Source of the DNA: Rubrobacter aplysinae
Lineage (GTDB): Bacteria > Actinomycetota > Rubrobacteria > Rubrobacterales > Rubrobacteraceae
DNA length: 64,000 nucleotides
Reading direction: 5' to 3'
NCBI RefSeq assembly: GCF_001029505.1
Contig: NZ_LEKH01000003.1
Coordinates: 124,001-188,000 of the forward strand
Shown here: one piece after another, positions 1 to 64,000 of the stretch
How positions within the stretch are numbered: position 1 is the stretch's first letter
Layout of the letters: every line of letters begins with the position of its first letter
The notes under the pieces: generated by a model
The model's input: the letters and a program-made list of their open reading frames with translations, nothing else
Database searches by the model: none
Told to the model about the DNA's origin: nothing
Position numbers and translations under genes: made by a program

Positions 1-557
1 TCCAGGGTACGCTCGCCGGTGGCCTTTACGCCGACGTCCTCGCGCCCGGCATCCCCGGCGGCGAACTCCGCCCCGCCCCGGATGAAGTCCGTCAGGAGGT
101 ACGCGTTCTCGCTGTCCGTCTCGGGGTCCATCGCCCGCAGCCAGGCGTACTCGAAGTCCCGGGCGGTGACGGGCTCGCCGTTGGACCACCGGACGCCCTC
201 GCGCAGGGTGAAGGTGTAGCGGAGCCGGTCGTCGCCGACCTCCACGCTCTCCGCCATACCGGGCACGGGCTCCCCACTCTCGTCCCGCCGGTACAGCCCC
301 TCTCCGACGTTACCGAGCACGGCGAGCGCGCTCTCCGAGCTGGCGGCGGGGTCCAGGCTAGAGATACCGCCCTGGAGCTGGTCGTTGAACTCGTCGTTAC
401 CGGGCCCGGAGACCTCGGCCTCGGGCTCCCCGGACAGCAGGCCGCAACCGGCGGGCAAGAGCAGCGCCGCCGCCAGCACCAGCGGCGCCAGTATCGCCGT
501 TAGCCTGGGCGGCCCGCCTCCCCCGCCCGGTTCTCCGGATCTTGCCTCGCAACGCAC
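1..557 (-). CDS. ABC transporter oligopeptide-binding lipoprotein (OppA/DppA type), C-terminus outside window
   Basis: Extracellular solute-binding protein of an oligopeptide ABC importer, family 5; only the N-terminal 185 residues are in the window. A GTG at 557 opens a signal sequence with a hydrophobic run ending in the lipobox LPAGC, so the mature protein should be lipid-anchored at a cysteine near residue 38. After it come segments typical of the family: GGISSLDPAAS, a GNVGEGLYRRD block and a YTFTLREGVRWSNGEPVTA block, then the FEYAWLRAMDPET segment. The reading frame stays open to base 1, so the gene is cut by the window edge. It is divergent from the acetyltransferase at 650, and the 92-base gap must hold both promoters. 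Family assignment is firm; the substrate could be a peptide or another small solute. Confidence 0.88.
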   Translation of the reverse strand, partial: MRCEARSGEPGGGGGPPRLTAILAPLVLAAALLLPAGCGLLSGEPEAEVSGPGNDEFNDQLQGGISSLDPAASSESALAVLGNVGEGLYRRDESGEPVPGMAESVEVGDDRLRYTFTLREGVRWSNGEPVTARDFEYAWLRAMDPETDSENAYLLTDFIRGGAEFAAGDAGREDVGVKATGERTL

Positions 558-649
558 CCGGGCAGTCTACCGCGAAGGCGACTTACACGGTATCTTGCCC
601 GGATGCTCGATCTCGGCTGCGTTAGAGACTCTATCCGCCAGGAGGGATA

Positions 650-1219
650 ATGCAAACACCGATCCTAAAAGACTTCCCGGACGAGCTCGAGACAGATCGG
701 CTCATCATAAGGTCCCCCATGCCCGGCGACGGCGAGGAGAAACGCCGGGCCGTCTCCGAGTCGCTGCCGAGCCTTGGCCCGTGGCTCCACTGGGCGCGAC
801 GAGAGCCGGGGCCGGAACAGGCCGAGGAGGAGGTCCGGCGGGCGAGGGTAGCCTTTGTGGAACGCACCGACCTCCAGATGCTGCTGTTTCACCGGCAGAG
901 CGGCGAGCTCGTCGGGGGCAGCGGCCTGCACCGCATCGAGTGGGAGATCCCGAAGTTCGAGATCGGGTACTGGTGCCGCGGCCGATTCGAGGGCCGGGGC
1001 TACATCACCGAGGCGGTGCGCGGCATAGCCGGGTTCGCCGCGGCGTACCTGGACGCGAGACGGCTGGAGATCCGCTGCGACGCCCGAAACCTCCGCAGCG
1101 CCCGCGTAGCCGAGAGCGCGGGCTTCGAGCTGGAGGCCCGGCTAAGAGACGCCGGCCTCACACCGGACGGGAGCATCGGGGAGATCCTGATCTACTCCCG
1201 CTTCCCCCGTTCTCCCTGA
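650..1219 (+). CDS. GNAT acetyltransferase, RimJ/RimL-like
   Basis: Acetyl-CoA-dependent N-acetyltransferase of the GNAT_3 (RimJ/RimL) type, 189 aa, a normal length. The N-terminal LETDRLIIRSP strand is the family signature, followed by the substrate-side helices and the FEIGYWCRGRFEGRGYITEAV block, which corresponds to motif A that binds the pyrophosphate of acetyl-CoA. The late RCDARNLRSARVAESAGFELEA stretch is the typical motif B. The ATG at 650 has a strong upstream AGGAGGG, which decides the start. In this family substrates range from ribosomal proteins to antibiotics and small metabolites; nothing here identifies the acceptor. It faces away from the transporter lipoprotein and is convergent with the sigma operon. 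Confidence 0.85.
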   Translation: MQTPILKDFPDELETDRLIIRSPMPGDGEEKRRAVSESLPSLGPWLHWARREPGPEQAEEEVRRARVAFVERTDLQMLLFHRQSGELVGGSGLHRIEWEIPKFEIGYWCRGRFEGRGYITEAVRGIAGFAAAYLDARRLEIRCDARNLRSARVAESAGFELEARLRDAGLTPDGSIGEILIYSRFPRSP

Positions 1220-1241
1220 TCCCCGGCGTGGCTCCGGCAGG

Positions 1242-2240
1242 CTACCTCGCGGACACGCCGGACGCACCGGCCACGCCGGAGCCCCATCCGCCACCGCCCA
1301 TCAGGCGCTCCAGGGTGGCGGCAATGGCCGCGCCCGTCCCGAGCAGGGCGAGCAGGAAGAGTGCGACCGGGCCGACCACGGGCACAAGGTACAGCACCGA
1401 GATCGCGAACGCCCCGACCGCGGAGGCCAGGGCCTCGCCGCCCCGGTGACTGCCCGTGACAAGGAGCAGCCCGCGCCCGGCGGAGTACGCCGACACCAGA
1501 GCCCCGAAGACGATCAGCGCCAGATAGGCCGGCACCGAGAGCAACAGCAGCGGGGCCCCAACCAGGGTCACGGCGAGCAGCCCCGACAGCAGGGCCACCG
1601 CCGGCAGCGAGGCCACGCCGAGCAGCGCCGAGCGTCCGGGGTAGCGTTTCAGGCTCCGGGCCGAGGCCGTGAGCGGGCGGCGGGCCAGCACCGAGAGCAG
1701 CATGGCGGCGGCGCAGAACCCCAGCGTGGTCAGCAGCCAGAGGGTGATGTTGGCGAAGGCCTCGCTGCCACTCACCACGGGAGAGCCCCCCGACATCATG
1801 CCGTATCGCCTCTCGCCCTCCACCACGGCGGCCGCGCTTATGTCGGCGTTGCCGTTGCCGAGAGAGAGGTCCTCCCCGACGCGCGCCTGGGGCCCGAGTC
1901 GTACGGCGCCGTGGCCCACGTCCACCGAGCCCTTTACGGGCGCGTTCACGTACACGTTGCCGAACCCCGTCTGCACGTCCCCCTCGACCGGTCCCCTTAC
2001 TACCACGTCTCCAAAGGCGCACCGGACGTCACCGTAGACATAGCCTTCTACATAGACGTCGCCGAAGACGGTGTGGGCCTCGGTGGGTACGGCGCCGCGC
2101 GGAACCTCGATATCCCCCATCATGGTGCTCTCGAGAGCCAGGGCCGGGCGGGCGGAGACCAGAGAGAGCGCGGCGGCCGCTAACAGCCCCAGAAACATGG
2201 TCCAGGTGTTGAGAGAGTTGGGGAGCCGGGCCGCGCTCAT
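1242..2240 (-). CDS. membrane protein with bactofilin-like beta-helical N-domain (sigma operon third gene)
   Basis: Predicted exported/membrane protein of 332 aa. A signal peptide-like segment (TMFLGLLAAAALSLVSARPALA) is followed at about residues 40-140 by short repeated strands of the form GDVYVEGYVYGDV, GDVVVRGPVEGDV and GNVYVNAPVKGSV, which resemble the right-handed beta-helix of bactofilin/DUF583 proteins. The second half carries about four to five hydrophobic helices and ends in a Gly-rich tail. The ATG at 2240 overlaps the anti-sigma stop by four bases (ATGA), so I prefer it to the longer reading from 2261. Its place as third gene after sigma and anti-sigma suggests an envelope-stress or surface-structure output or sensor partner; that role is inference. 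Confidence 0.72.
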   Translation of the reverse strand: MSAARLPNSLNTWTMFLGLLAAAALSLVSARPALALESTMMGDIEVPRGAVPTEAHTVFGDVYVEGYVYGDVRCAFGDVVVRGPVEGDVQTGFGNVYVNAPVKGSVDVGHGAVRLGPQARVGEDLSLGNGNADISAAAVVEGERRYGMMSGGSPVVSGSEAFANITLWLLTTLGFCAAAMLLSVLARRPLTASARSLKRYPGRSALLGVASLPAVALLSGLLAVTLVGAPLLLLSVPAYLALIVFGALVSAYSAGRGLLLVTGSHRGGEALASAVGAFAISVLYLVPVVGPVALFLLALLGTGAAIAATLERLMGGGGWGSGVAGASGVSAR

Positions 2241-2821
2241 GCCCCTCGCGGTCGCCACCACCGGGCGACCGCGAGGAGCGTCACCGCTATGAGGGCGTCC
2301 GCGAGGGTGCCCACGATCAGGGCCACGAGCACGGTCCCTCCGGAGACGGCGAATATTATCCCGGTGGCGTCCGAAAGGCCGGAGGTAAGACCCCAGCAGG
2401 CGGCCATGAGATCGTTGAGGAAGGTGATCGGCCCCACCGAGCGCAGGGAGAGCGAGAAGAGCGCCGCCGCGAGCAGCGCCGCCGCCCCCACGCCCCAGAC
2501 GGCCCGCGTGGCGGCGGAACGGGTGGGTATCGCCATCGCCACCGAGGATGCGGTCCCCGGACGCCGCTCACCCGGCCGCCGGCCGGACGCGCTACCGGCC
2601 CTCCCGGAGCCTTTCTCGCCATCCTTGCCGGACCCCGAGAGGGCGGCCGTAAGGCTATTCTCACGACGGTACGCCTCCCGGCACCCCGCGCAGACCCGCA
2701 GGTGGGAGATCACCTCGCGCTCGTGAGCGGGCTCCAGAGAGCCTTCGCAGAGGTCGAAGATCTCCTCCGCGTTGCGGCACCGGGAGCCGCTACCCTCGCT
2801 CCCCGACTTGGGCGGGCTCAA
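2237..2821 (-). CDS. anti-sigma factor with zinc-finger (zf-HC2) and transmembrane segments
   Basis: Likely membrane-bound anti-sigma factor of 194 aa controlling the sigma factor just upstream. The cytoplasmic N-terminus carries the ZAS/zf-HC2 pattern: residues about 17-50 contain an early cysteine and the HLRVCAGC motif (HxxxCxxC), which binds Zn and clamps the sigma factor in this family. A basic, Gly/Ser-rich linker follows, then two hydrophobic stretches (VWGVGAAALLAAALFSLSL and a second one near VSGGTVLVALIVGTLADALI), placing the C-terminus in the membrane. The start is a TTG that overlaps the sigma stop (TTGA), and its stop overlaps the next gene (ATGA), so all three are translationally coupled. 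The released signal is unknown. Confidence 0.85.
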   Translation of the reverse strand: MSPPKSGSEGSGSRCRNAEEIFDLCEGSLEPAHEREVISHLRVCAGCREAYRRENSLTAALSGSGKDGEKGSGRAGSASGRRPGERRPGTASSVAMAIPTRSAATRAVWGVGAAALLAAALFSLSLRSVGPITFLNDLMAACWGLTSGLSDATGIIFAVSGGTVLVALIVGTLADALIAVTLLAVARWWRPRGA

Positions 2822-3483
2822 GACTCCGCCTCGACGGCGGCCGGACCGTCATTTCTCTCGTTTCTCTCGTTTCTCTCGTCGTCCAGGGAGTCCCCGATGA
2901 CCCGGGCCAGCATCTGGCGGGCCCGGAAGAGCCGGCTCTTGATGGCCGGGATGGATATCTCCATTACCTCCGAGATCTCGGCGTAGCTCATCTCCTCGTT
3001 GTAGCGGAGGATCATGGGCACCCCGTAGGTCTGTGGCAGGGAGGATATGGCTTCTTGCAGGGTCCGGGAGCGGTCGGCTTCGACCGCGGCGGTTTCGGGG
3101 CCGCCCGTAACGTGGGCGTGTATCTCGGGGTTGAACTCGACCTGATCCCGGCGGCGGCGCAGGGTATCCACGCCGAGGTTGTTGGCTATGGCGAGCAGCC
3201 AGGTCTTGAACCGGTACTCCGGGTTGAAGGTGTCCAACTTGTCGTAGGCCTTGAGGAAGGTCTCCTGCACCAGGTCGTCCACCGCCGCCTCTCTGCCGGC
3301 GTAGGTGTACAGCACGTGCCCCACCAGCCGCTCGTACCGGCTCACCAGCTCCTCGTAGGAGCGCAGGTCACCGGCGAGCGTCCTCGCGGCCAACTCGTTA
3401 TCCTCCAGCCCTTCGCGGCGCACCGAGAGGCGCTTGAGACGCTCCCGCCAACCACCGAGGGCCACCGTAGACGTATATTCCAT
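2818..3483 (-). CDS. RNA polymerase sigma factor, ECF (group 4) type
   Basis: Sigma-70 family factor of 221 aa from the ATG at 3483. Region 2 is visible at about residues 28-100 (SYEELVSRYERLVGHVLYTY, then DDLVQETFLKAYDKLDTF and FKTWLLAIANNLGVDTLRRRR), and region 4 at about 130-190 (SSLPQTYGVPMILRYNEEMSYAEISEVMEISIPAIKSRLFRARQML), with no region 1 or 3, which defines ECF factors. The C-terminus is an acidic tail containing a NER tandem repeat. It heads a coupled operon with an anti-sigma factor and a membrane protein. A longer reading exists from 3546 but would start upstream of the -10 element at 3493-3498. Promoter specificity is not readable from the protein alone. Confidence 0.9.
   Translation of the reverse strand: MEYTSTVALGGWRERLKRLSVRREGLEDNELAARTLAGDLRSYEELVSRYERLVGHVLYTYAGREAAVDDLVQETFLKAYDKLDTFNPEYRFKTWLLAIANNLGVDTLRRRRDQVEFNPEIHAHVTGGPETAAVEADRSRTLQEAISSLPQTYGVPMILRYNEEMSYAEISEVMEISIPAIKSRLFRARQMLARVIGDSLDDERNERNERNDGPAAVEAES
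2852..2878. repeat. three tandem copies of a 9-mer in the sigma factor 3' end
   Basis: The unit TTTCTCTCG is repeated exactly three times and is in frame, giving (D)ERNERNERND in the sigma factor tail on the minus strand. Because the unit is a multiple of three, copy-number change would keep the frame and the coupled anti-sigma start. Confidence 0.95.
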
Positions 3484-3492
3484 GCTGCCCCA

Positions 3493-3535
3493 AGTATACG
3501 CTCCCGGGCAACTGAGGTTTCTAACTGAGGTTTCT
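3493..3535 (-). promoter_or_regulatory. sigma operon promoter with duplicated 13-bp upstream element
   Basis: On the minus strand a TATACT hexamer (3498-3493) lies 9 bases upstream of the sigma ATG, so transcription would begin within a few bases of the start codon. Upstream, the 13-mer AACTGAGGTTTCT (plus-strand reading) occurs twice in tandem at 3510-3522 and 3523-3535. Each copy contains GAAACC on the minus strand; the nearer copy is 17 bases from TATACT. GAAACC resembles the GGAAC-type -35 element of many ECF factors, so autoregulation is likely but inferred. Confidence 0.55.
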
Positions 3536-3672
3536 AAAGCTCCCAAACACTTTCAAACACATTCCAGAGCCGCCCGGTAAGCGCCGGCTTTCCAAGCCCC
3601 AGGTTATACTCTCGCGGATCATGCGCCACGCTCCTCTCTTCTCCGACGCTTCTGGCCCCGGTCTCTCTCCAC

Positions 3673-4635
3673 GTGCCAGAAGGTAGGCGCTTCGCGGCGG
3701 CCTTTAAGTGGACGCGGCCGTACCTGGGACCGTTTCTGGTGGTCCTCGTGGCGGTATTCGTGGGGCTTGCGCTGTACGGTAGCTGGAGCGAGGTCCGCGG
3801 CTACGATTGGCGCTTCAACCCGGCCTACCTCGCGTTGTCCGGGGTCCTGATCGGGCTCTACTACCTGCAGCAGTGGGGTGGCTGGAGGCTGGTGATGCGC
3901 TCCTTCGGGGACCCGCTGGATCGGGCGGATTCCATGCACATCTGGTACTCGACCATTCTGGGGCGGTATGTTCCGGGCAGCGTCGCGATGGTGGCCGGCC
4001 GAATTAGCCTGTGCCGGAGGCGGGGCATACCGGCCTCCACGACCTTCGCGAGCATCGTGTACGAGAACGCCCTGATCCTGATCACGGCCCTCCTCATTAC
4101 CGTCGTCTGCGTCCCCTTCTGGCCCGCCTTCCGCCACACGGAGTACACGCTGTTCCTGGCCGCGCTCGTCCCGGTCTGTCTGGCACTCTTGCACCCGGCC
4201 GTTTTCGGGCGGCTGGCCAACCGGCTACTCCTCAAGCTGGGCCGGCCCCGGCTGGAGGCGACGCTCTCGTACGGGCGGGTGCTCGCCCTCATCCCCTACT
4301 ACCTGATGGGCTGGGCCCTGCTCGGCCTCGGGTTCGCGGCGCTGGCCGCCTCCGTGGCCCGGGTCGGTGCCGGGGATCTCGCACTGCTCGTCGGGGGTTA
4401 CGCTTTCGCCTGGGAGGTAGGCTTCCTCTCGGTCGTGGTCCCGAGCGGCATAGGCGTGAAGGAGGGTATGCTGACCGCGATCTCGGCCCTGGCGTTTCCG
4501 CTCCCGGTGGCCGTCGCCCTGGCCGCGCTCTCCAGGCTGTGGCAGACGCTGGCGGAGCTAACGGCGGCGGGCCTGGCCTGGGCCTTTGCCAGACGCAGAG
4601 CCCGCAAGGCCAACCCGCGTGGTAGGCCAAAGTAG
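3673..4635 (+). CDS. lysylphosphatidylglycerol synthase-like flippase-domain membrane protein (UPF0104)
   Basis: Integral membrane protein of 320 aa with about eight hydrophobic helices, resembling the LPG_synthase_TM/UPF0104 family (the flippase half of MprF, also found as stand-alone proteins next to glycosyltransferases). The family-like features are QQWGGWRLVMRSFG in the second loop, the YSTILGRYVPGSVAMVAGRISLCRRRGI block with its conserved GRYVPG, and the late VVPSGIGVKEGMLTAI segment with PSGIGVKEG. The start is a GTG at 3673 without a clear ribosome-binding site; a slightly longer N-terminus cannot be excluded. The C-terminus is very basic. The lipid or polyprenyl substrate is not known. 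It is convergent with the Crp-like gene across a shared hairpin. Confidence 0.82.
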   Translation: MPEGRRFAAAFKWTRPYLGPFLVVLVAVFVGLALYGSWSEVRGYDWRFNPAYLALSGVLIGLYYLQQWGGWRLVMRSFGDPLDRADSMHIWYSTILGRYVPGSVAMVAGRISLCRRRGIPASTTFASIVYENALILITALLITVVCVPFWPAFRHTEYTLFLAALVPVCLALLHPAVFGRLANRLLLKLGRPRLEATLSYGRVLALIPYYLMGWALLGLGFAALAASVARVGAGDLALLVGGYAFAWEVGFLSVVVPSGIGVKEGMLTAISALAFPLPVAVALAALSRLWQTLAELTAAGLAWAFARRRARKANPRGRPK

Positions 4636-4636
4636 A

Positions 4637-4689
4637 GGGTTTTACAGGAGTTAGCCCGGCACACCGGCACGAGCTAGACCCTGTAACCC
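4637..4689. terminator. bidirectional hairpin between convergent genes
   Basis: GGGTTTTACAGG at 4637-4648 pairs with CCTGTAACCC at 4680-4689 (two-base bulge), with smaller internal pairings (TAGC/GCTA, CCGG/CCGG). It fills the space between the stop of the flippase-like gene and the stop of the Crp-like gene. No long T-run follows on either strand. Confidence 0.5.
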
Positions 4690-4693
4690 CTGG

Positions 4694-5425
4694 TTAGAGC
4701 CTGGCCTGCCCGTCTATGGAGAGCCCGGAGGGTCCGTTGGAGTAGTCCACGAGAGCGTCCCGGTCGCGGATGACTATCTTGTGGCTCTGCACCTCGATGT
4801 AGCCCTCGCGCTGGAGCTCGCTCATCACCTTCGACACCGCCTCCCGGGTGGAGGCGATCATATTCGCGAGATCCTGATGGGTAAGCCGGACGTCGAGCAG
4901 GGTCCCGGAGCCGTTGTTCTGCTCGCCGAAACGGTCGGAGAGGTTCAGGAGCAGCGTGGCGAGCCTGGTGGACACCTCGCGGTGCAAAAGGCTCTCTATA
5001 ACCTCGTCCGACTGGCGCAGGCGCTCCGACAGCGACGAGAATAGCTTCATGGCGAAATCCGGCTGGCGCTTGAGCACCATCTCCAGCGCGGACTTCTGCA
5101 CGCTGGCCACCTCCACCTCGGTCACCGCCTCGGCGAACACGTCCTGCCAGCGGCCCTCGACCATGCTCAACTTGCCAAAGATGCCATCTCCCTTGAGCAG
5201 GGCGGTCGTGGCCTCCTTGTAGTCGCCGTACATCTTGTACAGCCGGATCGTGCCCGAGAGCAGGAAGTAAAGCTGATCGTCGGGGTCTCCGGGCGTAAAG
5301 ATGGTGTCCTTGGGCTTGAAACGCCTCTCTACCACACGGACGCCGGCGCTCTCGAAATCCGTTATATCGAAGCCGTTTGGGGCGCTGGTGGCGGCAAAAC
5401 CCCCGGTGTCGTGCCTGGTGAGCAT
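4694..5425 (-). CDS. Crp/Fnr family transcriptional regulator
   Basis: Cyclic-nucleotide-binding-fold regulator of 243 aa. The N-terminal double-stranded beta-helix spans about residues 25-140 (RRFKPKDTIFTPGDPDDQLYFLLSGTIRLYK, GDGIFGKLSM), then a dimerisation helix, then a winged helix at about 165-235 with RLTHQDLANMIASTREAVSKVMSELQREGYI. The cNMP phosphate-binding signature (GE...RxA) is replaced here by GDGIFGKLSMVEGRWQDVF, so cAMP binding is not assured. No Fnr-type cysteine set is present. The ATG at 5425 has AAGGTG nine bases upstream; the GTG at 5437 would place this site inside the gene, so I use 5425. A perfect TATAAT lies upstream. Target genes are unknown. Confidence 0.88.
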   Translation of the reverse strand: MLTRHDTGGFAATSAPNGFDITDFESAGVRVVERRFKPKDTIFTPGDPDDQLYFLLSGTIRLYKMYGDYKEATTALLKGDGIFGKLSMVEGRWQDVFAEAVTEVEVASVQKSALEMVLKRQPDFAMKLFSSLSERLRQSDEVIESLLHREVSTRLATLLLNLSDRFGEQNNGSGTLLDVRLTHQDLANMIASTREAVSKVMSELQREGYIEVQSHKIVIRDRDALVDYSNGPSGLSIDGQARL

Positions 5426-5508
5426 TAAGCAGTTCACCTTTCTTGCTCGGTTCCCCTACGATGCCGCCGCTCACGGTAGAGCATGGCGGATCTCTCTGAT
5501 GTGGGTGC

Positions 5509-5528
5509 ATTATACCCGAATGGGCATA
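5509..5528 (-). promoter_or_regulatory. promoter -10 (TATAAT) with overlapping inverted repeat, upstream of the Crp-like gene
   Basis: The minus strand has an exact TATAAT at 5514-5509, about 84 bases upstream of the Crp-like start. The plus-strand sequence TATACCCGAATGGGCATA (5511-5528) is an inverted repeat (TATxCCC-GAAT-GGGxATA) that overlaps this -10. Such a position fits repression by a dimeric regulator, perhaps autoregulation; the binding protein is not shown. A -35 (TTGATG) is present but at only 14 bases. Confidence 0.55.
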
Positions 5529-5618
5529 CATCAAGACATGCCCGGCCGATTATCTTGTGAAGCGCGCTACCAACCCTCCGGCAAGGGCTCCTCTACGGCA
5601 GGGGGTTGTGGCGGGAGA

Positions 5619-6239
5619 TCAGGCCGCGCTGCGATTCCACAGGAGCTCTACGCCCTCGCGCTTGGCGAAAAACAGCAGATCGTCGCGCAGGCTCCCGATG
5701 TCCCGGTCGTACACGGAGAGCAGACAGAACCCGCTGTGCCGGTAGGCCCACACGAACGGCGCGGGGTCCCCGATCACGCGGCTCGTGGTCGAGAGGTTCC
5801 AGGCGTCCACCAACTCTATCTGGGAGCCCGCGAGGTCCAGCACGACCCGCCATCCCTCGTCCGTGGGTACCTCGAAGTAACCGGGCAGGCTGCCGGAGCC
5901 GAGCATCGTCTGCGCAAGATCCCGGGCAAAGGCCCGCTTGTGCTCCTCCACTCCCCAGAGATACTCCGCGTCGTCAACCCGGCGGGCGGCCTCCGGCGTG
6001 TAGACCCTGTCCCGGACCACCGGCATCCCTTCCGGCGGGTAGAACCCGATAAACGGAACCGGCGACCGCCACAGGTGCTGCACCACCCCGAGCGTCACGT
6101 TCCGCCGGGCTTCGGGGCTGCCAGCCGTCTCTGCGTACCGTACGTTACTGAGGCGCATGTGTCGGGGTTCCCAGGGGCTCGGCTCTCCGACCCCCCGGAC
6201 CTTCCTCCGGCGCTTGGTTATCTTCCCTATACCTTCCAC
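5619..6239 (-). CDS. hypothetical protein, 206 aa
   Basis: I do not recognise this protein. It is predicted to be soluble, with no signal peptide, no long hydrophobic helix and no metal-binding cluster. The N-terminal 27 residues are very basic (KITKRRRKVRG) and may not be translated, because an ATG at 6158 (MRLSNVRY) is an alternative start. The middle has a run of aromatic and charged residues (DAEYLWGVEEHKRAFARDL) and the C-terminus reads as alternating strands (WRVVLDLAGSQIELVDAW, FCLLSVYDRDIG). Codon use and the absence of a competing frame support it as a real gene. It lies between the Crp-like gene and the zinc protease, same strand, with sizeable gaps on both sides. Confidence 0.6.
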   Translation of the reverse strand: MEGIGKITKRRRKVRGVGEPSPWEPRHMRLSNVRYAETAGSPEARRNVTLGVVQHLWRSPVPFIGFYPPEGMPVVRDRVYTPEAARRVDDAEYLWGVEEHKRAFARDLAQTMLGSGSLPGYFEVPTDEGWRVVLDLAGSQIELVDAWNLSTTSRVIGDPAPFVWAYRHSGFCLLSVYDRDIGSLRDDLLFFAKREGVELLWNRSAA

Positions 6240-6409
6240 AACAGGGGCATTTTAGCATCAGAATCCGCGTTCAATTCCGTGATACTGGCCGCTAAAACCG
6301 CTAAAAAACGGGCGGGACGCGTGAGCGCCCCGCCCGGGAGGATTTATCCGTTTGTCGCCGGAGCCGTCCGGCGAAGCCTCACACTATTGGTGAGACGTTG
6401 GCGAGACGC

Positions 6410-7150
6410 CTACTGGCGGGAGGCCAGCAGGAGCCACACCAGCATTAGCAGCGAGGTCAGCGCGGCCGCGATGTAGGTAAAGGCCGCCGCCGAGAGCACC
6501 CGCTTGGTGCCGCCGGCCTCCTTGCGCGAGAGAAAGCCGTAGCTCGTGAGCTGCCCGTAGGCCCGGGTCGAGGCGTTGATCTCGACCGGCAGCGTCACCA
6601 CGTGGAACAGCAGCACCCCGGCGAAGACCAGCGCCGCGATCTCGATGAAGAACGGCGAGATCAGGACGCCCATGAACAGCAGCGGCATGAAGAGCTGCTG
6701 CGAGAAGTTGGCCACCGGCACCAGCCCGGAGCGCAGCTTCATCGGCAGGTACCCGGATGAGTCCTGTACGGCGTGACCGACCTCATGTGCCGCGACACTC
6801 ACCCCGGCGATGGAGGGCTTGTTGAAGTTGTCCTCCGAGAGCCGGACCACCTTCGAGCGGGGGTCATAGTGGTCGGTTAGCTGGCCCGCGACCGGCTCCA
6901 CCTTTACGTCGGTCAGCCCGTTGCGGTCCAGGATACTCCGCGCCACCTGCGCGCCGGTCATACCCGAGGCGCTCATCTCCTGTGAGTGCTTGGAGTAGGA
7001 CCGCTTGACCCACATGCTCGCGAGCCCGGAGATAACGAGCCCGGCGATCATTACCATTATATAGCCGAAACCTATGCCGCCTAGAAAATCCAAACCGCCT
7101 CCTCCGTGAGACTTTGCAAAGCTACTTTTGAAACCTTTCTGGCTAGACAC
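6410..7150 (-). CDS. membrane zinc metallopeptidase, YugP-like (Zn_peptidase_2)
   Basis: Membrane-embedded neutral zinc protease of the YugP family, 246 aa. The catalytic HExxH motif is clear as AAHEVGHAVQ at about residue 121, with the family-typical DHYDPRSKVVRLSEDNF block just before it and KLRSGLVPVANFSQQ after it. Hydrophobic helices flank it: one near the N-terminus (GYIMVMIAGLVISGLASMWV), two in the centre (LFMPLLFMGVLISPFFIEIAALVFAGVLLFHVVTLPVEINAS) and one at the C-terminus. The downstream EINASTRAYGQL carries a likely third zinc ligand. The start is a GTG at 7150. Substrates of this family are not known; a housekeeping role in membrane protein turnover is inferred. Its leader is unusually rich in hairpins. 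Confidence 0.85.
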   Translation of the reverse strand: MSSQKGFKSSFAKSHGGGGLDFLGGIGFGYIMVMIAGLVISGLASMWVKRSYSKHSQEMSASGMTGAQVARSILDRNGLTDVKVEPVAGQLTDHYDPRSKVVRLSEDNFNKPSIAGVSVAAHEVGHAVQDSSGYLPMKLRSGLVPVANFSQQLFMPLLFMGVLISPFFIEIAALVFAGVLLFHVVTLPVEINASTRAYGQLTSYGFLSRKEAGGTKRVLSAAAFTYIAAALTSLLMLVWLLLASRQ

Positions 7151-7216
7151 ATTCTACTATAGGCTCCTACGACCGGAGCCCGAAAAAGTTCCCGAGAAGT
7201 CCCAAAAGTAACCATT

Positions 7217-7389
7217 CTCACCCCGGGCGAAGTGGCTGGAAACGCCCGGCAATCTACGAAACACGAGAGCGTGAAGAGGGTCCGCGAACGCGGGATTAGA
7301 GACCAGCGTCTCCCACGTCTACGGCGCGCCCGGCCCCTCCCCAGTCACGGGCCGCGGTGAAGCGGCGTCGAGCCGGGAGAGGGGCCGGG
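7217..7389. other. hairpin-rich intergenic segment between acsA and the YugP-like gene
   Basis: Within a 285-base gap several perfect inverted repeats follow one another: CGGGCG/CGCCCG (around 7217-7240), CCGCG-AA-CGCGG (around 7288-7300), GAGAC/GTCTC (around 7302-7315) and an 11-bp pair CCCGGCCCCTC (7329-7339) with GAGGGGCCGGG (7379-7389). The last pair lies just past the acsA stop on the minus strand and could end that transcript, though no T-run follows. The remainder would be leader RNA of the protease gene. I could not match it to a known riboswitch or RNA family. Confidence 0.45.
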
Positions 7390-7435
7390 ACTTACTTTAT
7401 TCTTGCTTGCCTTCGTCTACCTTTGCGTTACCGCG

Positions 7436-9364
<1,929 letters not shown>

Positions 9365-9534
9365 GGCTCTCCTCTCTTTCCCTTGAAATACTTCCCCGAC
9401 CCCGCTGTACCCGCGCCGCGTAACGTCTCTAACTTCTCCCCCGCGACGCTGCGGGCGGCCATCAGGGACCATCGTAAGACCGGCGGCCACGGCGGGTTCC
9501 CCTGTACCGCCAGCCGCCCGGCTGAACGCTCCCA

Positions 9535-9564
9535 AAGATAGCTCTTTTCCCCCACGCGGGTCAA
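9535..9564 (-). promoter_or_regulatory. acsA promoter (TTGACC-18-TATCTT)
   Basis: On the minus strand TTGACC (9564-9559) and TATCTT (9540-9535) are separated by 18 bases, a good housekeeping-type promoter. It places the transcript start near 9528 and excludes the longer upstream reading of acsA. Confidence 0.6.
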
Positions 9565-9632
9565 GCATTCGGCCACCCGGATATTCGTGGCTCTCCGGGG
9601 CTCTTCGGATATCTTCGGAGCTCTTCGGCGAT

Positions 9633-10247
9633 CTACCCGCCGGAGAGACGGTCCAGGCGCTTCTGGAACTTCTGTACCGAACGCGGGTCCTCGCGTCCGA
9701 GAACCTCGACGGCGCTGCGGCAGATCCTCTCCGCCTCGTTCGTCCAGCCCCGGTACTCGTACAGGGTGGCGAGCCGCTCGTAGCAGAAGGTGCCGGAGTG
9801 GCCCTCCTCTACGGCGGCGCGGCAGTGATGCTCGAAGAGGGCTAGCTCCTCCTCCCGGCGGCGGCTCTGGAAGTGGGTCTGGGCCAGCGAGACGTGGGCC
9901 AGGGCCCGGTCGCCGCCGGTCTTTGCAAGCTCCAGGGCGGCCCGGCCGGCGCGGACGGCGAACTCCGCATCCCCGGCGAACCCGGCCTGCGCGCCGGTCG
10001 TCGCCAGCAAGCCGGACGGGGTGTCCGAAGGGTTGCCCCGGGCGTAGGCTTCCAGCAGCCTCGTCACCGCCTCCTCGTCCTCGGGGTCCGGCGGGAGGTC
10101 CAGGGCCGCGTGGCGCGAGAACCGCTCCCGGTCATCCCGGGGCAAGGAGATCAGATAAAGCGCGAGATCCCCCCATCCTCCACCACGCGGGCCATCCGGC
10201 TTACCGCCCTCGTCGCTCTCACCCCTCTTATCGCTTTCCAAGTTCAT
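9633..10247 (-). CDS. hypothetical TPR-like helical protein
   Basis: Soluble, mostly helical protein of 204 aa. From about residue 85 to the end the sequence shows paired helices with tetratricopeptide character: [83 protein letters not shown] has A/G/Y residues at TPR-like spacing. The first 25 residues are a polar, Gly-rich tail of low complexity. GGGAGG lies immediately before the ATG at 10247, and a TTG two codons later has better spacing, so the exact start is uncertain by two codons. It stands alone between acsA and the divergent sulfatase. TPR proteins are adaptors; no partner is indicated. Confidence 0.65.
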
Positions 10248-10449
10248 CCTCCCGGCTCGTCTGCTTTTACACCGTCCGGCATGATTACGCCTGATTCTAG
10301 CGGAGCCCGAGGCTAAAAATCGGGGCTGAGAAGTTGGCTCTGCTCTCGTAAAGCCCGTAAAGTTCTTCGTGGCAAGGCCCTCGTAACAAAACCCGGACCC
10401 GGAGGCCGGATTTGCGCTTGTTGCGGGATAAGTCTCCCCGAAACTCTGC

Positions 10450-10466
10450 TACAATTCCGCGCATTC
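10450..10466 (+). promoter_or_regulatory. -10 element placing the sulfatase transcript start close to its ATG
   Basis: TACAAT at 10450-10455 lies 11 bases before the ATG at 10467. Transcription would start about 5 bases before the start codon, so the mRNA is nearly leaderless; no Shine-Dalgarno sequence is visible. A -35 at normal spacing is not obvious. Confidence 0.45.
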
Positions 10467-12479
10467 ATGGCTTCTAACGAGAACATGTTCGGCCGGGGAG
10501 CGTCCAGGGTCCGGCGGCTTCTGGGGCGTGGAGATTGGATCTACATACTCTCCCTGCTGGTGCCCCTGGCGATCTACAACGTACTTTTGAAGGTAATCCG
10601 GGTAATCGCCCGGGAGGAGACGCCGGGCTTTCTGGGGTTCCTGGACCAGGTACGCTCGGACCTGCTCTTCAACCTCGGATACGTCGCTCTGTGGGTCGGT
10701 CTGTTTACCGTGTTCCGCAAGGGAGCGCCGCGCTGGGCAGTGCTCGTGATCTTCCACGTCTCCACCCTCGTGGTGGTGCTCCTGAGCACGAGCGCGCACT
10801 TCTACTACGAGACGACCGGCTCTCCCCTGAGCCTGGACGTCATAGGCCTCGCCATATCCTCGTTCGGAGAGATACAAGGGGTCATCGCCGCAGAGGCCCG
10901 GCCCTGGATGATCTGGCTGCTCTCGGCGGTTCTCTTCTACGTGATAGCCGGTCCGGCGATTATCACCCGGCTCTTCCAGCACGACTGGTACGTGCCGACC
11001 TGGACCGCCAGGGGGCCCACGCTTACCCGGGTAGCGGTCTTCGCCGCCGCCTTTGCGCTCGCCGGGCTCTCGGCGGTGCCGAGCATCACCGGCGCGAGCA
11101 GCTCCTTCACCCGCGACACGCTGGTAAACATGTTCGTTACCGAGGTCGAGAAGGTCAACTACGCGGACGTGGAGCCGAAAACGAGCAAGGTGCTCGCAGC
11201 CGAGCAGCCCCCGACGCAGACCATGCTCCAGGGCGAGCCCGCGCAGAAGCGGAACGTCGTGATGGTGTACCTGGAGTCGACCCAGGCCGGCTCGACAACC
11301 CCGTACGACGAGCGGCAGCAGGCCCTGCCGCAGGAGGAGCAGGTCACACCTTTCCTGCAACGGCTCTCCAGGCACAGCCTGATGGCGGAGGACTTCAACG
11401 CCGTGGTGCCCCACACCTCGAAGGCCCTCACGGCCTCCCACTGCGGCATAGCGCCGCCGATGGACCAGGATAACTCCGAGTCCGACGAGGACTCGCTGCC
11501 CGCGGAGTGCCTACCCGAGATGCTGGATCAGGAGGGCTACAAGACCGCCTTCTTCCAGTCGGCGACCGAGGAGTTCGAGCGCCGGGGCGCCCTGGTCGAG
11601 AACTTCGGCTACGACGAGTTCTACCCGCTGGAGGCCTTCCCCAAGGAGGGCTACGACGAGGTGAACTACTTCGGCTACGAGGACGACATAATGCTGAACC
11701 CGAGCCAGCAGTGGCTCGCCAACAACTCAGGCCCGGAATCGACGCCCTTCCTGGCCTCGTACCTGACGGTCGGGACGCACCACGACTACGGCGTCCCGCA
11801 GGACTTCGAGAAGAAACGGTACGCCGAGGACGAGGACCTGAACAACTACCTGAACGCCCTCCACTACCAGGACCAGTTCCTCCAGAAACTCTTCCAGCAG
11901 TACATGGACCTGGGTCTGTACGAGGACACCGTCTTCGTCGTGGTCGGCGACCACGGCGAGGCGTTCGGCGAGCACGGCCGCAACCAGCACGACAACATCC
12001 CCTATAGCGAGGGCACCCACGTGCCCTTCCTCGTCCACGACCCGCAAAACCCGACGCCCGACCGCTACGAGTCGCTGGCGAACCACACGGACATACTGCC
12101 GACCGTGGCGGACCTTTTGGGCTACCGGGTAGGAGGCGGGGAGTACCCGGGCATCTCCCTGCTCGGGCCGGAGCGGGAGAACCGCACCCACAGGATGTCC
12201 TGCTACCAACCCTTTACCTGCCTGATGAGCATAGAGGACGGCGACAAGTACATCTACAACTACGGCAACCAGCAGGACGAATACTACGACCTCTCCGAGG
12301 ACCCGGAGGAGCAGAACAACCTCATAAACGGCCAGAGCAAAGAGAAGATAGAGCGCCGCCGCGAGGACCTGCTCTCGTGGCGGGCCGGGGTGGAAAAGGT
12401 CTACGAGGACTACCGCACCAGAATCGAGGAAACTACGGGGCCGGGCACCACCGGAGCCTCGCTGGAGCCCGAGGGGTAA
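10467..12479 (+). CDS. membrane sulfatase-family protein, LTA synthase-like phosphoglycerol transferase
   Basis: 670-aa membrane enzyme of the alkaline phosphatase superfamily. About five transmembrane helices fill residues 20-215, then a large extracytoplasmic catalytic domain follows. NVVMVYLESTQAGSTT (about residue 262) resembles the LtaS metal site and nucleophile segment, where a Thr is the nucleophile and E is a metal ligand. VPHTSKALTASHCG continues the active site, and VVGDHGEAFGEHGRNQHDN (about 492) carries the D-H metal ligands. This architecture fits transfer of phosphoglycerol or phosphoethanolamine to a lipid or sugar. The neighbouring DUF2723 protein is also a membrane sugar-polymer type enzyme. 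The exact acceptor is unknown and true sulfatase activity is less likely, because no C/S-x-P-x-R maturation motif is seen. Confidence 0.8.
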   Translation: MASNENMFGRGASRVRRLLGRGDWIYILSLLVPLAIYNVLLKVIRVIAREETPGFLGFLDQVRSDLLFNLGYVALWVGLFTVFRKGAPRWAVLVIFHVSTLVVVLLSTSAHFYYETTGSPLSLDVIGLAISSFGEIQGVIAAEARPWMIWLLSAVLFYVIAGPAIITRLFQHDWYVPTWTARGPTLTRVAVFAAAFALAGLSAVPSITGASSSFTRDTLVNMFVTEVEKVNYADVEPKTSKVLAAEQPPTQTMLQGEPAQKRNVVMVYLESTQAGSTTPYDERQQALPQEEQVTPFLQRLSRHSLMAEDFNAVVPHTSKALTASHCGIAPPMDQDNSESDEDSLPAECLPEMLDQEGYKTAFFQSATEEFERRGALVENFGYDEFYPLEAFPKEGYDEVNYFGYEDDIMLNPSQQWLANNSGPESTPFLASYLTVGTHHDYGVPQDFEKKRYAEDEDLNNYLNALHYQDQFLQKLFQQYMDLGLYEDTVFVVVGDHGEAFGEHGRNQHDNIPYSEGTHVPFLVHDPQNPTPDRYESLANHTDILPTVADLLGYRVGGGEYPGISLLGPERENRTHRMSCYQPFTCLMSIEDGDKYIYNYGNQQDEYYDLSEDPEEQNNLINGQSKEKIERRREDLLSWRAGVEKVYEDYRTRIEETTGPGTTGASLEPEG

Positions 12480-12521
12480 GGGGCCCGCACCAGCTCCGCT
12501 AGCGCCGAGGAGCACCCACGA

Positions 12522-14159
12522 TCAAGGCGAGGTGAGCGGCATCTCCTCGTAGCCCTCCTGGCGCTCCACCCGGTAGAGGTTCTGCTTCTCGTCGGCGAGG
12601 AACAGCGAGAGCCCGGCCTCCTCGAAGTACGAGACGTTCTTCTGGACCGTTCCGGGCGGAAACAGTACGTATACTGGTCCCTTGTCGAGGTAATAGTTGG
12701 CCCGTTCGGCCCAGAGCCCCGTCGCCGACTCCCACTCTCCCGCCTCGAAGGGGTCCACCAGGCTCAGGCTCGGCCGGGTCTGCTCGACCTCCCGGAGGTA
12801 CCACAGCGAGCTCCCGCTGTGCAGCACGGTAGAGTCCGGCAACACCGCCTCCTCGACGGACTCTATGGTCTCCTGGCCCCGGTAATCGCCGCTGAGGTCC
12901 ACGGCGGCGTAGGTGCCGCGCACCCCGAGAAAAGACGCGGCCACCAGCAACCCGGCCACCGCGTAGAACGCCGGACGCTCGCCCCGGGCGCTGTAGCGGC
13001 CGACCAGCCAGGCGCCGAGGTCCATGAGCGCGAACGCCCCCGCGCAGACGAGGAGCGAGATCACCAGGTAGGTCGGGATAAAGTACGGGTAGATGTCCGC
13101 GATCCGGTACTCCAGCGCGTAGAACAGCCAGCCCGCGTACAGGAATCCGAGCAGGGCCAGGGCGGCCCGGTCAGCGGCGGCGAGATACCCGACGCCCACG
13201 GCCGCGACCACGAGGAACACGGGGCTGAACTGCTGTAGCAGGAGCTCCAGATACATGGATAGCCGCCCCGGAAGCTCCAGGGGCCCGAAGGCCAGCATCC
13301 GGCTGTCGAAGTTGGCCCCGGTCACGAGCGAGAGGAAGCTGCCCGGGGTAGAGGGATCGGTCTCGTTCAGGGGCGGGTCCATCCTCGCCCGCACCGGCAG
13401 GTAGATGTACGGGGTGAGCGCGAGCAAGAAGAGCCCCGCACCCTTTAACACCAGCGGAAGATCCTTGAGCCGGCTGCGGTCCACGATCCACACGAACAGA
13501 AAGGCCGCCGGGATGAGCAGCGCGCTCGTCATGTGGTTGGTCACGGCGAGCCCCAGCAGGAAAGCGGTAAGCAGCAGGTAGCGGTCCCCGTTAGCCCCGC
13601 CGCTCCCGTCGGCCCCACCGGTCCCGCCGCGCCTCTCGCGCCACGTGAAGAGCGCGAGCAGGACCAGCGCTATCGTGAGGGCGTTCAGGGTGTACACCTC
13701 GGTTATGATGGCCTGGCTCCAGAAAGCCTGGCTCAACCCGAAGAGCAACGCGGCGGCGGCGGCGGGCAGCGTCCACCCCACCAGCTTTCGGCAGGCCATG
13801 AAAAGCGTGAACACCGCCAGGGCCGCGAAGACCGCGGACGCGAGGTTTACCCGGAAAGCCGGGTCCCCCAGCGGCAGGTACGTGAACAGGTGGGCCAGCA
13901 GTATGTACGTCGGATACCCGGTCGGGTTCGGGATGCTAAGGACGTAGGCCTTGACCTGCAAAAGCACCGAGTCCGGGAACGCCTTCGGCGCGTAGTGGAG
14001 CACGGTGGGGGCCAGCGTCCTGAGGTACACGAAGAGGGAGATGAGCGAGACCAGCAGGCCGGTCAGCAGACTCAGCAGGCTGGGCACCCACCCGAGCCCG
14101 CCCCCGCTTTTCTTCGCCTTCTCCGCCTTTTGCCGGTTTTGCCGGGGAGCCGCATCCAC
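12522..14159 (-). CDS. DUF2723 multi-pass membrane protein, glycosyltransferase (PMT/GT-C) like
   Basis: 545-aa polytopic membrane protein. The first extracytoplasmic loop holds LAPTVLHYAPKAFPDSVLLQVKAYVLSIPNPTGYPTYILLAHLFTYLPLGDPAFRVNL, a close match to the DUF2723/TMEM260 pattern whose eukaryotic member is a protein O-mannosyltransferase; the P-D-S and NPTGYP positions correspond to the GT-C catalytic loop. About eleven hydrophobic helices follow, and the C-terminal 130 residues are a soluble domain. A Gly-rich insert (RRGGTGGADGSGGANGDR) interrupts a cytoplasmic loop at about residue 173-190. The start is a GTG at 14159 with a lysine-rich N-terminus. Donor is presumably a polyprenyl-phosphate sugar; the acceptor is unknown. 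Confidence 0.78.
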   Translation of the reverse strand: MDAAPRQNRQKAEKAKKSGGGLGWVPSLLSLLTGLLVSLISLFVYLRTLAPTVLHYAPKAFPDSVLLQVKAYVLSIPNPTGYPTYILLAHLFTYLPLGDPAFRVNLASAVFAALAVFTLFMACRKLVGWTLPAAAAALLFGLSQAFWSQAIITEVYTLNALTIALVLLALFTWRERRGGTGGADGSGGANGDRYLLLTAFLLGLAVTNHMTSALLIPAAFLFVWIVDRSRLKDLPLVLKGAGLFLLALTPYIYLPVRARMDPPLNETDPSTPGSFLSLVTGANFDSRMLAFGPLELPGRLSMYLELLLQQFSPVFLVVAAVGVGYLAAADRAALALLGFLYAGWLFYALEYRIADIYPYFIPTYLVISLLVCAGAFALMDLGAWLVGRYSARGERPAFYAVAGLLVAASFLGVRGTYAAVDLSGDYRGQETIESVEEAVLPDSTVLHSGSSLWYLREVEQTRPSLSLVDPFEAGEWESATGLWAERANYYLDKGPVYVLFPPGTVQKNVSYFEEAGLSLFLADEKQNLYRVERQEGYEEMPLTSP

Positions 14160-14288
14160 GAAGGCGGATTCTACCTGAAAGGCTCCGGCCTGAAACCTTC
14201 TACGGGACCCTACACCGGGGACCTTGATACTTTCAGGGTTTTTAGAGGACCACCCGGGTAACGCGGCGGAGGATGGAGGTCCGGCGCG

Positions 14289-15116
14289 TTACAGCCGGAA
14301 CCCGCCCTCGGAGTCTATGACCTGCCCGACCACCCACGCGGCCTCGTCGGTGCACAGCCAGCCCACGAGCCGGGCCGCGTCTCCGGGCTCGCCCCAGCGC
14401 CAGTGCGGCCTCCGGGATGAAATCGTCCCCCGCTCCTCCTCTGTCAGGTACCCGGTATCCACCGGGCCGGGATTGACGGTATTCAGCGTGATGCCGTGCC
14501 GGATCAGGTCACCCGCGAAAGAGAGCGTCATCTGGTGTACGGCCCCTTTGGAGGTGACGTAGTCGAGCTCTCCGGGCATCGGGCCGAGATGCTGCCCGGA
14601 GGTAAAGAGCACCACCCGGCCACCAGGCCTGCCGTCGTGCCCGAGGGCGAAAGCCTGCACGAGCAGCATCGTCGCCCGCACGTTTACGGCCAGGTGGGCG
14701 TCTATCTCCCGCGCCGTAAGGCTACCGAGGCTTCCCGAACCGCCGGAGCTGCTCCGGGCATGGTTGGCGACGAGCACGTCCAGATGACCGTAGGCTTGGC
14801 GGGCCCCGGCGACGAGGCATTCCGGGGCCTCCGAGGAGCCGAGATCCACCTCGGAATACCCTACCCGCACCCCGGTCTCCTCCTGCAGCGCCCGGACCAT
14901 CTCCTCCGAGCCCGCCGGCTCCTCCCCCCACGGCTGCCCCGCGTCGTGTTCGCGCCAGCCCTGCAGGTACAGATCCGCGCCGAGTTCCCCGAGCCTGCGG
15001 GCGACCGCGAACCCTATCCCCGAGCGGCGGCTAACGCCCGTTACCAGGGCCGCCCGGCCGCGCAACGGCTTCTCGCCCGCACCTCCCTCGCCCTCGCTGG
15101 CCGCTGTGGGTCTCAT
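14289..15116 (-). CDS. short-chain dehydrogenase/reductase
   Basis: NAD(P)-dependent oxidoreductase of the SDR family, 275 aa. The Rossmann cofactor site is LVTGVSRRSGIGFAVARRL (TGxxxxxGIG, with an SRRSGIG loop), the structural VLVANHARS motif replaces the usual NNAG, and the catalytic pair is YVTSK (Tyr-x3-Lys), preceded by VLFTSGQ with the catalytic serine. NTVNPGPVDTGY and the C-terminal VVGQVIDSEGGF follow the family pattern. The NNAG to NHAR change is a deviation that usually still allows activity. The substrate is not deducible. It starts at an ATG 94 bases from the divergent fabI gene. Confidence 0.85.
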   Translation of the reverse strand: MRPTAASEGEGGAGEKPLRGRAALVTGVSRRSGIGFAVARRLGELGADLYLQGWREHDAGQPWGEEPAGSEEMVRALQEETGVRVGYSEVDLGSSEAPECLVAGARQAYGHLDVLVANHARSSSGGSGSLGSLTAREIDAHLAVNVRATMLLVQAFALGHDGRPGGRVVLFTSGQHLGPMPGELDYVTSKGAVHQMTLSFAGDLIRHGITLNTVNPGPVDTGYLTEEERGTISSRRPHWRWGEPGDAARLVGWLCTDEAAWVVGQVIDSEGGFRL

Positions 15117-15210
15117 GCCCTAGACTATCCCCCGTTTGGTTACTTTTGATTACGTTTGGGTAGTTCGAGTAGCTTAGAACGACTGATTCCAGGATACCCG
15201 AGGAGGAGAG

Positions 15211-15990
15211 ATGGCGGGTCTTTTAGAGGGCAAGAAGATACTGGTTACCGGCGTGCTGGACCGGCGCTCCATCGCGCACTCCGCCGCCCGGCTCGCCGCC
15301 GAGCAAGGCGCAGAGGTGGCGCTCTCGGGCTTCGGGCGGGCCATTAGCCTCACGCAGCGCACGGCGAAGAAGCTCGATCCCGAGCCGCCGGTGCTCGAGC
15401 TGGACGCGAACTCCCCGGAGCAGATACAGGCCGCCGCCCGGGACCTCGAGGACCGCTGGGGGGAGCTCGACGGCATCGTACACGCCATCGCGTTCGCCCC
15501 GGAGGACGCCCTCGGCGGCAACTTTCTCACGGCGGGCTGGGAGTCGGTGAGCACGGCCATACAGACCTCGGCGTACTCCCTGGCCGCGCTCTCGACCGGC
15601 ATGATGCACCTGATGAAGCCCGGCTCCTCGGTGGTCGGGCTGGACTTCGACGCCCGCGTCGCCTGGCCCTCCTACGACTGGATGGGGGTGGCAAAGGCAG
15701 CGCTGGAGTCCACCTCCCGCTACCTCGCCCGGGACCTCGGAGAGAGGGGCATCCGGGTGAACCTCGTCTCCGCCGGGCCCCAGAAGACGCTGGCCGCCAA
15801 GGGCATAAGCGGCTTCGAGAAGATCGAGGGCGAGTGGGGCCGCCAGGCACCGCTCGCCTGGGACACCACCGACACCGAGCCCGCCGGACGCGCGATAGTC
15901 AGCCTCCTCTCCGACTGGTGGCCCGCCACGACGGGGGAGCTGATCCACGTTGACGGCGGTTACCACGCGATGGGGGCCCCGATAAAGTAA
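15211..15990 (+). CDS. fabI: enoyl-[acyl-carrier-protein] reductase (NADH), InhA-like
   Basis: Last step of each fatty-acid elongation cycle: NADH reduces trans-2-enoyl-ACP. It is 259 aa, close to InhA and FabI. The cofactor loop is VTGVLDRRSIAH, a FabI-type variation. The catalytic region VVGLDFDARVAWPSYDWMGVAKAALES lines up with the InhA segment holding Phe149, Tyr158 and Lys165, so the Tyr-x6-Lys pair is intact. The InhA Ser94 position reads Ala (HAIAFAP). The C-terminus ends HVDGGYHAMGAPIK. GAGGAGGAG precedes the ATG. The InhA resemblance supports an actinobacterial origin. Alternative SDR function is unlikely given the specific spacing of the Tyr and Lys. Confidence 0.94.
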   Translation: MAGLLEGKKILVTGVLDRRSIAHSAARLAAEQGAEVALSGFGRAISLTQRTAKKLDPEPPVLELDANSPEQIQAAARDLEDRWGELDGIVHAIAFAPEDALGGNFLTAGWESVSTAIQTSAYSLAALSTGMMHLMKPGSSVVGLDFDARVAWPSYDWMGVAKAALESTSRYLARDLGERGIRVNLVSAGPQKTLAAKGISGFEKIEGEWGRQAPLAWDTTDTEPAGRAIVSLLSDWWPATTGELIHVDGGYHAMGAPIK

Positions 15991-16450
15991 TCGGCGTGTC
16001 TCCTCTCACCACCCGCTAGCCAGCCTCGGCAACGAGCAACGGCCCTCCCTGTATGGCGACCGATACACCGGACGAGGCCCGCACGATCCCGCTCAGGCCT
16101 GATCTAGCCCCTCTGACAAAGGAGACAGTTCCTCCGCCCCGCCTGGTGTCACCCCGAAACTCCAGCCCTCGTGCGCGGGACGCTAAAGGTGTACACCCCC
16201 TCGTGCCGATTACCGGCCGAAGAACAGGGAGAATAGACGGTCCGGGTTCGCCGGGCACCCGCGAGCTCGGCCGGGGTGCCGGGAAGCCGGGTACGGCGGC
16301 GAACGCGGCAGAGTGTACGGCGCGCTCGGACACTATCGTGCGGACCATGCGGGGAGCACGCAGAGCCGCCGGGAGGAGTCCGGGCGCGCCGTACTGCGCA
16401 CTGCGTGCGGCCTCCGGAAGCGGCGGCAGCGAGTAAGCGGGGAAGATGAG
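15991..16450. other. 460-base region without a recognised gene, GC-rich with hairpins
   Basis: No frame here has convincing coding character. The clearest structure is a near-perfect inverted repeat around 16250-16290 (CCGGGCACCC against GGGGTGCCGG), followed by further GGC/GCC-rich stems up to about 16305. No T-run follows, so it may be RNA structure in the leader of the MHYT-like gene or part of the fabI 3' end. I see no c-di-GMP aptamer signature. Nothing else can be supported. Confidence 0.4.
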
Positions 16451-16456
16451 GTGAAC

Positions 16457-16897
16457 ATGGACGGTGCTCCAGAAACGGCTATAAACGGCACGTACAATCT
16501 CTTTCTCGTCGCTCTCTCGATAGTTATAGCCGTGATAGCCTCCTACTCCGCCCTGGATCTCGCGGGCCGGGTGACGGCCTCCACCGGAGTCTCCCTCAAG
16601 GCCTGTATCGAGGGCGGCGCGATGGTGATGGGCGTGGTCATCTGGTCCATACACTTTATCGGGATGCTCGCCCTTAGTGCGTCCCCGATGACCTACAGCG
16701 TGCTTACCCTGCTCGTCTCGATGGTGGTCGCGGTCTTCGCCTCCGGCGTCGCGCTCTGGCTGCCCTACCAGTTCCGGCAGGGCTCCTCCATGAGAGGGCT
16801 CGCACTCAAGCTCGGCAGCGCGCTGGCGATGGGCGGTGCCATATCGGGGATGCAATACACGGGGATGGCCGCCAGATTCACCCCGACCGGAGAGTAA
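16457..16897 (+). CDS. MHYT-like membrane sensor fragment/short protein, ends at an in-frame stop before the kinase
   Basis: 146-aa protein of four hydrophobic helices resembling the MHYT signalling domain, a metal- or gas-binding membrane module that normally begins sensory kinases and GGDEF proteins. The first motif appears as WSIHFIGM (about residue 65) and the second as SGMQYTGM (about 136), where the conserved His is Gln. The family usually has three motifs and six or seven helices; here the middle pair is missing. The next codons after TAA (16895-16897) are in the same frame as the kinase at 16904, whose first residues form another helix. So this is either a nonsense-split MHYT-kinase or a coupled two-gene receptor. 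A GTG at 16451 is an alternative start. Confidence 0.72.
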   Translation: MDGAPETAINGTYNLFLVALSIVIAVIASYSALDLAGRVTASTGVSLKACIEGGAMVMGVVIWSIHFIGMLALSASPMTYSVLTLLVSMVVAVFASGVALWLPYQFRQGSSMRGLALKLGSALAMGGAISGMQYTGMAARFTPTGE

Positions 16898-16903
16898 GAG
16901 GCT

Positions 16904-19900
16904 TTGTTGGATACCTCCCTGCTGGCGGCGGCCGTCGCTGTAACCACGTTCGTAATACTCGCGATCGCCATCTTCATCGCCATCCTCAACCGCCGCTTCA
17001 AAAACCAGGAGACCCGGCTGGAGGAGAGCGAAGAGCTCAACCACGCCGTGATACAGACGGCTCCGGACGCGATCATAGCCACGTCTCTGGATGGAGCCAT
17101 ACAGGGCTTCAACGGCCAGGCCGAGCGGATCTTCGGCTACAGGGCGGGAGAGGTACTCGGAGAGCCGCTCAGGATGCTGATGCCCGAGCGGTTCCGGGAG
17201 GCTCACGACAGCGGGTTACGGCGGTATCTGGAGACCGGAGAGGCCCGCCTCGTGGGCAGTACGGCGGAGCTCACCGGGCTGAGGAAGAGCGGCGAGGAGT
17301 TCCCGCTGGAGCTCTCGCTCGGAGAGGTGCGACACGGCGGAGACCGTTCGTTCATCGGCATCATCCGCGACATAACCGGGCGCAGGGAGACCGAGCGAGA
17401 GTTGAGCGAGAACGAGCGCCGGTTCCGCCAGTTCTTCGAGCAGTCGGTGGACGCCCTGCTGGTCCACGACGAGCAGGGCTACATACTCGACGCCAACTCC
17501 GAGGCGGCCCGCTCCCTCGGCTACTCGCGGGAGGAGATGCTCTGCCTTTCCGTGAGAGACTTTGCCACCAACCTCGTGCCGGAGGGGACCGAGCCCCCGG
17601 ACGGGACCCTGTGGCAGCGGGTGATGGAGGCCGAACCGGGTGAGACCGTAGGGATACACCACGGAGAGCATGTGCGCAAGGACGGCACGGCCTTCCCGGT
17701 CGAGGTGCGGATCGGGGCCGTCGAGCAGGATGGGAAGAAGCGGGTGCTGGCCTCCGCCAGGGACATTACCGGACGTGTCGAGGCCGAGCGGCTACTGAGA
17801 GAGAGCCAGCAAAGCTACGCCTCGCTCTCGGAGTACAACCCGGATGGCGTGATCTCGCTCGACCCGGAGGGGTGCCTGATCTCGGCGAACCCAACGATGT
17901 CGGAGGTTACCGGCTACACCCGGGAGGAACTGTTCGAGAGCACCCTGTCACCCCTCGTCGTGCCGGGAGACAGGGAGCGCCTGACGGGGTATTTCACCAG
18001 GGCCCTCGCGGGCGAGCCGCAGAACCTGGAGTCCGGGCTGCTGCACAGGGACGGCCACATGGTCGAGGTCGGCGTTAGCCTGGTACCGGCGGTGGTGGAT
18101 CAGGAGACCGTCGGTGTCCACGGAATCGTCAAGGATATAAGCGAGCGGGTAGAGGCCGAGCGGCGGGTGGCGGATAGCGAGCAGCGCCTGCACGGCCTGA
18201 GCGAGGCGACGTTCGAGGGTGTCGTGATCGCCGACAGGGGCACGATAATCGAGTCCAACGCGGCCTTCGCCTCGATGTTCGGCTACGACGAGCCCCCGGA
18301 GATCGTGGGCCGCTCGCTGCTGGCGGAGTTCGTCGTCCCGGAGTACGTGGAGATTGCGCGGGACCACATCCTCGGCATGTCCGAGGAGCCGTACGAGATC
18401 GTTGGCGTAAAAAAGGACGGGACCCGGTTCGACGTCGAGATCCGGGGCCGGCGCTCCGTCTACAAGGGCCAGACCGTGAGGATCGCCGCCGTGCGCGACG
18501 TCACCGGGCGCAACGAGCGGGAGAGGGAGCTGCGGGAGGCCGAGGGGCTTTTCCGGGGAGCCTTCGACAACGCCGCGGTCGGCATGGCTCTGAACCACCC
18601 CGGGAACGGACGCTTCGTGCAGGTAAACGACTTTCTGTGCCGGATGCTCGGCCGCTCCCGGCAGGAGTTGCTCGGCTCCACGTTTGCGGACATCACCCAC
18701 CCCGACGACGTGGACACCAGCGTGGAGCAGGTCCGGCGGCTGATGGCGGGTGAGATCCAGAGCTACCAGCTGGAGAAACGCTACCTCCACCGGGACGGGC
18801 GTACGCTGTGGATCTCGCTCCACGTCTCGGCCGTCAGGGACGCCGAGGACCGGCCGCTGTACCTGATCGCCCAGACTCAGGACATTACGGATCGCAAGCG
18901 GGCTGAGGAGGAGATCCGGCGGCTCAACGAGGAGCTGGAGAAGCGGGTCCGGCGGCGCACAGCCGCGCTCAAGGCGAGCGAGGAACGCTACAGGCTGGTG
19001 ATGGAAGGCTCCAACGACGGTATCTGGGACTGGGACATCCAAACCGGCGAGGTGTACTGGAACGACCGGCTCTTCGAGCTCCTGGGACTCTCCCGGGACG
19101 AGACCGACTCCAGCTTCGAGCTTTACATGAGCCTGATCCACCCCGAAGACCGGCAGGCGGTACAGGACGACGTCACGAATCACCTGGAGAGCGGCGAGGA
19201 TTTCGTCTCCGAGTACAGAATCCTGCACTCAAGCGGCGAGTACCGGATCGGCGAGGCCCGGGGAGAGGCACTGTGGGACGAGGGTGGCGCTCCGGTGAGA
19301 ATGGCCGGCTCCGTTAGGGACATCACCTGGCGCAAGCGGAAGGAGGAGATACAGCGCTTTCTGGTCGAAGCGAGCTCCGTGCTCTCCTCAACGCTCGACT
19401 ACCGGCACGCGCTCGCCGGCGTAACGGAGCTGGCCGTGCCGGAGCTCGCCGACTGGTGCGTCACGAGTCTTCTAGAGAACGACGAGCTCAACACACTGTC
19501 GGTGGCGCACGAGGACCCAGAGATGGCCCGGTGGGCGCAGAGGTTGAAGGAGGAGTACCCGCCGGGCCCCGACGGCCCGTACGGCGTGGGCGAGGCGCTG
19601 CGCACCGGACGGTCCCAGATGTACCCGGAGCTCACCGCCGAGATGATACAAGCCACCACCCAGGACGAGGAACATCTGAGGCACTTGCGAGAGATCGGCC
19701 TGAGATCCGTTATGATCGTGCCGCTCGTGGCCCGGGGGCGATCGCTCGGGACGTTCACCTTCGCCCTCTCGGAGGCGGCCCGACGTTACGGGGATGAGGA
19801 CCTGGAGATGGCCGAGGAGCTCGCCCGGCGCGCGGCCCTGGCGGTGGATAACGCTCGGCTCTACGAGGAGGCCCAGATGGAGCTCGCCGAGCGTCAGCAG

Positions 19901-22024
19901 GCGGAGACCGAGGTCCGCGAGCTCAACGAGTCGCTGGAGTCCCGCGTGGAGAAACGTACCGCCCAGCTTTCGGAGGCGAGGAAAGAGGCAGAAGACGCAA
20001 ACCGGGCCAAGAGCGACTTTCTGGCGAACATGTCGCACGAGATCCGCACCCCCATGAACGGCGTTATCGGGATGTCGGACCTCTTGCTGGACACGAACCT
20101 CGACCCCGAGCAATACGAGTACGTGGACACGGTCCGCCGCTCGGGAGAGACGTTGCTGGCCCTGATCAACGACATCCTGGACTTCTCGAAGATCGAGGCC
20201 GAGAAGGTGGAGCTGGAAGAGATCGTGTTCGACCTCAGGGCCGCGGTCGAAGATACCGCCGTGCTGCTCGCCGAGCGCGCCCAGGGCAAGGGGCTGGAGA
20301 TCGCGGGTCTCGTGGACTACGACGTGCCAGCCGCCCTCAAAGGTGACCCCGGACGTCTACGCCAGGTCCTGACCAACCTCCTCGGCAACGCCATCAAGTT
20401 TACCGAGGAGGGCGAGGTCGTATTGAAGGCGGAGCTCGCAGAGGAGACAGAGGAGTCGGCGGTGATCCTCTTCGAGGTCCGGGACACCGGCATCGGCCTG
20501 GACGAGGATCAGCGGAAGAACCTGTTCGAGTCTTTCTCCCAGGCAGACTCCTCCACGACCCGGCGCTACGGCGGCACGGGGCTCGGGCTCGCCATCAGCC
20601 AGCGGCTGGCGGGGCTGATGGGCGGTGAGGTCCGGGTAGAGAGCGAACCGGGCGTCGGGAGCACCTTCTACTTCACGGCCAGATTCGAGAAGCTCTCTTC
20701 GGAGATCCCGGCCACCCCCCGCCCGCGCGCCGACCTGCACGGCGTGAAGACCCTCGTCGTGGACGACAACACCACCAACCGCTCCATCCTGCGCCACCAG
20801 ATAACTCCCTGGGGAATGGAGGTGGAGGAGGCCCGGGGAGGAGCGGAGGCCCTACAGAAGCTGCGCTCGGCTGCGGAGAACGGGACACCCTACGACCTTG
20901 CGATACTGGACATGCAGATGCCGAAAATGAACGGTCTGGAGCTGGCCCGAAACATCAGTCAGGACCCGAGGCTCTCCCGGACGCACCTCGTGATCGCGAC
21001 CTCCATGGGCCAGCGCGGCGACGGTGAAGAGGCCCGCAGGGCCGGTATAGAAGCCTACCTGACAAAGCCCATACGCCAGGCGCAGCTCTACGATATGCTC
21101 TCGATAGTAATGGGCGCGGACGACGAGGAGCCTGGCGGCGCGCACGACACCCAGACCCTGGTGAGCGCCCACACCCTCAAGGAGGCCGAGGCCCACACCC
21201 GGTCCAGGCTCCTGCTGGCCGAGGACAACGAGGTTAACCAGAAGGTCGCCGTGCGCACCCTGGAGAGGCTCGGCTACCGGGTTGACGTGGCGGAGGACGG
21301 CGCAGAGGCCGTGGAGGCCGTCTCGCGTACCGACTACGCAGCCGTGGTGATGGACATACAGATGCCGAACCTGGACGGCTACGAGGCAACCGCCGAGATC
21401 CGGAGCCGGGAGAGTGAGTCCGGCGGACACGTGCCCATAATCGCCATGACCGCGAACGCCCTGCAAGGAGACCGGGCCAGGGCGCTCGAAGCGGGCATGG
21501 ACGACTACATCTCAAAACCCGTCAAGGCCGGAGAGCTGGGAGAGGTGCTTTTGAACTGGGTATATGCAGAGGAATCCGCCGCCGTGGAAGGAGGCGAGGA
21601 CTCCGCCCGAGAAAAGGGCTCCGCCTGTAAAAGCGGCGCTGACAGAGCAGATGAGGGTATTGCCAGGGCACTGGATCCCGCCGTTCTCGCCGGTCTCAGA
21701 GAGCTGGACGACGGAGGTGCAGCCGGTGAGCAGAGCCTGGTGGCCGAGCTCGCCGGCATGTTCCTCGACGACGCGGACTCCCGGATACACACCCTCCGTA
21801 GCGCCATGGACGAGGGGAGGGCGGAGCAGGTAAAGGAGGTTGCCCACGCGCTCAAGGGGAGTAGCGGCAACATGGGCGCCCACGACATGCAGGAGCTGTG
21901 CGCGGAGCTCCAAGAGGCCGGCGAATCCGGCGACCTCGCGGGCGCACCGGAGGCCTTGGAGGCGCTCGAAGCGGAGTTCGACCGGATACGCCCGGAGCTC
22001 ACGCACCTGGCCCGGGAGGGCTAG
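16904..22024 (+). CDS. giant hybrid sensor histidine kinase: TM, six PAS, GAF, HisKA, HATPase, REC, REC, Hpt
   Basis: 1706-aa multi-step phosphorelay kinase. A single N-terminal helix ([23 protein letters not shown]) anchors it. Six PAS modules span about residues 45-815, several ending in the PAC pattern ([40 protein letters not shown]), with a coiled coil near 670-700. A GAF domain covers about 816-990, then a second coiled coil. HisKA has [10 protein letters not shown] with the phospho-His near 1045; the ATPase has [19 protein letters not shown] and [13 protein letters not shown]1 (LVVDDN ... LDMQMP) and REC2 (LLAEDN ... MDIQMP) keep their Asp residues near 1335 and 1483. The Hpt motif HALKGSSGN is near 1648. 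Starts are TTG codons at 16904/16907 with AAGAGG overlapping the preceding TAA. The diguanylate cyclase directly after is the likely output. Confidence 0.93.
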
Positions 22025-22025
22025 C

Positions 22026-22988
22026 TTGCGGATACTGGTCGCCGAAGACGACGCCGTCTCGCTCCTCATCGTGCGGCGCGCCGTCGAGAAGCTGGGGCAC
22101 GAGTGCCTGCCGGCGAAAAGCGGCGGAGAAGCCTGGCGCCTCTACCAGGAGAACCCGGACGTGGACGTAATCGTCAGCGACTGGATGATGCCGGACGTCG
22201 ACGGCCTCGAGCTCTGCCGCCGGGTCCGGGCCGAGTCGGAGGAAAGGCAGAACAGGTACGCGTACTTCATCTTCCTTACGGCGCTCGGGGACAGGGAGGA
22301 CCTACTGAGGGGCTTCGAGGCCGGAGCCGACGACTACCTCTCGAAGCCGCTCGACCGCGACGAGCTACAGGTGCGGCTCATCTCGGCCCGCCGGCTCACG
22401 GCCCTGCACCGGCAGCTCGCGGAGCAGAGGACGGAACTCGAGGAGCTCAACGCCAGGCTAGCGGATCAAGCCCGCACCGACCCCCTGACACATCTCGGCA
22501 ACCGTCTACAGATGCGGGAAGACATCGAGGTCCTGCACGCCCGGACCGAGCGTTACGGGCACAGCTACTGCGCGATCCTCTGCGACGTGGACCACTTCAA
22601 GCTCTACAACGACACCTACGGCCACCTGGCCGGAGACGAGGCGCTCAGGCTGGTGGCGCGGACCGTGGCGCAAAACGTTCGCAGGGGCGATACGATCTAC
22701 CGGTATGGCGGCGAGGAGTTCCTGGCCCTCCTCCCGGAACAGACGCTCGAAGCCTCAAAAAGGGCCGCCGAACGTATCCGGGGGTCGGTGGAGAGGCTCG
22801 GGATAACCCACGGGGCCAAAGAGCCCCCGGGCGTCCTCACGATAAGCGCGGGGGTCGCCGTGCTCGGGGGTGTGGAGCAGAGAGGCCCGTGCATGTCGGA
22901 CGCCCTCCTGAAAGAGGCCGACGAAGCCCTCTACGAAGCGAAAGAGGCCGGGAGAAACCGGGTGATCTCCCGGTGCGACGGGGTCTGA
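22026..22988 (+). CDS. response regulator diguanylate cyclase (REC-GGDEF)
   Basis: 320-aa phosphorylation-controlled enzyme making c-di-GMP from two GTP. The receiver domain (residues 1-120) has the acidic pair VAEDD, the phospho-acceptor Asp52 in IVSDWMMP and the KP motif in DDYLSKPLDRDEL. A coiled-coil linker (LHRQLAEQRTELEELNARLADQA) leads to the GGDEF domain, which has the metal and substrate segment CDVDHFKLYNDTYGH and the signature GGEEF at about 228. RRGD five residues before it fits the inhibitory RxxD product site, so feedback inhibition is likely. The TTG start at 22026 is one base after the kinase stop, with GGGAGG inside the kinase end, so translation is coupled. It is the obvious phosphorelay partner of that kinase. 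Confidence 0.93.
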   Translation: MRILVAEDDAVSLLIVRRAVEKLGHECLPAKSGGEAWRLYQENPDVDVIVSDWMMPDVDGLELCRRVRAESEERQNRYAYFIFLTALGDREDLLRGFEAGADDYLSKPLDRDELQVRLISARRLTALHRQLAEQRTELEELNARLADQARTDPLTHLGNRLQMREDIEVLHARTERYGHSYCAILCDVDHFKLYNDTYGHLAGDEALRLVARTVAQNVRRGDTIYRYGGEEFLALLPEQTLEASKRAAERIRGSVERLGITHGAKEPPGVLTISAGVAVLGGVEQRGPCMSDALLKEADEALYEAKEAGRNRVISRCDGV

Positions 22989-23050
22989 TCCGAGTCAGCC
23001 GTGAGAGCCGAACCCTATGCAACTTCGAGAAACTCCCGGCAGTTTTGAGC

Positions 23051-23066
23051 GAGCTTAGATAAGCTC
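23051..23066. terminator. short perfect hairpin between convergent genes
   Basis: GAGCTTA (23051-23057) pairs with TAAGCTC (23060-23066), a seven-base perfect stem with a minimal loop, between the ends of the REC-GGDEF gene and dnaB. The nearby A/T-richer stretch GTTTTG lies on the dnaB-facing side. It may serve the dnaB transcript. Confidence 0.4.
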
Positions 23067-23109
23067 CACCCCGGCGGCTCCGTTACCCTGATTACCTCAG
23101 CTGTACCAC

Positions 23110-24498
23110 TCAGTTGCCCCGGGCGAGCGAGCCAAACTTGGTGTACTGCTCAAGCCAGGCGAGCTGGGCCTTGCCGGTGGGACCGTTACGGTGCTTACCC
23201 ACGATCACCTCTGCGATGCCCTTGTCCTCGGAGTCGGGGTTGTAGTACTCGTCACGGTACAAGAACATCACCATGTCCGCGTCCTGCTCTATTGCGCCGG
23301 AATCACGCAGATCCGAGAGTAGCGGACGCTTGTCGTGGCGTTGCTCGACGGCACGCGAGAGCTGGGCGATGGCTATTACCGGGACGTTCAGGTCGCGGGC
23401 GAGGACCTTGAGTCCGCGGCTGATCTCGGCTATCTCCTGCTGGCGGCTCTCGTTGGTCTGGCCGACCATGAGCTGGAGGTAGTCTACGACCACCAGCGAG
23501 AGCGGTTTGTTATTCGAGTCGCCGTCCTCGGCCTGGGTGTTCAGGCGGCTGGCGAGACGGCGCACCTTGGCCCGCATCTCCATGAGAGACGTGCCGGCGG
23601 TGTCGTCTATCCAGATCGGGGCCCGGCTTACCTCCGCGACGCCGCGCACGAGCTTTGGCCAGTCCTCGGCCTTCACGTCGCCGCTCCTCAGCGCCTGCGT
23701 CGGTATCCGGGTGTACTGCGAGATGAGCCGCTGCACGAGCTGCTCCTTGCTCATCTCCAGAGAGAAGACCGCGACAGGCAGCCCGTCCACCCCGGCGGCC
23801 TGCCAGATGGCGTTAAGCGCGAATGCCGTCTTCCCCATAGCAGGCCTCGCTGCAAGAACTACCAGATCGCTCTTGTGAAAGCCGGTGGTCAGGCGGTCGA
23901 GGTCCTCGAAACCGGTCTCGACCCCCGTGACCTGTCCGTCGTGCTCGTAGAGATTCTGGATCATCTCCAGAGCCGTCGGCGCGAGCTCCGAGAGCGGGGA
24001 GAGCTGTTCCTTCATGGTCCGGTTGGAGATGCCGTAGATGAGTTGCTCGGCGGAGTCGAGGGCGCTGCCAACGTCGTCGGGCTCGTTGTAGGCGTCCTCG
24101 GTTATGCGCGACCCCGCGTCTATGACCGCCCGCAGGAGCGCCTTGCCGCGCACTATCTCGGCGTAACGGCTGGCGTTGGCGGCGGTCGGCACGCTCTCGA
24201 CTATCTGGAACACGTAGGCCCGGCCGCCGATGCGGTCGTACTCGTCCATGCCCTTGAGCTCGTTGGTGAGCGTGAGCTGGTCTATGGGCTCGCCCCGCCC
24301 GTAGAGGGTCATCATGGCGCGGTAGATCACACGGTGCGTCTCGGAGTAGAAATCCTCCGCCGATATCCTCTCGCCGACCGTGGAGACGGCGCTCTCGCTC
24401 ACGAGCATCGCGCCTATGACCGCGCGCTCGGCCTCCAGGTCGTGCGGCGGTACGCGCGACTCCAGGTTCTGGGCCGCGCCTCCCTGTACTCCCCTCAT
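23110..24498 (-). CDS. dnaB: replicative DNA helicase DnaB
   Basis: Hexameric 5'-3' replicative helicase of 462 aa. The N-terminal DnaB domain begins PPHDLEAERAVIGAMLVSE and includes FYSETHRVIYRAMMTLYGRGEPIDQLTLTNEL. The RecA-like motor has Walker A (ARPAMGKTAFALN, about residue 215), the H2 segment VFSLEMSKEQLVQRL, Walker B VVVDYLQLM and the arginine/sensor block LSDLRDSGAIEQDADMVMFLYRDEYY. No intein interrupts the Walker A or H4 sites, which are common insertion sites. The ATG at 24498 has GGGGGAG upstream; the extra 17 codons in the longer reading are unlikely. It follows rpsF-rpsR-rplI in the conserved order, but a strong hairpin lies between rplI and dnaB. Confidence 0.96.
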   Translation of the reverse strand: MRGVQGGAAQNLESRVPPHDLEAERAVIGAMLVSESAVSTVGERISAEDFYSETHRVIYRAMMTLYGRGEPIDQLTLTNELKGMDEYDRIGGRAYVFQIVESVPTAANASRYAEIVRGKALLRAVIDAGSRITEDAYNEPDDVGSALDSAEQLIYGISNRTMKEQLSPLSELAPTALEMIQNLYEHDGQVTGVETGFEDLDRLTTGFHKSDLVVLAARPAMGKTAFALNAIWQAAGVDGLPVAVFSLEMSKEQLVQRLISQYTRIPTQALRSGDVKAEDWPKLVRGVAEVSRAPIWIDDTAGTSLMEMRAKVRRLASRLNTQAEDGDSNNKPLSLVVVDYLQLMVGQTNESRQQEIAEISRGLKVLARDLNVPVIAIAQLSRAVEQRHDKRPLLSDLRDSGAIEQDADMVMFLYRDEYYNPDSEDKGIAEVIVGKHRNGPTGKAQLAWLEQYTKFGSLARGN

Positions 24499-24576
24499 TC
24501 TCCCCCTGCGTTCCACCTTTCCAGAATGCAGCAAAAAGGGCCCCGGCACAAGAGCCAGGACCCCCTGAAACTAACC

Positions 24577-24617
24577 CTCTAGCTCAGGTTAGGGCGTGCC
24601 CTGAAGCCGAGCTAGAG
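24577..24617. terminator. nested hairpin between rplI and dnaB (possible attenuator)
   Basis: CTCTAGCTC (24577-24585) pairs perfectly with GAGCTAGAG (24609-24617), and inside it AGGGC-GT-GCCCT forms a second perfect stem. On the plus strand a TTTTT run follows the stem, on the minus strand only GGTTAGTTTC. The position would allow partial termination of the ribosomal protein transcript before dnaB. Confidence 0.55.
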
Positions 24618-24625
24618 CCCCGTTT

Positions 24626-25075
24626 TTAGAGCTTGGGGACGACTATGATCTTAACGGTGGCCTCGATGTCGCCGTGGACCTGGATCGGCACCTGATACGT
24701 TCCGAGGGCCCGGATCGGCTCGTCCATGCGGATCTTGCGCCGGTCCACGTGGATCTCCCGCGCCCGCTCGATGGAGGAGGCGATGTTGGCCGCCGTGACC
24801 GAGCCGAACAGGCGCTCGTCCTCGCCGGTGCGAGCCTCGATGGTGATAACGCTCTTGTTGAGGGTGGCGGCTATCTCCTCGGCGCGCTCGGCGGTGCGGC
24901 GCTCGCGCTCGGCGGTGGCCTCCATCTCGTGGCGGGCCTCCTCGAGCTTGCCGGCCGTGGCGACCTCGGCCAGGCCCCGGGGCACGAGAAAGTTCCGCAC
25001 GTAGCCCTTGCTGAGGTCCACGATCTCGCCTTGCTGCCCGATCTTCTCTACGTCCTGCTTGAGTATTACCTGCAT
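24626..25075 (-). CDS. rplI: 50S ribosomal protein L9
   Basis: 149-aa large-subunit protein, the normal length. The N-terminal domain MQVILKQDVEKIGQQGEIVDLSKGYVRNFLVPRGLAEVAT matches the conserved L9 rRNA-binding module (QGE, VKxGYxRNFL, PxGLA positions). A long connecting helix with repeated Glu/Arg follows (ATAERERRTAERAEEIAATL), then the C-terminal domain with GRLFGSVT-type residues (DERLFGSVTAANIASSIER) and the closing VHGDIEATVKIIVVPKL. It lies 15 bases after rpsR and shares its transcript. L9 helps keep reading frame fidelity on the ribosome. Confidence 0.97.
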   Translation of the reverse strand: MQVILKQDVEKIGQQGEIVDLSKGYVRNFLVPRGLAEVATAGKLEEARHEMEATAERERRTAERAEEIAATLNKSVITIEARTGEDERLFGSVTAANIASSIERAREIHVDRRKIRMDEPIRALGTYQVPIQVHGDIEATVKIIVVPKL

Positions 25076-25090
25076 TCGCGCTCCCTGCTC

Positions 25091-25384
25091 TTAGTTGTGG
25101 CCGGAGCCTTTACCGGCCACGTAGGGCAGCAGCGCCATCTCGCGGGCCCGCTTGATGGCCGTGGCGGCCTCCCGCTGGTGCTGCGGACACAGCCCGGTGA
25201 CGCGGCGGGCCCGGATCTTGCCCCGCTCGGAGATGAACCGCCGCAGCATGTTGTAATCCTTGTAGTCCACGTACGTGACGCCTTCCTGACAGAACACGCA
25301 CGGCTTGCTCTTTACCGGACGGTCCTTGCGCGAACCGCCCCTGCCGCCGCCCTTGGGCGGCTTTCCAGATGGCTTACCGGCCAC
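25091..25384 (-). CDS. rpsR: 30S ribosomal protein S18 (zinc-type)
   Basis: 97-aa small-subunit protein that pairs with S6. The core reads [50 protein letters not shown], which is typical S18. This copy keeps the metal-binding set: CVFC near residue 29 and CPQHQ near 66, so it is the zinc-binding (C+) form; its zinc-free paralogue is induced under zinc limitation in some actinobacteria. The N-terminal 25 residues are a Lys/Gly-rich extension ([19 protein letters not shown]). It lies 82 bases after rpsF, with no ssb gene between them, unlike the common rpsF-ssb-rpsR order. Confidence 0.96.
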
Positions 25385-25466
25385 TATCTGACTCCTCTCG
25401 GATACTCTCTAGACTTCTCTGAACTGTCTGAAATGAAGCTGATGGGTGCGATGGACGCCGCAGGTG

Positions 25467-25871
25467 CTACGAGGTCTCCACGGACTCTACGGGCTCCGCG
25501 GCCGGGACCTCCTCCTCCGGGACCGGGACCTCCGAAGAGGCGCTGACCTCGCTCTGGGTCTCGGGACGATTGCCCGAAGCGTAGTCGTGCGGCAGCCTCA
25601 CGATGACGTGCCGCAGCACGTCGTCGGAGACGCGCAGGATGCGCTTGAGCTCGGTCAGCGTGCGCTCCCCGGCGGTGAACTCCATGACCGAGTAGAAACC
25701 GTCCCTGCGGTTGTCTATCTCGTAGGCGAGCCGCCGCCGGCCCCACTGGTTTACGTCCTTTACCTCGCCACCCGTGCGCTCGATAACGGTCTGGAAACGC
25801 CCGAGCGTGTTCCCGACCTGCTCCTCGTCGAGCTCCGGTATGGCTATGAGCATGGCCTCGTAAGTCTCGAT
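25467..25871 (-). CDS. rpsF: 30S ribosomal protein S6, apparent AUC start
   Basis: 134-aa S6 with a normal core: YEAMLIAIPELDEEQVGNTLGRFQ, VKDVNQWGRRRLAYEIDNRRDGFYSVMEF and RILRVSDDVLRHVIVRL, then an acidic C-terminal tail. The family starts M-x-x-YE, and the codon aligned with that Met is ATC (25871-25869). AGGAGG lies at 25882-25877 with ideal 5-base spacing to it. No ATG, GTG or TTG sits in that position. The open frame continues upstream to 26006, but the strong promoter there puts the transcript start near 26001, so that extension is not plausible. An internal ATG (five codons in) would delete the first strand and lacks a well-spaced site. Either a rare AUC start or a G-to-C error in the sequence. 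Confidence 0.9.
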   Translation of the reverse strand: METYEAMLIAIPELDEEQVGNTLGRFQTVIERTGGEVKDVNQWGRRRLAYEIDNRRDGFYSVMEFTAGERTLTELKRILRVSDDVLRHVIVRLPHDYASGNRPETQSEVSASSEVPVPEEEVPAAEPVESVETS

Positions 25872-26001
25872 GCCTGCCTCCTCTGGTCTGTACAGCTCCC
25901 CGGCGTCCTGGCGGACCCGCGGGAGCAGGGGCAACTTCTGTAATTTTACCCGGCGCGTTTTCCACGTCCGCCAGCGCGGAGCGCGGTCGCGTGCTGGGAG
26001 C
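25872..26001 (-). promoter_or_regulatory. 5' leader of the rpsF-rpsR-rplI operon
   Basis: About 130 bases lie between the inferred transcript start and the rpsF initiation codon. The leader is GC-rich (CCCGCGGGTCC and GACGCCGGGG stretches) and could fold near the AGGAGG site. In many bacteria the S6:S18 complex binds its own leader through a CCG-containing motif to repress translation; CCG occurs here several times, but I cannot confirm the fold. Confidence 0.35.
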
Positions 26002-26007
26002 TTCAAG

Positions 26008-26036
26008 ATTCTACCAGCGCGATACGGGCTTTACAA
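26008..26036 (-). promoter_or_regulatory. ribosomal protein operon promoter (TTGTAA-17-TAGAAT)
   Basis: On the minus strand TTGTAA (26036-26031) and TAGAAT (26013-26008) are spaced by 17 bases, with TGG before the -10. It is the best-formed promoter I see in the window and fits strong, growth-linked expression. Confidence 0.75.
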
Positions 26037-26399
26037 ACGCTCACAATCGCCGGACACAGCATAAGCCGGGGCATGATCCTCCGGGACGGCGCGTACCCGA
26101 GACGGCTACGGTTTCCCGGACGGCTCCGGCCGAAGACGCTCGGGAGATCCACGATTGACGCCAAGAAGTATCCTACTCTTTCTACGTCATTTCCTACTAC
26201 ACGGGCCGACATGGACCACACTCCAGGGGGCCCCGGCAACTTCCAGTATCGAGAGACACTGGGGAGACACTGTAAGCTTCATTACCCGACCACCACGGCC
26301 CCGCTGCTAGCATCACTCGCGTATACTTAACGTACCTGTATCACCGGTGGCGCCAAACCGGGCGGCCTCCCGGTAGACGGGGCTGGGAGAGACGAGAAG
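26037..26399. other. divergent intergenic region between rpsF operon and crtI
   Basis: About 360 bases with no convincing gene. It must hold the crtI promoter; TATACT at 26322-26327 is a candidate -10 but no clear -35 lies upstream. A 28-residue-scale open frame on the plus strand here lacks a ribosome-binding site and family features. No riboswitch-like pattern was recognised. Confidence 0.4.
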
Positions 26400-27953
26400 T
26401 TGCGGACGGAGACATCCAGGAGAGTGGCTATAGTAGGCGCCGGAATGGGCGGTCTGGCGGCCGCGATCCGGCTTGCCTCCGCGGGCTTTGCCGTGGATGT
26501 CTTCGAGAAGAACGCCTCCGCCGGAGGGAGGATGAACCGCCTCGAAACCGACGGAGGCTTCACCTTCGACACCGGCCCCTCGCTGCTCTTGATGACAGAC
26601 ACCTACCGCAAGCTGTTCCGGGACGCCGGGCGGGATCTCTCGGACTACGTCGAGCTCCTGCCGCTGGACGGCGACTACCGGGTGGAGTTCGGCGACGGCG
26701 ACTCGCTTACCATCCGCCGCACGCTCCCCGAGCTCATAAAGGAGCTAGAGCGCATAGAGCCCGGCGTTACCCCGCGCTTCTACCGATTCCTCGAAGACGC
26801 CTGCCACAAGTACCGCCTCGGGCGCTCGGAGTTCGTCGAGCGAGACTTCGACACCGCCGCCGACTTCTTCAGCCTCCGCAACCTCAAGCTCCTGTGGAAG
26901 ACGCAGGCCACCCGCAACTACTACAAGAGCGTCTCGCGCTACTTCCACACCGAGAAACTGCGGCAGGCGTTCTCGCTGCAGACCATGTACCTCGGCCTCT
27001 CCCCCTTCGACGCCCCGGCGGTCTACTCGCTCCTGCCGTATACGGAGATGGCCGAGGACGGGCTGTGGTTCCCGCGCGGCGGCATGTACTCGCTGGTCCG
27101 GGCGTTCGAGCGGCTCGCCGGGGAGCTCGGGGTGGAGATCAACCTAGATTCCCCGGTCGAGGAGGTGGTGGTCGAGGGAGACCGGGTGCGCGGGGTCCGC
27201 GTCGGCGGCGAGACCCACCGCGCCGACGCGGTGCTCGCAAACGCAGACCTGCCCTACGTGTACCGCTCGCTCTTGCCGAAGGCCGCGGAGGGTGACTTCG
27301 CCCCGCCGCGCAAGAAGCGCCGGAGCCTGGAGTACACGGCGTCGGCATTCATGCTGTATCTGGGGATAGAAGGGGAGCTCGATCACCTCAAGCACCACAA
27401 CTTCTTCCTCTCTAGTGAGTACCGGGAGAACTTCGAGGCCATCTTCGACGAGGGCCGGCTCCCCGAAGACCCGTCCTTCTACGCCGTGGTCCCCTCCCGC
27501 ACCGAGCCCGGCATGGCCCCAGAGGGCTCGGACGCGCTCTTCGTGCTCGTGCCGGTGCCGCACCTCGGTGAAGCAAAGGGCGGAGGCGTGGACTGGGAGC
27601 GCGAAGGCCCCGCTTTCAAGGAGAAGATCTACGACCTCTTGGAGAGCCGCGCCGGAGTGGAGAACATCCGGGGGCGCATCCGGCACGAGACGGTAAAGAC
27701 CCCGCGCGACTGGCTCTCGGACTACAACCTCGAAGAGGGCGCGGCCTTTGGGCTGGGGCACGGGATCTTCCAGGTCGGCTACTTCCGTCCCCCCATCTCC
27801 TCGCCGAGCATAGAGGGCATGTACTTCGTCGGGGCCAGCACCCGGCCCGGCACCGGCGTCCCGCTCGTCGTCATCGGCGCGGAGCTCGCCGCCGAGAGGA
27901 TACGGCGCGAGGTCGGCGTCTCCCCCACGGGTTCCGGAGCCGGGTCTTGGTAA
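26400..27953 (+). CDS. crtI: phytoene desaturase
   Basis: FAD-dependent carotenoid desaturase of 517 aa, which introduces double bases of conjugation into phytoene to give lycopene or an intermediate. The dinucleotide fold opens at the N-terminus with VAIVGAGMGGLAAAIRLASAGFAVDVFEKNASAGGR, the CrtI bacterial pattern. The substrate-side segments FTFDTGPSLLLMTDTYRKLF and LSPFDAPAVYSLLPYTEMAEDGLWFPRGGMYSLV are also typical, as is the C-terminal FVGASTRPGTGVPLVVIGAELAAERI. The start is a TTG at 26400 preceded by GGGAGAGACGAG. Its TAA shares one base with the crtB ATG. The pigment itself is not determined by these two genes; Rubrobacter-type C50 or glycosylated carotenoids would need further genes outside this pair. 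Confidence 0.94.
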   Translation: MRTETSRRVAIVGAGMGGLAAAIRLASAGFAVDVFEKNASAGGRMNRLETDGGFTFDTGPSLLLMTDTYRKLFRDAGRDLSDYVELLPLDGDYRVEFGDGDSLTIRRTLPELIKELERIEPGVTPRFYRFLEDACHKYRLGRSEFVERDFDTAADFFSLRNLKLLWKTQATRNYYKSVSRYFHTEKLRQAFSLQTMYLGLSPFDAPAVYSLLPYTEMAEDGLWFPRGGMYSLVRAFERLAGELGVEINLDSPVEEVVVEGDRVRGVRVGGETHRADAVLANADLPYVYRSLLPKAAEGDFAPPRKKRRSLEYTASAFMLYLGIEGELDHLKHHNFFLSSEYRENFEAIFDEGRLPEDPSFYAVVPSRTEPGMAPEGSDALFVLVPVPHLGEAKGGGVDWEREGPAFKEKIYDLLESRAGVENIRGRIRHETVKTPRDWLSDYNLEEGAAFGLGHGIFQVGYFRPPISSPSIEGMYFVGASTRPGTGVPLVVIGAELAAERIRREVGVSPTGSGAGSW

Positions 27954-28909
27954 TGCGTGTGGGTCCTTCAGGCGACGGCACACCGGGCGGCGAGCTCCTA
28001 TCGCTGCCCGAGTGCTACGAGCGGTGCCGTCGGGTAGAGCGGTATCACAGCCGAACCTACTACTTCTCCACCCAGCTCTTCCCGCGCGAGGTGAGGCCCC
28101 ACGTCCACGCCATCTACGCCTTCATGCGCGAGGCGGACGAGATCGTGGACGACCCCGGAGAGGCCAGCCTGGAAGAGCAACTCGCCGGGCTGGATGGCTT
28201 CGAGGCCGAAACGGTCGCAGCGATCTCCGGCGAGTCCGTGGCGAACCCCACGCTGCGGGCCTTCGCGAACACCGTCCGGCTGCACGGCATAGAGCTCGAC
28301 ACCGTAAACGCCTTTCTCGGGAGCATGAAGATGGACACCCGCGTGTTCCGCTACGAGACCTTTATGGATCTAAAAAGCTACACCTACGGCAGCGCCGCCG
28401 TAGTCGGGCTGATGATGTGCCGGATCATGGGCGTGACCGACGCCGCCGCCGACCCCCACGCCGAGGCCCTGGGCGAGGCCATGCAGCTCACGAACTTCCT
28501 GCGCGACGTGGGCGAGGACTGGGAGCGGGGCCGCGTATATCTGCCGCAGGAAGATCTGAAACACTTCGAGTACACGGAGAAGGATCTCGCGTCCGGCGTG
28601 ATAGACGAGCGGTTCGCCAAGCTGATGCGGTTCGAGATCTCCCGCGCCAGACGCCTGTACGAGGATGCGGACCGGGGCCTCCACTACATCCCGCGCGGCC
28701 GGCGCTACCCCATAGCCGTCGCCCGCCGGCTCTACGCCGCGATACTGGACAGCATAGAGGCGAACGGCTACGACGTTTTCTCCGGCAAGGCCTCGACCTC
28801 GGCGGCGAAGAAGCTGGCCGTCGCCACCGGCTGCGCCGCCCGGGACCCGAAAGACCTCGTGGCCCGGAGCCGATCTCGCCGCGCCCCCGGTACCGCGATC
28901 CCGGCATAG
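27953..28909 (+). CDS. crtB: phytoene synthase
   Basis: Condenses two geranylgeranyl-PP to phytoene, 318 aa. Both aspartate-rich Mg sites are present: FMREADEIVDDP near residue 60 and NFLRDVGEDWERGRVYLPQEDL near 180. SRTYYFSTQLFPREVRPHVHAIYAF near the N-terminus and FMDLKSYTYGSAAVVGLMMCRIMG in the middle complete the pattern. The ATG at 27953 overlaps the crtI stop as TAATG, giving tight coupling. Squalene synthase is the alternative within the fold, but the crtI partner settles it. Precursor supply genes are not in the window. Confidence 0.95.
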   Translation: MRVGPSGDGTPGGELLSLPECYERCRRVERYHSRTYYFSTQLFPREVRPHVHAIYAFMREADEIVDDPGEASLEEQLAGLDGFEAETVAAISGESVANPTLRAFANTVRLHGIELDTVNAFLGSMKMDTRVFRYETFMDLKSYTYGSAAVVGLMMCRIMGVTDAAADPHAEALGEAMQLTNFLRDVGEDWERGRVYLPQEDLKHFEYTEKDLASGVIDERFAKLMRFEISRARRLYEDADRGLHYIPRGRRYPIAVARRLYAAILDSIEANGYDVFSGKASTSAAKKLAVATGCAARDPKDLVARSRSRRAPGTAIPA

Positions 28910-28928
28910 CCCCGCACCGGAAAACAAA

Positions 28929-28959
28929 TTGCAATCCGCACCCGATAATGTTCTAATAT
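28929..28959 (+). promoter_or_regulatory. candidate promoter upstream of the SAM riboswitch (TTGCAA-19-TAATAT)
   Basis: TTGCAA (28929-28934) and TAATAT (28954-28959) are 19 bases apart, in an AT-rich patch about 60 bases ahead of the riboswitch. The spacing is longer than optimal, so strength is uncertain. Confidence 0.45.
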
Positions 28960-29022
28960 GCTTCGCTTAAAGTTGCCGGGCGATCAACCGGAGGCCGTTG
29001 AACCGGCCGACCGCGTCCGGGG

Positions 29023-29155
29023 CGCTCATCGAGAGCGGTGGAGGGACTGGCCCTGTGAAACCGCGACGGCCGGCGAGTCAGATGCTTAAGAATGATTTGC
29101 ATCATGACCCGCGCCAGGTGCCAATTCCTGCGGAGCGTGCTCCGAGAGATGGGCG
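29023..29155 (+). promoter_or_regulatory. SAM-I (S-box) riboswitch
   Basis: P1 is CGCTCATC (29023-29030) with GATGGGCG (29148-29155). The conserved core GAGAGCGGTGGAGGGACTGG and CCCTGTGAAACCGC follows with P2 pairing GCGGT/ACCGC. P3 pairs GTCA/TGAC and ATGC/GCAT over a 13-base loop. The conserved AGGTGCCAATTCC leads to P4 (GGAGC-GT-GCTCC) and ends GAGAGATG, as in the family. It binds S-adenosylmethionine. No terminator with a T-run follows; AAGGAGAGG before the gene could instead pair with TCTCC near 29175, so control is more likely at translation, which is inference. Its target is the homocysteine methyltransferase/MTHFR fusion, the same type as B. subtilis yitJ. Confidence 0.95.
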
Positions 29156-29242
29156 GGAAGCGAGAAGAGTCGCGTCTCCGCCCCTGTCAGGATCACGTAA
29201 CCGAGCGCCGGGAACCATACGGTTAAGGAGAGGTGCATACTT

Positions 29243-31162
29243 TTGCAACTTGACCTGAAAGAGATGCTGGATGGCAGGGTCCTCATAGGGGACGGCGCCA
29301 TGGGCACCGTAATGCAGGAGCGCGGCGTCGGACCCGGCGCGCCGTACGTACGCGCCAACCTCACCCACCCCGAGGCGGTTATCGGGATACACGAGGAGTA
29401 CCTCCGTGCCGGCTCCAGGATCATCGAGACCAACACCTTCGCCGCGAACCGGATCAAGCTCGCCGATCACGGCCTCGAGGACCGGGTACGCGAGCTGAAC
29501 GTCGAGGGGGCAAGGCTCGCCAAAAAGGCCGTCGAGAATGCCGGGCTAACCGGTAGAGCAGGCTCCAAAGGCTCAAGAGGTTCAGGGGATTCAGGAGGTT
29601 CGGAGCGCGCCATCGTTGCCGGCGCGATAGGCCCGACCGGCCAGCCACTCGTGCCCATAGGCTCTATCGAGTACGAGGAGGCCAGAGAGATCTTCCGGGA
29701 GGCGGCGGACGCGCTCATAGAGGGCGGGGCGGACGCGCTGCTGCTGGAGACCTTCACCGACATGGATGAGCTCAGGCTCGCCTACGAGGTCGCGAGCGCC
29801 TTCGACGTGCCGGTGCTGGCGTACAAGAGCTTTATCGAGGACGGCGAGAGGCTCGGCAACGGCTTGCCCGTCAAGGTTGCCCGGGAGGTATCTGACTGGG
29901 GCGCGGCGCTCGTGGGCACCAACTGCACCGTCGGGCCGCAGCGGATGGTCTCGATAGTCGAGCAGATGGCGTCCCAGATCGGCCCCGTCGCCGCCCTCCC
30001 CACTCCGGGCCTGCCGCAGCTCATAGACGGCGTCGTGCGCTACAGCCAGGACGCCGACCACTTCGCGGAGTACGGCGTGAAGCTCGCCGAGAGCGGGGCG
30101 CGCCTCATAGGCGGCTGCTGCGGCACCACCCCGGATCACGTCCGCGCGCTGGCCCAGCGCCTGGAGGACTTCGAGCCGCCGCGGGAGATCGAGACCAACG
30201 GCTCCGTCGCCGCGGCGGTCGCCGCCGCCGACGAGGCCGAGGTGACCGGCCCCAGGGAGCCGGTCACCGACTTCTGGCAGCGCCTCAAGGAAGGCTGGGC
30301 GACGACGGTAGAGGTGGACCTGCCGCGCGGCAACGACATCTCGGAGGTTATAGAGGCGGCCCGCAAGCTCAAGGAGCGCGGCGTCCACGCCATAGACATC
30401 TCCGACGGCGCGCGGGCGCGGCTCAGGATGCACCCGGTCACGGTGGGGCGGCTCATCCAGGAGGAGGTCGGCATCGAGGTCGTCTCCCACATCTCCACCC
30501 GCGACCGCAACATCATAGGGTTGCAGGCGGATCTCCTCTCGGCGCACGCCCTCGGGGTCCACAACATCCTCGCCGTCACCGGCGACCCGGCTCAGATCGG
30601 GGACTTCCCCGAGGCCACCTCGGTCTTCGACACCGACTCCGTCGGGCTCGTGCACGCGATGAGCAAGATGAACCGGGGCGAGGACCTCGCGGGCAACCCG
30701 ATAGGAGAGCCGCCCGGCTTTCTCATCGGCGCGTCGTTCAACCCCACCGCCGAGGACATGGGCTATGAGTTGGACAAGATCAAACGCAAGATAGACGCCG
30801 GGACCCACGCCTTCTGGACCCAGCCCATCTTCGAGATAGAGTCGCTCGAACGCGCCCTGGAGCACTTCGGAGATTTGGAGCTCAAGATCATCCTCGGCCT
30901 CATGCCCCTGCGCACCGCGCGGCAGGCGGAGTTCATGGAGCGCGAGGTGCCGGGGATAAACGTACCGGAGCACGTGCGCGAGACGATCTCCGGGCTCCCC
31001 AAAGAGGACGTGCCGAAGTACGGCGTCGAGCTGGCGCAGGACATCCTCGCTAGGGCCCGCCCGCTAATAGACGGGGCGTACATAATGCCCCCCGCGAGCG
31101 CGCCGGAGCTTGCAGGGGACGTGCTGGAGGCCGTGGAGGGCGTCGGAAACCGGGAGCACTAG
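29243..31162 (+). CDS. bifunctional homocysteine S-methyltransferase / 5,10-methylenetetrahydrofolate reductase
   Basis: 639-aa fusion of the YitJ type. The N-terminal half (about 1-305) is a homocysteine-binding barrel, with GDGAMGTVMQ near the start and the zinc cysteines in VGTNCTVGP and [11 protein letters not shown]. The C-terminal half (about 350-620) is methylenetetrahydrofolate reductase, with STRDRNIIGLQADLL, LAVTGDPAQIGDFP and HAFWTQPIFEIE. The reductase makes 5-methyl-THF for MetH; the barrel half may use another methyl donor or channel homocysteine. A Ser/Gly-rich insert (AGSKGSRGSGDSGGSER) near residue 108-122 looks like a microsatellite expansion in a loop. The start is TTG at 29243 with GGAGAGGTG upstream. 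It is preceded by a SAM-I riboswitch and followed by metH. Confidence 0.92.
   Translation: MQLDLKEMLDGRVLIGDGAMGTVMQERGVGPGAPYVRANLTHPEAVIGIHEEYLRAGSRIIETNTFAANRIKLADHGLEDRVRELNVEGARLAKKAVENAGLTGRAGSKGSRGSGDSGGSERAIVAGAIGPTGQPLVPIGSIEYEEAREIFREAADALIEGGADALLLETFTDMDELRLAYEVASAFDVPVLAYKSFIEDGERLGNGLPVKVAREVSDWGAALVGTNCTVGPQRMVSIVEQMASQIGPVAALPTPGLPQLIDGVVRYSQDADHFAEYGVKLAESGARLIGGCCGTTPDHVRALAQRLEDFEPPREIETNGSVAAAVAAADEAEVTGPREPVTDFWQRLKEGWATTVEVDLPRGNDISEVIEAARKLKERGVHAIDISDGARARLRMHPVTVGRLIQEEVGIEVVSHISTRDRNIIGLQADLLSAHALGVHNILAVTGDPAQIGDFPEATSVFDTDSVGLVHAMSKMNRGEDLAGNPIGEPPGFLIGASFNPTAEDMGYELDKIKRKIDAGTHAFWTQPIFEIESLERALEHFGDLELKIILGLMPLRTARQAEFMEREVPGINVPEHVRETISGLPKEDVPKYGVELAQDILARARPLIDGAYIMPPASAPELAGDVLEAVEGVGNREH
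29557..29605 (+). repeat. low-complexity in-frame insert in the methyltransferase domain
   Basis: Imperfect repeats of a 9-to-12-base unit (GGTTCAGG, GATTCAGG, GGTTCGG) give the Gly/Ser-rich peptide AGSKGSRGSGDSGGS. It sits in a region without other repeats and keeps the frame. Confidence 0.7.
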
Positions 31163-31408
31163 AGCCCTACTAGTTCCCACCAGGCCCCACGCGGCCCGGA
31201 CGCCGAGAGGAGGATGGCGCGTGATCGAGGTTTCAGGCAGAGTCGGAGAGAGCCGCGAGGTACCGCCCTCACACCCGGCGGTATCCTGTAAGAGGCCCGG
31301 CCACATGGCCGAGGGCGCGAGGCTCGCCGGAGGGATATAGCGGTCCCTGTGGAGTGAGACGCCAGGCGGCAGGACACGCTAATAAACAGGGAAGGTGTAC
31401 GGCACCAG
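31163..31408 (+). promoter_or_regulatory. 246-base structured leader of metH
   Basis: No gene is seen here. The segment holds several stems, for example ACCGCCCTCACACCCGGCGGT and GGCCACATGGCC, and short motifs (CTGTAAG, GCCACATGGCC, GCGCGAGGCTCGCCGG) that occur in the same order as conserved parts of cobalamin riboswitches. The diagnostic GGGAA...GGTG part is missing where expected, so I do not call a riboswitch. AGGGAAGG at 31388-31395 is the probable ribosome-binding site for metH. Confidence 0.35.
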
Positions 31409-35134
<3,726 letters not shown>

Positions 35135-35263
35135 CTTCCCGCAGCGGAGACTCTCCACAAAGCCCTGCTACGGAGGTTCGCCGGCGGGCTGGTTGTGAGG
35201 TTGTGAGGAGCCCGTTTCGGATAGTAGGGTAGTCAAAAGTTCCGGCTGAAGGGAGGCTACGCC

Positions 35264-36025
35264 ATGGCTTTGGATTTCGAGGACAAGGTTGCGCTCGTAA
35301 CCGGCGGCGGCTCGGGCATAGGCCGCGCGACCGCGTTGGAGTTCGCCAGAAACGGCGCCAGGGTCGTCGTTAGCGACCTCGACGAGGGCGGTGGGGACCA
35401 GACCGTATCCTCGATCCAGGAGGCCGGCGGCGAAGCCACTTTCATGAAGGCGGACGTCTCCAAGGAAGACGAGGTCCGCTCCCTGATACATGGGGTCGTG
35501 GAGGCCTACGGCAGGCTCGACTGCGCCCACAACAACGCCGGTATCCTGGGGCGTTTCGTGCCGACGGCGGACTACGACGTTAGCGTGTTCGACCAGACCA
35601 TCGCCGTGAACCTACGGGGCGTCTTCCTGTGCATGAAGTACGAGATCCCGGTCATGGTCGGACAGGGTGGCGGCGCGATCGTCAACTCCTCGTCGGCGGC
35701 CGGGCTGCAGGCCCAGGCGGGTGCCATCGGCTACGTCGCCAGCAAGCACGCCGTTGCGGGCATGACGAAGACAGCAGCCGTCGAGTACGCCCAGGTCGGG
35801 GTCAGGATCAACGCCGTCAACCCCGGAGGCGTAAACACGGCGATGGTCGCGGGGCTGGCCGCAGACGTGCCCCAGGACGCGCAAGATGCGCCAAACGCCC
35901 ACCCGATAGGCCGCTCTGCGGAGCCCGAGGAGATAGCCCGGGCCGTGGTGTGGCTGTGCTCGGGAGAGCCGAGCTTCGTCGTGGGCCACAACCTCACCAT
36001 AGACGGCGGCCTGACGGTACAGTAA
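35264..36025 (+). CDS. short-chain dehydrogenase/reductase
   Basis: NAD(P)-dependent SDR of classical type, 253 aa. The cofactor site is ALVTGGGSGIGRATALEFA; the VVVSDLDEGG segment with Asp after the second strand favours NAD over NADP. The structural HNNAGI motif, catalytic serine in VNSSSAAG and the pair YVASK are all present. RINAVNPGGVNT and HNLTIDGGLTVQ finish the fold. A good AAGGGAGG ribosome-binding site precedes the ATG. It is 129 bases after metH on the same strand, but nothing links it to methionine metabolism; the substrate is unknown, with glucose or 2,5-dichloro-type dehydrogenases among similar proteins. Confidence 0.88.
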   Translation: MALDFEDKVALVTGGGSGIGRATALEFARNGARVVVSDLDEGGGDQTVSSIQEAGGEATFMKADVSKEDEVRSLIHGVVEAYGRLDCAHNNAGILGRFVPTADYDVSVFDQTIAVNLRGVFLCMKYEIPVMVGQGGGAIVNSSSAAGLQAQAGAIGYVASKHAVAGMTKTAAVEYAQVGVRINAVNPGGVNTAMVAGLAADVPQDAQDAPNAHPIGRSAEPEEIARAVVWLCSGEPSFVVGHNLTIDGGLTVQ

Positions 36026-36125
36026 GGCCCGGCGGCTGGCCACATCGTGACCGGGCGCGCCATGGGATTCGGCCGGTAGCGGGCGGGCTAGCCGGAGCGT
36101 CCCTGCTACTCGATGCTACCTGGCG

Positions 36126-36725
36126 CTACTCGAACCGGACTTCCTCGAAACCCAGGGACAGGACGAAGGCGCGGAGGCTGGCCTCGGCGTTGTCTTCCGC
36201 CTGATCCAGGATGCCGTTATCGCGGGCGGAGCCCTCTAGCCGCCGCACCGCCTCCCGGCGGGCCTCCGTCTCCAGCTCTTCGTCGGCGCTGAAGTCGAGC
36301 AGGCCCTGATCCCGATCGTAGACCCGGGTCTCGTCTTCGTCTAGCGCCGCAGAGAGTATCTCGGGCTCGGGGAGGTCTATCGTTACCCGGCCGTCTTCCG
36401 CGCCCACGTCGCCCTGGCCTAACCGGCCGAGGTCCACGCCCGCGCGCACCTCCCCGACCGCGATGAGCACGACGCTCTCGCCCCGGAGGTTGTCGAAGAG
36501 CTCGGGACCGAGACCGAACCCGCCGCTCTCTTCCGTAACGGGCACCGACTCCCTCCACCGCACACTGGAGAGCTCGTTGAGCTTCCGTACCTCCTGGACC
36601 GACACCTCCTCTTCCCCGATACCGGGCAGGCTCCCGGTGAAGAAGGCTACACCAAGCCCCCCGGCGATCCCCACCGCAAGAAACAGTGCGGCCAGTAGCA
36701 GTGTGCCCGCGCCTCTGTTGTGCAA
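36126..36725 (-). CDS. DUF4230 domain membrane-anchored protein
   Basis: 199-aa protein with an N-terminal membrane anchor (GTLLLAALFLAVGIAGGLGVAFFTG) and an extracytoplasmic DUF4230 domain. The domain pattern is visible: VQEVRKLNELSSVRWRESV, then VVLIAVGEVRAGVDLGRLGQGDV, VTIDLPEPEILSAALDEDETRVYDRDQGLL and the helical end AEDNAEASLRAFVLSLGFEEV. Members are widespread in bacteria and uncharacterised. The gene is convergent with the SDR and followed by a small gene on the same strand, with a 43-base gap before it. Function unknown; the fold is distantly like proteins that bind membrane-proximal partners. Confidence 0.82.
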   Translation of the reverse strand: MHNRGAGTLLLAALFLAVGIAGGLGVAFFTGSLPGIGEEEVSVQEVRKLNELSSVRWRESVPVTEESGGFGLGPELFDNLRGESVVLIAVGEVRAGVDLGRLGQGDVGAEDGRVTIDLPEPEILSAALDEDETRVYDRDQGLLDFSADEELETEARREAVRRLEGSARDNGILDQAEDNAEASLRAFVLSLGFEEVRFE

Positions 36726-36768
36726 TACCCGCTCCTCGTGGCCGGCCCGCCTCTACACTACGCCTGCG

Positions 36769-36993
36769 TTACGCCTGTATGTTCGTCTGGTACCAGCGCG
36801 TGGCCGCGCCGAGCCCCCCGGCTTCCGGGAACGTCTCGCCTTTTGCGAGCTGGACCCTTACGGGCGCGTGCATGGTCCCCAAGTCGCAGATGTAGGTGTT
36901 GGTTACCGGGGCCTGCTCACCCGCCTCGAAGACGGGCCCGTAATGCCGGTAGCGGTCCAGTATCTCCTGTGTGGTCCGTGCGTCAGCGGACAT
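36769..36993 (-). CDS. small hypothetical protein, 74 aa
   Basis: I do not recognise this protein. It is soluble and acidic at the start (SADARTTQEILDRYRHYGPVFEAGEQAPVT) with a single cysteine in NTYICDLGTMHAPVRVQLAKGETFP. The layout, with a helix followed by strands, and the GETFPEAGG turn suggest a compact domain. AAGGTG... and GAGAGGCGAG sequences lie upstream of the ATG at 36993, and the frame uses normal codons, so I accept it. It lies upstream of the DUF4230 gene in the same direction and may be co-transcribed. Confidence 0.6.
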   Translation of the reverse strand: MSADARTTQEILDRYRHYGPVFEAGEQAPVTNTYICDLGTMHAPVRVQLAKGETFPEAGGLGAATRWYQTNIQA

Positions 36994-37391
36994 TCTCGCC
37001 TCTCCAAAGGTGTTTTCTTGCCTGATCTGGCCAAATTTCCCGGGTGGATTGTAGCTTATATCCCGGCGGCTCCGGGGACCGTACCGTAGCGGCCTCTCTA
37101 GAGAGCATCCGCGAAAACGGGAGCCGTGAGCATCCAGACCCGGCCGGAGCCGCCGGGTCTCCTTTCCGGAAGCTTTTCACGCTCCGGAGGCCGCAGGCTG
37201 GATGCTGGTAGACTATGGTAGTCGCTGGTGGGGTGGTCGCCGGGTTAAAGTCCCGTCCCGGAGCAGCCGATAACCTCTTATACCATGCGGGATGCGAGGG
37301 ACACTAAGAATATGCAGGACACGGGGCCGGGCACTATACACGGGGTATACCCAGCCCTGGTTAGGGTTCTAGGACCGATCGGGAGAGGCCG
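36994..37391. other. 398-base intergenic region upstream of the LOV-GGDEF-EAL gene, with palindrome and stem-bounded element
   Basis: No gene is supported. ATGGTA (37215-37220) and TACCAT (37281-37286) could close a 72-base element that contains a CGGGTTAAAGTCCCG hairpin; it resembles a tRNA T-arm in miniature but no tRNA can be folded around it. A perfect palindrome GGGTATACCC lies at 37343-37352, about 40 bases before the start codon, a candidate operator. I searched by eye for the GEMM c-di-GMP aptamer signature and did not find it. Confidence 0.45.
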
Positions 37392-40300
37392 GTGCAAAAG
37401 ACTCACGCAGATCTGGCTGGCGCGCTAGAGGGAGCCACCGACGCCTTCTTTATTCTTGACGGCGGTTGGCGTTTTACCTACCTGAACTCCAGGGCGGAGC
37501 GGGTCCTGGACCGGCGAAGCGAGCGCCTCCTCGGTGAGGACCTCCGGGAGGCATTGTCCGAGTCGGTGACGTTTACGCTGCGCAAGGAGCTTGGCCGGGC
37601 GGTCGAGGAAAGGGACCTGGCCGGGTTCCGGTGGTATCACCCGGAGCTCGACAGATGGTTCGAGGTTCGGGCCAATCCGCTGGAGAGCGGCGTTTTGGTC
37701 TGTCTCCGAGACACCGACGAGAGCCGCGAGGGCTGGCTCGGAATAGTAGAGAGAGCCCTCGAAGCCTCTGCCGCCGGCGCCCTCATAACTGACGCCACGC
37801 AGCCGCACGACCCAATCATCTACGCCAACCGCGCCCTGCAGCGGATGACGGGCTACACCGAAGGGGAGATGATCGGGTACAACTGCCGCTTCCTGCAGGG
37901 GACGGACCGGGACCAGCCCGAGTTGAGAGGGCTGCGGAAAGCCGTCCGCTTCGGGGAGGACTGTACGTGCATCCTGCGCAACTACCGCAAGGACGGCACG
38001 TTATTCTACAACGAGCTGTATGTCTCACCCGTAAGCGACGAAAACGGGAACGTCACCCACTACCTCGGCATCCAGAATGACGTGACGGACCGCGTACTCG
38101 CGAGCGAGCGGGACGAGGAAACCCTCAGACAGCAGGCGGCCGCCATGCAGAGCTCGATGGACGGCATCGGTATCTCCGGCCCCGACGGCAGGCTCGGGCA
38201 CCTAAATCAGGCCCACGCCGACCTCTACGGCTACGCAAACCCCGACGAGATGGTCGGCATGGGCTGGCGAGAGCTGTACGGCGAGGATCAGGTCTCCCGG
38301 TTCGAGCGCGACGTCGTCCCAGACCTCGTGAACGAGGGGCACTGGCGTGGAGAGGCCGCCGGCGTGAGAAAGGACGGGAGCGAGTTTCCGCAGGAGCTGT
38401 CCCTGAGCGTCCTCGAGGACGGCGGGACGGTCTGCGTGGTCCGGGACATCAGTGAGCGCAGGCGCGGCGAGGAGGCGAGCCGGCTGCTGTCCTCTATAGT
38501 CGAGCACTCCGAGGAGGCCATAGTCGCCAACACCCTGGACGGGACCATCACGAGCTGGAACCCCGCCGCGGAGAGGCTCTTCGGCTACACCGCAGAGGAG
38601 ATGGTCGGCGAGTCCGTCGGCATCCTCAACCCCCGTGAGAAGCCGAATGAGAACCTGGAGAAGATAAAGAGTATGGGCCGCACCGGGGCCCCCAACCGGC
38701 AGGAAACCGTGCGCGTGGCGAAGAGCGGGGAACGGATGGAGGTATCGGTTACGAGTTCGCCCGTCCGGGACGCGGCGGGCAGCGTCACCGGCACCTCGGC
38801 AATCTTCAAGGACATCTCGCGCAGCAAGGCCGCCGAGCGCGCCCTGACCGAGAGCGAGGAACGTTACCGGGCGATCGTCGAGGACCAGACGGAGATGATC
38901 TGCCGCTTCTCGCCGGACCGGACGCTCACGTTCGTCAACGAGTCCTACTGCAGACACTTCGGCCTCGAACGAGAAGAGCTACTCGGAGAGAGCTTCATGT
39001 CACAGATCCCGGAGGAAGAGCGCCGGGCCCTGGAGGAGCACCTCTTTAGTCTGACTCGCGAGAGCCCGGCGAGGTCCGTCGAGCACCGGATAACGACCGC
39101 CGGGGGCGAGGTGCGCTGGCACCAGTGGACGGACAGGGCCCTGTTCGACGAGCGGGGAGAGCTGACGGGCTACCAGTCCGTGGGCCGCGACATCACCGAG
39201 CGCAAGGAGGCCGAGGAGGCCTTACACCGGGAGCGCAATCTGCTGCGCACCGTCATAGACTCCACCCGCGACTTCATCTTCGTCAAGGACACCGAGCACC
39301 GCTTCCGCCTCAGCAACGCGGCCCACCAGAGCGTTATGGGCGCGGGCTCCCAGGAGGAGCTCCTTCTGGGCAAGACCAACGCCGACTACTGGGGAGAAAA
39401 AGCGGCGGCCCCCTTCCACGCCGACGACCGGCGGGTGCTAGATCATGGGGAGTTCATCGCGGACCGGGAGGAGAAGGTCTACGGAGCCTCCGGCGAGGAG
39501 TTGTGGCTCTCGACCACGAAAGCGCCCCTGCAGGCTTCCGGCGGCGGCATAGAGGGTCTGGTGGCCGTGAGCCGGGACATCACCGAGCGCCGCCGAGAGC
39601 AGCACGAGCTCTCCATCACCGCCGCCCGGCTCACCACGCTGATACAGAACATGCCCTCCGGCATTCTGGTCGAGGATGAGGAGAGGAATATCCGGCGCGC
39701 GAACGCCGCGATCACCCGGATGTTCGAGATGGAGGCCACGGCGGAAGAGCTCACGAGGGATGACTGCAACACCGCCGCCCGGGACGTGATGAACCTGCTC
39801 GCGGATCCGGAAGGCTTCGTGGCGCGCATAGAGGAGATCCTGGCCAGCGGCCGGGCCGTGACGGGAGAGGAGGTCCTGCTCGCCGACGGGCGGGTCTACG
39901 AACGGGACTACGTCCCCGTCTACGTCCGGGGCGAGTACCGGGGCCACATGTGGCACTATCGGGATCTCACCTCCCACAAACGGGCGGAGGAGAGGCTAAG
40001 AGAGAGCCAGGGGCGTTTCCGGGCGCTCTTCGACCAGACGGCGGTAGGGGTGTGCGTCGCGGACCTGGACCGCCGCCTACTGGAGACCAACGAGGCCTAC
40101 CAGAAGATAACCGGCTACAGCGGGGAGGAGCTCATGGGCATGTCCACCCTGGAGCTCACCCACCCGGAAGACCGAGCTGCCGATACCGGGGTAAGCAGGA
40201 CCTTCGTATCCGACCACACCGACAGCTACCGGAGGTCCAAACGTTACATCCGCAAGGATGGCGCGGTGATCTGGGCAGAGGCGACGAGCTCATTGGTGCG

Positions 40301-42083
40301 GGACGAGCAGGGCCAGCCCAGGTTCATAATGGGTATCGTGGAGGACGTCACCGAGCGCAGAAAGGCTCAACTGGATCTGGCGGAGAGCGAGCGCCTCCTG
40401 AGGACCGTAACCAGCGGCGCGCCGGTCATCCTATTCGCGACGGACCCGGAAGGGGTGATCACACTCTCCGAAGGCAAGGGGCTGGATCTCGTCGGCCGGA
40501 GCCCGAGCGAAGATGTCGGGGAGTCGGTCTTCGAGACGTACGGGGATCTGCCGGAGATCGTGGACAACGTATGCCGGGCGCTGAACGGGCAGGAGGTGGC
40601 GGCTACCGTGGAGGTGGGAGGCCTGGCCTTCGAGACCCGCTACTCGCCCATACGCGACAGAGAAGGGGAAGTCACGGGCTCCATCGGGGTGGCGACCGAC
40701 GTCTCCGCCCGGCGGGAGCTCGAGAAGGAGCTCGAGCACCGGGCCTTCCACGACACCCTGACCGGGCTGCCGAATCGGGATCTATTCATGGAACGGCTGG
40801 AGCGCGCCCTGGCCCGGAACCTGCGGAACAAGCAGCACGTGGCGGTGCTTTTCCTGGACCTCGACGACTTCAAGCACGTAAACGACTCGCTGGGCCACAC
40901 GGCGGGCGACCGCCTGCTGATCGAGGCCGGACAGCGTATCCAGGCGTGTCTGAGAGACGAGGACACCGTTGCGCGCCTCGGCGGCGACGAGTTTGCCGTG
41001 CTCATGGAGGAGGTTCTGGAGCCGGAATCCACGGCGCGGGTGGCCGAGCGCATCGCGGCGGAGATACGCCGGCCCATCACCCTGGCCGAGTGCCCCGACA
41101 GCCCCACGGAGGGTCCAGAGGTGATAGGCACCCTGAGCCTGGGCATAGCCCTGAGCGGTCCGGAGGATAAACCGGTGGGCGCGGAGGAGCTTTTACAGAT
41201 GGCGGACGCCGCCCTGTACACGGCCAAGGACACCGGCAAGGACCACCACGAAGTGTTCCGCCAGGAGATGAAGGATCGCTCCGCCGAGGTGCTAAAGACC
41301 GGCAGAGACCTGCGCCTGGCGCTGGAACGCGAAGAGTTCATCCTGTACTACCAGCCCAAGATCGACCTCTCCACGGGCACGGTGTCCGGGGTAGAGGCGC
41401 TCCTCCGCTGGGAGCACCCGGAGCGCGGCCTGGTCCCCCCCGACGAGTTCATCCCGCACGCCGAGGATAACGGGCTGATAATACCCCTCGGCCGTTGGGT
41501 CCTGCGGGAGGCCTGCCGGCAGGCGAAAGAGTGGCAGGACCTCGGGCGCACAGCCTCGGAGGGCACAGCCTCTGGGGCCCCTTCCCCTGCGCCCCTCAAG
41601 GTCAACGTCAACGTGTCCGCCCGCCAGCTCCGGTCACCGGGCTTCCCGGCGGACGTGGCGGCGGCGCTTTCGGAGACGGGGATAGAACCTTCCAGCCTGG
41701 TGCTGGAGATCACGGAAGGCGTGCTATTCCAGCAGGACAGTCACGGCGCCTCCGTCCTGCGCGAGCTCAGGGAGCTCGGTGTGTGGCTCGCGATAGACGA
41801 TTTCGGGTCCGGCTACTCCTCGCTATCCTACCTGAAGAACCTGGCGGTGGACGTACTGAAGATAGACCGTTCCCTGGTCTCCGGCATGGGCGACGATCCC
41901 GCCAGTTACGCCATAGTCTCCGCCGCCGTCGCCGTCGCGCACGCCCTCGGCCTGCTGGCGGTAGCCGAAGGCGTCGAGGAGGAGTCCGAGCTCGACGAGC
42001 TGCTCAGGCTCGGCTGCGACTTCGGCCAGGGCTACTACTGGTCCAGCCCCAGGCCCGCCGACGAGATCACGGCCTTCCTGTAG
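37392..42083 (+). CDS. LOV- and multi-PAS-containing GGDEF-EAL protein (c-di-GMP turnover)
   Basis: 1563-aa cytoplasmic signalling protein with no membrane helix. The second PAS-type domain (about 115-237) is a LOV domain: it has GYNCRFLQG with Cys165 as the expected flavin-adduct residue, plus YANRALQRMTGY and NYRKDGTLFYNEL at conserved LOV positions. Around it are about eight further PAS domains (residues 8-1100). The GGDEF domain (about 1110-1280) has an intact GGDEF at 1197 and an RDED I-site five residues before; the EAL domain (about 1300-1560) has EALLRW at 1335, NVSARQL, EITEG, DDFGSGYSSL and AEGVEEE, all needed for phosphodiesterase activity. Net direction is not predictable. The start is GTG at 37392 with GGGAGAGG upstream. 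Blue light is the inferred input. Confidence 0.93.
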   Translation: MQKTHADLAGALEGATDAFFILDGGWRFTYLNSRAERVLDRRSERLLGEDLREALSESVTFTLRKELGRAVEERDLAGFRWYHPELDRWFEVRANPLESGVLVCLRDTDESREGWLGIVERALEASAAGALITDATQPHDPIIYANRALQRMTGYTEGEMIGYNCRFLQGTDRDQPELRGLRKAVRFGEDCTCILRNYRKDGTLFYNELYVSPVSDENGNVTHYLGIQNDVTDRVLASERDEETLRQQAAAMQSSMDGIGISGPDGRLGHLNQAHADLYGYANPDEMVGMGWRELYGEDQVSRFERDVVPDLVNEGHWRGEAAGVRKDGSEFPQELSLSVLEDGGTVCVVRDISERRRGEEASRLLSSIVEHSEEAIVANTLDGTITSWNPAAERLFGYTAEEMVGESVGILNPREKPNENLEKIKSMGRTGAPNRQETVRVAKSGERMEVSVTSSPVRDAAGSVTGTSAIFKDISRSKAAERALTESEERYRAIVEDQTEMICRFSPDRTLTFVNESYCRHFGLEREELLGESFMSQIPEEERRALEEHLFSLTRESPARSVEHRITTAGGEVRWHQWTDRALFDERGELTGYQSVGRDITERKEAEEALHRERNLLRTVIDSTRDFIFVKDTEHRFRLSNAAHQSVMGAGSQEELLLGKTNADYWGEKAAAPFHADDRRVLDHGEFIADREEKVYGASGEELWLSTTKAPLQASGGGIEGLVAVSRDITERRREQHELSITAARLTTLIQNMPSGILVEDEERNIRRANAAITRMFEMEATAEELTRDDCNTAARDVMNLLADPEGFVARIEEILASGRAVTGEEVLLADGRVYERDYVPVYVRGEYRGHMWHYRDLTSHKRAEERLRESQGRFRALFDQTAVGVCVADLDRRLLETNEAYQKITGYSGEELMGMSTLELTHPEDRAADTGVSRTFVSDHTDSYRRSKRYIRKDGAVIWAEATSSLVRDEQGQPRFIMGIVEDVTERRKAQLDLAESERLLRTVTSGAPVILFATDPEGVITLSEGKGLDLVGRSPSEDVGESVFETYGDLPEIVDNVCRALNGQEVAATVEVGGLAFETRYSPIRDREGEVTGSIGVATDVSARRELEKELEHRAFHDTLTGLPNRDLFMERLERALARNLRNKQHVAVLFLDLDDFKHVNDSLGHTAGDRLLIEAGQRIQACLRDEDTVARLGGDEFAVLMEEVLEPESTARVAERIAAEIRRPITLAECPDSPTEGPEVIGTLSLGIALSGPEDKPVGAEELLQMADAALYTAKDTGKDHHEVFRQEMKDRSAEVLKTGRDLRLALEREEFILYYQPKIDLSTGTVSGVEALLRWEHPERGLVPPDEFIPHAEDNGLIIPLGRWVLREACRQAKEWQDLGRTASEGTASGAPSPAPLKVNVNVSARQLRSPGFPADVAAALSETGIEPSSLVLEITEGVLFQQDSHGASVLRELRELGVWLAIDDFGSGYSSLSYLKNLAVDVLKIDRSLVSGMGDDPASYAIVSAAVAVAHALGLLAVAEGVEEESELDELLRLGCDFGQGYYWSSPRPADEITAFL

Positions 42084-42118
42084 CCCCTGTAACCTCTGTA
42101 GTTCCTGTAGCAGCGTAA

Positions 42119-42156
42119 CGGCCGGCTCTCGTGAACTCGTGAAGAGGCGCCGGCCG
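42119..42156. terminator. strong hairpin between convergent genes
   Basis: CGGCCGGC (42119-42126) pairs perfectly with GCCGGCCG (42149-42156), and CTCT/AGAG extends inwards, between the stop of the GGDEF-EAL gene and the stop of serA. Outer CAGCG/CGCTG adds pairing. No T-run follows on either strand. Confidence 0.6.
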
Positions 42157-42204
42157 CTGAAGACTCGGGGTAGCTGGATTAACGCTCTGCTACGTCTACC
42201 ACGG

Positions 42205-43785
42205 CTACAGCGTTACCGAGCGGGCCTCCGTGAAGCCCGGGATCTCCAGTAGCTGCTGTAGCACCTCATCCGGGACCTCCTCGTCCACCGTCACGGCCAT
42301 CGCCGCGCCGGAGTTGGGCTCGTCGCGGCCCACGGCCATGTTACCGATGTTCAGGCCGGCCTCGCCGAGGACAGATCCGATGCGCCCGATCATGCCGGGC
42401 ATGTCCTTGTTGCGGATGAACAGCATGTGCTTCTCCGGGGTGATGTCCAGGGTGAAGCCCATCGCGCCTATCAGACGCGGCCGCATCCCGGTGCCGATGA
42501 GCGTCCCGCTTACGGCGTGCTCGCCGTCACGGGTCTGCATCCTGAGCGTCACGAGGCTCGTGTAAGCCCCGTCCTCGGGCACGCGCGAGGTCTCGACCTT
42601 CAGGCCCCTCTCGCGGGCGAGCGCCGGGGTGTTCACGAAGTTCAGGGGCTCGTGCACCATCGGCGCGAGCAGCCCCTTCTGCGCCGAGACGTCCAAAAGC
42701 CGAGTGTCGAACTCTGCGACCTCGCCGCGGTACTCTACCTTGAGCGTCTCACCCGGACGGTCCGAGAGGCCGTACAGGAGCTTGCCGAGCGACTCGCACA
42801 GCTCGGAAAAACGCCCGACGAACTCCGCCCCCTCGCCCTCCGGTACCGGGGCGTTTATGGCGTGCATCGGCACCTCGCCCCGGAGCGCGAACGCGACCTG
42901 CTCGGCGGCGGTCACCCCGGCCCTATCCTGGGCTTCCACGGTGCTCGCGCCGAGGTGGGGCGTGACGACCGTGTTCGGGAGCGAGAACAGCGGCGAGCCG
43001 GTGTTCGGCTCCTCGGCGTACACGTCGAGGGCGGCCCCGCCGATGGTCCCCTCCTTGAGGGCGTTGTAGAGGTCGGTCTCGTTTACGATGCCGCCACGGG
43101 CGACGTTTATGAGGTAGGCCGAGGGCTTCATCCGCCCGAGCGCGGCGGAATCTATCATGCCCGTCGTCTGCGGCGTGCGCGGCACGTGCAGCGAGATGAA
43201 GTCGGCGTTTTCCAGCACCTCCTCGACAGATTCGGCGCGGTGGACGCCCATCTGCCGGATCTTCTCGTCCGAGATGTACGGGTCGTAGGCGAGTACCTTC
43301 ATCCTCATGCCCAGGGCACCCCGGGCGACTATGGCCCCGACGTGCCCGAGCCCGACGAGCCCGAGCGTCTTCTCCGCGACCTCCACACCCTTGAACTCGC
43401 CGCGCTTCCACTTACCTTCACGCAGAGAGGCGTCCGCCGCCGGGATGTGGCGCGCGGCGGCCAGCATCAAGCCCAGGGTGTGCTCGGCGGCGGCGATGGT
43501 GTTGGACTCCGGGGCGTTCGCCACGAGGATGCCGCGTTTGGAGGCGGCCTCGATATCTATGTTGTCCACCCCGATACCTGCGCGCCCGATGGCCTTCATG
43601 TTGTCGGCGCGCCCGATCACGTCCGCCGTCACCTGGGTCGCGCTGCGGATTATGAGGCCGTCGTACTCGCCTATCCTCTCCAGAAGCTCCTCGTCGGAGA
43701 GGTCGAGCAGCACGTCGACGTCGAAGTCCTCTTTTAGCAGCTCGACGCCGCTCTCGGCGAGCTTCTCGGTGATCAGGACCTTCAA
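42205..43785 (-). CDS. serA: D-3-phosphoglycerate dehydrogenase
   Basis: First enzyme of serine synthesis, oxidising 3-phosphoglycerate with NAD, 526 aa. The catalytic part has VANAPESNTIAAAEHTLGLMLAAAR, the cofactor loop LGLVGLGHVGAIVA and PHLGASTVEAQDRAG with the catalytic His. The C-terminus holds the ASB/intervening domain and an ACT domain (HMLFIRNKDMPGMIGRIGSVLGEAGLNIGNMAVGRD), the type II arrangement of actinobacteria that often gives serine feedback. The TTG at 43785 overlaps the stop of the upstream aminotransferase (TTGA) and has GGGGTG 5 bases before it; the much longer reading to 44322 is a shadow of that neighbour. The two genes act in consecutive steps. Confidence 0.96.
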   Translation of the reverse strand: MKVLITEKLAESGVELLKEDFDVDVLLDLSDEELLERIGEYDGLIIRSATQVTADVIGRADNMKAIGRAGIGVDNIDIEAASKRGILVANAPESNTIAAAEHTLGLMLAAARHIPAADASLREGKWKRGEFKGVEVAEKTLGLVGLGHVGAIVARGALGMRMKVLAYDPYISDEKIRQMGVHRAESVEEVLENADFISLHVPRTPQTTGMIDSAALGRMKPSAYLINVARGGIVNETDLYNALKEGTIGGAALDVYAEEPNTGSPLFSLPNTVVTPHLGASTVEAQDRAGVTAAEQVAFALRGEVPMHAINAPVPEGEGAEFVGRFSELCESLGKLLYGLSDRPGETLKVEYRGEVAEFDTRLLDVSAQKGLLAPMVHEPLNFVNTPALARERGLKVETSRVPEDGAYTSLVTLRMQTRDGEHAVSGTLIGTGMRPRLIGAMGFTLDITPEKHMLFIRNKDMPGMIGRIGSVLGEAGLNIGNMAVGRDEPNSGAAMAVTVDEEVPDEVLQQLLEIPGFTEARSVTL

Positions 43786-44939
43786 GCGGTCACCCCGCTC
43801 TCCGAGAAGACGCGCTGGGCCGCGCCCACACCCTTGCCGAGCTCGACGGGATGGCCCTGAGCTTCGAGCGCGAGCTCGGTGGCGGCCATCGTGGAGATGA
43901 TGTCGTAGGCGTCGAAGTAGCCGCAGTGCCCGACGCGCAGTATCCGGCCCGCGTACTCGGCCTGTCCGCCCTGGATCTGGACGCCGTGATCCTCGAATAT
44001 GGACCGCACCAGCGCCTTGCCGTCCAGCCCCTCCGGGACCCACGCGGCGGTGACCGCCGTGTTCAGCTCCTCGTCCGGCCCGAAGAGCGTGAGACCCATG
44101 CCCTTGATGCCCTCCCGCGCCGCGCGCCCGAGCATCCGGTGCCGCTCGAACACGTTCTCCACACCCTCCTCGAGGATCTGACCCAGCGCGTAGTCCAGCT
44201 GCATTATGAGGCTGACCGCCGGGGTGAACGCCGTCTGCGGCGGGCTCTTGTCGTAGGCCTGCTTCGCGGCGGTAAAGTCGAAGTAGAAACGCGGCATGGT
44301 GGACTCCGCGTGATACTCCCACGCCTTCTCCGAGACGCTCACGAAGCCGAGCCCCGGCGGCGTCATCAGGGCCTTCTGGCTCCCGGCGACGACCACGTCA
44401 ACGCCCCACTCATCCGTGCGCAGCTCGCAGGCCCCGAGCCCGGAGACGGCGTCCACGACGGTCAGCGTGTCGCTCGTGGCGGCGGCGAAGCCCTCGATGT
44501 CGTTGACTGTGCCGGTCGAGGTCTCCGACAGGACGCACATGGCGGCCTTGATCCCGGGGTCGCCCGCGAGCGCCCGGCGCACGTCCTCGTTATCGGCCTT
44601 CTCGCCCCACTCGTACTTGAGCTCCGTGACCTCCAGGCCGAACGCCCGGCTCATCTTGACCCAGCGGTTACCGAAGTTGCCGTTGTTCACGACGAGCACC
44701 TTGTCGCCGGGCGAGAACAGGTTCACCAGCGCGCCCTCGAAGGCCCCGGTCCCGCTAGCCGGGTAGGTGAAGATGTCGTTCCCGGTCAGGAACACCTTCT
44801 TCAGGTTCTCGTTCACCCGGGTAAACACCTCGCCAAACTCCGGCGTGCGGTGGTGGATTATGGGCAGCGCGCCAGCGGCCGAGACCTCGGGCGGTATCGG
44901 CGTCGGTCCGGGCGACATTAGACGATACTTGTTCATCAT
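43782..44939 (-). CDS. class V aminotransferase, probable phosphoserine aminotransferase
   Basis: PLP enzyme of 385 aa. It opens with NKYRLMSPGPTPIPPEV and has the class V pattern: SGTGAFEGALVNLFSPGDKVLVV, the internal-aldimine Asp in DAVSGLGACELRTDEWGVDVVVAGSQKALMTPPG, whose SQKA lysine binds PLP, and the C-terminal VGHCGYFDAYD. This subgroup also includes alanine-glyoxylate and serine-pyruvate aminotransferases, so sequence alone does not settle the substrate. Translational coupling to serA argues strongly for 3-phosphohydroxypyruvate transamination (the SerC step). The likely start is ATG at 44939; the reading from 45020 adds 27 residues without family support. Chosen with moderate certainty. 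Confidence 0.88.
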   Translation of the reverse strand: MMNKYRLMSPGPTPIPPEVSAAGALPIIHHRTPEFGEVFTRVNENLKKVFLTGNDIFTYPASGTGAFEGALVNLFSPGDKVLVVNNGNFGNRWVKMSRAFGLEVTELKYEWGEKADNEDVRRALAGDPGIKAAMCVLSETSTGTVNDIEGFAAATSDTLTVVDAVSGLGACELRTDEWGVDVVVAGSQKALMTPPGLGFVSVSEKAWEYHAESTMPRFYFDFTAAKQAYDKSPPQTAFTPAVSLIMQLDYALGQILEEGVENVFERHRMLGRAAREGIKGMGLTLFGPDEELNTAVTAAWVPEGLDGKALVRSIFEDHGVQIQGGQAEYAGRILRVGHCGYFDAYDIISTMAATELALEAQGHPVELGKGVGAAQRVFSESGVTA

Positions 44940-45170
44940 GCGTGCTAATTGCTCCCTCTGTAGACTCTGTGGATACTCCGGCTCATCCGGTGACTCGCCG
45001 CCGGCCCGCTCCGGGAACACCCGCTCCGGGCCAACCCGGCTATTCTAGACACAAACCGGCCGGCAGACCACGTCCCATAGCATTAAATGCGACCTTTCAC
45101 GCTCCACCGGCCCGCTCACCCTCGCCATTAAAGCATTTTTAGACATCAAAACCCGTGAAAGCTATGGCTG
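44940..45170. promoter_or_regulatory. upstream region of the serine operon, with inverted repeats
   Basis: This 231-base AT-richer segment contains the pseudo-palindrome GCATTAAATGC (45080-45090) and an 8-bp inverted repeat CTTTCACG (around 45093-45100) with CGTGAAAG (around 45154-45161). They flank the likely promoter of the aminotransferase-serA operon on the minus strand and could be operator half-sites. No clear -35/-10 pair is seen and no known riboswitch was recognised. Confidence 0.4.
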
Positions 45171-47024
45171 CTAATCTTGTTTCTCTTGTTTTTTGTCCCG
45201 TTCTTTCTCATCTTTCTTATTCTCTTCATCCTTTCCGGCGTTGGTCTGTATCTCCCAGACCTCCTCGGATATTCCGCCCAGCGTCGAAACGCCGGGAGCT
45301 ACCCGGGGCGGGCCGTACTTGGAGAAGACGGAGATTATGTACGGCTCCCCCTCCGTCTGCACGAGGCAGATGTCGTTGTAGACGCCGTTGATCCAACCCA
45401 CTTTGCAGGCCGGCTCCGCCTCCGGCGGCAGGTCTCCGCCGACCCAGCTCTCGGGGCCGTTCTGGCGCATCAGGCCGAGCATCTCCCCGGTGTGGGCCTC
45501 GTTCGCCGCCTCGCCGGAGGCTATGCCGGAGAGTATCTCCGCCATGTCGCGCGGGGTGGTGTAGTTGTCGAGGCCCGGTGCGGCGGCGCGCTGGTCCGTG
45601 ACCTTGTTGTGGATCTCCGTGTTCTCCGCACCGAGGTCGTTGGCAACCTCGTTGACGTACCCGGGGCCGCCGACGGTGCGCACCAGCAGGTTGGTCGCCA
45701 CGTTGTCGGACTGCTTTACCATCATCCACAGATAGTCGGATACGGTGTGGGATACGCTCTCTTCCTGCCACTGCAGGCCGCCCGCGCCGCCGGCGTAGTC
45801 CCGGTCCTCGGTCGCGACGGTTTCATCCAGCGAGAGCTCTTCGGCCTCGATCTTGCGGTACACGGCGGCCATTACGGGGAGCTTTATGACCGAGGCGGCG
45901 TAGAACCGCTCGTCGGGCCGGATACCGTACCCCCAGTCTCCGCTCTTATCCTGTACGTACACCCCGACGGTCCCCTCGTAATCCTCGACGATCTTGCGCA
46001 CCTCACCGAGACCCTCCTCGACCTCCTCGCGCCTCTCGCGGGGCACACCCTCCAGCACGGGCTCCGCCGTCGGCACCATCGCCGGACCGGCCTCGGGCAG
46101 GGAGCCCGAGGCGACGAGCGGCTCCGGGAAGCCGGGTAGCTCGGCCTTGGTGAGGTTACGTCCGAGGCCGAGGGTGTACCAGGACCCCTCGTAGCTGCGG
46201 AGATAGGCGTTGGTACGCTCGCCGGAGCCTCCCTGCATCCGCACCCTGGCGAAGTCACCCTCCTTTTGCAGGGCCACCGGCTCCCAGCCTCCCCCGAGGT
46301 ACAGGCTGTCGGAGGCCAGTATACGGGCCTCCGCCTCCGGGCCGTCGGCGGGGCCTATCGTCGCCCCCGGCTCCGGGTAGAGGCTCTTGCGCACGTCCTC
46401 CGGCAGGCCCACCAGGGGAGCCCGGCCTTTCTCTGGATAGTCTGGGTTATCCGCCAGCACCGAGCGCCGGGCCTCCCATTTCCTCCCGACCTTCTTGCTG
46501 TACACGGCGTAGGCGCCATCCCGGCTGGGATCTTCGATCTCCGTCACTGCCCACGAGGGGTCGTCGGTGCTCTGGAAGGTGGTCCCGACCCCCGAAGGCT
46601 CCGCTCCGGGTAGCGCGGGCGCGACCGCGGCGTACGCCGCCGCGGCGGGGGACGGCTGTGACAGCGAGGGCTCCGCGCCTCCTCCGGACTCACCGGCTCC
46701 AGGGTTACCGCCGCCCCCGCTCTGGCCGCCGCCCTGATCGCCCTCCCGGGCTGCCCCGGTAGCCTCATCCGCGCTGCGGGCGAGCTCTTCCTCACCGGAG
46801 CCCCCCGTGGACGATGTCCCCGGAGGGAGGCTCTGGATTCCGCCGACGAGCTGGCTCTGCAGGGAACCCAGAGATGAGCCCACAGAGCCGACCCCGCCCC
46901 CTGTCACGCCGAGGAGCGCGAGCGGCACGACGACCACGAGCGCGAGCAGGACCACCAGCGCCGCCAACCGGCGCCGGCGCTTGCGTTTTCTCTCGAACCG
47001 CCGGACCCTCCGGGGCTCGCTCAC
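45171..47024 (-). CDS. membrane-anchored class A beta-lactamase-like serine hydrolase with large N-terminal region
   Basis: 617-aa protein. A very basic cytoplasmic start (RRVRRFERKRKRRRR) precedes a helix (LAALVVLLALVVVVPLALLGV), a Ser/Gly linker to about 110, a novel middle domain (about 115-330) and a C-terminal beta-lactamase domain (about 345-600). The class A serine-lysine pair reads ASVIKLP (SxxK), the second motif is KQSDNVATN (SDN) and the third is CKVGWINGV, a KVG in place of KTG. Motifs suggest an acylating serine enzyme; it may be a penicillin-binding protein or hydrolase rather than a true resistance enzyme. The start is uncertain: GTG at 47024 is chosen because it sits just before the anchor; a GTG at 47180 is possible. 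Confidence 0.8.
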   Translation of the reverse strand: MSEPRRVRRFERKRKRRRRLAALVVLLALVVVVPLALLGVTGGGVGSVGSSLGSLQSQLVGGIQSLPPGTSSTGGSGEEELARSADEATGAAREGDQGGGQSGGGGNPGAGESGGGAEPSLSQPSPAAAAYAAVAPALPGAEPSGVGTTFQSTDDPSWAVTEIEDPSRDGAYAVYSKKVGRKWEARRSVLADNPDYPEKGRAPLVGLPEDVRKSLYPEPGATIGPADGPEAEARILASDSLYLGGGWEPVALQKEGDFARVRMQGGSGERTNAYLRSYEGSWYTLGLGRNLTKAELPGFPEPLVASGSLPEAGPAMVPTAEPVLEGVPRERREEVEEGLGEVRKIVEDYEGTVGVYVQDKSGDWGYGIRPDERFYAASVIKLPVMAAVYRKIEAEELSLDETVATEDRDYAGGAGGLQWQEESVSHTVSDYLWMMVKQSDNVATNLLVRTVGGPGYVNEVANDLGAENTEIHNKVTDQRAAAPGLDNYTTPRDMAEILSGIASGEAANEAHTGEMLGLMRQNGPESWVGGDLPPEAEPACKVGWINGVYNDICLVQTEGEPYIISVFSKYGPPRVAPGVSTLGGISEEVWEIQTNAGKDEENKKDEKERDKKQEKQD

Positions 47025-47210
47025 GGGCTGCTCACTCGGAGCGTTTTGCCGGGCATCTCGTTTCCCCCTCCACTTCTGGCACCGGGTAAGATTATCAGCT
47101 TCGCCGGATAACGTGGCGGAAAGTTGCGGAAAGTGGCCGGTCGTCGTCTGGCTCGCAGTCCGGACCGCGCCCGGGGCCACACCGGATGACCCACCAGAAA
47201 GCCAGCCAGC

Positions 47211-48596
47211 CTAACCTTTCGCCGCGTCGAAACCGCCTCCTTCGAGGGGTGCGGCGTGACCGGCGGCGTAGCGGGCGGCGTAGCCCGTCTCCCCGCCCCG
47301 GCGGCCGAAGCGCGCACCGGGGGCGCGGTCCTCCATCTCCTGGGCGCTAACGTTTGCCCGGATCCTCTCTTCCAGGAGATCCAGGCGCAGGCTGTCCCCG
47401 TCCCGCAGGCGGGAGATCACACCCCCACCGGCGGCCTCGGGCCACACCGGGGAGGCCCACGCGCCCCGGGCCCCGTCGGGGGCCAGGCCGTCGGTAAAGA
47501 CGGGGATATCTTCGAGACCGGCCTCCCGCAGGGCTCCGGAGAGCCGGTCCAGCCGCCACAGTCCGGGAGCGCCCCGCCCCCCGAGGCCGCCGACCACCAG
47601 GATCTGCCCCTCCTCCAGAGCGCCGTTCTCCACGGCGCCGAGCGCCTCTTTCTCGGACCAGAAGACCCGGCACTCGCCCCGAACCTCCTCTGCCCCGGGC
47701 ATCTGCCGGCAAGGCGTCTCGGTCGCCGAGGCCCGGCCCTCGATCAGGACCAGCCGGGAGCCCGAGAACGGGCCGCTCCCCTCGTCCTCTGAATCTTCGA
47801 CCGCTTCGGGGAGGGAGGTCTTGAGACGGCCGGAGACGGTCGGGGCGTGGTGCAGGTCGCCGGAGATGTGCGCCAACAGTCCCGGCACGCCGCGGCGGCC
47901 GAACCACTCCGAGGCAGGCTCGGCGACCACCGGCGTCTCCGGGATGAGCACCCGGAGCATGCGGGCGCATCCCGCTACCCCGGCCTCCCGGCCCAGGGCG
48001 GAGAGGTGGATCACGGTCTCCGGTCCGCCGCCGAGGGAGAGCCCGGCGCGCAGCGCGTTCGCCAGCGAGAAGCTAGAGACCAGCCTGCGGGCCGTGGGCT
48101 TGCCGGCTCGTCCGAGCTCCACCGCCGTCTCCGCCGCAGATAGAGTCTCCTCGGCCCCTTCGGTGGGCCCTGCGGAGAACGGCACGAGACCGAGCGCCGC
48201 CATGCTGGCCGAGAACGGCGCGGGGGTGCCGTTTAGCGGGCCGCCGAGCGGAGCGTCGAGGACCACGGGCAACTCCGCCCGCAGCGCGGCGGAGATCAGC
48301 CCGGCGAGCCGCTCCGGTGGACCATCCGGGATCAAGAGCGCCGCCGCGCCGGTGGCCGCGAGACCGAGATGTGCGGCGTCCGCGATCCACTCCCGCACGA
48401 GCGCGACGCCCCACTCCGGGGAAAGGGGCGGCTCCGGGAGGTTTACCGGCTCGCCGCCGGCCTCCCTCACGGCCTGCATCAGGCCCGGCGAGTCCGCGGG
48501 GACGGCGATCCGGGGAGCCGGGCCGCCGCTTTCACCGGGCGTGGCCCGCGCGGCGTCCTGGGGGTTTTCCGGAGAAGGCTCGGACACGGCAGACAC
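47211..48596 (-). CDS. degenerate IlvD/Edd (dehydratase) family protein lacking the iron-sulfur motifs
   Basis: 461-aa protein that follows the dihydroxy-acid/phosphogluconate dehydratase fold but is about 100 residues short. The C-terminal half lines up well: LAHISGDLHHAPTVSGRLKTSLPEAV, SRLVLIEGRASATE, FWSEKEALGAVENGALEEGQILVVGGLGGRGAPGL, VFTDGLAPDGARGAWASPVWPEAAGGGVISRLRDGDSLRLDLLEERI. In true enzymes the first cluster cysteine lies in a (G)CDK-type segment and the second in ACGGMYTANTM; here these read IPDGPPERLAG and are absent, and the ACGG region is missing. So dehydratase chemistry is not expected. It starts 3 bases after the gatB stop (same strand), and is likely co-transcribed with gatB. 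Role unknown. Confidence 0.75.
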   Translation of the reverse strand: MSAVSEPSPENPQDAARATPGESGGPAPRIAVPADSPGLMQAVREAGGEPVNLPEPPLSPEWGVALVREWIADAAHLGLAATGAAALLIPDGPPERLAGLISAALRAELPVVLDAPLGGPLNGTPAPFSASMAALGLVPFSAGPTEGAEETLSAAETAVELGRAGKPTARRLVSSFSLANALRAGLSLGGGPETVIHLSALGREAGVAGCARMLRVLIPETPVVAEPASEWFGRRGVPGLLAHISGDLHHAPTVSGRLKTSLPEAVEDSEDEGSGPFSGSRLVLIEGRASATETPCRQMPGAEEVRGECRVFWSEKEALGAVENGALEEGQILVVGGLGGRGAPGLWRLDRLSGALREAGLEDIPVFTDGLAPDGARGAWASPVWPEAAGGGVISRLRDGDSLRLDLLEERIRANVSAQEMEDRAPGARFGRRGGETGYAARYAAGHAAPLEGGGFDAAKG

Positions 48597-48599
48597 AGG

Positions 48600-50090
48600 C
48601 TAGCCGGAGAGCTTCTCCAGGATAAGCTCCCGCGCCCGGCCCCCGTCCGCGCTACCACGGGTCCTCTTCATCACCTGGCCGACGAGGAAGCCTATGACCT
48701 TCTGGTCGCCGTTCTCGACACGCTCCGCCTCCTCGGGGTTTGACGAGATCACCTCGTCCACGACGCCGCCGAGCTCGTCGCCCCCGATCTGGGCCAGCCC
48801 CTCGCGCTCGACGATCTCGGATGGCTCTCCTTCTCCGGAGAAGACCTTGCCGAGCACCTCCTTCGCGGCGGCCCGGGAGACGGTTCCGTCCTCGACGAGG
48901 CAGATGATCCCGACCATCCGCTCCGGCGTGACGCGGGTCTCCTCAACGCCCATGTCCGCGTCGTTGAGGTACGACTGGAGCTCGACCGATACCCAGTTCG
49001 CGGCCTGCTTGGGGTCGACCCCGTCGGCCGCGGCGACCCGCTCGTAGTAGCGGGCGAGGGCGCGGTCGGAGGCGAGGACGCCGGCGTCGTACTCGGAGAG
49101 GCCGTACTCGGAGACGAAACGGGCGCGCATCGCGTCGGGCAGCTCCGGCATCCGGCTTTCGAGGTCGGCGACCCAGCCCGAGTCGAGCGCGAGCGGCATC
49201 AGGTCCGGCTCCGGAAAGTAACGGTAGTCGTGGGCGAACTCCTTGGTGCGCAGCTCGTGCACCTCGTCGGTCTCCGGATCATAGTGGAGCGTGCTCTGGG
49301 AGACCGTCCCGCCGTCTTCGAGGACCTCGATCTGGCGCTCTATCTCCCTCGCGAGGCCGCGCTCTACGAAGCGGAAGGAGTTCATGTTCTTGAGCTCGGT
49401 CTTGGTGCCATAGGAGCCGTCGGGGTTGCGGATGGAGACGTTGGCGTCGCAGCGGAGCTGACCCTTCTCCATGTCGCACTCGGAGACCCCGATGGACTGC
49501 AGCAGCTCCTTGAGGTTGTTCGCCGTTGCGCGGGCCGCCTCGGGCGAGGGGATGTCGGGCTCGGTGACGATCTCCATCAGGGGGGTGCCGCCGCGATTGT
49601 AGTCTATGCGCGAGCCGGTGGAGCCATGCATCCGGCCCGACTCGCCGGTGTGTACGTTCTTCGCGGCGTCCTCTTCGAGGTGCAGCCGGGTAATTCCGAC
49701 GCGGACCGTGCCATCCGAGGTCGGCACGTCCATGTGGCCGCCGGTGCAGATCGGCTCGTCGTACTGCGAGATCTGGTACCCCTTTGGCAGGTCGGGGTAG
49801 AAGTAGTTCTTGCGGGCGAACACGGCCCTGTCGGCTACCCGGCAGTTCAGCGCGAGACCAGCCATCACGCCGAGCTCGACGGCCCGCTCGTTGGTCACCG
49901 GGAGCGCGCCGGGATGTCCGAGGCATACCGGGCAGGTGTGAGTGTTGGGCTCGTCGCCGTAGGTCACCCGGCAGCCGCAGAACATCTTGGTCCGGGTGGC
50001 GATGTGGGCGTGGAACTCCAGCCCTATTACCGCCGTGTAACCCTGCCCCTCACGCGCCGTCTCGACCTTCTCGGTCTTCTCCAACCTCAC
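48600..50090 (-). CDS. gatB: aspartyl/glutamyl-tRNA amidotransferase subunit B
   Basis: 496-aa subunit that recognises misacylated Asp-tRNA(Asn)/Glu-tRNA(Gln) and activates them for amidation. AVIGLEFHAHIAT opens the cradle domain, followed by the zinc ligands (MFCGCRV and THTCPVCLGHPGALPV). FYPDLPKGYQISQYDEPIC, IEEDA-type residues (RLHLEEDAAKN), GGTPLMEIVTEPD and CDMEKGQLRCDANVSIR are all conserved. The C-terminal helical YqeY-like domain is intact (SRAAAKEVLGKVFSGEGEPSEIV). Lack of seen glnS or asnS suggests the indirect route, but that is outside the window. It is separated from gatC-gatA by an FHA-GGDEF gene on the opposite strand. Confidence 0.97.
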   Translation of the reverse strand: MRLEKTEKVETAREGQGYTAVIGLEFHAHIATRTKMFCGCRVTYGDEPNTHTCPVCLGHPGALPVTNERAVELGVMAGLALNCRVADRAVFARKNYFYPDLPKGYQISQYDEPICTGGHMDVPTSDGTVRVGITRLHLEEDAAKNVHTGESGRMHGSTGSRIDYNRGGTPLMEIVTEPDIPSPEAARATANNLKELLQSIGVSECDMEKGQLRCDANVSIRNPDGSYGTKTELKNMNSFRFVERGLAREIERQIEVLEDGGTVSQSTLHYDPETDEVHELRTKEFAHDYRYFPEPDLMPLALDSGWVADLESRMPELPDAMRARFVSEYGLSEYDAGVLASDRALARYYERVAAADGVDPKQAANWVSVELQSYLNDADMGVEETRVTPERMVGIICLVEDGTVSRAAAKEVLGKVFSGEGEPSEIVEREGLAQIGGDELGGVVDEVISSNPEEAERVENGDQKVIGFLVGQVMKRTRGSADGGRARELILEKLSG

Positions 50091-50224
50091 ACCTCGTTTG
50101 CCTCGTTTACTCCGTTTAAACCGTTCGCACAGCCCGGTCTCGTCCCGCCACGCGCCCGGTACCGGATCACACCCGCCGCATTCAGACCGTTAATTCTAGC
50201 ACCTGCCCCGCCGTATCCGGGTGC

Positions 50225-50238
50225 TATATTGTCTCACG
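50225..50238 (+). promoter_or_regulatory. -10 element directly before the FHA-GGDEF ATG (leaderless transcript)
   Basis: TATATT at 50225-50230 lies 8 bases before the ATG at 50239, so transcription would begin at or within one or two bases of the start codon and give a leaderless mRNA. No Shine-Dalgarno is present and no strong -35 is visible. Leaderless mRNAs are common in actinobacteria. Confidence 0.5.
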
Positions 50239-51156
50239 ATGCAGGAGACAGAGCCGCAAAATCAGACGCAGTACGAGCTGCAAAACGGGAGATGCGAAGC
50301 CTCCGGCGGAGACGGCGCGGGGGACGTTGGAGAGGATCTCGCACACTTCGTAGTGCTGCAGGGTCCGAGCTTCGGCGACGTTTGCCGGCTGGAGGGCGAG
50401 GACCTCGTACTGGGCAGCGACCCATTCCGGGCGGACGCCGTGATCCGGGACGCCACCGTGGAGCCGCGCCACGCCGAGGTCATAGCCTGCGGCGACTGCG
50501 GCTACGTGGTGCGCGACCTGTCGGGCTCCACCCGGGTCAACGGGGAACTGGCGGACGGCAGACACACCCTCCTGGACGGCGACCGGGTGTTTCTGGGATC
50601 CAGCGTGCTCGAGTTCTCCTGCGGCGACCCGATAAAGTCCCGCTTCCACGACTCGCTGAATCGCCTGATAAACGAGGACTACCTCACGGGCCTCTTGTCC
50701 AAGAGCCGCTTCAACGAGGAGTTCGAGCATTCGCTGAAGGCCGCGCGCGCCGACCGTCAGCCCCTCTCGATACTGATGGCCGACATAGACAACCTGAAGA
50801 AGATAAACGACGCCCACGGACATCTGATAGGGGAGTTCGCCGTGGGCGAGGTCGGCAGCGTGATCGGCAGCCTCCATCGCGCGGACGGACGCTTCGCAAC
50901 CCGCTTCGGCGGCGACGAGTACCAGAGCATCCTGCCCGGCCTCACCCGGGAGGAAGCCCTCGGAGTCGCGGAGAAGGTGCGGTCCACGGTAGAGGAGTAC
51001 ACCTTCAAGCGTAACGGCGTCTCCACGAACCCCACCCTCTCCATAGGCGTCGCCACCTATCCCGGAGACGGCGACACGCCGGAGACCCTGACCAGGGCCG
51101 CCGACGCAGCCCTGTACCGGGCAAAAAGCTCCGGCGGTAACACGGTAAGAGATTAG
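50239..51156 (+). CDS. FHA-GGDEF diguanylate cyclase
   Basis: 305-aa soluble protein. An FHA domain (about residues 27-120) shows LVLGSDPFRADAVIRDATVEPRHAEV and VVRDLSGSTRVNGELADG, the phosphothreonine-binding pattern. A GGDEF domain follows (about 140-300): YLTGLLSKSRFNEEFEHSL, MADIDNLKKINDAHGHLIG and the active-site motif as FGGDEYQSIL (GGDEY, about 224), then SIGVATYPGD. The Phe-to-Tyr swap at the last position is seen in some active cyclases. No RxxD I-site lies before the motif, so product inhibition is probably absent. FHA input suggests control by a Ser/Thr kinase. It occupies the space between gatA and gatB, pointing opposite to both. Confidence 0.88.
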   Translation: MQETEPQNQTQYELQNGRCEASGGDGAGDVGEDLAHFVVLQGPSFGDVCRLEGEDLVLGSDPFRADAVIRDATVEPRHAEVIACGDCGYVVRDLSGSTRVNGELADGRHTLLDGDRVFLGSSVLEFSCGDPIKSRFHDSLNRLINEDYLTGLLSKSRFNEEFEHSLKAARADRQPLSILMADIDNLKKINDAHGHLIGEFAVGEVGSVIGSLHRADGRFATRFGGDEYQSILPGLTREEALGVAEKVRSTVEEYTFKRNGVSTNPTLSIGVATYPGDGDTPETLTRAADAALYRAKSSGGNTVRD

Positions 51157-51161
51157 ATGCC

Positions 51162-51180
51162 GACACCGGGAGCCGGCGTC
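51162..51180. terminator. hairpin at the convergent ends of the FHA-GGDEF gene and gatA
   Basis: GACACCGG (51162-51169) pairs with CCGGCGTC (51173-51180), one mismatch, in the 23-base space between two stops. The stem touches the gatA TAG. No T-run follows. Confidence 0.35.
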
Positions 51181-52646
51181 TAGGAGGGCCTGATCTCGAA
51201 TCCGAGGTCTGCCACCTTCTCGGCAGCGCGGGCGGCGCGGAGCATGGTCGGCTCGTCGAAGTGGTTCGCCATTAGCTGCACGCCGACCGGCAGGCCCTCC
51301 GAGAGCCCGCCCGGCACGCTGACCGCCGGTACACCGGCGAGGCTCGCCGGTACGGCGCAGATGTCCTGGAGGTACATCGCCAGCGGGTCGTCGGACTTCG
51401 CACCGAGCTCGAAAGCCACCGACGGCGCGGTCGGCGATAGCAGCACGTCGTATTGGGCGTAGGCGTCGCGGAAGTCCTCGATAATGCGGGTGCGCACCTT
51501 CTGGGCCTGGGCGTAGTAGGCGTCATAGTAGCCGCTCGAGAGGGCGTAGGTTCCGAGCATGATCCTGCGTTTGGCCTCCGGCCCGAACCCGGCGTCCCGG
51601 GTGCGGCGGTACATCTCGTGTACACCCTCGGCTGGCTCTCGCAGCCCGTAGCGCACCCCGTCGAAGCGGGCGAGGTTGGACGATATCTCCGCCGGAGAGA
51701 TTATGTAGTAAGCCTCAAGAGCGTAGTACGTGTGGGGCAGCGTCACCTCCCCGACCTCGGCCCCCGCCTCCCGGAGACCGTCGGCCATCCTCTGCGTAAC
51801 CTGACGCACGCCGGGGTCTATACGCTCGTCCATGAGCTCCGTGACGAGACCGACCTTCAGTCCCTCCACCCCATCCTCTATCGTGGCGAGGTAGTCCGGC
51901 ACGGCGGCGGCGGCGGTCGTGGAGTCGCGGGGGTCGCGGCCGGCTATCGCGCCGAGGAGCATGGCCGAGTCCCGCACGTCGCGGGTTATGGGTCCGATCT
52001 GATCCAGGGACGACCCGAACGCTATGAGCCCGTAGCGCGAGACGCGTCCGTAGGTAGGCTTGAGCCCGACGACGCCGCACAGAGATGCGGGCTGCCTTAC
52101 CGAGCCCCCGGTATCGGAGCCGAGCGCCCACCAGCCCTCTCCGGCGGCCACCGCCGCGGCCGACCCGCCCGAGGAGCCGCCCGGGACCCGCGTCGTGTCC
52201 CAGGGATTGTGGACGACGCCGTAGGCCGAGTTCTCGTTGGAGGAGCCCATCGCGAACTCGTCGCAGTTGGCCTTGCCGACCATTACGAGATCCTCGCCGA
52301 ACCTGCCGAGCACGGTCGCGTCGTAGACCGGCTCGAAGCCTTCCAGCATCTTCGAGCCCGCCGTGGTCCTTACGCCCTTCGTAGAGAGGTTGTCCTTGAC
52401 CACGAGCGGCACGCCCTCCCACGGCTTTACCCCGCCGGAGCCGCCGTTAGAGAGCCGGGAGTCGATCCTGCCGGCGCGGTCCAGCGCGATCTCCGGCGTG
52501 GGCGTGATAAACGCGTTGATCCCGCCCTCCGCCTCCGAGACGCGGTCGTTGGCGGCTTCGGCGGCTTCGCGGGCGGAGACCTCGCGGGAGGTTATCTTGC
52601 CCGAGAGCTCGCGGGCGGATAGCTTGAGTAGCTCGCCTGCGCCCAC
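51180..52646 (-). CDS. gatA: aspartyl/glutamyl-tRNA amidotransferase subunit A
   Basis: 488-aa glutaminase of the amidase-signature family that releases ammonia for transamidation. The catalytic Lys-Ser-Ser triad is present: VPLVVKDNLSTKGV (Lys, about 83), GSDTGGSVRQPASLCG (Ser, about 155-180 region) and PGGSSGGSAAAVAAG (preceding Ser run). The GatA-typical C-terminus DICAVPASLAGVPAVSVPGGLSEGLPVGVQLMANHFDEPTML closes the protein. It starts 2 bases after the gatC stop. Although gatC-gatA-gatB normally form one operon, gatB lies beyond an opposing gene here, so it needs its own promoter. Confidence 0.97.
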   Translation of the reverse strand: MGAGELLKLSARELSGKITSREVSAREAAEAANDRVSEAEGGINAFITPTPEIALDRAGRIDSRLSNGGSGGVKPWEGVPLVVKDNLSTKGVRTTAGSKMLEGFEPVYDATVLGRFGEDLVMVGKANCDEFAMGSSNENSAYGVVHNPWDTTRVPGGSSGGSAAAVAAGEGWWALGSDTGGSVRQPASLCGVVGLKPTYGRVSRYGLIAFGSSLDQIGPITRDVRDSAMLLGAIAGRDPRDSTTAAAAVPDYLATIEDGVEGLKVGLVTELMDERIDPGVRQVTQRMADGLREAGAEVGEVTLPHTYYALEAYYIISPAEISSNLARFDGVRYGLREPAEGVHEMYRRTRDAGFGPEAKRRIMLGTYALSSGYYDAYYAQAQKVRTRIIEDFRDAYAQYDVLLSPTAPSVAFELGAKSDDPLAMYLQDICAVPASLAGVPAVSVPGGLSEGLPVGVQLMANHFDEPTMLRAARAAEKVADLGFEIRPS

Positions 52647-52648
52647 GG

Positions 52649-52930
52649 CTAGTCTATCCTCGGGACGCCGAATAGATCACCCTCCGGCTCGGGGGCCGGC
52701 GAGAGCGCCTCCTCGCGTGAGAGCTCCTCGCGGGGCTCGTCGGGGCGCAGCACGTTCACGGCGGCGAGCGGGTTCGCCGTGGGCCGTACGCCGGACAGGT
52801 CGAGCCCCCCGATCTTCTCCACGCTGTCCAGGATCGCACCGAGCTCTCCGCTCATCCGCGACACCTCCTCCTCACTCAAGCCGAGCCGGGCTAGCTCGGC
52901 CACGTGCCGCACCTCTTCTTCGGATATCAT
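52649..52930 (-). CDS. gatC: aspartyl/glutamyl-tRNA amidotransferase subunit C
   Basis: 93-aa clamp subunit of GatCAB. The opening ISEEEVRHVAELARLGLSEEEVSRMSGELGAILDSVEKI is the standard GatC helical segment; the second part, DLSGVRPTANPLAAVNVLRPDEPREELSREEAL, contains the conserved P-R-P-DE pattern that wraps the A subunit. The ATG at 52930 follows a TCAGATG context with GAGGAGCG upstream. It is directly upstream of gatA and translationally linked to it. Confidence 0.95.
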   Translation of the reverse strand: MISEEEVRHVAELARLGLSEEEVSRMSGELGAILDSVEKIGGLDLSGVRPTANPLAAVNVLRPDEPREELSREEALSPAPEPEGDLFGVPRID

Positions 52931-53018
52931 CTGAACGCTCCTCTGCTCTTACCTGCTGCTATTAACCGGCTCTTATCAACCAGGACCCCGCTCTGCCGCG
53001 ATCCCGGCCCCGTCCATC

Positions 53019-53762
53019 TTAGCGCACCGCTCCCGGGGCCGTATCTGTGTCACCGGCTCCCGGATGGAACACGGCGGCCTCGTCCACCGGCACGAAGCCA
53101 AGCCTGGCCGCGAGCGCGAGGGAGGCGGCGTTCGGCTCCTCCGCCCCCCAAACCGGGATGAGCCCCTCCCTCTCCATGATCCCGACCATGTAGGAGACGC
53201 AGGCCGTCGCCAGCCCGAGCCTGCGGAAACCCTCGGCGGTGGCTATGGATACGTCCCACAGGGTCTCCGTGCGGGCGGCGGCGTAGCAGAAGGAGACAGG
53301 GGCGCCCTCGAAGGTGGCGGCGGCCACGGGCGAGCGGCGGACGGCGATCCTCAGCTCCCGGCGCAGCTCCTCGGAAACCCCCTGTAGGGACTCCTCGACC
53401 TCGCGGTCCCCGATCAGCCGCACCGTATCCCCCGACGTCTCGGGTACTCGCAGGCCGTCGTCTCCGGGCAGGTGCAGGACGGCCCGCACGACCTCGTAGC
53501 CTGGCAGCGCCTCTGCCACGTACCCGCGATTCTCCGGGGCGCACAGCACGGCCCGCGCCCCGGAGAGCCCGAGAGCGGCCTCGCGGATGTCGCCGGCCGC
53601 CGGCTCTCCGAAGATGCAGACTAGCCCGTCCTCCGCGTCCGCCACCACGAACCCGTCGCCGGAGGCTCCGGACACCTCACCGCTGCCGGAGAGCAGCAGG
53701 GAGCGGGTTTCGAGCCAGCGGGGGGTGTTCGGGACCCTGCGCAGAAGCTCTGTATCCCGCAC
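53019..53762 (-). CDS. GNAT-family acetyltransferase
   Basis: 247-aa protein with a C-terminal GNAT domain (about 130-230) behind a longer N-terminal part. WDVSIATAEGFRRLGLATACVSYMVGIMEREGLIPVWGAEEPNAASLALAARLGFVPVDEAAVF carries motif A (the RLGLAT acetyl-CoA loop) and motif B (NAASLALAARLGF). The N-terminal half resembles the companion domain of large GNAT proteins but I do not assign a substrate. It starts 5 bases after the folD end on the same strand, so the two are likely co-transcribed with folD and the pyrophosphatase. Tail residues are Asp/Ala-rich. Confidence 0.82.
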   Translation of the reverse strand: MRDTELLRRVPNTPRWLETRSLLLSGSGEVSGASGDGFVVADAEDGLVCIFGEPAAGDIREAALGLSGARAVLCAPENRGYVAEALPGYEVVRAVLHLPGDDGLRVPETSGDTVRLIGDREVEESLQGVSEELRRELRIAVRRSPVAAATFEGAPVSFCYAAARTETLWDVSIATAEGFRRLGLATACVSYMVGIMEREGLIPVWGAEEPNAASLALAARLGFVPVDEAAVFHPGAGDTDTAPGAVR

Positions 53763-53767
53763 GGTGG

Positions 53768-54610
53768 CTATCTCCCCCTCGCCGCCTCCAGCGTGTTGTA
53801 GAGTAGCATGGCGCGGGTCATCGGGCCGACGCCGCCCGGGACCGGGGTAATGGCGGACGCCTTCGGCTCGACGGCCTCGAAGTCCACGTCTCCGGTAAGT
53901 CCGCCCTCCTCTGTGCGGTGGATGCCCACGTCCACGACGACCGCGCCTTCCTTCACGTGATCCGCGCCGACCACGCCGCGTTTTCCGGCCGCCACGACCA
54001 GGATGTCGGCCCGGCTGGTAACCTCGGCGAGGTCCCGGGTCCGGGAGTGACAGATGGTGACGGTCGCGTTCTCCCGCAGGAGGAGCTGGGCCGCGGGCTT
54101 TCCGACGAGGTTGGAGCGGCCCAGCACGGCCGCCCGGCGGCCCTCGATCTCGACGCCGCTGCGTTTTAGTAGCTGGAGCACGCCGTGCGGGGTACAGGGC
54201 AGCAGCGCGGGCAGCCCCAGCGCGAGCCGTCCCGCGCTCAGGGGGACGAGGCCGTCCACGTCCTTGTCCGGTGAGATCCCGGCCAAGAGCCCGTTCTGGT
54301 CTACGTGCTCCGGCAGCGGGAGCTGCACGAAAAAGCCCGAGACCTCCTCGGCGGCGTTAAGCTCCTCCACCAGCCGTTCGAGACCCTCCTGAGAAGCGTC
54401 CTCCGGGAATCGGTGGACGCGGGACTCTATACCCACCTCGGCGCAGTCGTTCTCCTTGTTGCGGACGTAGGTCACGGAAGCCGGGTTCTCGCCGACCAGG
54501 ATCACGTCCAGCCTCACCGACACACCCTGACGCCCTAGCTCCGCCACCCGGCCCGCTACCTCCGAGCGGACCTCGGCGGCGATGGCCTTGCCGTCTATGA
54601 TCTCCGCCAT
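53768..54610 (-). CDS. folD: bifunctional methylenetetrahydrofolate dehydrogenase / methenyltetrahydrofolate cyclohydrolase
   Basis: 280-aa enzyme linking 5,10-methylene-THF to 10-formyl-THF. The N-terminal catalytic part has SVTYVRNKENDCAEVGIESR with the catalytic Tyr-x3-Lys (YVRNK), then GFFVQLPLPEHVDQ and PDKDVDGLVPLSAGRL. The NADP domain has VLGRSNLVGKPAAQLLLRENATVTICHSRT, the FolD GRSxxVGxP pattern, and the C-terminal ITPVPGGVGPMTRAMLLYNTLEAAR. It sits between the pyrophosphatase (10 bases upstream) and a GNAT gene, and supplies one-carbon units for the MTHFR/MetH route and purines. Start ATG at 54610. Confidence 0.97.
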   Translation of the reverse strand: MAEIIDGKAIAAEVRSEVAGRVAELGRQGVSVRLDVILVGENPASVTYVRNKENDCAEVGIESRVHRFPEDASQEGLERLVEELNAAEEVSGFFVQLPLPEHVDQNGLLAGISPDKDVDGLVPLSAGRLALGLPALLPCTPHGVLQLLKRSGVEIEGRRAAVLGRSNLVGKPAAQLLLRENATVTICHSRTRDLAEVTSRADILVVAAGKRGVVGADHVKEGAVVVDVGIHRTEEGGLTGDVDFEAVEPKASAITPVPGGVGPMTRAMLLYNTLEAARGR

Positions 54611-54620
54611 CCCGTACCCC

Positions 54621-56243
54621 CTAGAACGCCGAGAGCAGCTTCGGGGCGACCTGCTTCTTGCGGCTCATCACACCCGGCAGGTCTATTACGCCGCCGTCCG
54701 CCTCGGCCTCGAAGGCCCGCTCCACGGAGGCGCAGTCCCCGGCGCACAGGAGCTCGGTGCCCTGCTCGATGATGTCGGTGACCATGAGCGCCGTGAACAG
54801 GTAACCGTTCCGCTCGCGCTCTTTTTCGAGCGCCTCGAGCAGCTCGCCCTTGCGCTCCAGCAGACCGCTGCCGACCGTCTCCACCTGGGCGATGGACATC
54901 TTCGCGCCGCCGGAGACCTCGTACTCCTTGGCGTCCCGGGCCGCTATCTCCTCCGCCGACAGCCCCGAAACGTCCGAGGAGGCCTCGAACATCGCCATGC
55001 CGAACTCCTTGTGGTCCAGGTCTAGATACTCCTCCAGGTACTCGACCACCTCGTGGTCGCGGTCGGTGGTCGTCGGAGAGTTGAGGACTACCGTATCCGA
55101 GAGTATTGCGGAGAGGAGCATCTTCGCCGTGGACGCCTCGGGGTCGAGGCCGGTCTTCCGGAAACGCTCCGTTATGAGCGTCGCCGTGGAGCCCACGGGG
55201 TCGAAGGTCGCGGCTATCGGGGTCCGGGTCTGGATGTCGCCGACGTGGTGGTGGTCCAGTATCTCCACGACCTGCGCCTCCTCCACCCCGGCCACGCTCT
55301 GCCCGACCTCGGCGTGATCCACCAGTATCACGCGCCGGGGGTCCGGGTTCAGGAGGTTCGTGCGGGTCACGACGCCGAGGGGCACGTTATCCTCGTCAAC
55401 CGCGATGGCGGCCCGGTAGTGGACCTCCATCACCCGGTCGGTTATGTCGGTCAAAAGCTCGTCGGGCGAGACGGTCAGGGGATGCTCGCTCATCACCTCC
55501 CCACACGGGACGGAGAGCTGGATCATGCGGCTCGTGACGTAGGAGTCGAGTGAGGAGAGCACGACGGCGGTACCGTTCCCGCGGGCCCTCTCCAGGACCT
55601 CCTCCTCCGGCCGGGCCCCGTTTGAGACCACGAGCACCCCGACCCCGAGCTCCAGGGCCCGGAGCTGCGCCTCCTTGCGGTCGCCGACGATCACCACGTC
55701 GCCCTCCCGCATGGTGCCCCCCATGGACTCGACGCTCATCGAGACCACCCACAGGGTGCCGAAGACGTCCTTGCCCTTGCCGGCGACCAGCTCGCCTTCG
55801 AGAACCTCGACTATCAGGTCCACGGATACGGGGGTCTCCGAGAAGCTCGACGCCCCGCGCGACTCGCGGATGTACATCCGGGCCAGGTCACGCTCGGTAA
55901 TGATCCCGGCCAGGGTCCCGTCGTCGTCCACTATCGGGACCTGGCTTATGTTCTTCTGGGACATCACGAGCCCGACGTTGCGCAGCGGGTCGCGGGTGCC
56001 GGCGGTCGTGATCTCACCGCTCATCACATCCTTTACCCGCAGCATGATGTGCTTGATCTGCTTCGGAGCCCTGGCCCCGCTCTTGTCTAGCGCCCACTGG
56101 GTCTGGGAGTTGACCCGGCCCAGGCAGGCCGGAGCGTAGAGGTTGTCCGGGTCCACCAGGTTCTTGTACTCGGCGTACCCGATGGCCGAGGCTATGCTAT
56201 CCGTGTCGGGGTTCTTGTGCCCCGTGATGTAGACGTGCGCCAA
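54621..56243 (-). CDS. ppaC: Mn-dependent (family II) inorganic pyrophosphatase with CBS-DRTGG-CBS insert
   Basis: 540-aa regulated pyrophosphatase. The DHH catalytic halves are split: HVYITGHKNPDTDSIASAIGYAEY at the start, then ILDHHHVGD (DHH motif) near 330, AILSDTVVLNSPTTTDRDHEVVEYL, and at the end MSRKKQVAPKL (the SRKKQ motif). Between them lie a CBS pair (RVKDVMSGEITTAGTRDPLRNVG... and CGEVMSEHPLTVSPDELLTDI) around a DRTGG-type domain (about 150-250). In other bacteria this insert makes the enzyme respond to adenine nucleotides. The TTG at 56243 has AAGGAGGAG a few bases upstream; the reading from 56267 would put this site inside the coding sequence. It pulls PPi-producing reactions, such as tRNA charging and AcsA, forward. 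Confidence 0.93.
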   Translation of the reverse strand: MAHVYITGHKNPDTDSIASAIGYAEYKNLVDPDNLYAPACLGRVNSQTQWALDKSGARAPKQIKHIMLRVKDVMSGEITTAGTRDPLRNVGLVMSQKNISQVPIVDDDGTLAGIITERDLARMYIRESRGASSFSETPVSVDLIVEVLEGELVAGKGKDVFGTLWVVSMSVESMGGTMREGDVVIVGDRKEAQLRALELGVGVLVVSNGARPEEEVLERARGNGTAVVLSSLDSYVTSRMIQLSVPCGEVMSEHPLTVSPDELLTDITDRVMEVHYRAAIAVDEDNVPLGVVTRTNLLNPDPRRVILVDHAEVGQSVAGVEEAQVVEILDHHHVGDIQTRTPIAATFDPVGSTATLITERFRKTGLDPEASTAKMLLSAILSDTVVLNSPTTTDRDHEVVEYLEEYLDLDHKEFGMAMFEASSDVSGLSAEEIAARDAKEYEVSGGAKMSIAQVETVGSGLLERKGELLEALEKERERNGYLFTALMVTDIIEQGTELLCAGDCASVERAFEAEADGGVIDLPGVMSRKKQVAPKLLSAF

Positions 56244-56340
56244 TGCTCCTCCTTGTGCCACTCGCACCGCTTATCCCGCTCTACCCGTGCGTCCCTTGCC
56301 CGGCCTCCGGGCTCGCGAAACTCCCGAAGACTCCGGGGCC

Positions 56341-58578
<2,238 letters not shown>

Positions 58579-58621
58579 TGCACGGGGAGTATAGCAGCGA
58601 GACGCGTCTCTGCTGCAGGGG

Positions 58622-59323
58622 TTAGCTCCGGTACAGGCGGTGGATCGTACTCCTCACCTCGGGCTCGCCCTCGACGGTGCGTACCGTAGCCTCCGACTCG
58701 AAGCCCCTGCGGCCCATCTCCTCGAGAAACTTTCCGGCCTCGCGGCGGCCCGGGTCGGCGAAGAGCGCCTCGCCCTCCGGTGTGAGCAGGGCCTCGACCA
58801 CGTCCGCCAGAGGCTCGACGTTGCGCGGCTCGTACAGGACGTCGGCCCCGAGCAGCACGTCGAAGCGCCCGGCCTCCGTGGCGTCTCTCCAGGTCTCGGG
58901 GACACGCCAGTCGAGCATCGCAGCGGCGAACGAGCAGCCCGTGTTCTCCCGGGCGTTGTGGAGGGCGAAGTCCAGCGCGGCCTCGTAGTGGTCGGTGACG
59001 GTGACCTCCGCGCCGTTCGTGAGCGCGGCCATCGCCGGTAACCCGACGCCACAGCCGACCTCGACGACCCTCTTGCCCGAGAGGTCCATCCCGGAGACGT
59101 GGCGGGCGAGGGCGATGGAGCTCGGCCACAGGTCGGCCCAGTACGGCAGCCGCTCGTCGCGGTCGAACTCGGCCTCGTCTATCAGGGCGTCGGCGGTCTC
59201 GGGCTGGTAGACACGATACACCTTGCCGCCGACCATGACGGAGGGCGTGGTAATACCGGTCCTGCCGGCGACGTGCCGCTCCAGATTCCGCGAGTGCTGC
59301 TCCGGGCGATCCAAACGGTCCAA
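58622..59323 (-). CDS. class I methyltransferase, lysine-methyltransferase-like (METTL family)
   Basis: 233-aa SAM-dependent methyltransferase. LPYWADLWPSSIALARHV precedes the SAM-binding motif VVEVGCGVGLPAMAAL (about residue 89); VTVTDHYEAALDFALHNA and FDVLLGADVLYEPRNVEPLADVVEALL follow the pattern of the protein lysine methyltransferase group (METTL20/21-like, PF10294), where (D/E)xxY near ADVLYEP is a family feature. The C-terminus, FLEEMGRRGFESEATVR, is the usual cap. Small-molecule N-methyltransferases share the fold, so the acceptor is uncertain. It lies between pcrA and an Rrf2 regulator, 10 bases from the latter on the same strand. Confidence 0.8.
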   Translation of the reverse strand: MDRLDRPEQHSRNLERHVAGRTGITTPSVMVGGKVYRVYQPETADALIDEAEFDRDERLPYWADLWPSSIALARHVSGMDLSGKRVVEVGCGVGLPAMAALTNGAEVTVTDHYEAALDFALHNARENTGCSFAAAMLDWRVPETWRDATEAGRFDVLLGADVLYEPRNVEPLADVVEALLTPEGEALFADPGRREAGKFLEEMGRRGFESEATVRTVEGEPEVRSTIHRLYRS

Positions 59324-59333
59324 GTCGCGGCTG

Positions 59334-59792
59334 CTAGTTGCCGGAGGGATGGGCCACGGCGGCGTCGTGATCGGCGCGGCTCCGGCTCTCCTCCTCGGCG
59401 AGCTCGGCGATGGTGTAGCGGCCGAAGACGTCCTCTATGGCGACGCGGGCCTCGTCCCAGATCTTGCTCGTCACGCACAGCGGCGCGTCGGCGATGTAAC
59501 ACACCCCGCCGGCCGAGCACCGGGCCGGACGAACCTCGCCGTCAAGTATCTCGACGATGTCGAGGACCGTGATCTCCTCGGTGGGCACCGCGAAGCAGAA
59601 GCCGCCCCTGGCCCCCCGGCGGCTCTCCAGAATCTCCGCCCGCCGCAATTCGCCGAAGAGCTGCTCCAGAAAGCGCTCCGGTATCTTCTGCCGCCGGGCG
59701 ACCTCCGAAACCCCTAGCGGGCTCTCGCAGCCTTCGACCGCAAGCTCCACGAGCGCCCTCACGGCGTACTTGCTTTTCTGGGTAAGCCTCAA
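59334..59792 (-). CDS. Rrf2-family transcriptional regulator with three cysteines
   Basis: 152-aa winged-helix repressor. The TTG at 59792 gives (M)RLTQKSKYAVRALVELA, the exact Rrf2 family opening; the reading from 59855 adds 21 residues without support. The DNA-binding helix is in VSEVARRQKIPERFLEQLFGELRRAEILESRRGARGGFCFA. The C-terminal part has CSAGGVCYIADAPLC (about residues 93-107), three cysteines spaced C-x5-C-x7-C. IscR and NsrR use C-x5-C-x5-C to hold an iron-sulfur cluster, so this one may also bind a cluster; the wider second gap is a deviation. Its targets are unknown; the neighbouring methyltransferase is the nearest candidate. Confidence 0.88.
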   Translation of the reverse strand: MRLTQKSKYAVRALVELAVEGCESPLGVSEVARRQKIPERFLEQLFGELRRAEILESRRGARGGFCFAVPTEEITVLDIVEILDGEVRPARCSAGGVCYIADAPLCVTSKIWDEARVAIEDVFGRYTIAELAEEESRSRADHDAAVAHPSGN

Positions 59793-59897
59793 AGTGAAAG
59801 AACCATCCACATCGTAGTGTAAGTTACCTTTTCCGCCGCCCGGGGGATTCCACAAACAGATTTCCAGACCCGGCGGCCGGAGCTTTATTTACGTGTA

Positions 59898-59903
59898 ATT
59901 CTA
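59898..59903 (-). promoter_or_regulatory. candidate extended -10 (TGGTAGAAT) upstream of the Rrf2 gene
   Basis: The minus strand reads CTGGTAGAATTACACG around 59903-59898. The same TGGTAGAAT occurs in the rpsF promoter. No matching -35 is seen, so this is a weak call; it would give about a 100-base leader. Confidence 0.35.
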
Positions 59904-59980
59904 CCAGAGTCCCGGGGAGCCTAGCCAGAAATTTCGCCGGCCGGTGCAGTGAAAGAGATTGCTCGTCGTTATACTCGTTA

Positions 59981-60010
59981 TACGTCAGTGTACGTCAGTG
60001 TACGTCAGTG
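59981..60010. repeat. three tandem copies of a 10-mer covering the phoU stop
   Basis: TACGTCAGTG is repeated exactly three times (59981-60010). The phoU stop (TCA on this strand, at 60005-60007) lies in the third copy. Because the unit is 10 bases, copy changes on the downstream side would leave the coding region intact. Confidence 0.95.
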
Positions 60011-60730
60011 GTCCTCTTCGTCCTCGTCTTCCTCGTCTCCCTCTGAGTGGAGGTCGCGGTCGAGGTACTGTCGCATGGCGCTCTCCATGCGTTCGCCGGT
60101 CACCAGAAAGACCGTACGGCCGCCGATGTCCACCCCGTGGTCGCTGATGCGTTCGAGGTAGTGGACTATGAGCGCGGCCCGCATGCGCCACTCCGGCGAG
60201 CCAGCCTCGGAGACGGCGGGGTTTACCACGAGGTTCATGGCCTCGGAGTAGAGGAGGTCCACCTTGTCGTCGGCGGCCTGCAGGTCGCGGGCCCGGTCTA
60301 TGTCGCGGGCCTCGAAGATCTCCAGCCCCTGGTGAAACAGGCTCCGGGCGGAGCGGGCCATCTCCAGGAGGGCGACGGTGAGGTCCTCGTCGCGGTCCTG
60401 GTCGGCGGTGTCGGCGATTGCGCGGCAGATGTGCTCGCAGAGGGTGCCGACGCGCACGATGTGGTTGGTGACCGCCTGCACCGTATACACGAGCCGCAGG
60501 TCGCTCGCCACCGGGGCCTGGCGGGCCTGTATCAGCATGCACGCCTCGTCGATCTCCTCCCCCCGGGACTTGAACCGGGCGTCCACGCCGAGCTCTTGGC
60601 GGGCTATTCCGGCGTCCTGGGACTCCATGGCCTCGACCATGTTGCCCAGGCAGGACTCCACCTCCTGGCCGAGGGCTACGATCTCGGCGTAAAGCTCGTC
60701 AAGCTCTCTCTGGAAAGACTCGCGTGGCAC
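60005..60730 (-). CDS. phoU: phosphate transport accessory protein PhoU
   Basis: 241-aa two-repeat helical protein that restrains Pst-dependent phosphate uptake and signalling. The first repeat begins FQRELDELYAEIVALGQEVESCLGNMVEAM, and the second is FHQGLEIFEARDIDRARDLQAADDKVDLLYSEAMN. Each contains the ExxxD (DxxxD)-type metal-cluster residues (QAADDKVD). The C-terminal tail is strongly acidic (SEGDEEDEDEEDH), unlike E. coli PhoU. The GTG at 60730 has GGAGG 9 bases upstream. It is the last gene of the pst cluster. Confidence 0.95.
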   Translation of the reverse strand: MPRESFQRELDELYAEIVALGQEVESCLGNMVEAMESQDAGIARQELGVDARFKSRGEEIDEACMLIQARQAPVASDLRLVYTVQAVTNHIVRVGTLCEHICRAIADTADQDRDEDLTVALLEMARSARSLFHQGLEIFEARDIDRARDLQAADDKVDLLYSEAMNLVVNPAVSEAGSPEWRMRAALIVHYLERISDHGVDIGGRTVFLVTGERMESAMRQYLDRDLHSEGDEEDEDEEDH

Positions 60731-60814
60731 TTCTACCTCCGGTACTGCTCTCTACGCTGATTAGTTACCCGGAGGAAGCCGGGGCCAAGCAACCCTACGC
60801 CCCTCCCTACGGGC

Positions 60815-61747
60815 CTAGCCGAAGCGGCCGGTGACGTAGTCCTCGGTCTCCTGGCGGGCGGGGTTGGAGAACATCTTTTGCGTCTCGTCAAACTCCCAGA
60901 GCTTGCCGGGCTGCCTCATACCGTCTATGTAGAAGAAGCCCGTGTAGTCCGAGGCGCGGGAGGCCTGCTGCATGTTGTGGGTGACGATCACGATGGTGTA
61001 GTTCTGCTTGAGCTCCAGCATCGCGTCCTCGATCTTCTGCGTGCTCATTGGGTCCAGGGCGCTCGCCGGCTCGTCGAGGAGTATGATCTCGGGCTCCACC
61101 GCCAGCGTGCGGGCTATACAAAGCCTCTGCTGCTGCCCTCCCGAGAGCGAGGTGCCGCCGGAGTTCAGCTTGTCCTTGACCTCGTCCCACAGCGCGGCCT
61201 GCTTGAGAGTCCGCTCCACGATCTCGTCCAGATCGCTCTTCTTGCGGCGCTTTTCGAGCTTGAGGCCGGCGACCACGTTGTCGTAGATGGTCATCGTGGG
61301 GAACGGGTTCGGCTTCTGGAAGACCATCCCGATCTTGCGCCGGATCTGGACCGGATCCAGGTCGGAGTCGTTTATGTCCCGGCCGTCCAGGTACAGCTTG
61401 CCTTCCATGCGCGCCCCCCGGACCACCTCGTGCATCCGGTTCAGACAGCGGATGTAGGTGGATTTGCCGCAGCCCGAAGGGCCTATGAGGGCCGTGATCC
61501 TGTTCCGCTCTATGTTCATGGAGATGTCGTCGAGAGCCTTGAACGAGCCGTAGTACGCCGCCAAATTCTCCGCGACCATCGCGTTATCCGGGGGGCCTTG
61601 CCGTGACTGCTGTGACGGCCTACTGAGCTCTCCGGCCTGTTCGTTGGGCTGAGACACACCCCGCTCCCGCTCTGTAGCTTTCCGGTCCGTTCGATTCGTT
61701 TTGCGGTCCGCCTTGCGATCCGCCTTGCGATCCAATCCGTCCGTCAC
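60815..61747 (-). CDS. pstB: phosphate ABC transporter ATP-binding protein PstB
   Basis: 310-aa ABC ATPase that powers phosphate import. Walker A is [19 protein letters not shown], the signature is [15 protein letters not shown], Walker [15 protein letters not shown] and the switch His in [13 protein letters not shown]. These match PstB ([25 protein letters not shown]). The first 56 residues are an unusual charged extension ([19 protein letters not shown]) before the ABC domain at [17 protein letters not shown]; the usual start would be near 61579, but no ribosome-binding site is seen there, so GTG at 61747 is kept with caution. The gene lies between phoU and pstA. Confidence 0.93.
61701..61733. 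repeat. tandem 12-mer in the pstB 5' end
   Basis: TTGCGGTCCGCC, TTGCGATCCGCC and TTGCGATCC follow each other at 61701-61733, encoding the [10 protein letters not shown] stretch of the PstB extension. The 12-base unit keeps the reading frame. Confidence 0.9.
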
Positions 61748-61809
61748 CCTACATCAACCTCTCTCCGGTCGCTCGCCGACCACCACGCTCGCCAGACCGT
61801 ACCTCTGCT

Positions 61810-62685
61810 CTACCGGGCACGGCGGCCCCTGAAGAGCACTCGCGCCGTCAAGTTTAACGCCACCACTATGACCAGGAGCAGCAGCGCCCCACCCCAGGCC
61901 GTCTCAAGAACCTCACCCTGGTAGGAGGATTGCGTGTACACGACGACCGGCAGCGCGGCCATCGGCCCCTCGAACGGGTTCAGGTTCGTGAAGTTGTTGG
62001 TCCCGACGGTAAACAACAGCGGCGCTGTCTCCCCGGCGGCCCTGGCGGTTGCCAGGATCACACCGGTTACTATCCCGCTCATGGCGGTCGGGACCACCAC
62101 CCGCAGTATGGTCTTCCAGCGCGGCACACCCAGCGCCAGCGAGGCCTCCCGGAGATCCCCGGGCACGAGCGAGATGATCTCCTCGGTGGCCCGCGTGATC
62201 ACGGGCAGCATGAGTATCGCGAGCGCCATGGAGCCGAAGATGGCCGCGTCCTCGCCCGTGGCCACGACGAACACGGCGTAGCCCACGATGCCGATAACCA
62301 CCGAGGGCGCGCCGGTCATCACGTCGGCGACGAACCGCAGCGCGTCGCCCAGGCGGTTGTCGCCGTACTCGGCCAGGTAGATCCCGGACAATACTCCTAC
62401 CGGGATGGCCATCAGCGCGGCGATGCCCACGATGATGCCGGAGCCGATTATGGCGTTGTATACCCCGCCGCCGTCGCCGTAGGTGGAGGGCGTGTCGGTA
62501 AAGAACTGCGCGTCCCAGGCCGGTATCCCCTTGAGAAACACCTCGATGATGATCGCGGCCAGCGGGATTATGGCGATGACGGTACAGGCGTACGCCAGCA
62601 CGGTCATCGTCCTGTCGGCCAGCTTACGCCGCCGGTACTCTCCCGCGTTTCTCGTAGCTCTGGTAACGCCGCTCGTGTTGCTCAT
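61810..62685 (-). CDS. pstA: phosphate ABC transporter permease PstA
   Basis: 291-aa inner-membrane permease with about six helices. RTMTVLAYACTVIAIIPLAAIIIEVFLKGIPAWD begins the protein, and the BPD_transp_1 loop is EAHxxxG-like in ATEEIISLVPGDLREASLALGVPRWKTILRVVVPTAMSGI, the site that contacts PstB. NLNPFEGPMAALPVVVYTQS is a PstA-typical end. The ATG at 62685 overlaps the pstC stop by four bases (ATGA). Confidence 0.95.
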   Translation of the reverse strand: MSNTSGVTRATRNAGEYRRRKLADRTMTVLAYACTVIAIIPLAAIIIEVFLKGIPAWDAQFFTDTPSTYGDGGGVYNAIIGSGIIVGIAALMAIPVGVLSGIYLAEYGDNRLGDALRFVADVMTGAPSVVIGIVGYAVFVVATGEDAAIFGSMALAILMLPVITRATEEIISLVPGDLREASLALGVPRWKTILRVVVPTAMSGIVTGVILATARAAGETAPLLFTVGTNNFTNLNPFEGPMAALPVVVYTQSSYQGEVLETAWGGALLLLVIVVALNLTARVLFRGRRAR

Positions 62686-63647
62686 ACGTTCGACTCCGAG
62701 GGTTGATTGCTAATACCGGAGACCAGCAGCCGGGCCCCCACGTTTATGAGGAAGGTGATCAGGAACAGTATCAGCCCGATCTCAAGCAGCGAGGACCGGA
62801 GCACGTCGCTGGTCGAGGCCCCGAACAGCGAGGCGATGGCCTGGGCCATCGAGGAGCCCTGCTGAAAGAGCGAGGTGAACATCACCTGGGCGTTTCCGAG
62901 CACGTAGGTCAGGGCTATCGTCTCCCCGACCGCCCGCCCGAGGCCGAGGAGTATCGCCCCGAGCACGCCGCTGCGGGCGTAGGGGAGCACCGCCGTCTTG
63001 AACATCTCCCAGCGGGTCGCCCCGAGCGCCAGCATGCCCTCGCGCTGGGTGTCAGGGACCGCGCTGAGCACGTCGCGCGAGATCGAGGCAACAGTGGGCA
63101 GGATCATGACCGAGAGCACCAGGCTCGCGGTAAATACCGTGGAGAGCACGAAGTCGCCCGCGAAGATTGGCGTCCAGCCGAGCGTGGCCTGCAGGGGCGG
63201 CACCACCCAGTCCCGCAGGAAAGGGGCAAAGACGAAAAAGCCCCAGATACCGTACACGATAGAGGGTATGGCCGCGAGTATCTCCACGATAAAGCCCACC
63301 ACGGAGTTTATGCGCGGAGACGCTATCTCCACCAGAAAGGCCGCTATGCCGACTCCGATCGGGCCCGCCAGCAGTATCGCTATGCCGCTGGTGACCAGCG
63401 TGCCGTAGATGACCGTGAGCGCGCCGAAGACCTGATCTCCGTTGCTCCAGGTCGGATCCCAGAGAAAGCCGATGCCGAACATCTCGCGGGAGACCTCGCT
63501 CTGCCGCCACAGGACGACGAAGATCGCCAGGATGGCCAGCGGCAGTATGAGAGACAGCAGGAGCGTGAGCCCCTGGAATACGGTGTCGCCCTTGTTGCCC
63601 CGCCGCAAGTTCTTGAAAAGCTCGGAGATTTTCGAGATCGTGCTCAA
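62682..63647 (-). CDS. pstC: phosphate ABC transporter permease PstC
   Basis: 321-aa inner-membrane permease with six helices, second half of the phosphate channel. GIGFLWDPTWSNGDQVFGALTVIYGTLVTSGIAILLAGPIGVGIAAFLVEI is typical PstC, as is VYGIWGFFVFAPFLRDWV. The conserved cytoplasmic loop reads VPDTQREGMLALGATRWEMFKTAVLPYARSGVLGAILLGLGRAVGETIA. It is coupled to pstA and 154 bases downstream of pstS. Confidence 0.95.
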   Translation of the reverse strand: MSTISKISELFKNLRRGNKGDTVFQGLTLLLSLILPLAILAIFVVLWRQSEVSREMFGIGFLWDPTWSNGDQVFGALTVIYGTLVTSGIAILLAGPIGVGIAAFLVEIASPRINSVVGFIVEILAAIPSIVYGIWGFFVFAPFLRDWVVPPLQATLGWTPIFAGDFVLSTVFTASLVLSVMILPTVASISRDVLSAVPDTQREGMLALGATRWEMFKTAVLPYARSGVLGAILLGLGRAVGETIALTYVLGNAQVMFTSLFQQGSSMAQAIASLFGASTSDVLRSSLLEIGLILFLITFLINVGARLLVSGISNQPSESNV

Positions 63648-63801
63648 CCCGTTCCCCCCCTGGGGCGGGAATCGTCCGCTACCAAGATTACCAAGACCCT
63701 ACTCTTCCCCTCTCGCGCCGCCGTGTAGACTAACAGTGGCAGATCCTTTCAAAAAGCTAATCCAAAAAGCTAGAGATGGCCTCCCCGCAGCCGCCCGGAG
63801 G

Positions 63802-64000
63802 TTATCCATCAGAGGTGGTCTCCCCCATCACCGAGCCGCCGGTAGTACCTTCACCCTCTATCGTGGTAGTGCCGCCTCCGGGGACACCGCTGTCCTTGTA
63901 GCACGCTTCGCCTCCGGCCTGCATCTTCTCGATCTGGCCCTGACTCTTCCGGGCCAGGCTCTCGGGTAGCGGCACGTAGTTGTTCTCGGGGGCGAGCTTC
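63802..64000 (-). CDS. pstS: phosphate ABC transporter substrate-binding protein PstS, C-terminal fragment
   Basis: Only the last 65 codons are in the window, reading into the edge. NNYVPLPESLARKSQGQIEKM matches the PstS end (YVPLP-ESL). After it comes a Gly/Thr-rich tail, GGGTTTIEGEGTTGGSVMGETTSDG, which is longer than usual and contains a cysteine (GEACYKDSG). The stop is TAA at 63802-63804. It is the first gene of the pstS-C-A-B-phoU cluster; any Pho box lies beyond the window. Confidence 0.9.
   Translation of the reverse strand, partial: KLAPENNYVPLPESLARKSQGQIEKMQAGGEACYKDSGVPGGGTTTIEGEGTTGGSVMGETTSDG

Follow-up and report, generated by a model that had tools for sequence, protein, structure and literature searches.

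Proteins that combine a LOV domain with the enzymes of c-di-GMP turnover form a known class, and about 18% of the LOV proteins of bacteria have GGDEF or GGDEF plus EAL as partner domains (PMC4844311). The characterised LOV-GGDEF-EAL protein, SL2 of Synechococcus elongatus, is a blue-light-activated phosphodiesterase according to the account of Cao 2010 given in PMC8846402. RmcA of Pseudomonas aeruginosa is a multi-PAS GGDEF-EAL protein on which light acts via a cysteine-less LOV-like PAS domain (PMC8846402), and MsLadC is a LOV-diguanylate cyclase (PDB 8c05, PMC10396304). In Rubrobacter radiotolerans, a dimer of RsiG with two c-di-GMP molecules holds the sigma factor WhiG, and WhiG-type promoters with mapped start sites lie before type IV pilus genes and five diguanylate cyclase or phosphodiesterase genes (PMC8325347).

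The gene described here lies in a 64,000-nucleotide stretch of the Rubrobacter aplysinae genome (hereafter the window; contig NZ_LEKH01000003.1, positions 124,001 to 188,000), to which our coordinates refer unless stated otherwise. An earlier note had read it as a light-controlled nine-PAS GGDEF-EAL protein of 1563 amino acids, and the frame holds exactly: it runs from 37392 to 42083 on the forward strand with a GTG start and a GC3 of 0.86, and a ribosome-binding-like GGGAGAGG (37381-37388, forward strand, recognised by eye) ends 4 nt 5' of the GTG. Pfam and NCBIfam profiles give the architecture PAS-LOV-(PAS)7-GGDEF-EAL, with a PAS array that begins at the N-terminus and reaches about residue 1110, followed by GGDEF (residues 1118-1284; 40743-41243) and EAL (1305-1553; 41304-42050), and a count of DxT ends likewise yields nine PAS-fold domains including LOV. 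The first of these, PAS1 (residues 1-115; 37392-37736), is divergent, with 1 of 18 LOV pocket residues; the LOV domain (116-240; 37737-38111), recognised from PDB matches, pocket residues and a structural model, contains Cys165 (37884-37886), by its motif the predicted photo-adduct cysteine; and PAS3 to PAS9 (245-1113; 38124-40730) are seven domains without a LOV-type pocket. The product is probably a photoreceptor enzyme located in the cytoplasm and belonging to the LOV-GGDEF-EAL class, of which, as a protein, it is a new and elaborate member.

The protein resembles SL2 in carrying a canonical LOV domain, GGDEF and EAL on one chain, but its LOV domain is the second of nine PAS domains and lies about 870 residues from GGDEF, it is actinobacterial, and its gene has a WhiG-type promoter. 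With RmcA it shares the multi-PAS GGDEF-EAL build and a light-linked PAS domain, whereas its LOV domain possesses the adduct cysteine and its array comprises nine PAS domains. Its LOV core is similar to that of MsLadC (E 1.5e-29, TM 0.92), which, in contrast, lacks EAL and has a coiled coil that links its LOV domain straight to GGDEF. Other Rubrobacteraceae LOV-GGDEF-EAL proteins (e.g. the LOV-PAS-PAS-GGDEF-EAL protein of R. marinus at locus L063) consist of the same parts, some of them with the same promoter type, but place no more than three PAS/LOV domains ahead of GGDEF-EAL, and no LOV domain found in the family search exceeds 57-59% identity to the present one. The likeness to the RsiG-WhiG system of R. 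radiotolerans consists in the promoter consensus, the diguanylate cyclase and phosphodiesterase genes among its targets and the presence of WhiG; the text of PMC8325347 mentions neither LOV domains nor a link to light. The earlier note's photoreceptor reading is probable insofar as sequence and fold comparisons place a LOV domain on one chain with intact c-di-GMP domains; its word "striking" should be toned down. The class is already known from SL2 and the 18% or so of bacterial LOV proteins mentioned above (PMC8846402, PMC4844311), and Rubrobacteraceae commonly have LOV domains. The explanation that we favour for the locus as a whole, and hold to be somewhat probable, is that of a LOV-lit GGDEF-EAL enzyme, likely a phosphodiesterase, whose gene would be driven by WhiG in a positive loop.

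The whole GGDEF-EAL portion can be aligned with MorA-type structures of P. aeruginosa (4rnh, E 2.5e-110; 5m3c, E 5.8e-102), whose aligned core differs in having no LOV domain. As the earlier note had stated, the catalytic residues are intact: an inhibitory-site RxxD motif (RDED, at residue 1188; 40953-40964) stands five residues ahead of an intact GGDEF motif, and all EAL motifs tested (EALLRW, NVSA, EITE, DDFG, LKID, EGVE and QGY) are present. Judged by these motifs, both synthesis and breakdown of c-di-GMP are possible for this protein. At about residues 1385-1400, just before the NVSA strand, its EAL domain has an insertion of about 12 residues rich in Gly, Ser, Ala and Pro relative to the MorA-type structures.

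LOV is usually, though not obligatorily, joined directly to GGDEF; here seven PAS domains separate the two, and coupling of LOV to the output may for this reason be weak or conditional. From the LOV domain onward, the distance between the DxT aspartate and the first strand of the next PAS domain is, in our alignment, 30 residues in six of seven linkers and 26 residues between PAS3 and PAS4, values that depend on that alignment. Even spacing of PAS domains is expected of stacked dimers with helical linkers. The 30-residue spacing also fits the coiled-coil relays between such domains reviewed in PMC6798134, which describes an engineered LOV-plus-heme-PAS kinase whose helical-linker arrangement allows it to integrate the two signals, light and oxygen; by analogy, the PAS chain could integrate light with other signals.

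Light might, alternatively, activate the GGDEF domain, making the protein a net diguanylate cyclase in the light and the WhiG loop one of negative feedback, a reading that we regard as possible but rather unlikely. It draws on the intact GGDEF domain and I-site, on the existence of LOV-activated diguanylate cyclases (PMC10396304), on the spacing of 18 residues from the last PAS domain to the DxLT motif, which is that of other family members, and on a same-genome LOV-GGDEF protein without EAL (C8, see below). However, all EAL motifs are equally intact, it is PAS9 and not LOV that abuts the GGDEF domain, and the LOV-GGDEF-EAL protein that has been characterised, SL2, is reported in PMC8846402 to be a light-activated phosphodiesterase. 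On the strength of the SL2 precedent we favour a light-raised phosphodiesterase.

The feature that tells most about the locus lies upstream of the gene and had not been remarked on in the earlier note. Within the 390 bp read there, a perfect promoter of the sigma-WhiG/flagellar type (37246-37273, forward strand; consensus from PMC8325347) consists of TAAA at 37246-37249, a 16-nt spacer and GCCGATAA at 37266-37273, and ends 118 bp, i.e. less than 200 bp, before the start codon. The perfect pattern is unique in the window, was absent from 100 shuffles of the window, and occurs twice in the 3.19-Mb genome, against no occurrence of a reversed-pattern control; the other perfect site precedes a golvesin-NlpC/P60 gene. 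With one mismatch permitted at spacer 16, the genome has 13 additional sites, a few such sites per genome being expected by chance. Among the genes that follow these 13 are that for the LOV-GGDEF-EAL protein C5, an HD_5 (HD-GYP-like) gene, and golvesin-glucosaminidase, CAP, subtilase, SpoIID and metallo-beta-lactamase/Excalibur genes. The set of putative WhiG-type sites thus comprises c-di-GMP turnover and exported cell-surface enzymes. Matches to TAAAG with at most one mismatch, counted in 1.66 Mb, number seven at spacer 16 compared to zero to four at other spacers. Secreted cell-wall or surface enzymes with WhiG-type promoters (golvesin-NlpC/P60, CAP, golvesin-glucosaminidase, subtilase and SpoIID) are seen at the loci L235, L249, L250, L253 and L255 of this genome. 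Neither a sigma-70 promoter nor a riboswitch was found upstream of the gene: there is no nearby Rfam match, and the leader folds like its shuffles (z -0.07).

WhiG itself is encoded in the genome (contig C10, 57739-58413; 237 bits against a TIGR02479 cut-off of 189.6). A search of small open reading frames for the RsiG-like c-di-GMP motif gave no match in the 1.66 Mb (52%) of the 3.19-Mb genome scanned, and RsiG is the weakest link of the feedback model. Across the family loci, in which start codons are unannotated and promoter positions therefore approximate, a site with at most one mismatch occurs at the start region of four of 12 LOV/c-di-GMP genes (the C5 gene among them, the gene described here being a further case), at one of 32 other LOV genes and at none of 137 other neighbouring genes (four of 12 versus none of 137: Fisher p 2.5e-5). 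This distribution suggests that LOV/c-di-GMP genes of the family, two of them in this genome, are under WhiG-type control. In another family genome (G009, locus L041, on a 43797-base contig), the open frame for a kinase-like protein of 1935 residues that contains two canonical LOV domains likewise has a perfect WhiG-type promoter at its start.

That the promoter-like site is a coincidence, or is read by another sigma factor, with no feedback of c-di-GMP on expression, seems unlikely to us. The site is perfect, one of two in the genome, and a GGDEF-EAL gene starts 118 bp downstream of it; such sites are enriched in the family and WhiG is encoded; and R. radiotolerans offers a precedent with mapped start sites (PMC8325347). 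These points weigh against coincidence, whereas the missing match to RsiG in 52% of the genome and the occurrence of one-mismatch chance matches at all spacers speak for it.

As for the light sensor, the LOV domain contains the motif IGYNCRFLQG with Cys165, in agreement with the GxNCRFLQ pattern and with the earlier note, which had singled it out as unlike the other PAS domains. Its best PDB sequence matches are all LOV photoreceptors (6hmj, E 5e-31; PpSB2-LOV 7a6p, E 8e-31), and the LOV-diguanylate cyclase 8c05 is among the top matches both by sequence and by fold. Compared to oat LOV2, with the numbering anchored on C450, ten of 18 flavin-pocket residues are identical, among them N164, C165, R166, Q169, R182, N197, N207 and Q228, and every polar flavin contact checked is kept except N425, which is Asp; in the same alignment the other eight PAS domains retain zero to three of the 18. 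R166 and R182 are the two phosphate-side arginines. The reactive-site and polar pocket residues correspond to the consensus of 99 collected LOV domains. An AF2 model, built with 41 aligned LOV sequences, has a mean pLDDT of 95.2, and all top PDB matches in a fold search with it are LOV proteins (TM up to 0.94). Pocket residues, consensus, model confidence and LOV-only fold matches together make flavin binding very likely. In a tree of LOV domains the sequence groups with Bacteroidota and other LOVs at a weak support of 0.87; since the pattern search biased the sampling, we claim no transfer.

It is also conceivable that the domain binds flavin and serves mainly as a redox or dark-stable sensor whose natural signal is not light. 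Flavin PAS domains can sense redox, a NifL model matches the LOV region weakly and below its cut-off, the motif of the C5 paralogue is altered to NCRFLH, and cysteine-less LOV variants are still able to signal, as far as the account in PMC5645311 goes. We nevertheless hold a redox role to be distinctly unlikely, for Cys165, Q228, R166 and R182 are all kept, as they are in 98, 93, 96 and 93 of the 99 LOV domains, respectively.

The relatives of the protein belong to Rubrobacteraceae, including Rubrobacter marinus, which agrees with the type of bacterium, pigmented and radiation-tolerant, proposed in the earlier note. Nearly all Rubrobacteraceae genomes searched contain LOV domains, whose outputs, by motifs only, include probable PP2C phosphatases and histidine kinases as well as GGDEF and GGDEF-EAL; among the architectures with c-di-GMP domains are LOV-GGDEF-EAL, PAS-LOV-GGDEF-EAL, LOV-PAS-PAS-GGDEF-EAL and PAS-PAS-PAS-LOV-GGDEF. 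By far the longest of the family's LOV plus GGDEF/EAL architectures is the present one, an unusual mosaic: its C-terminal half, PAS8-PAS9-GGDEF-EAL, has many relatives in the family (42-50% identity), while no full-length relative is found among 39 family genomes, nor did a degenerate-pattern scan of GTDB contigs with residues 1-361, which may omit the window's own and very near genomes, return any. A further GGDEF-EAL protein (L096:4255-6768, forward strand) has a pair of LOV-like domains, in one of which Pro replaces the adduct cysteine.

The same genome (G000), with 12 GGDEF and six EAL domains, encodes two further LOV proteins, C5 and C8, both fused to GGDEF or GGDEF-EAL. C5 (C5:199785-203120, L252:1286-4621) is a PAS-GGDEF-EAL-LOV-PAS protein with the LOV domain placed after the output, MHYT-like membrane repeats (seen by eye) and the motif GYNCRFLHG, in which NCRFLH replaces NCRFLQ; C8 is a PAS-PAS-PAS-LOV-GGDEF protein without EAL, and the other genome of the genus encodes a counterpart with 53% identity to it. 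The genome contains neither a PilZ protein, so that c-di-GMP must be read by other receptors, nor a phytochrome. Elsewhere in the window, the stretch 16313-22024 (forward strand) holds an MHYT gene and, after it, one for a 1706-residue hybrid histidine kinase of the multi-PAS-GAF type that carries two receivers and Hpt; a GGDEF gene comes next (about 22470-22961), and the third GGDEF gene of the window lies at 50221-51156 (forward strand; GGDEF at about 50674-51141).

The gene is flanked on the left by a divergent gene for a conserved 74-residue protein (36769-36993, reverse strand), which in relatives lies near the 3' end of serA, and on the right by the convergent serA itself (phosphoglycerate dehydrogenase; 42205-43782, reverse strand). 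Relatives lacking the gene conserve the order crtI-crtB-met fusion-metH-serA, and in the other genome of the genus, from which the gene is absent as well, the gap between metH and serA measures only 568 bp and holds the conserved small gene. The conserved order and the divergent and convergent neighbours indicate that the gene is a lineage-specific, monocistronic addition outside the carotenoid gene set, with the small gene and serA as edges of the insertion. No link to pigment synthesis was found, and the idea that the gene belongs to a light-induced carotenoid locus can be dismissed as very improbable, because the crtI-like and crtB-like genes (26400-28909), although only 8.5 kb upstream, share neither transcription nor conserved linkage with it. 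The homocysteine S-methyltransferase/MTHFR fusion gene and metH are preceded by a SAM riboswitch (RF00162, 76.8 bits; 29023-29155, forward strand).

Taken together, these observations make a feedback between light, c-di-GMP and WhiG plausible, given that WhiG of R. radiotolerans is held by RsiG with c-di-GMP (PMC8325347). Blue light would form the flavin-Cys165 adduct in the LOV domain, and the resulting change would travel along the evenly spaced PAS domains, which could add other signals, to the GGDEF-EAL output, shifting c-di-GMP most likely through a light-raised phosphodiesterase activity. At high c-di-GMP, a putative RsiG would hold WhiG inactive and the gene, if transcribed from its WhiG-type promoter, would be off; in the light, lowered c-di-GMP would free WhiG and yield more of this enzyme and of the LOV-GGDEF-EAL enzyme C5, together with more secreted cell-wall hydrolases. 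A light-raised phosphodiesterase would thereby produce positive feedback, a light-raised cyclase negative feedback. Against a light-controlled output stands the finding that a truncated LOV-GGDEF from a LOV-GGDEF-EAL protein had no light-regulated cyclase activity (PMC10396304), and the missing PilZ, the lack of an RsiG match in the 52% of the genome scanned, the lack of conservation of the gene and the one-mismatch sites expected by chance likewise count against the WhiG-driven phosphodiesterase that we favour.

For the family at large we tentatively propose, as a possibility that we would not yet call probable, that the c-di-GMP blue-light receptors of Rubrobacteraceae are themselves products of c-di-GMP-gated WhiG, forming a self-reinforcing switch for the cell surface, the cell wall and the supply of receptors. 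If true, this would tie light to the RsiG-WhiG switch, which has so far been described as a c-di-GMP sensor, and the protein itself would be a natural case in which to study the passage of light signals across seven PAS domains. The prediction can be tested directly, for Rubrobacter can be grown in culture and mapped WhiG start sites are already available for R. radiotolerans.
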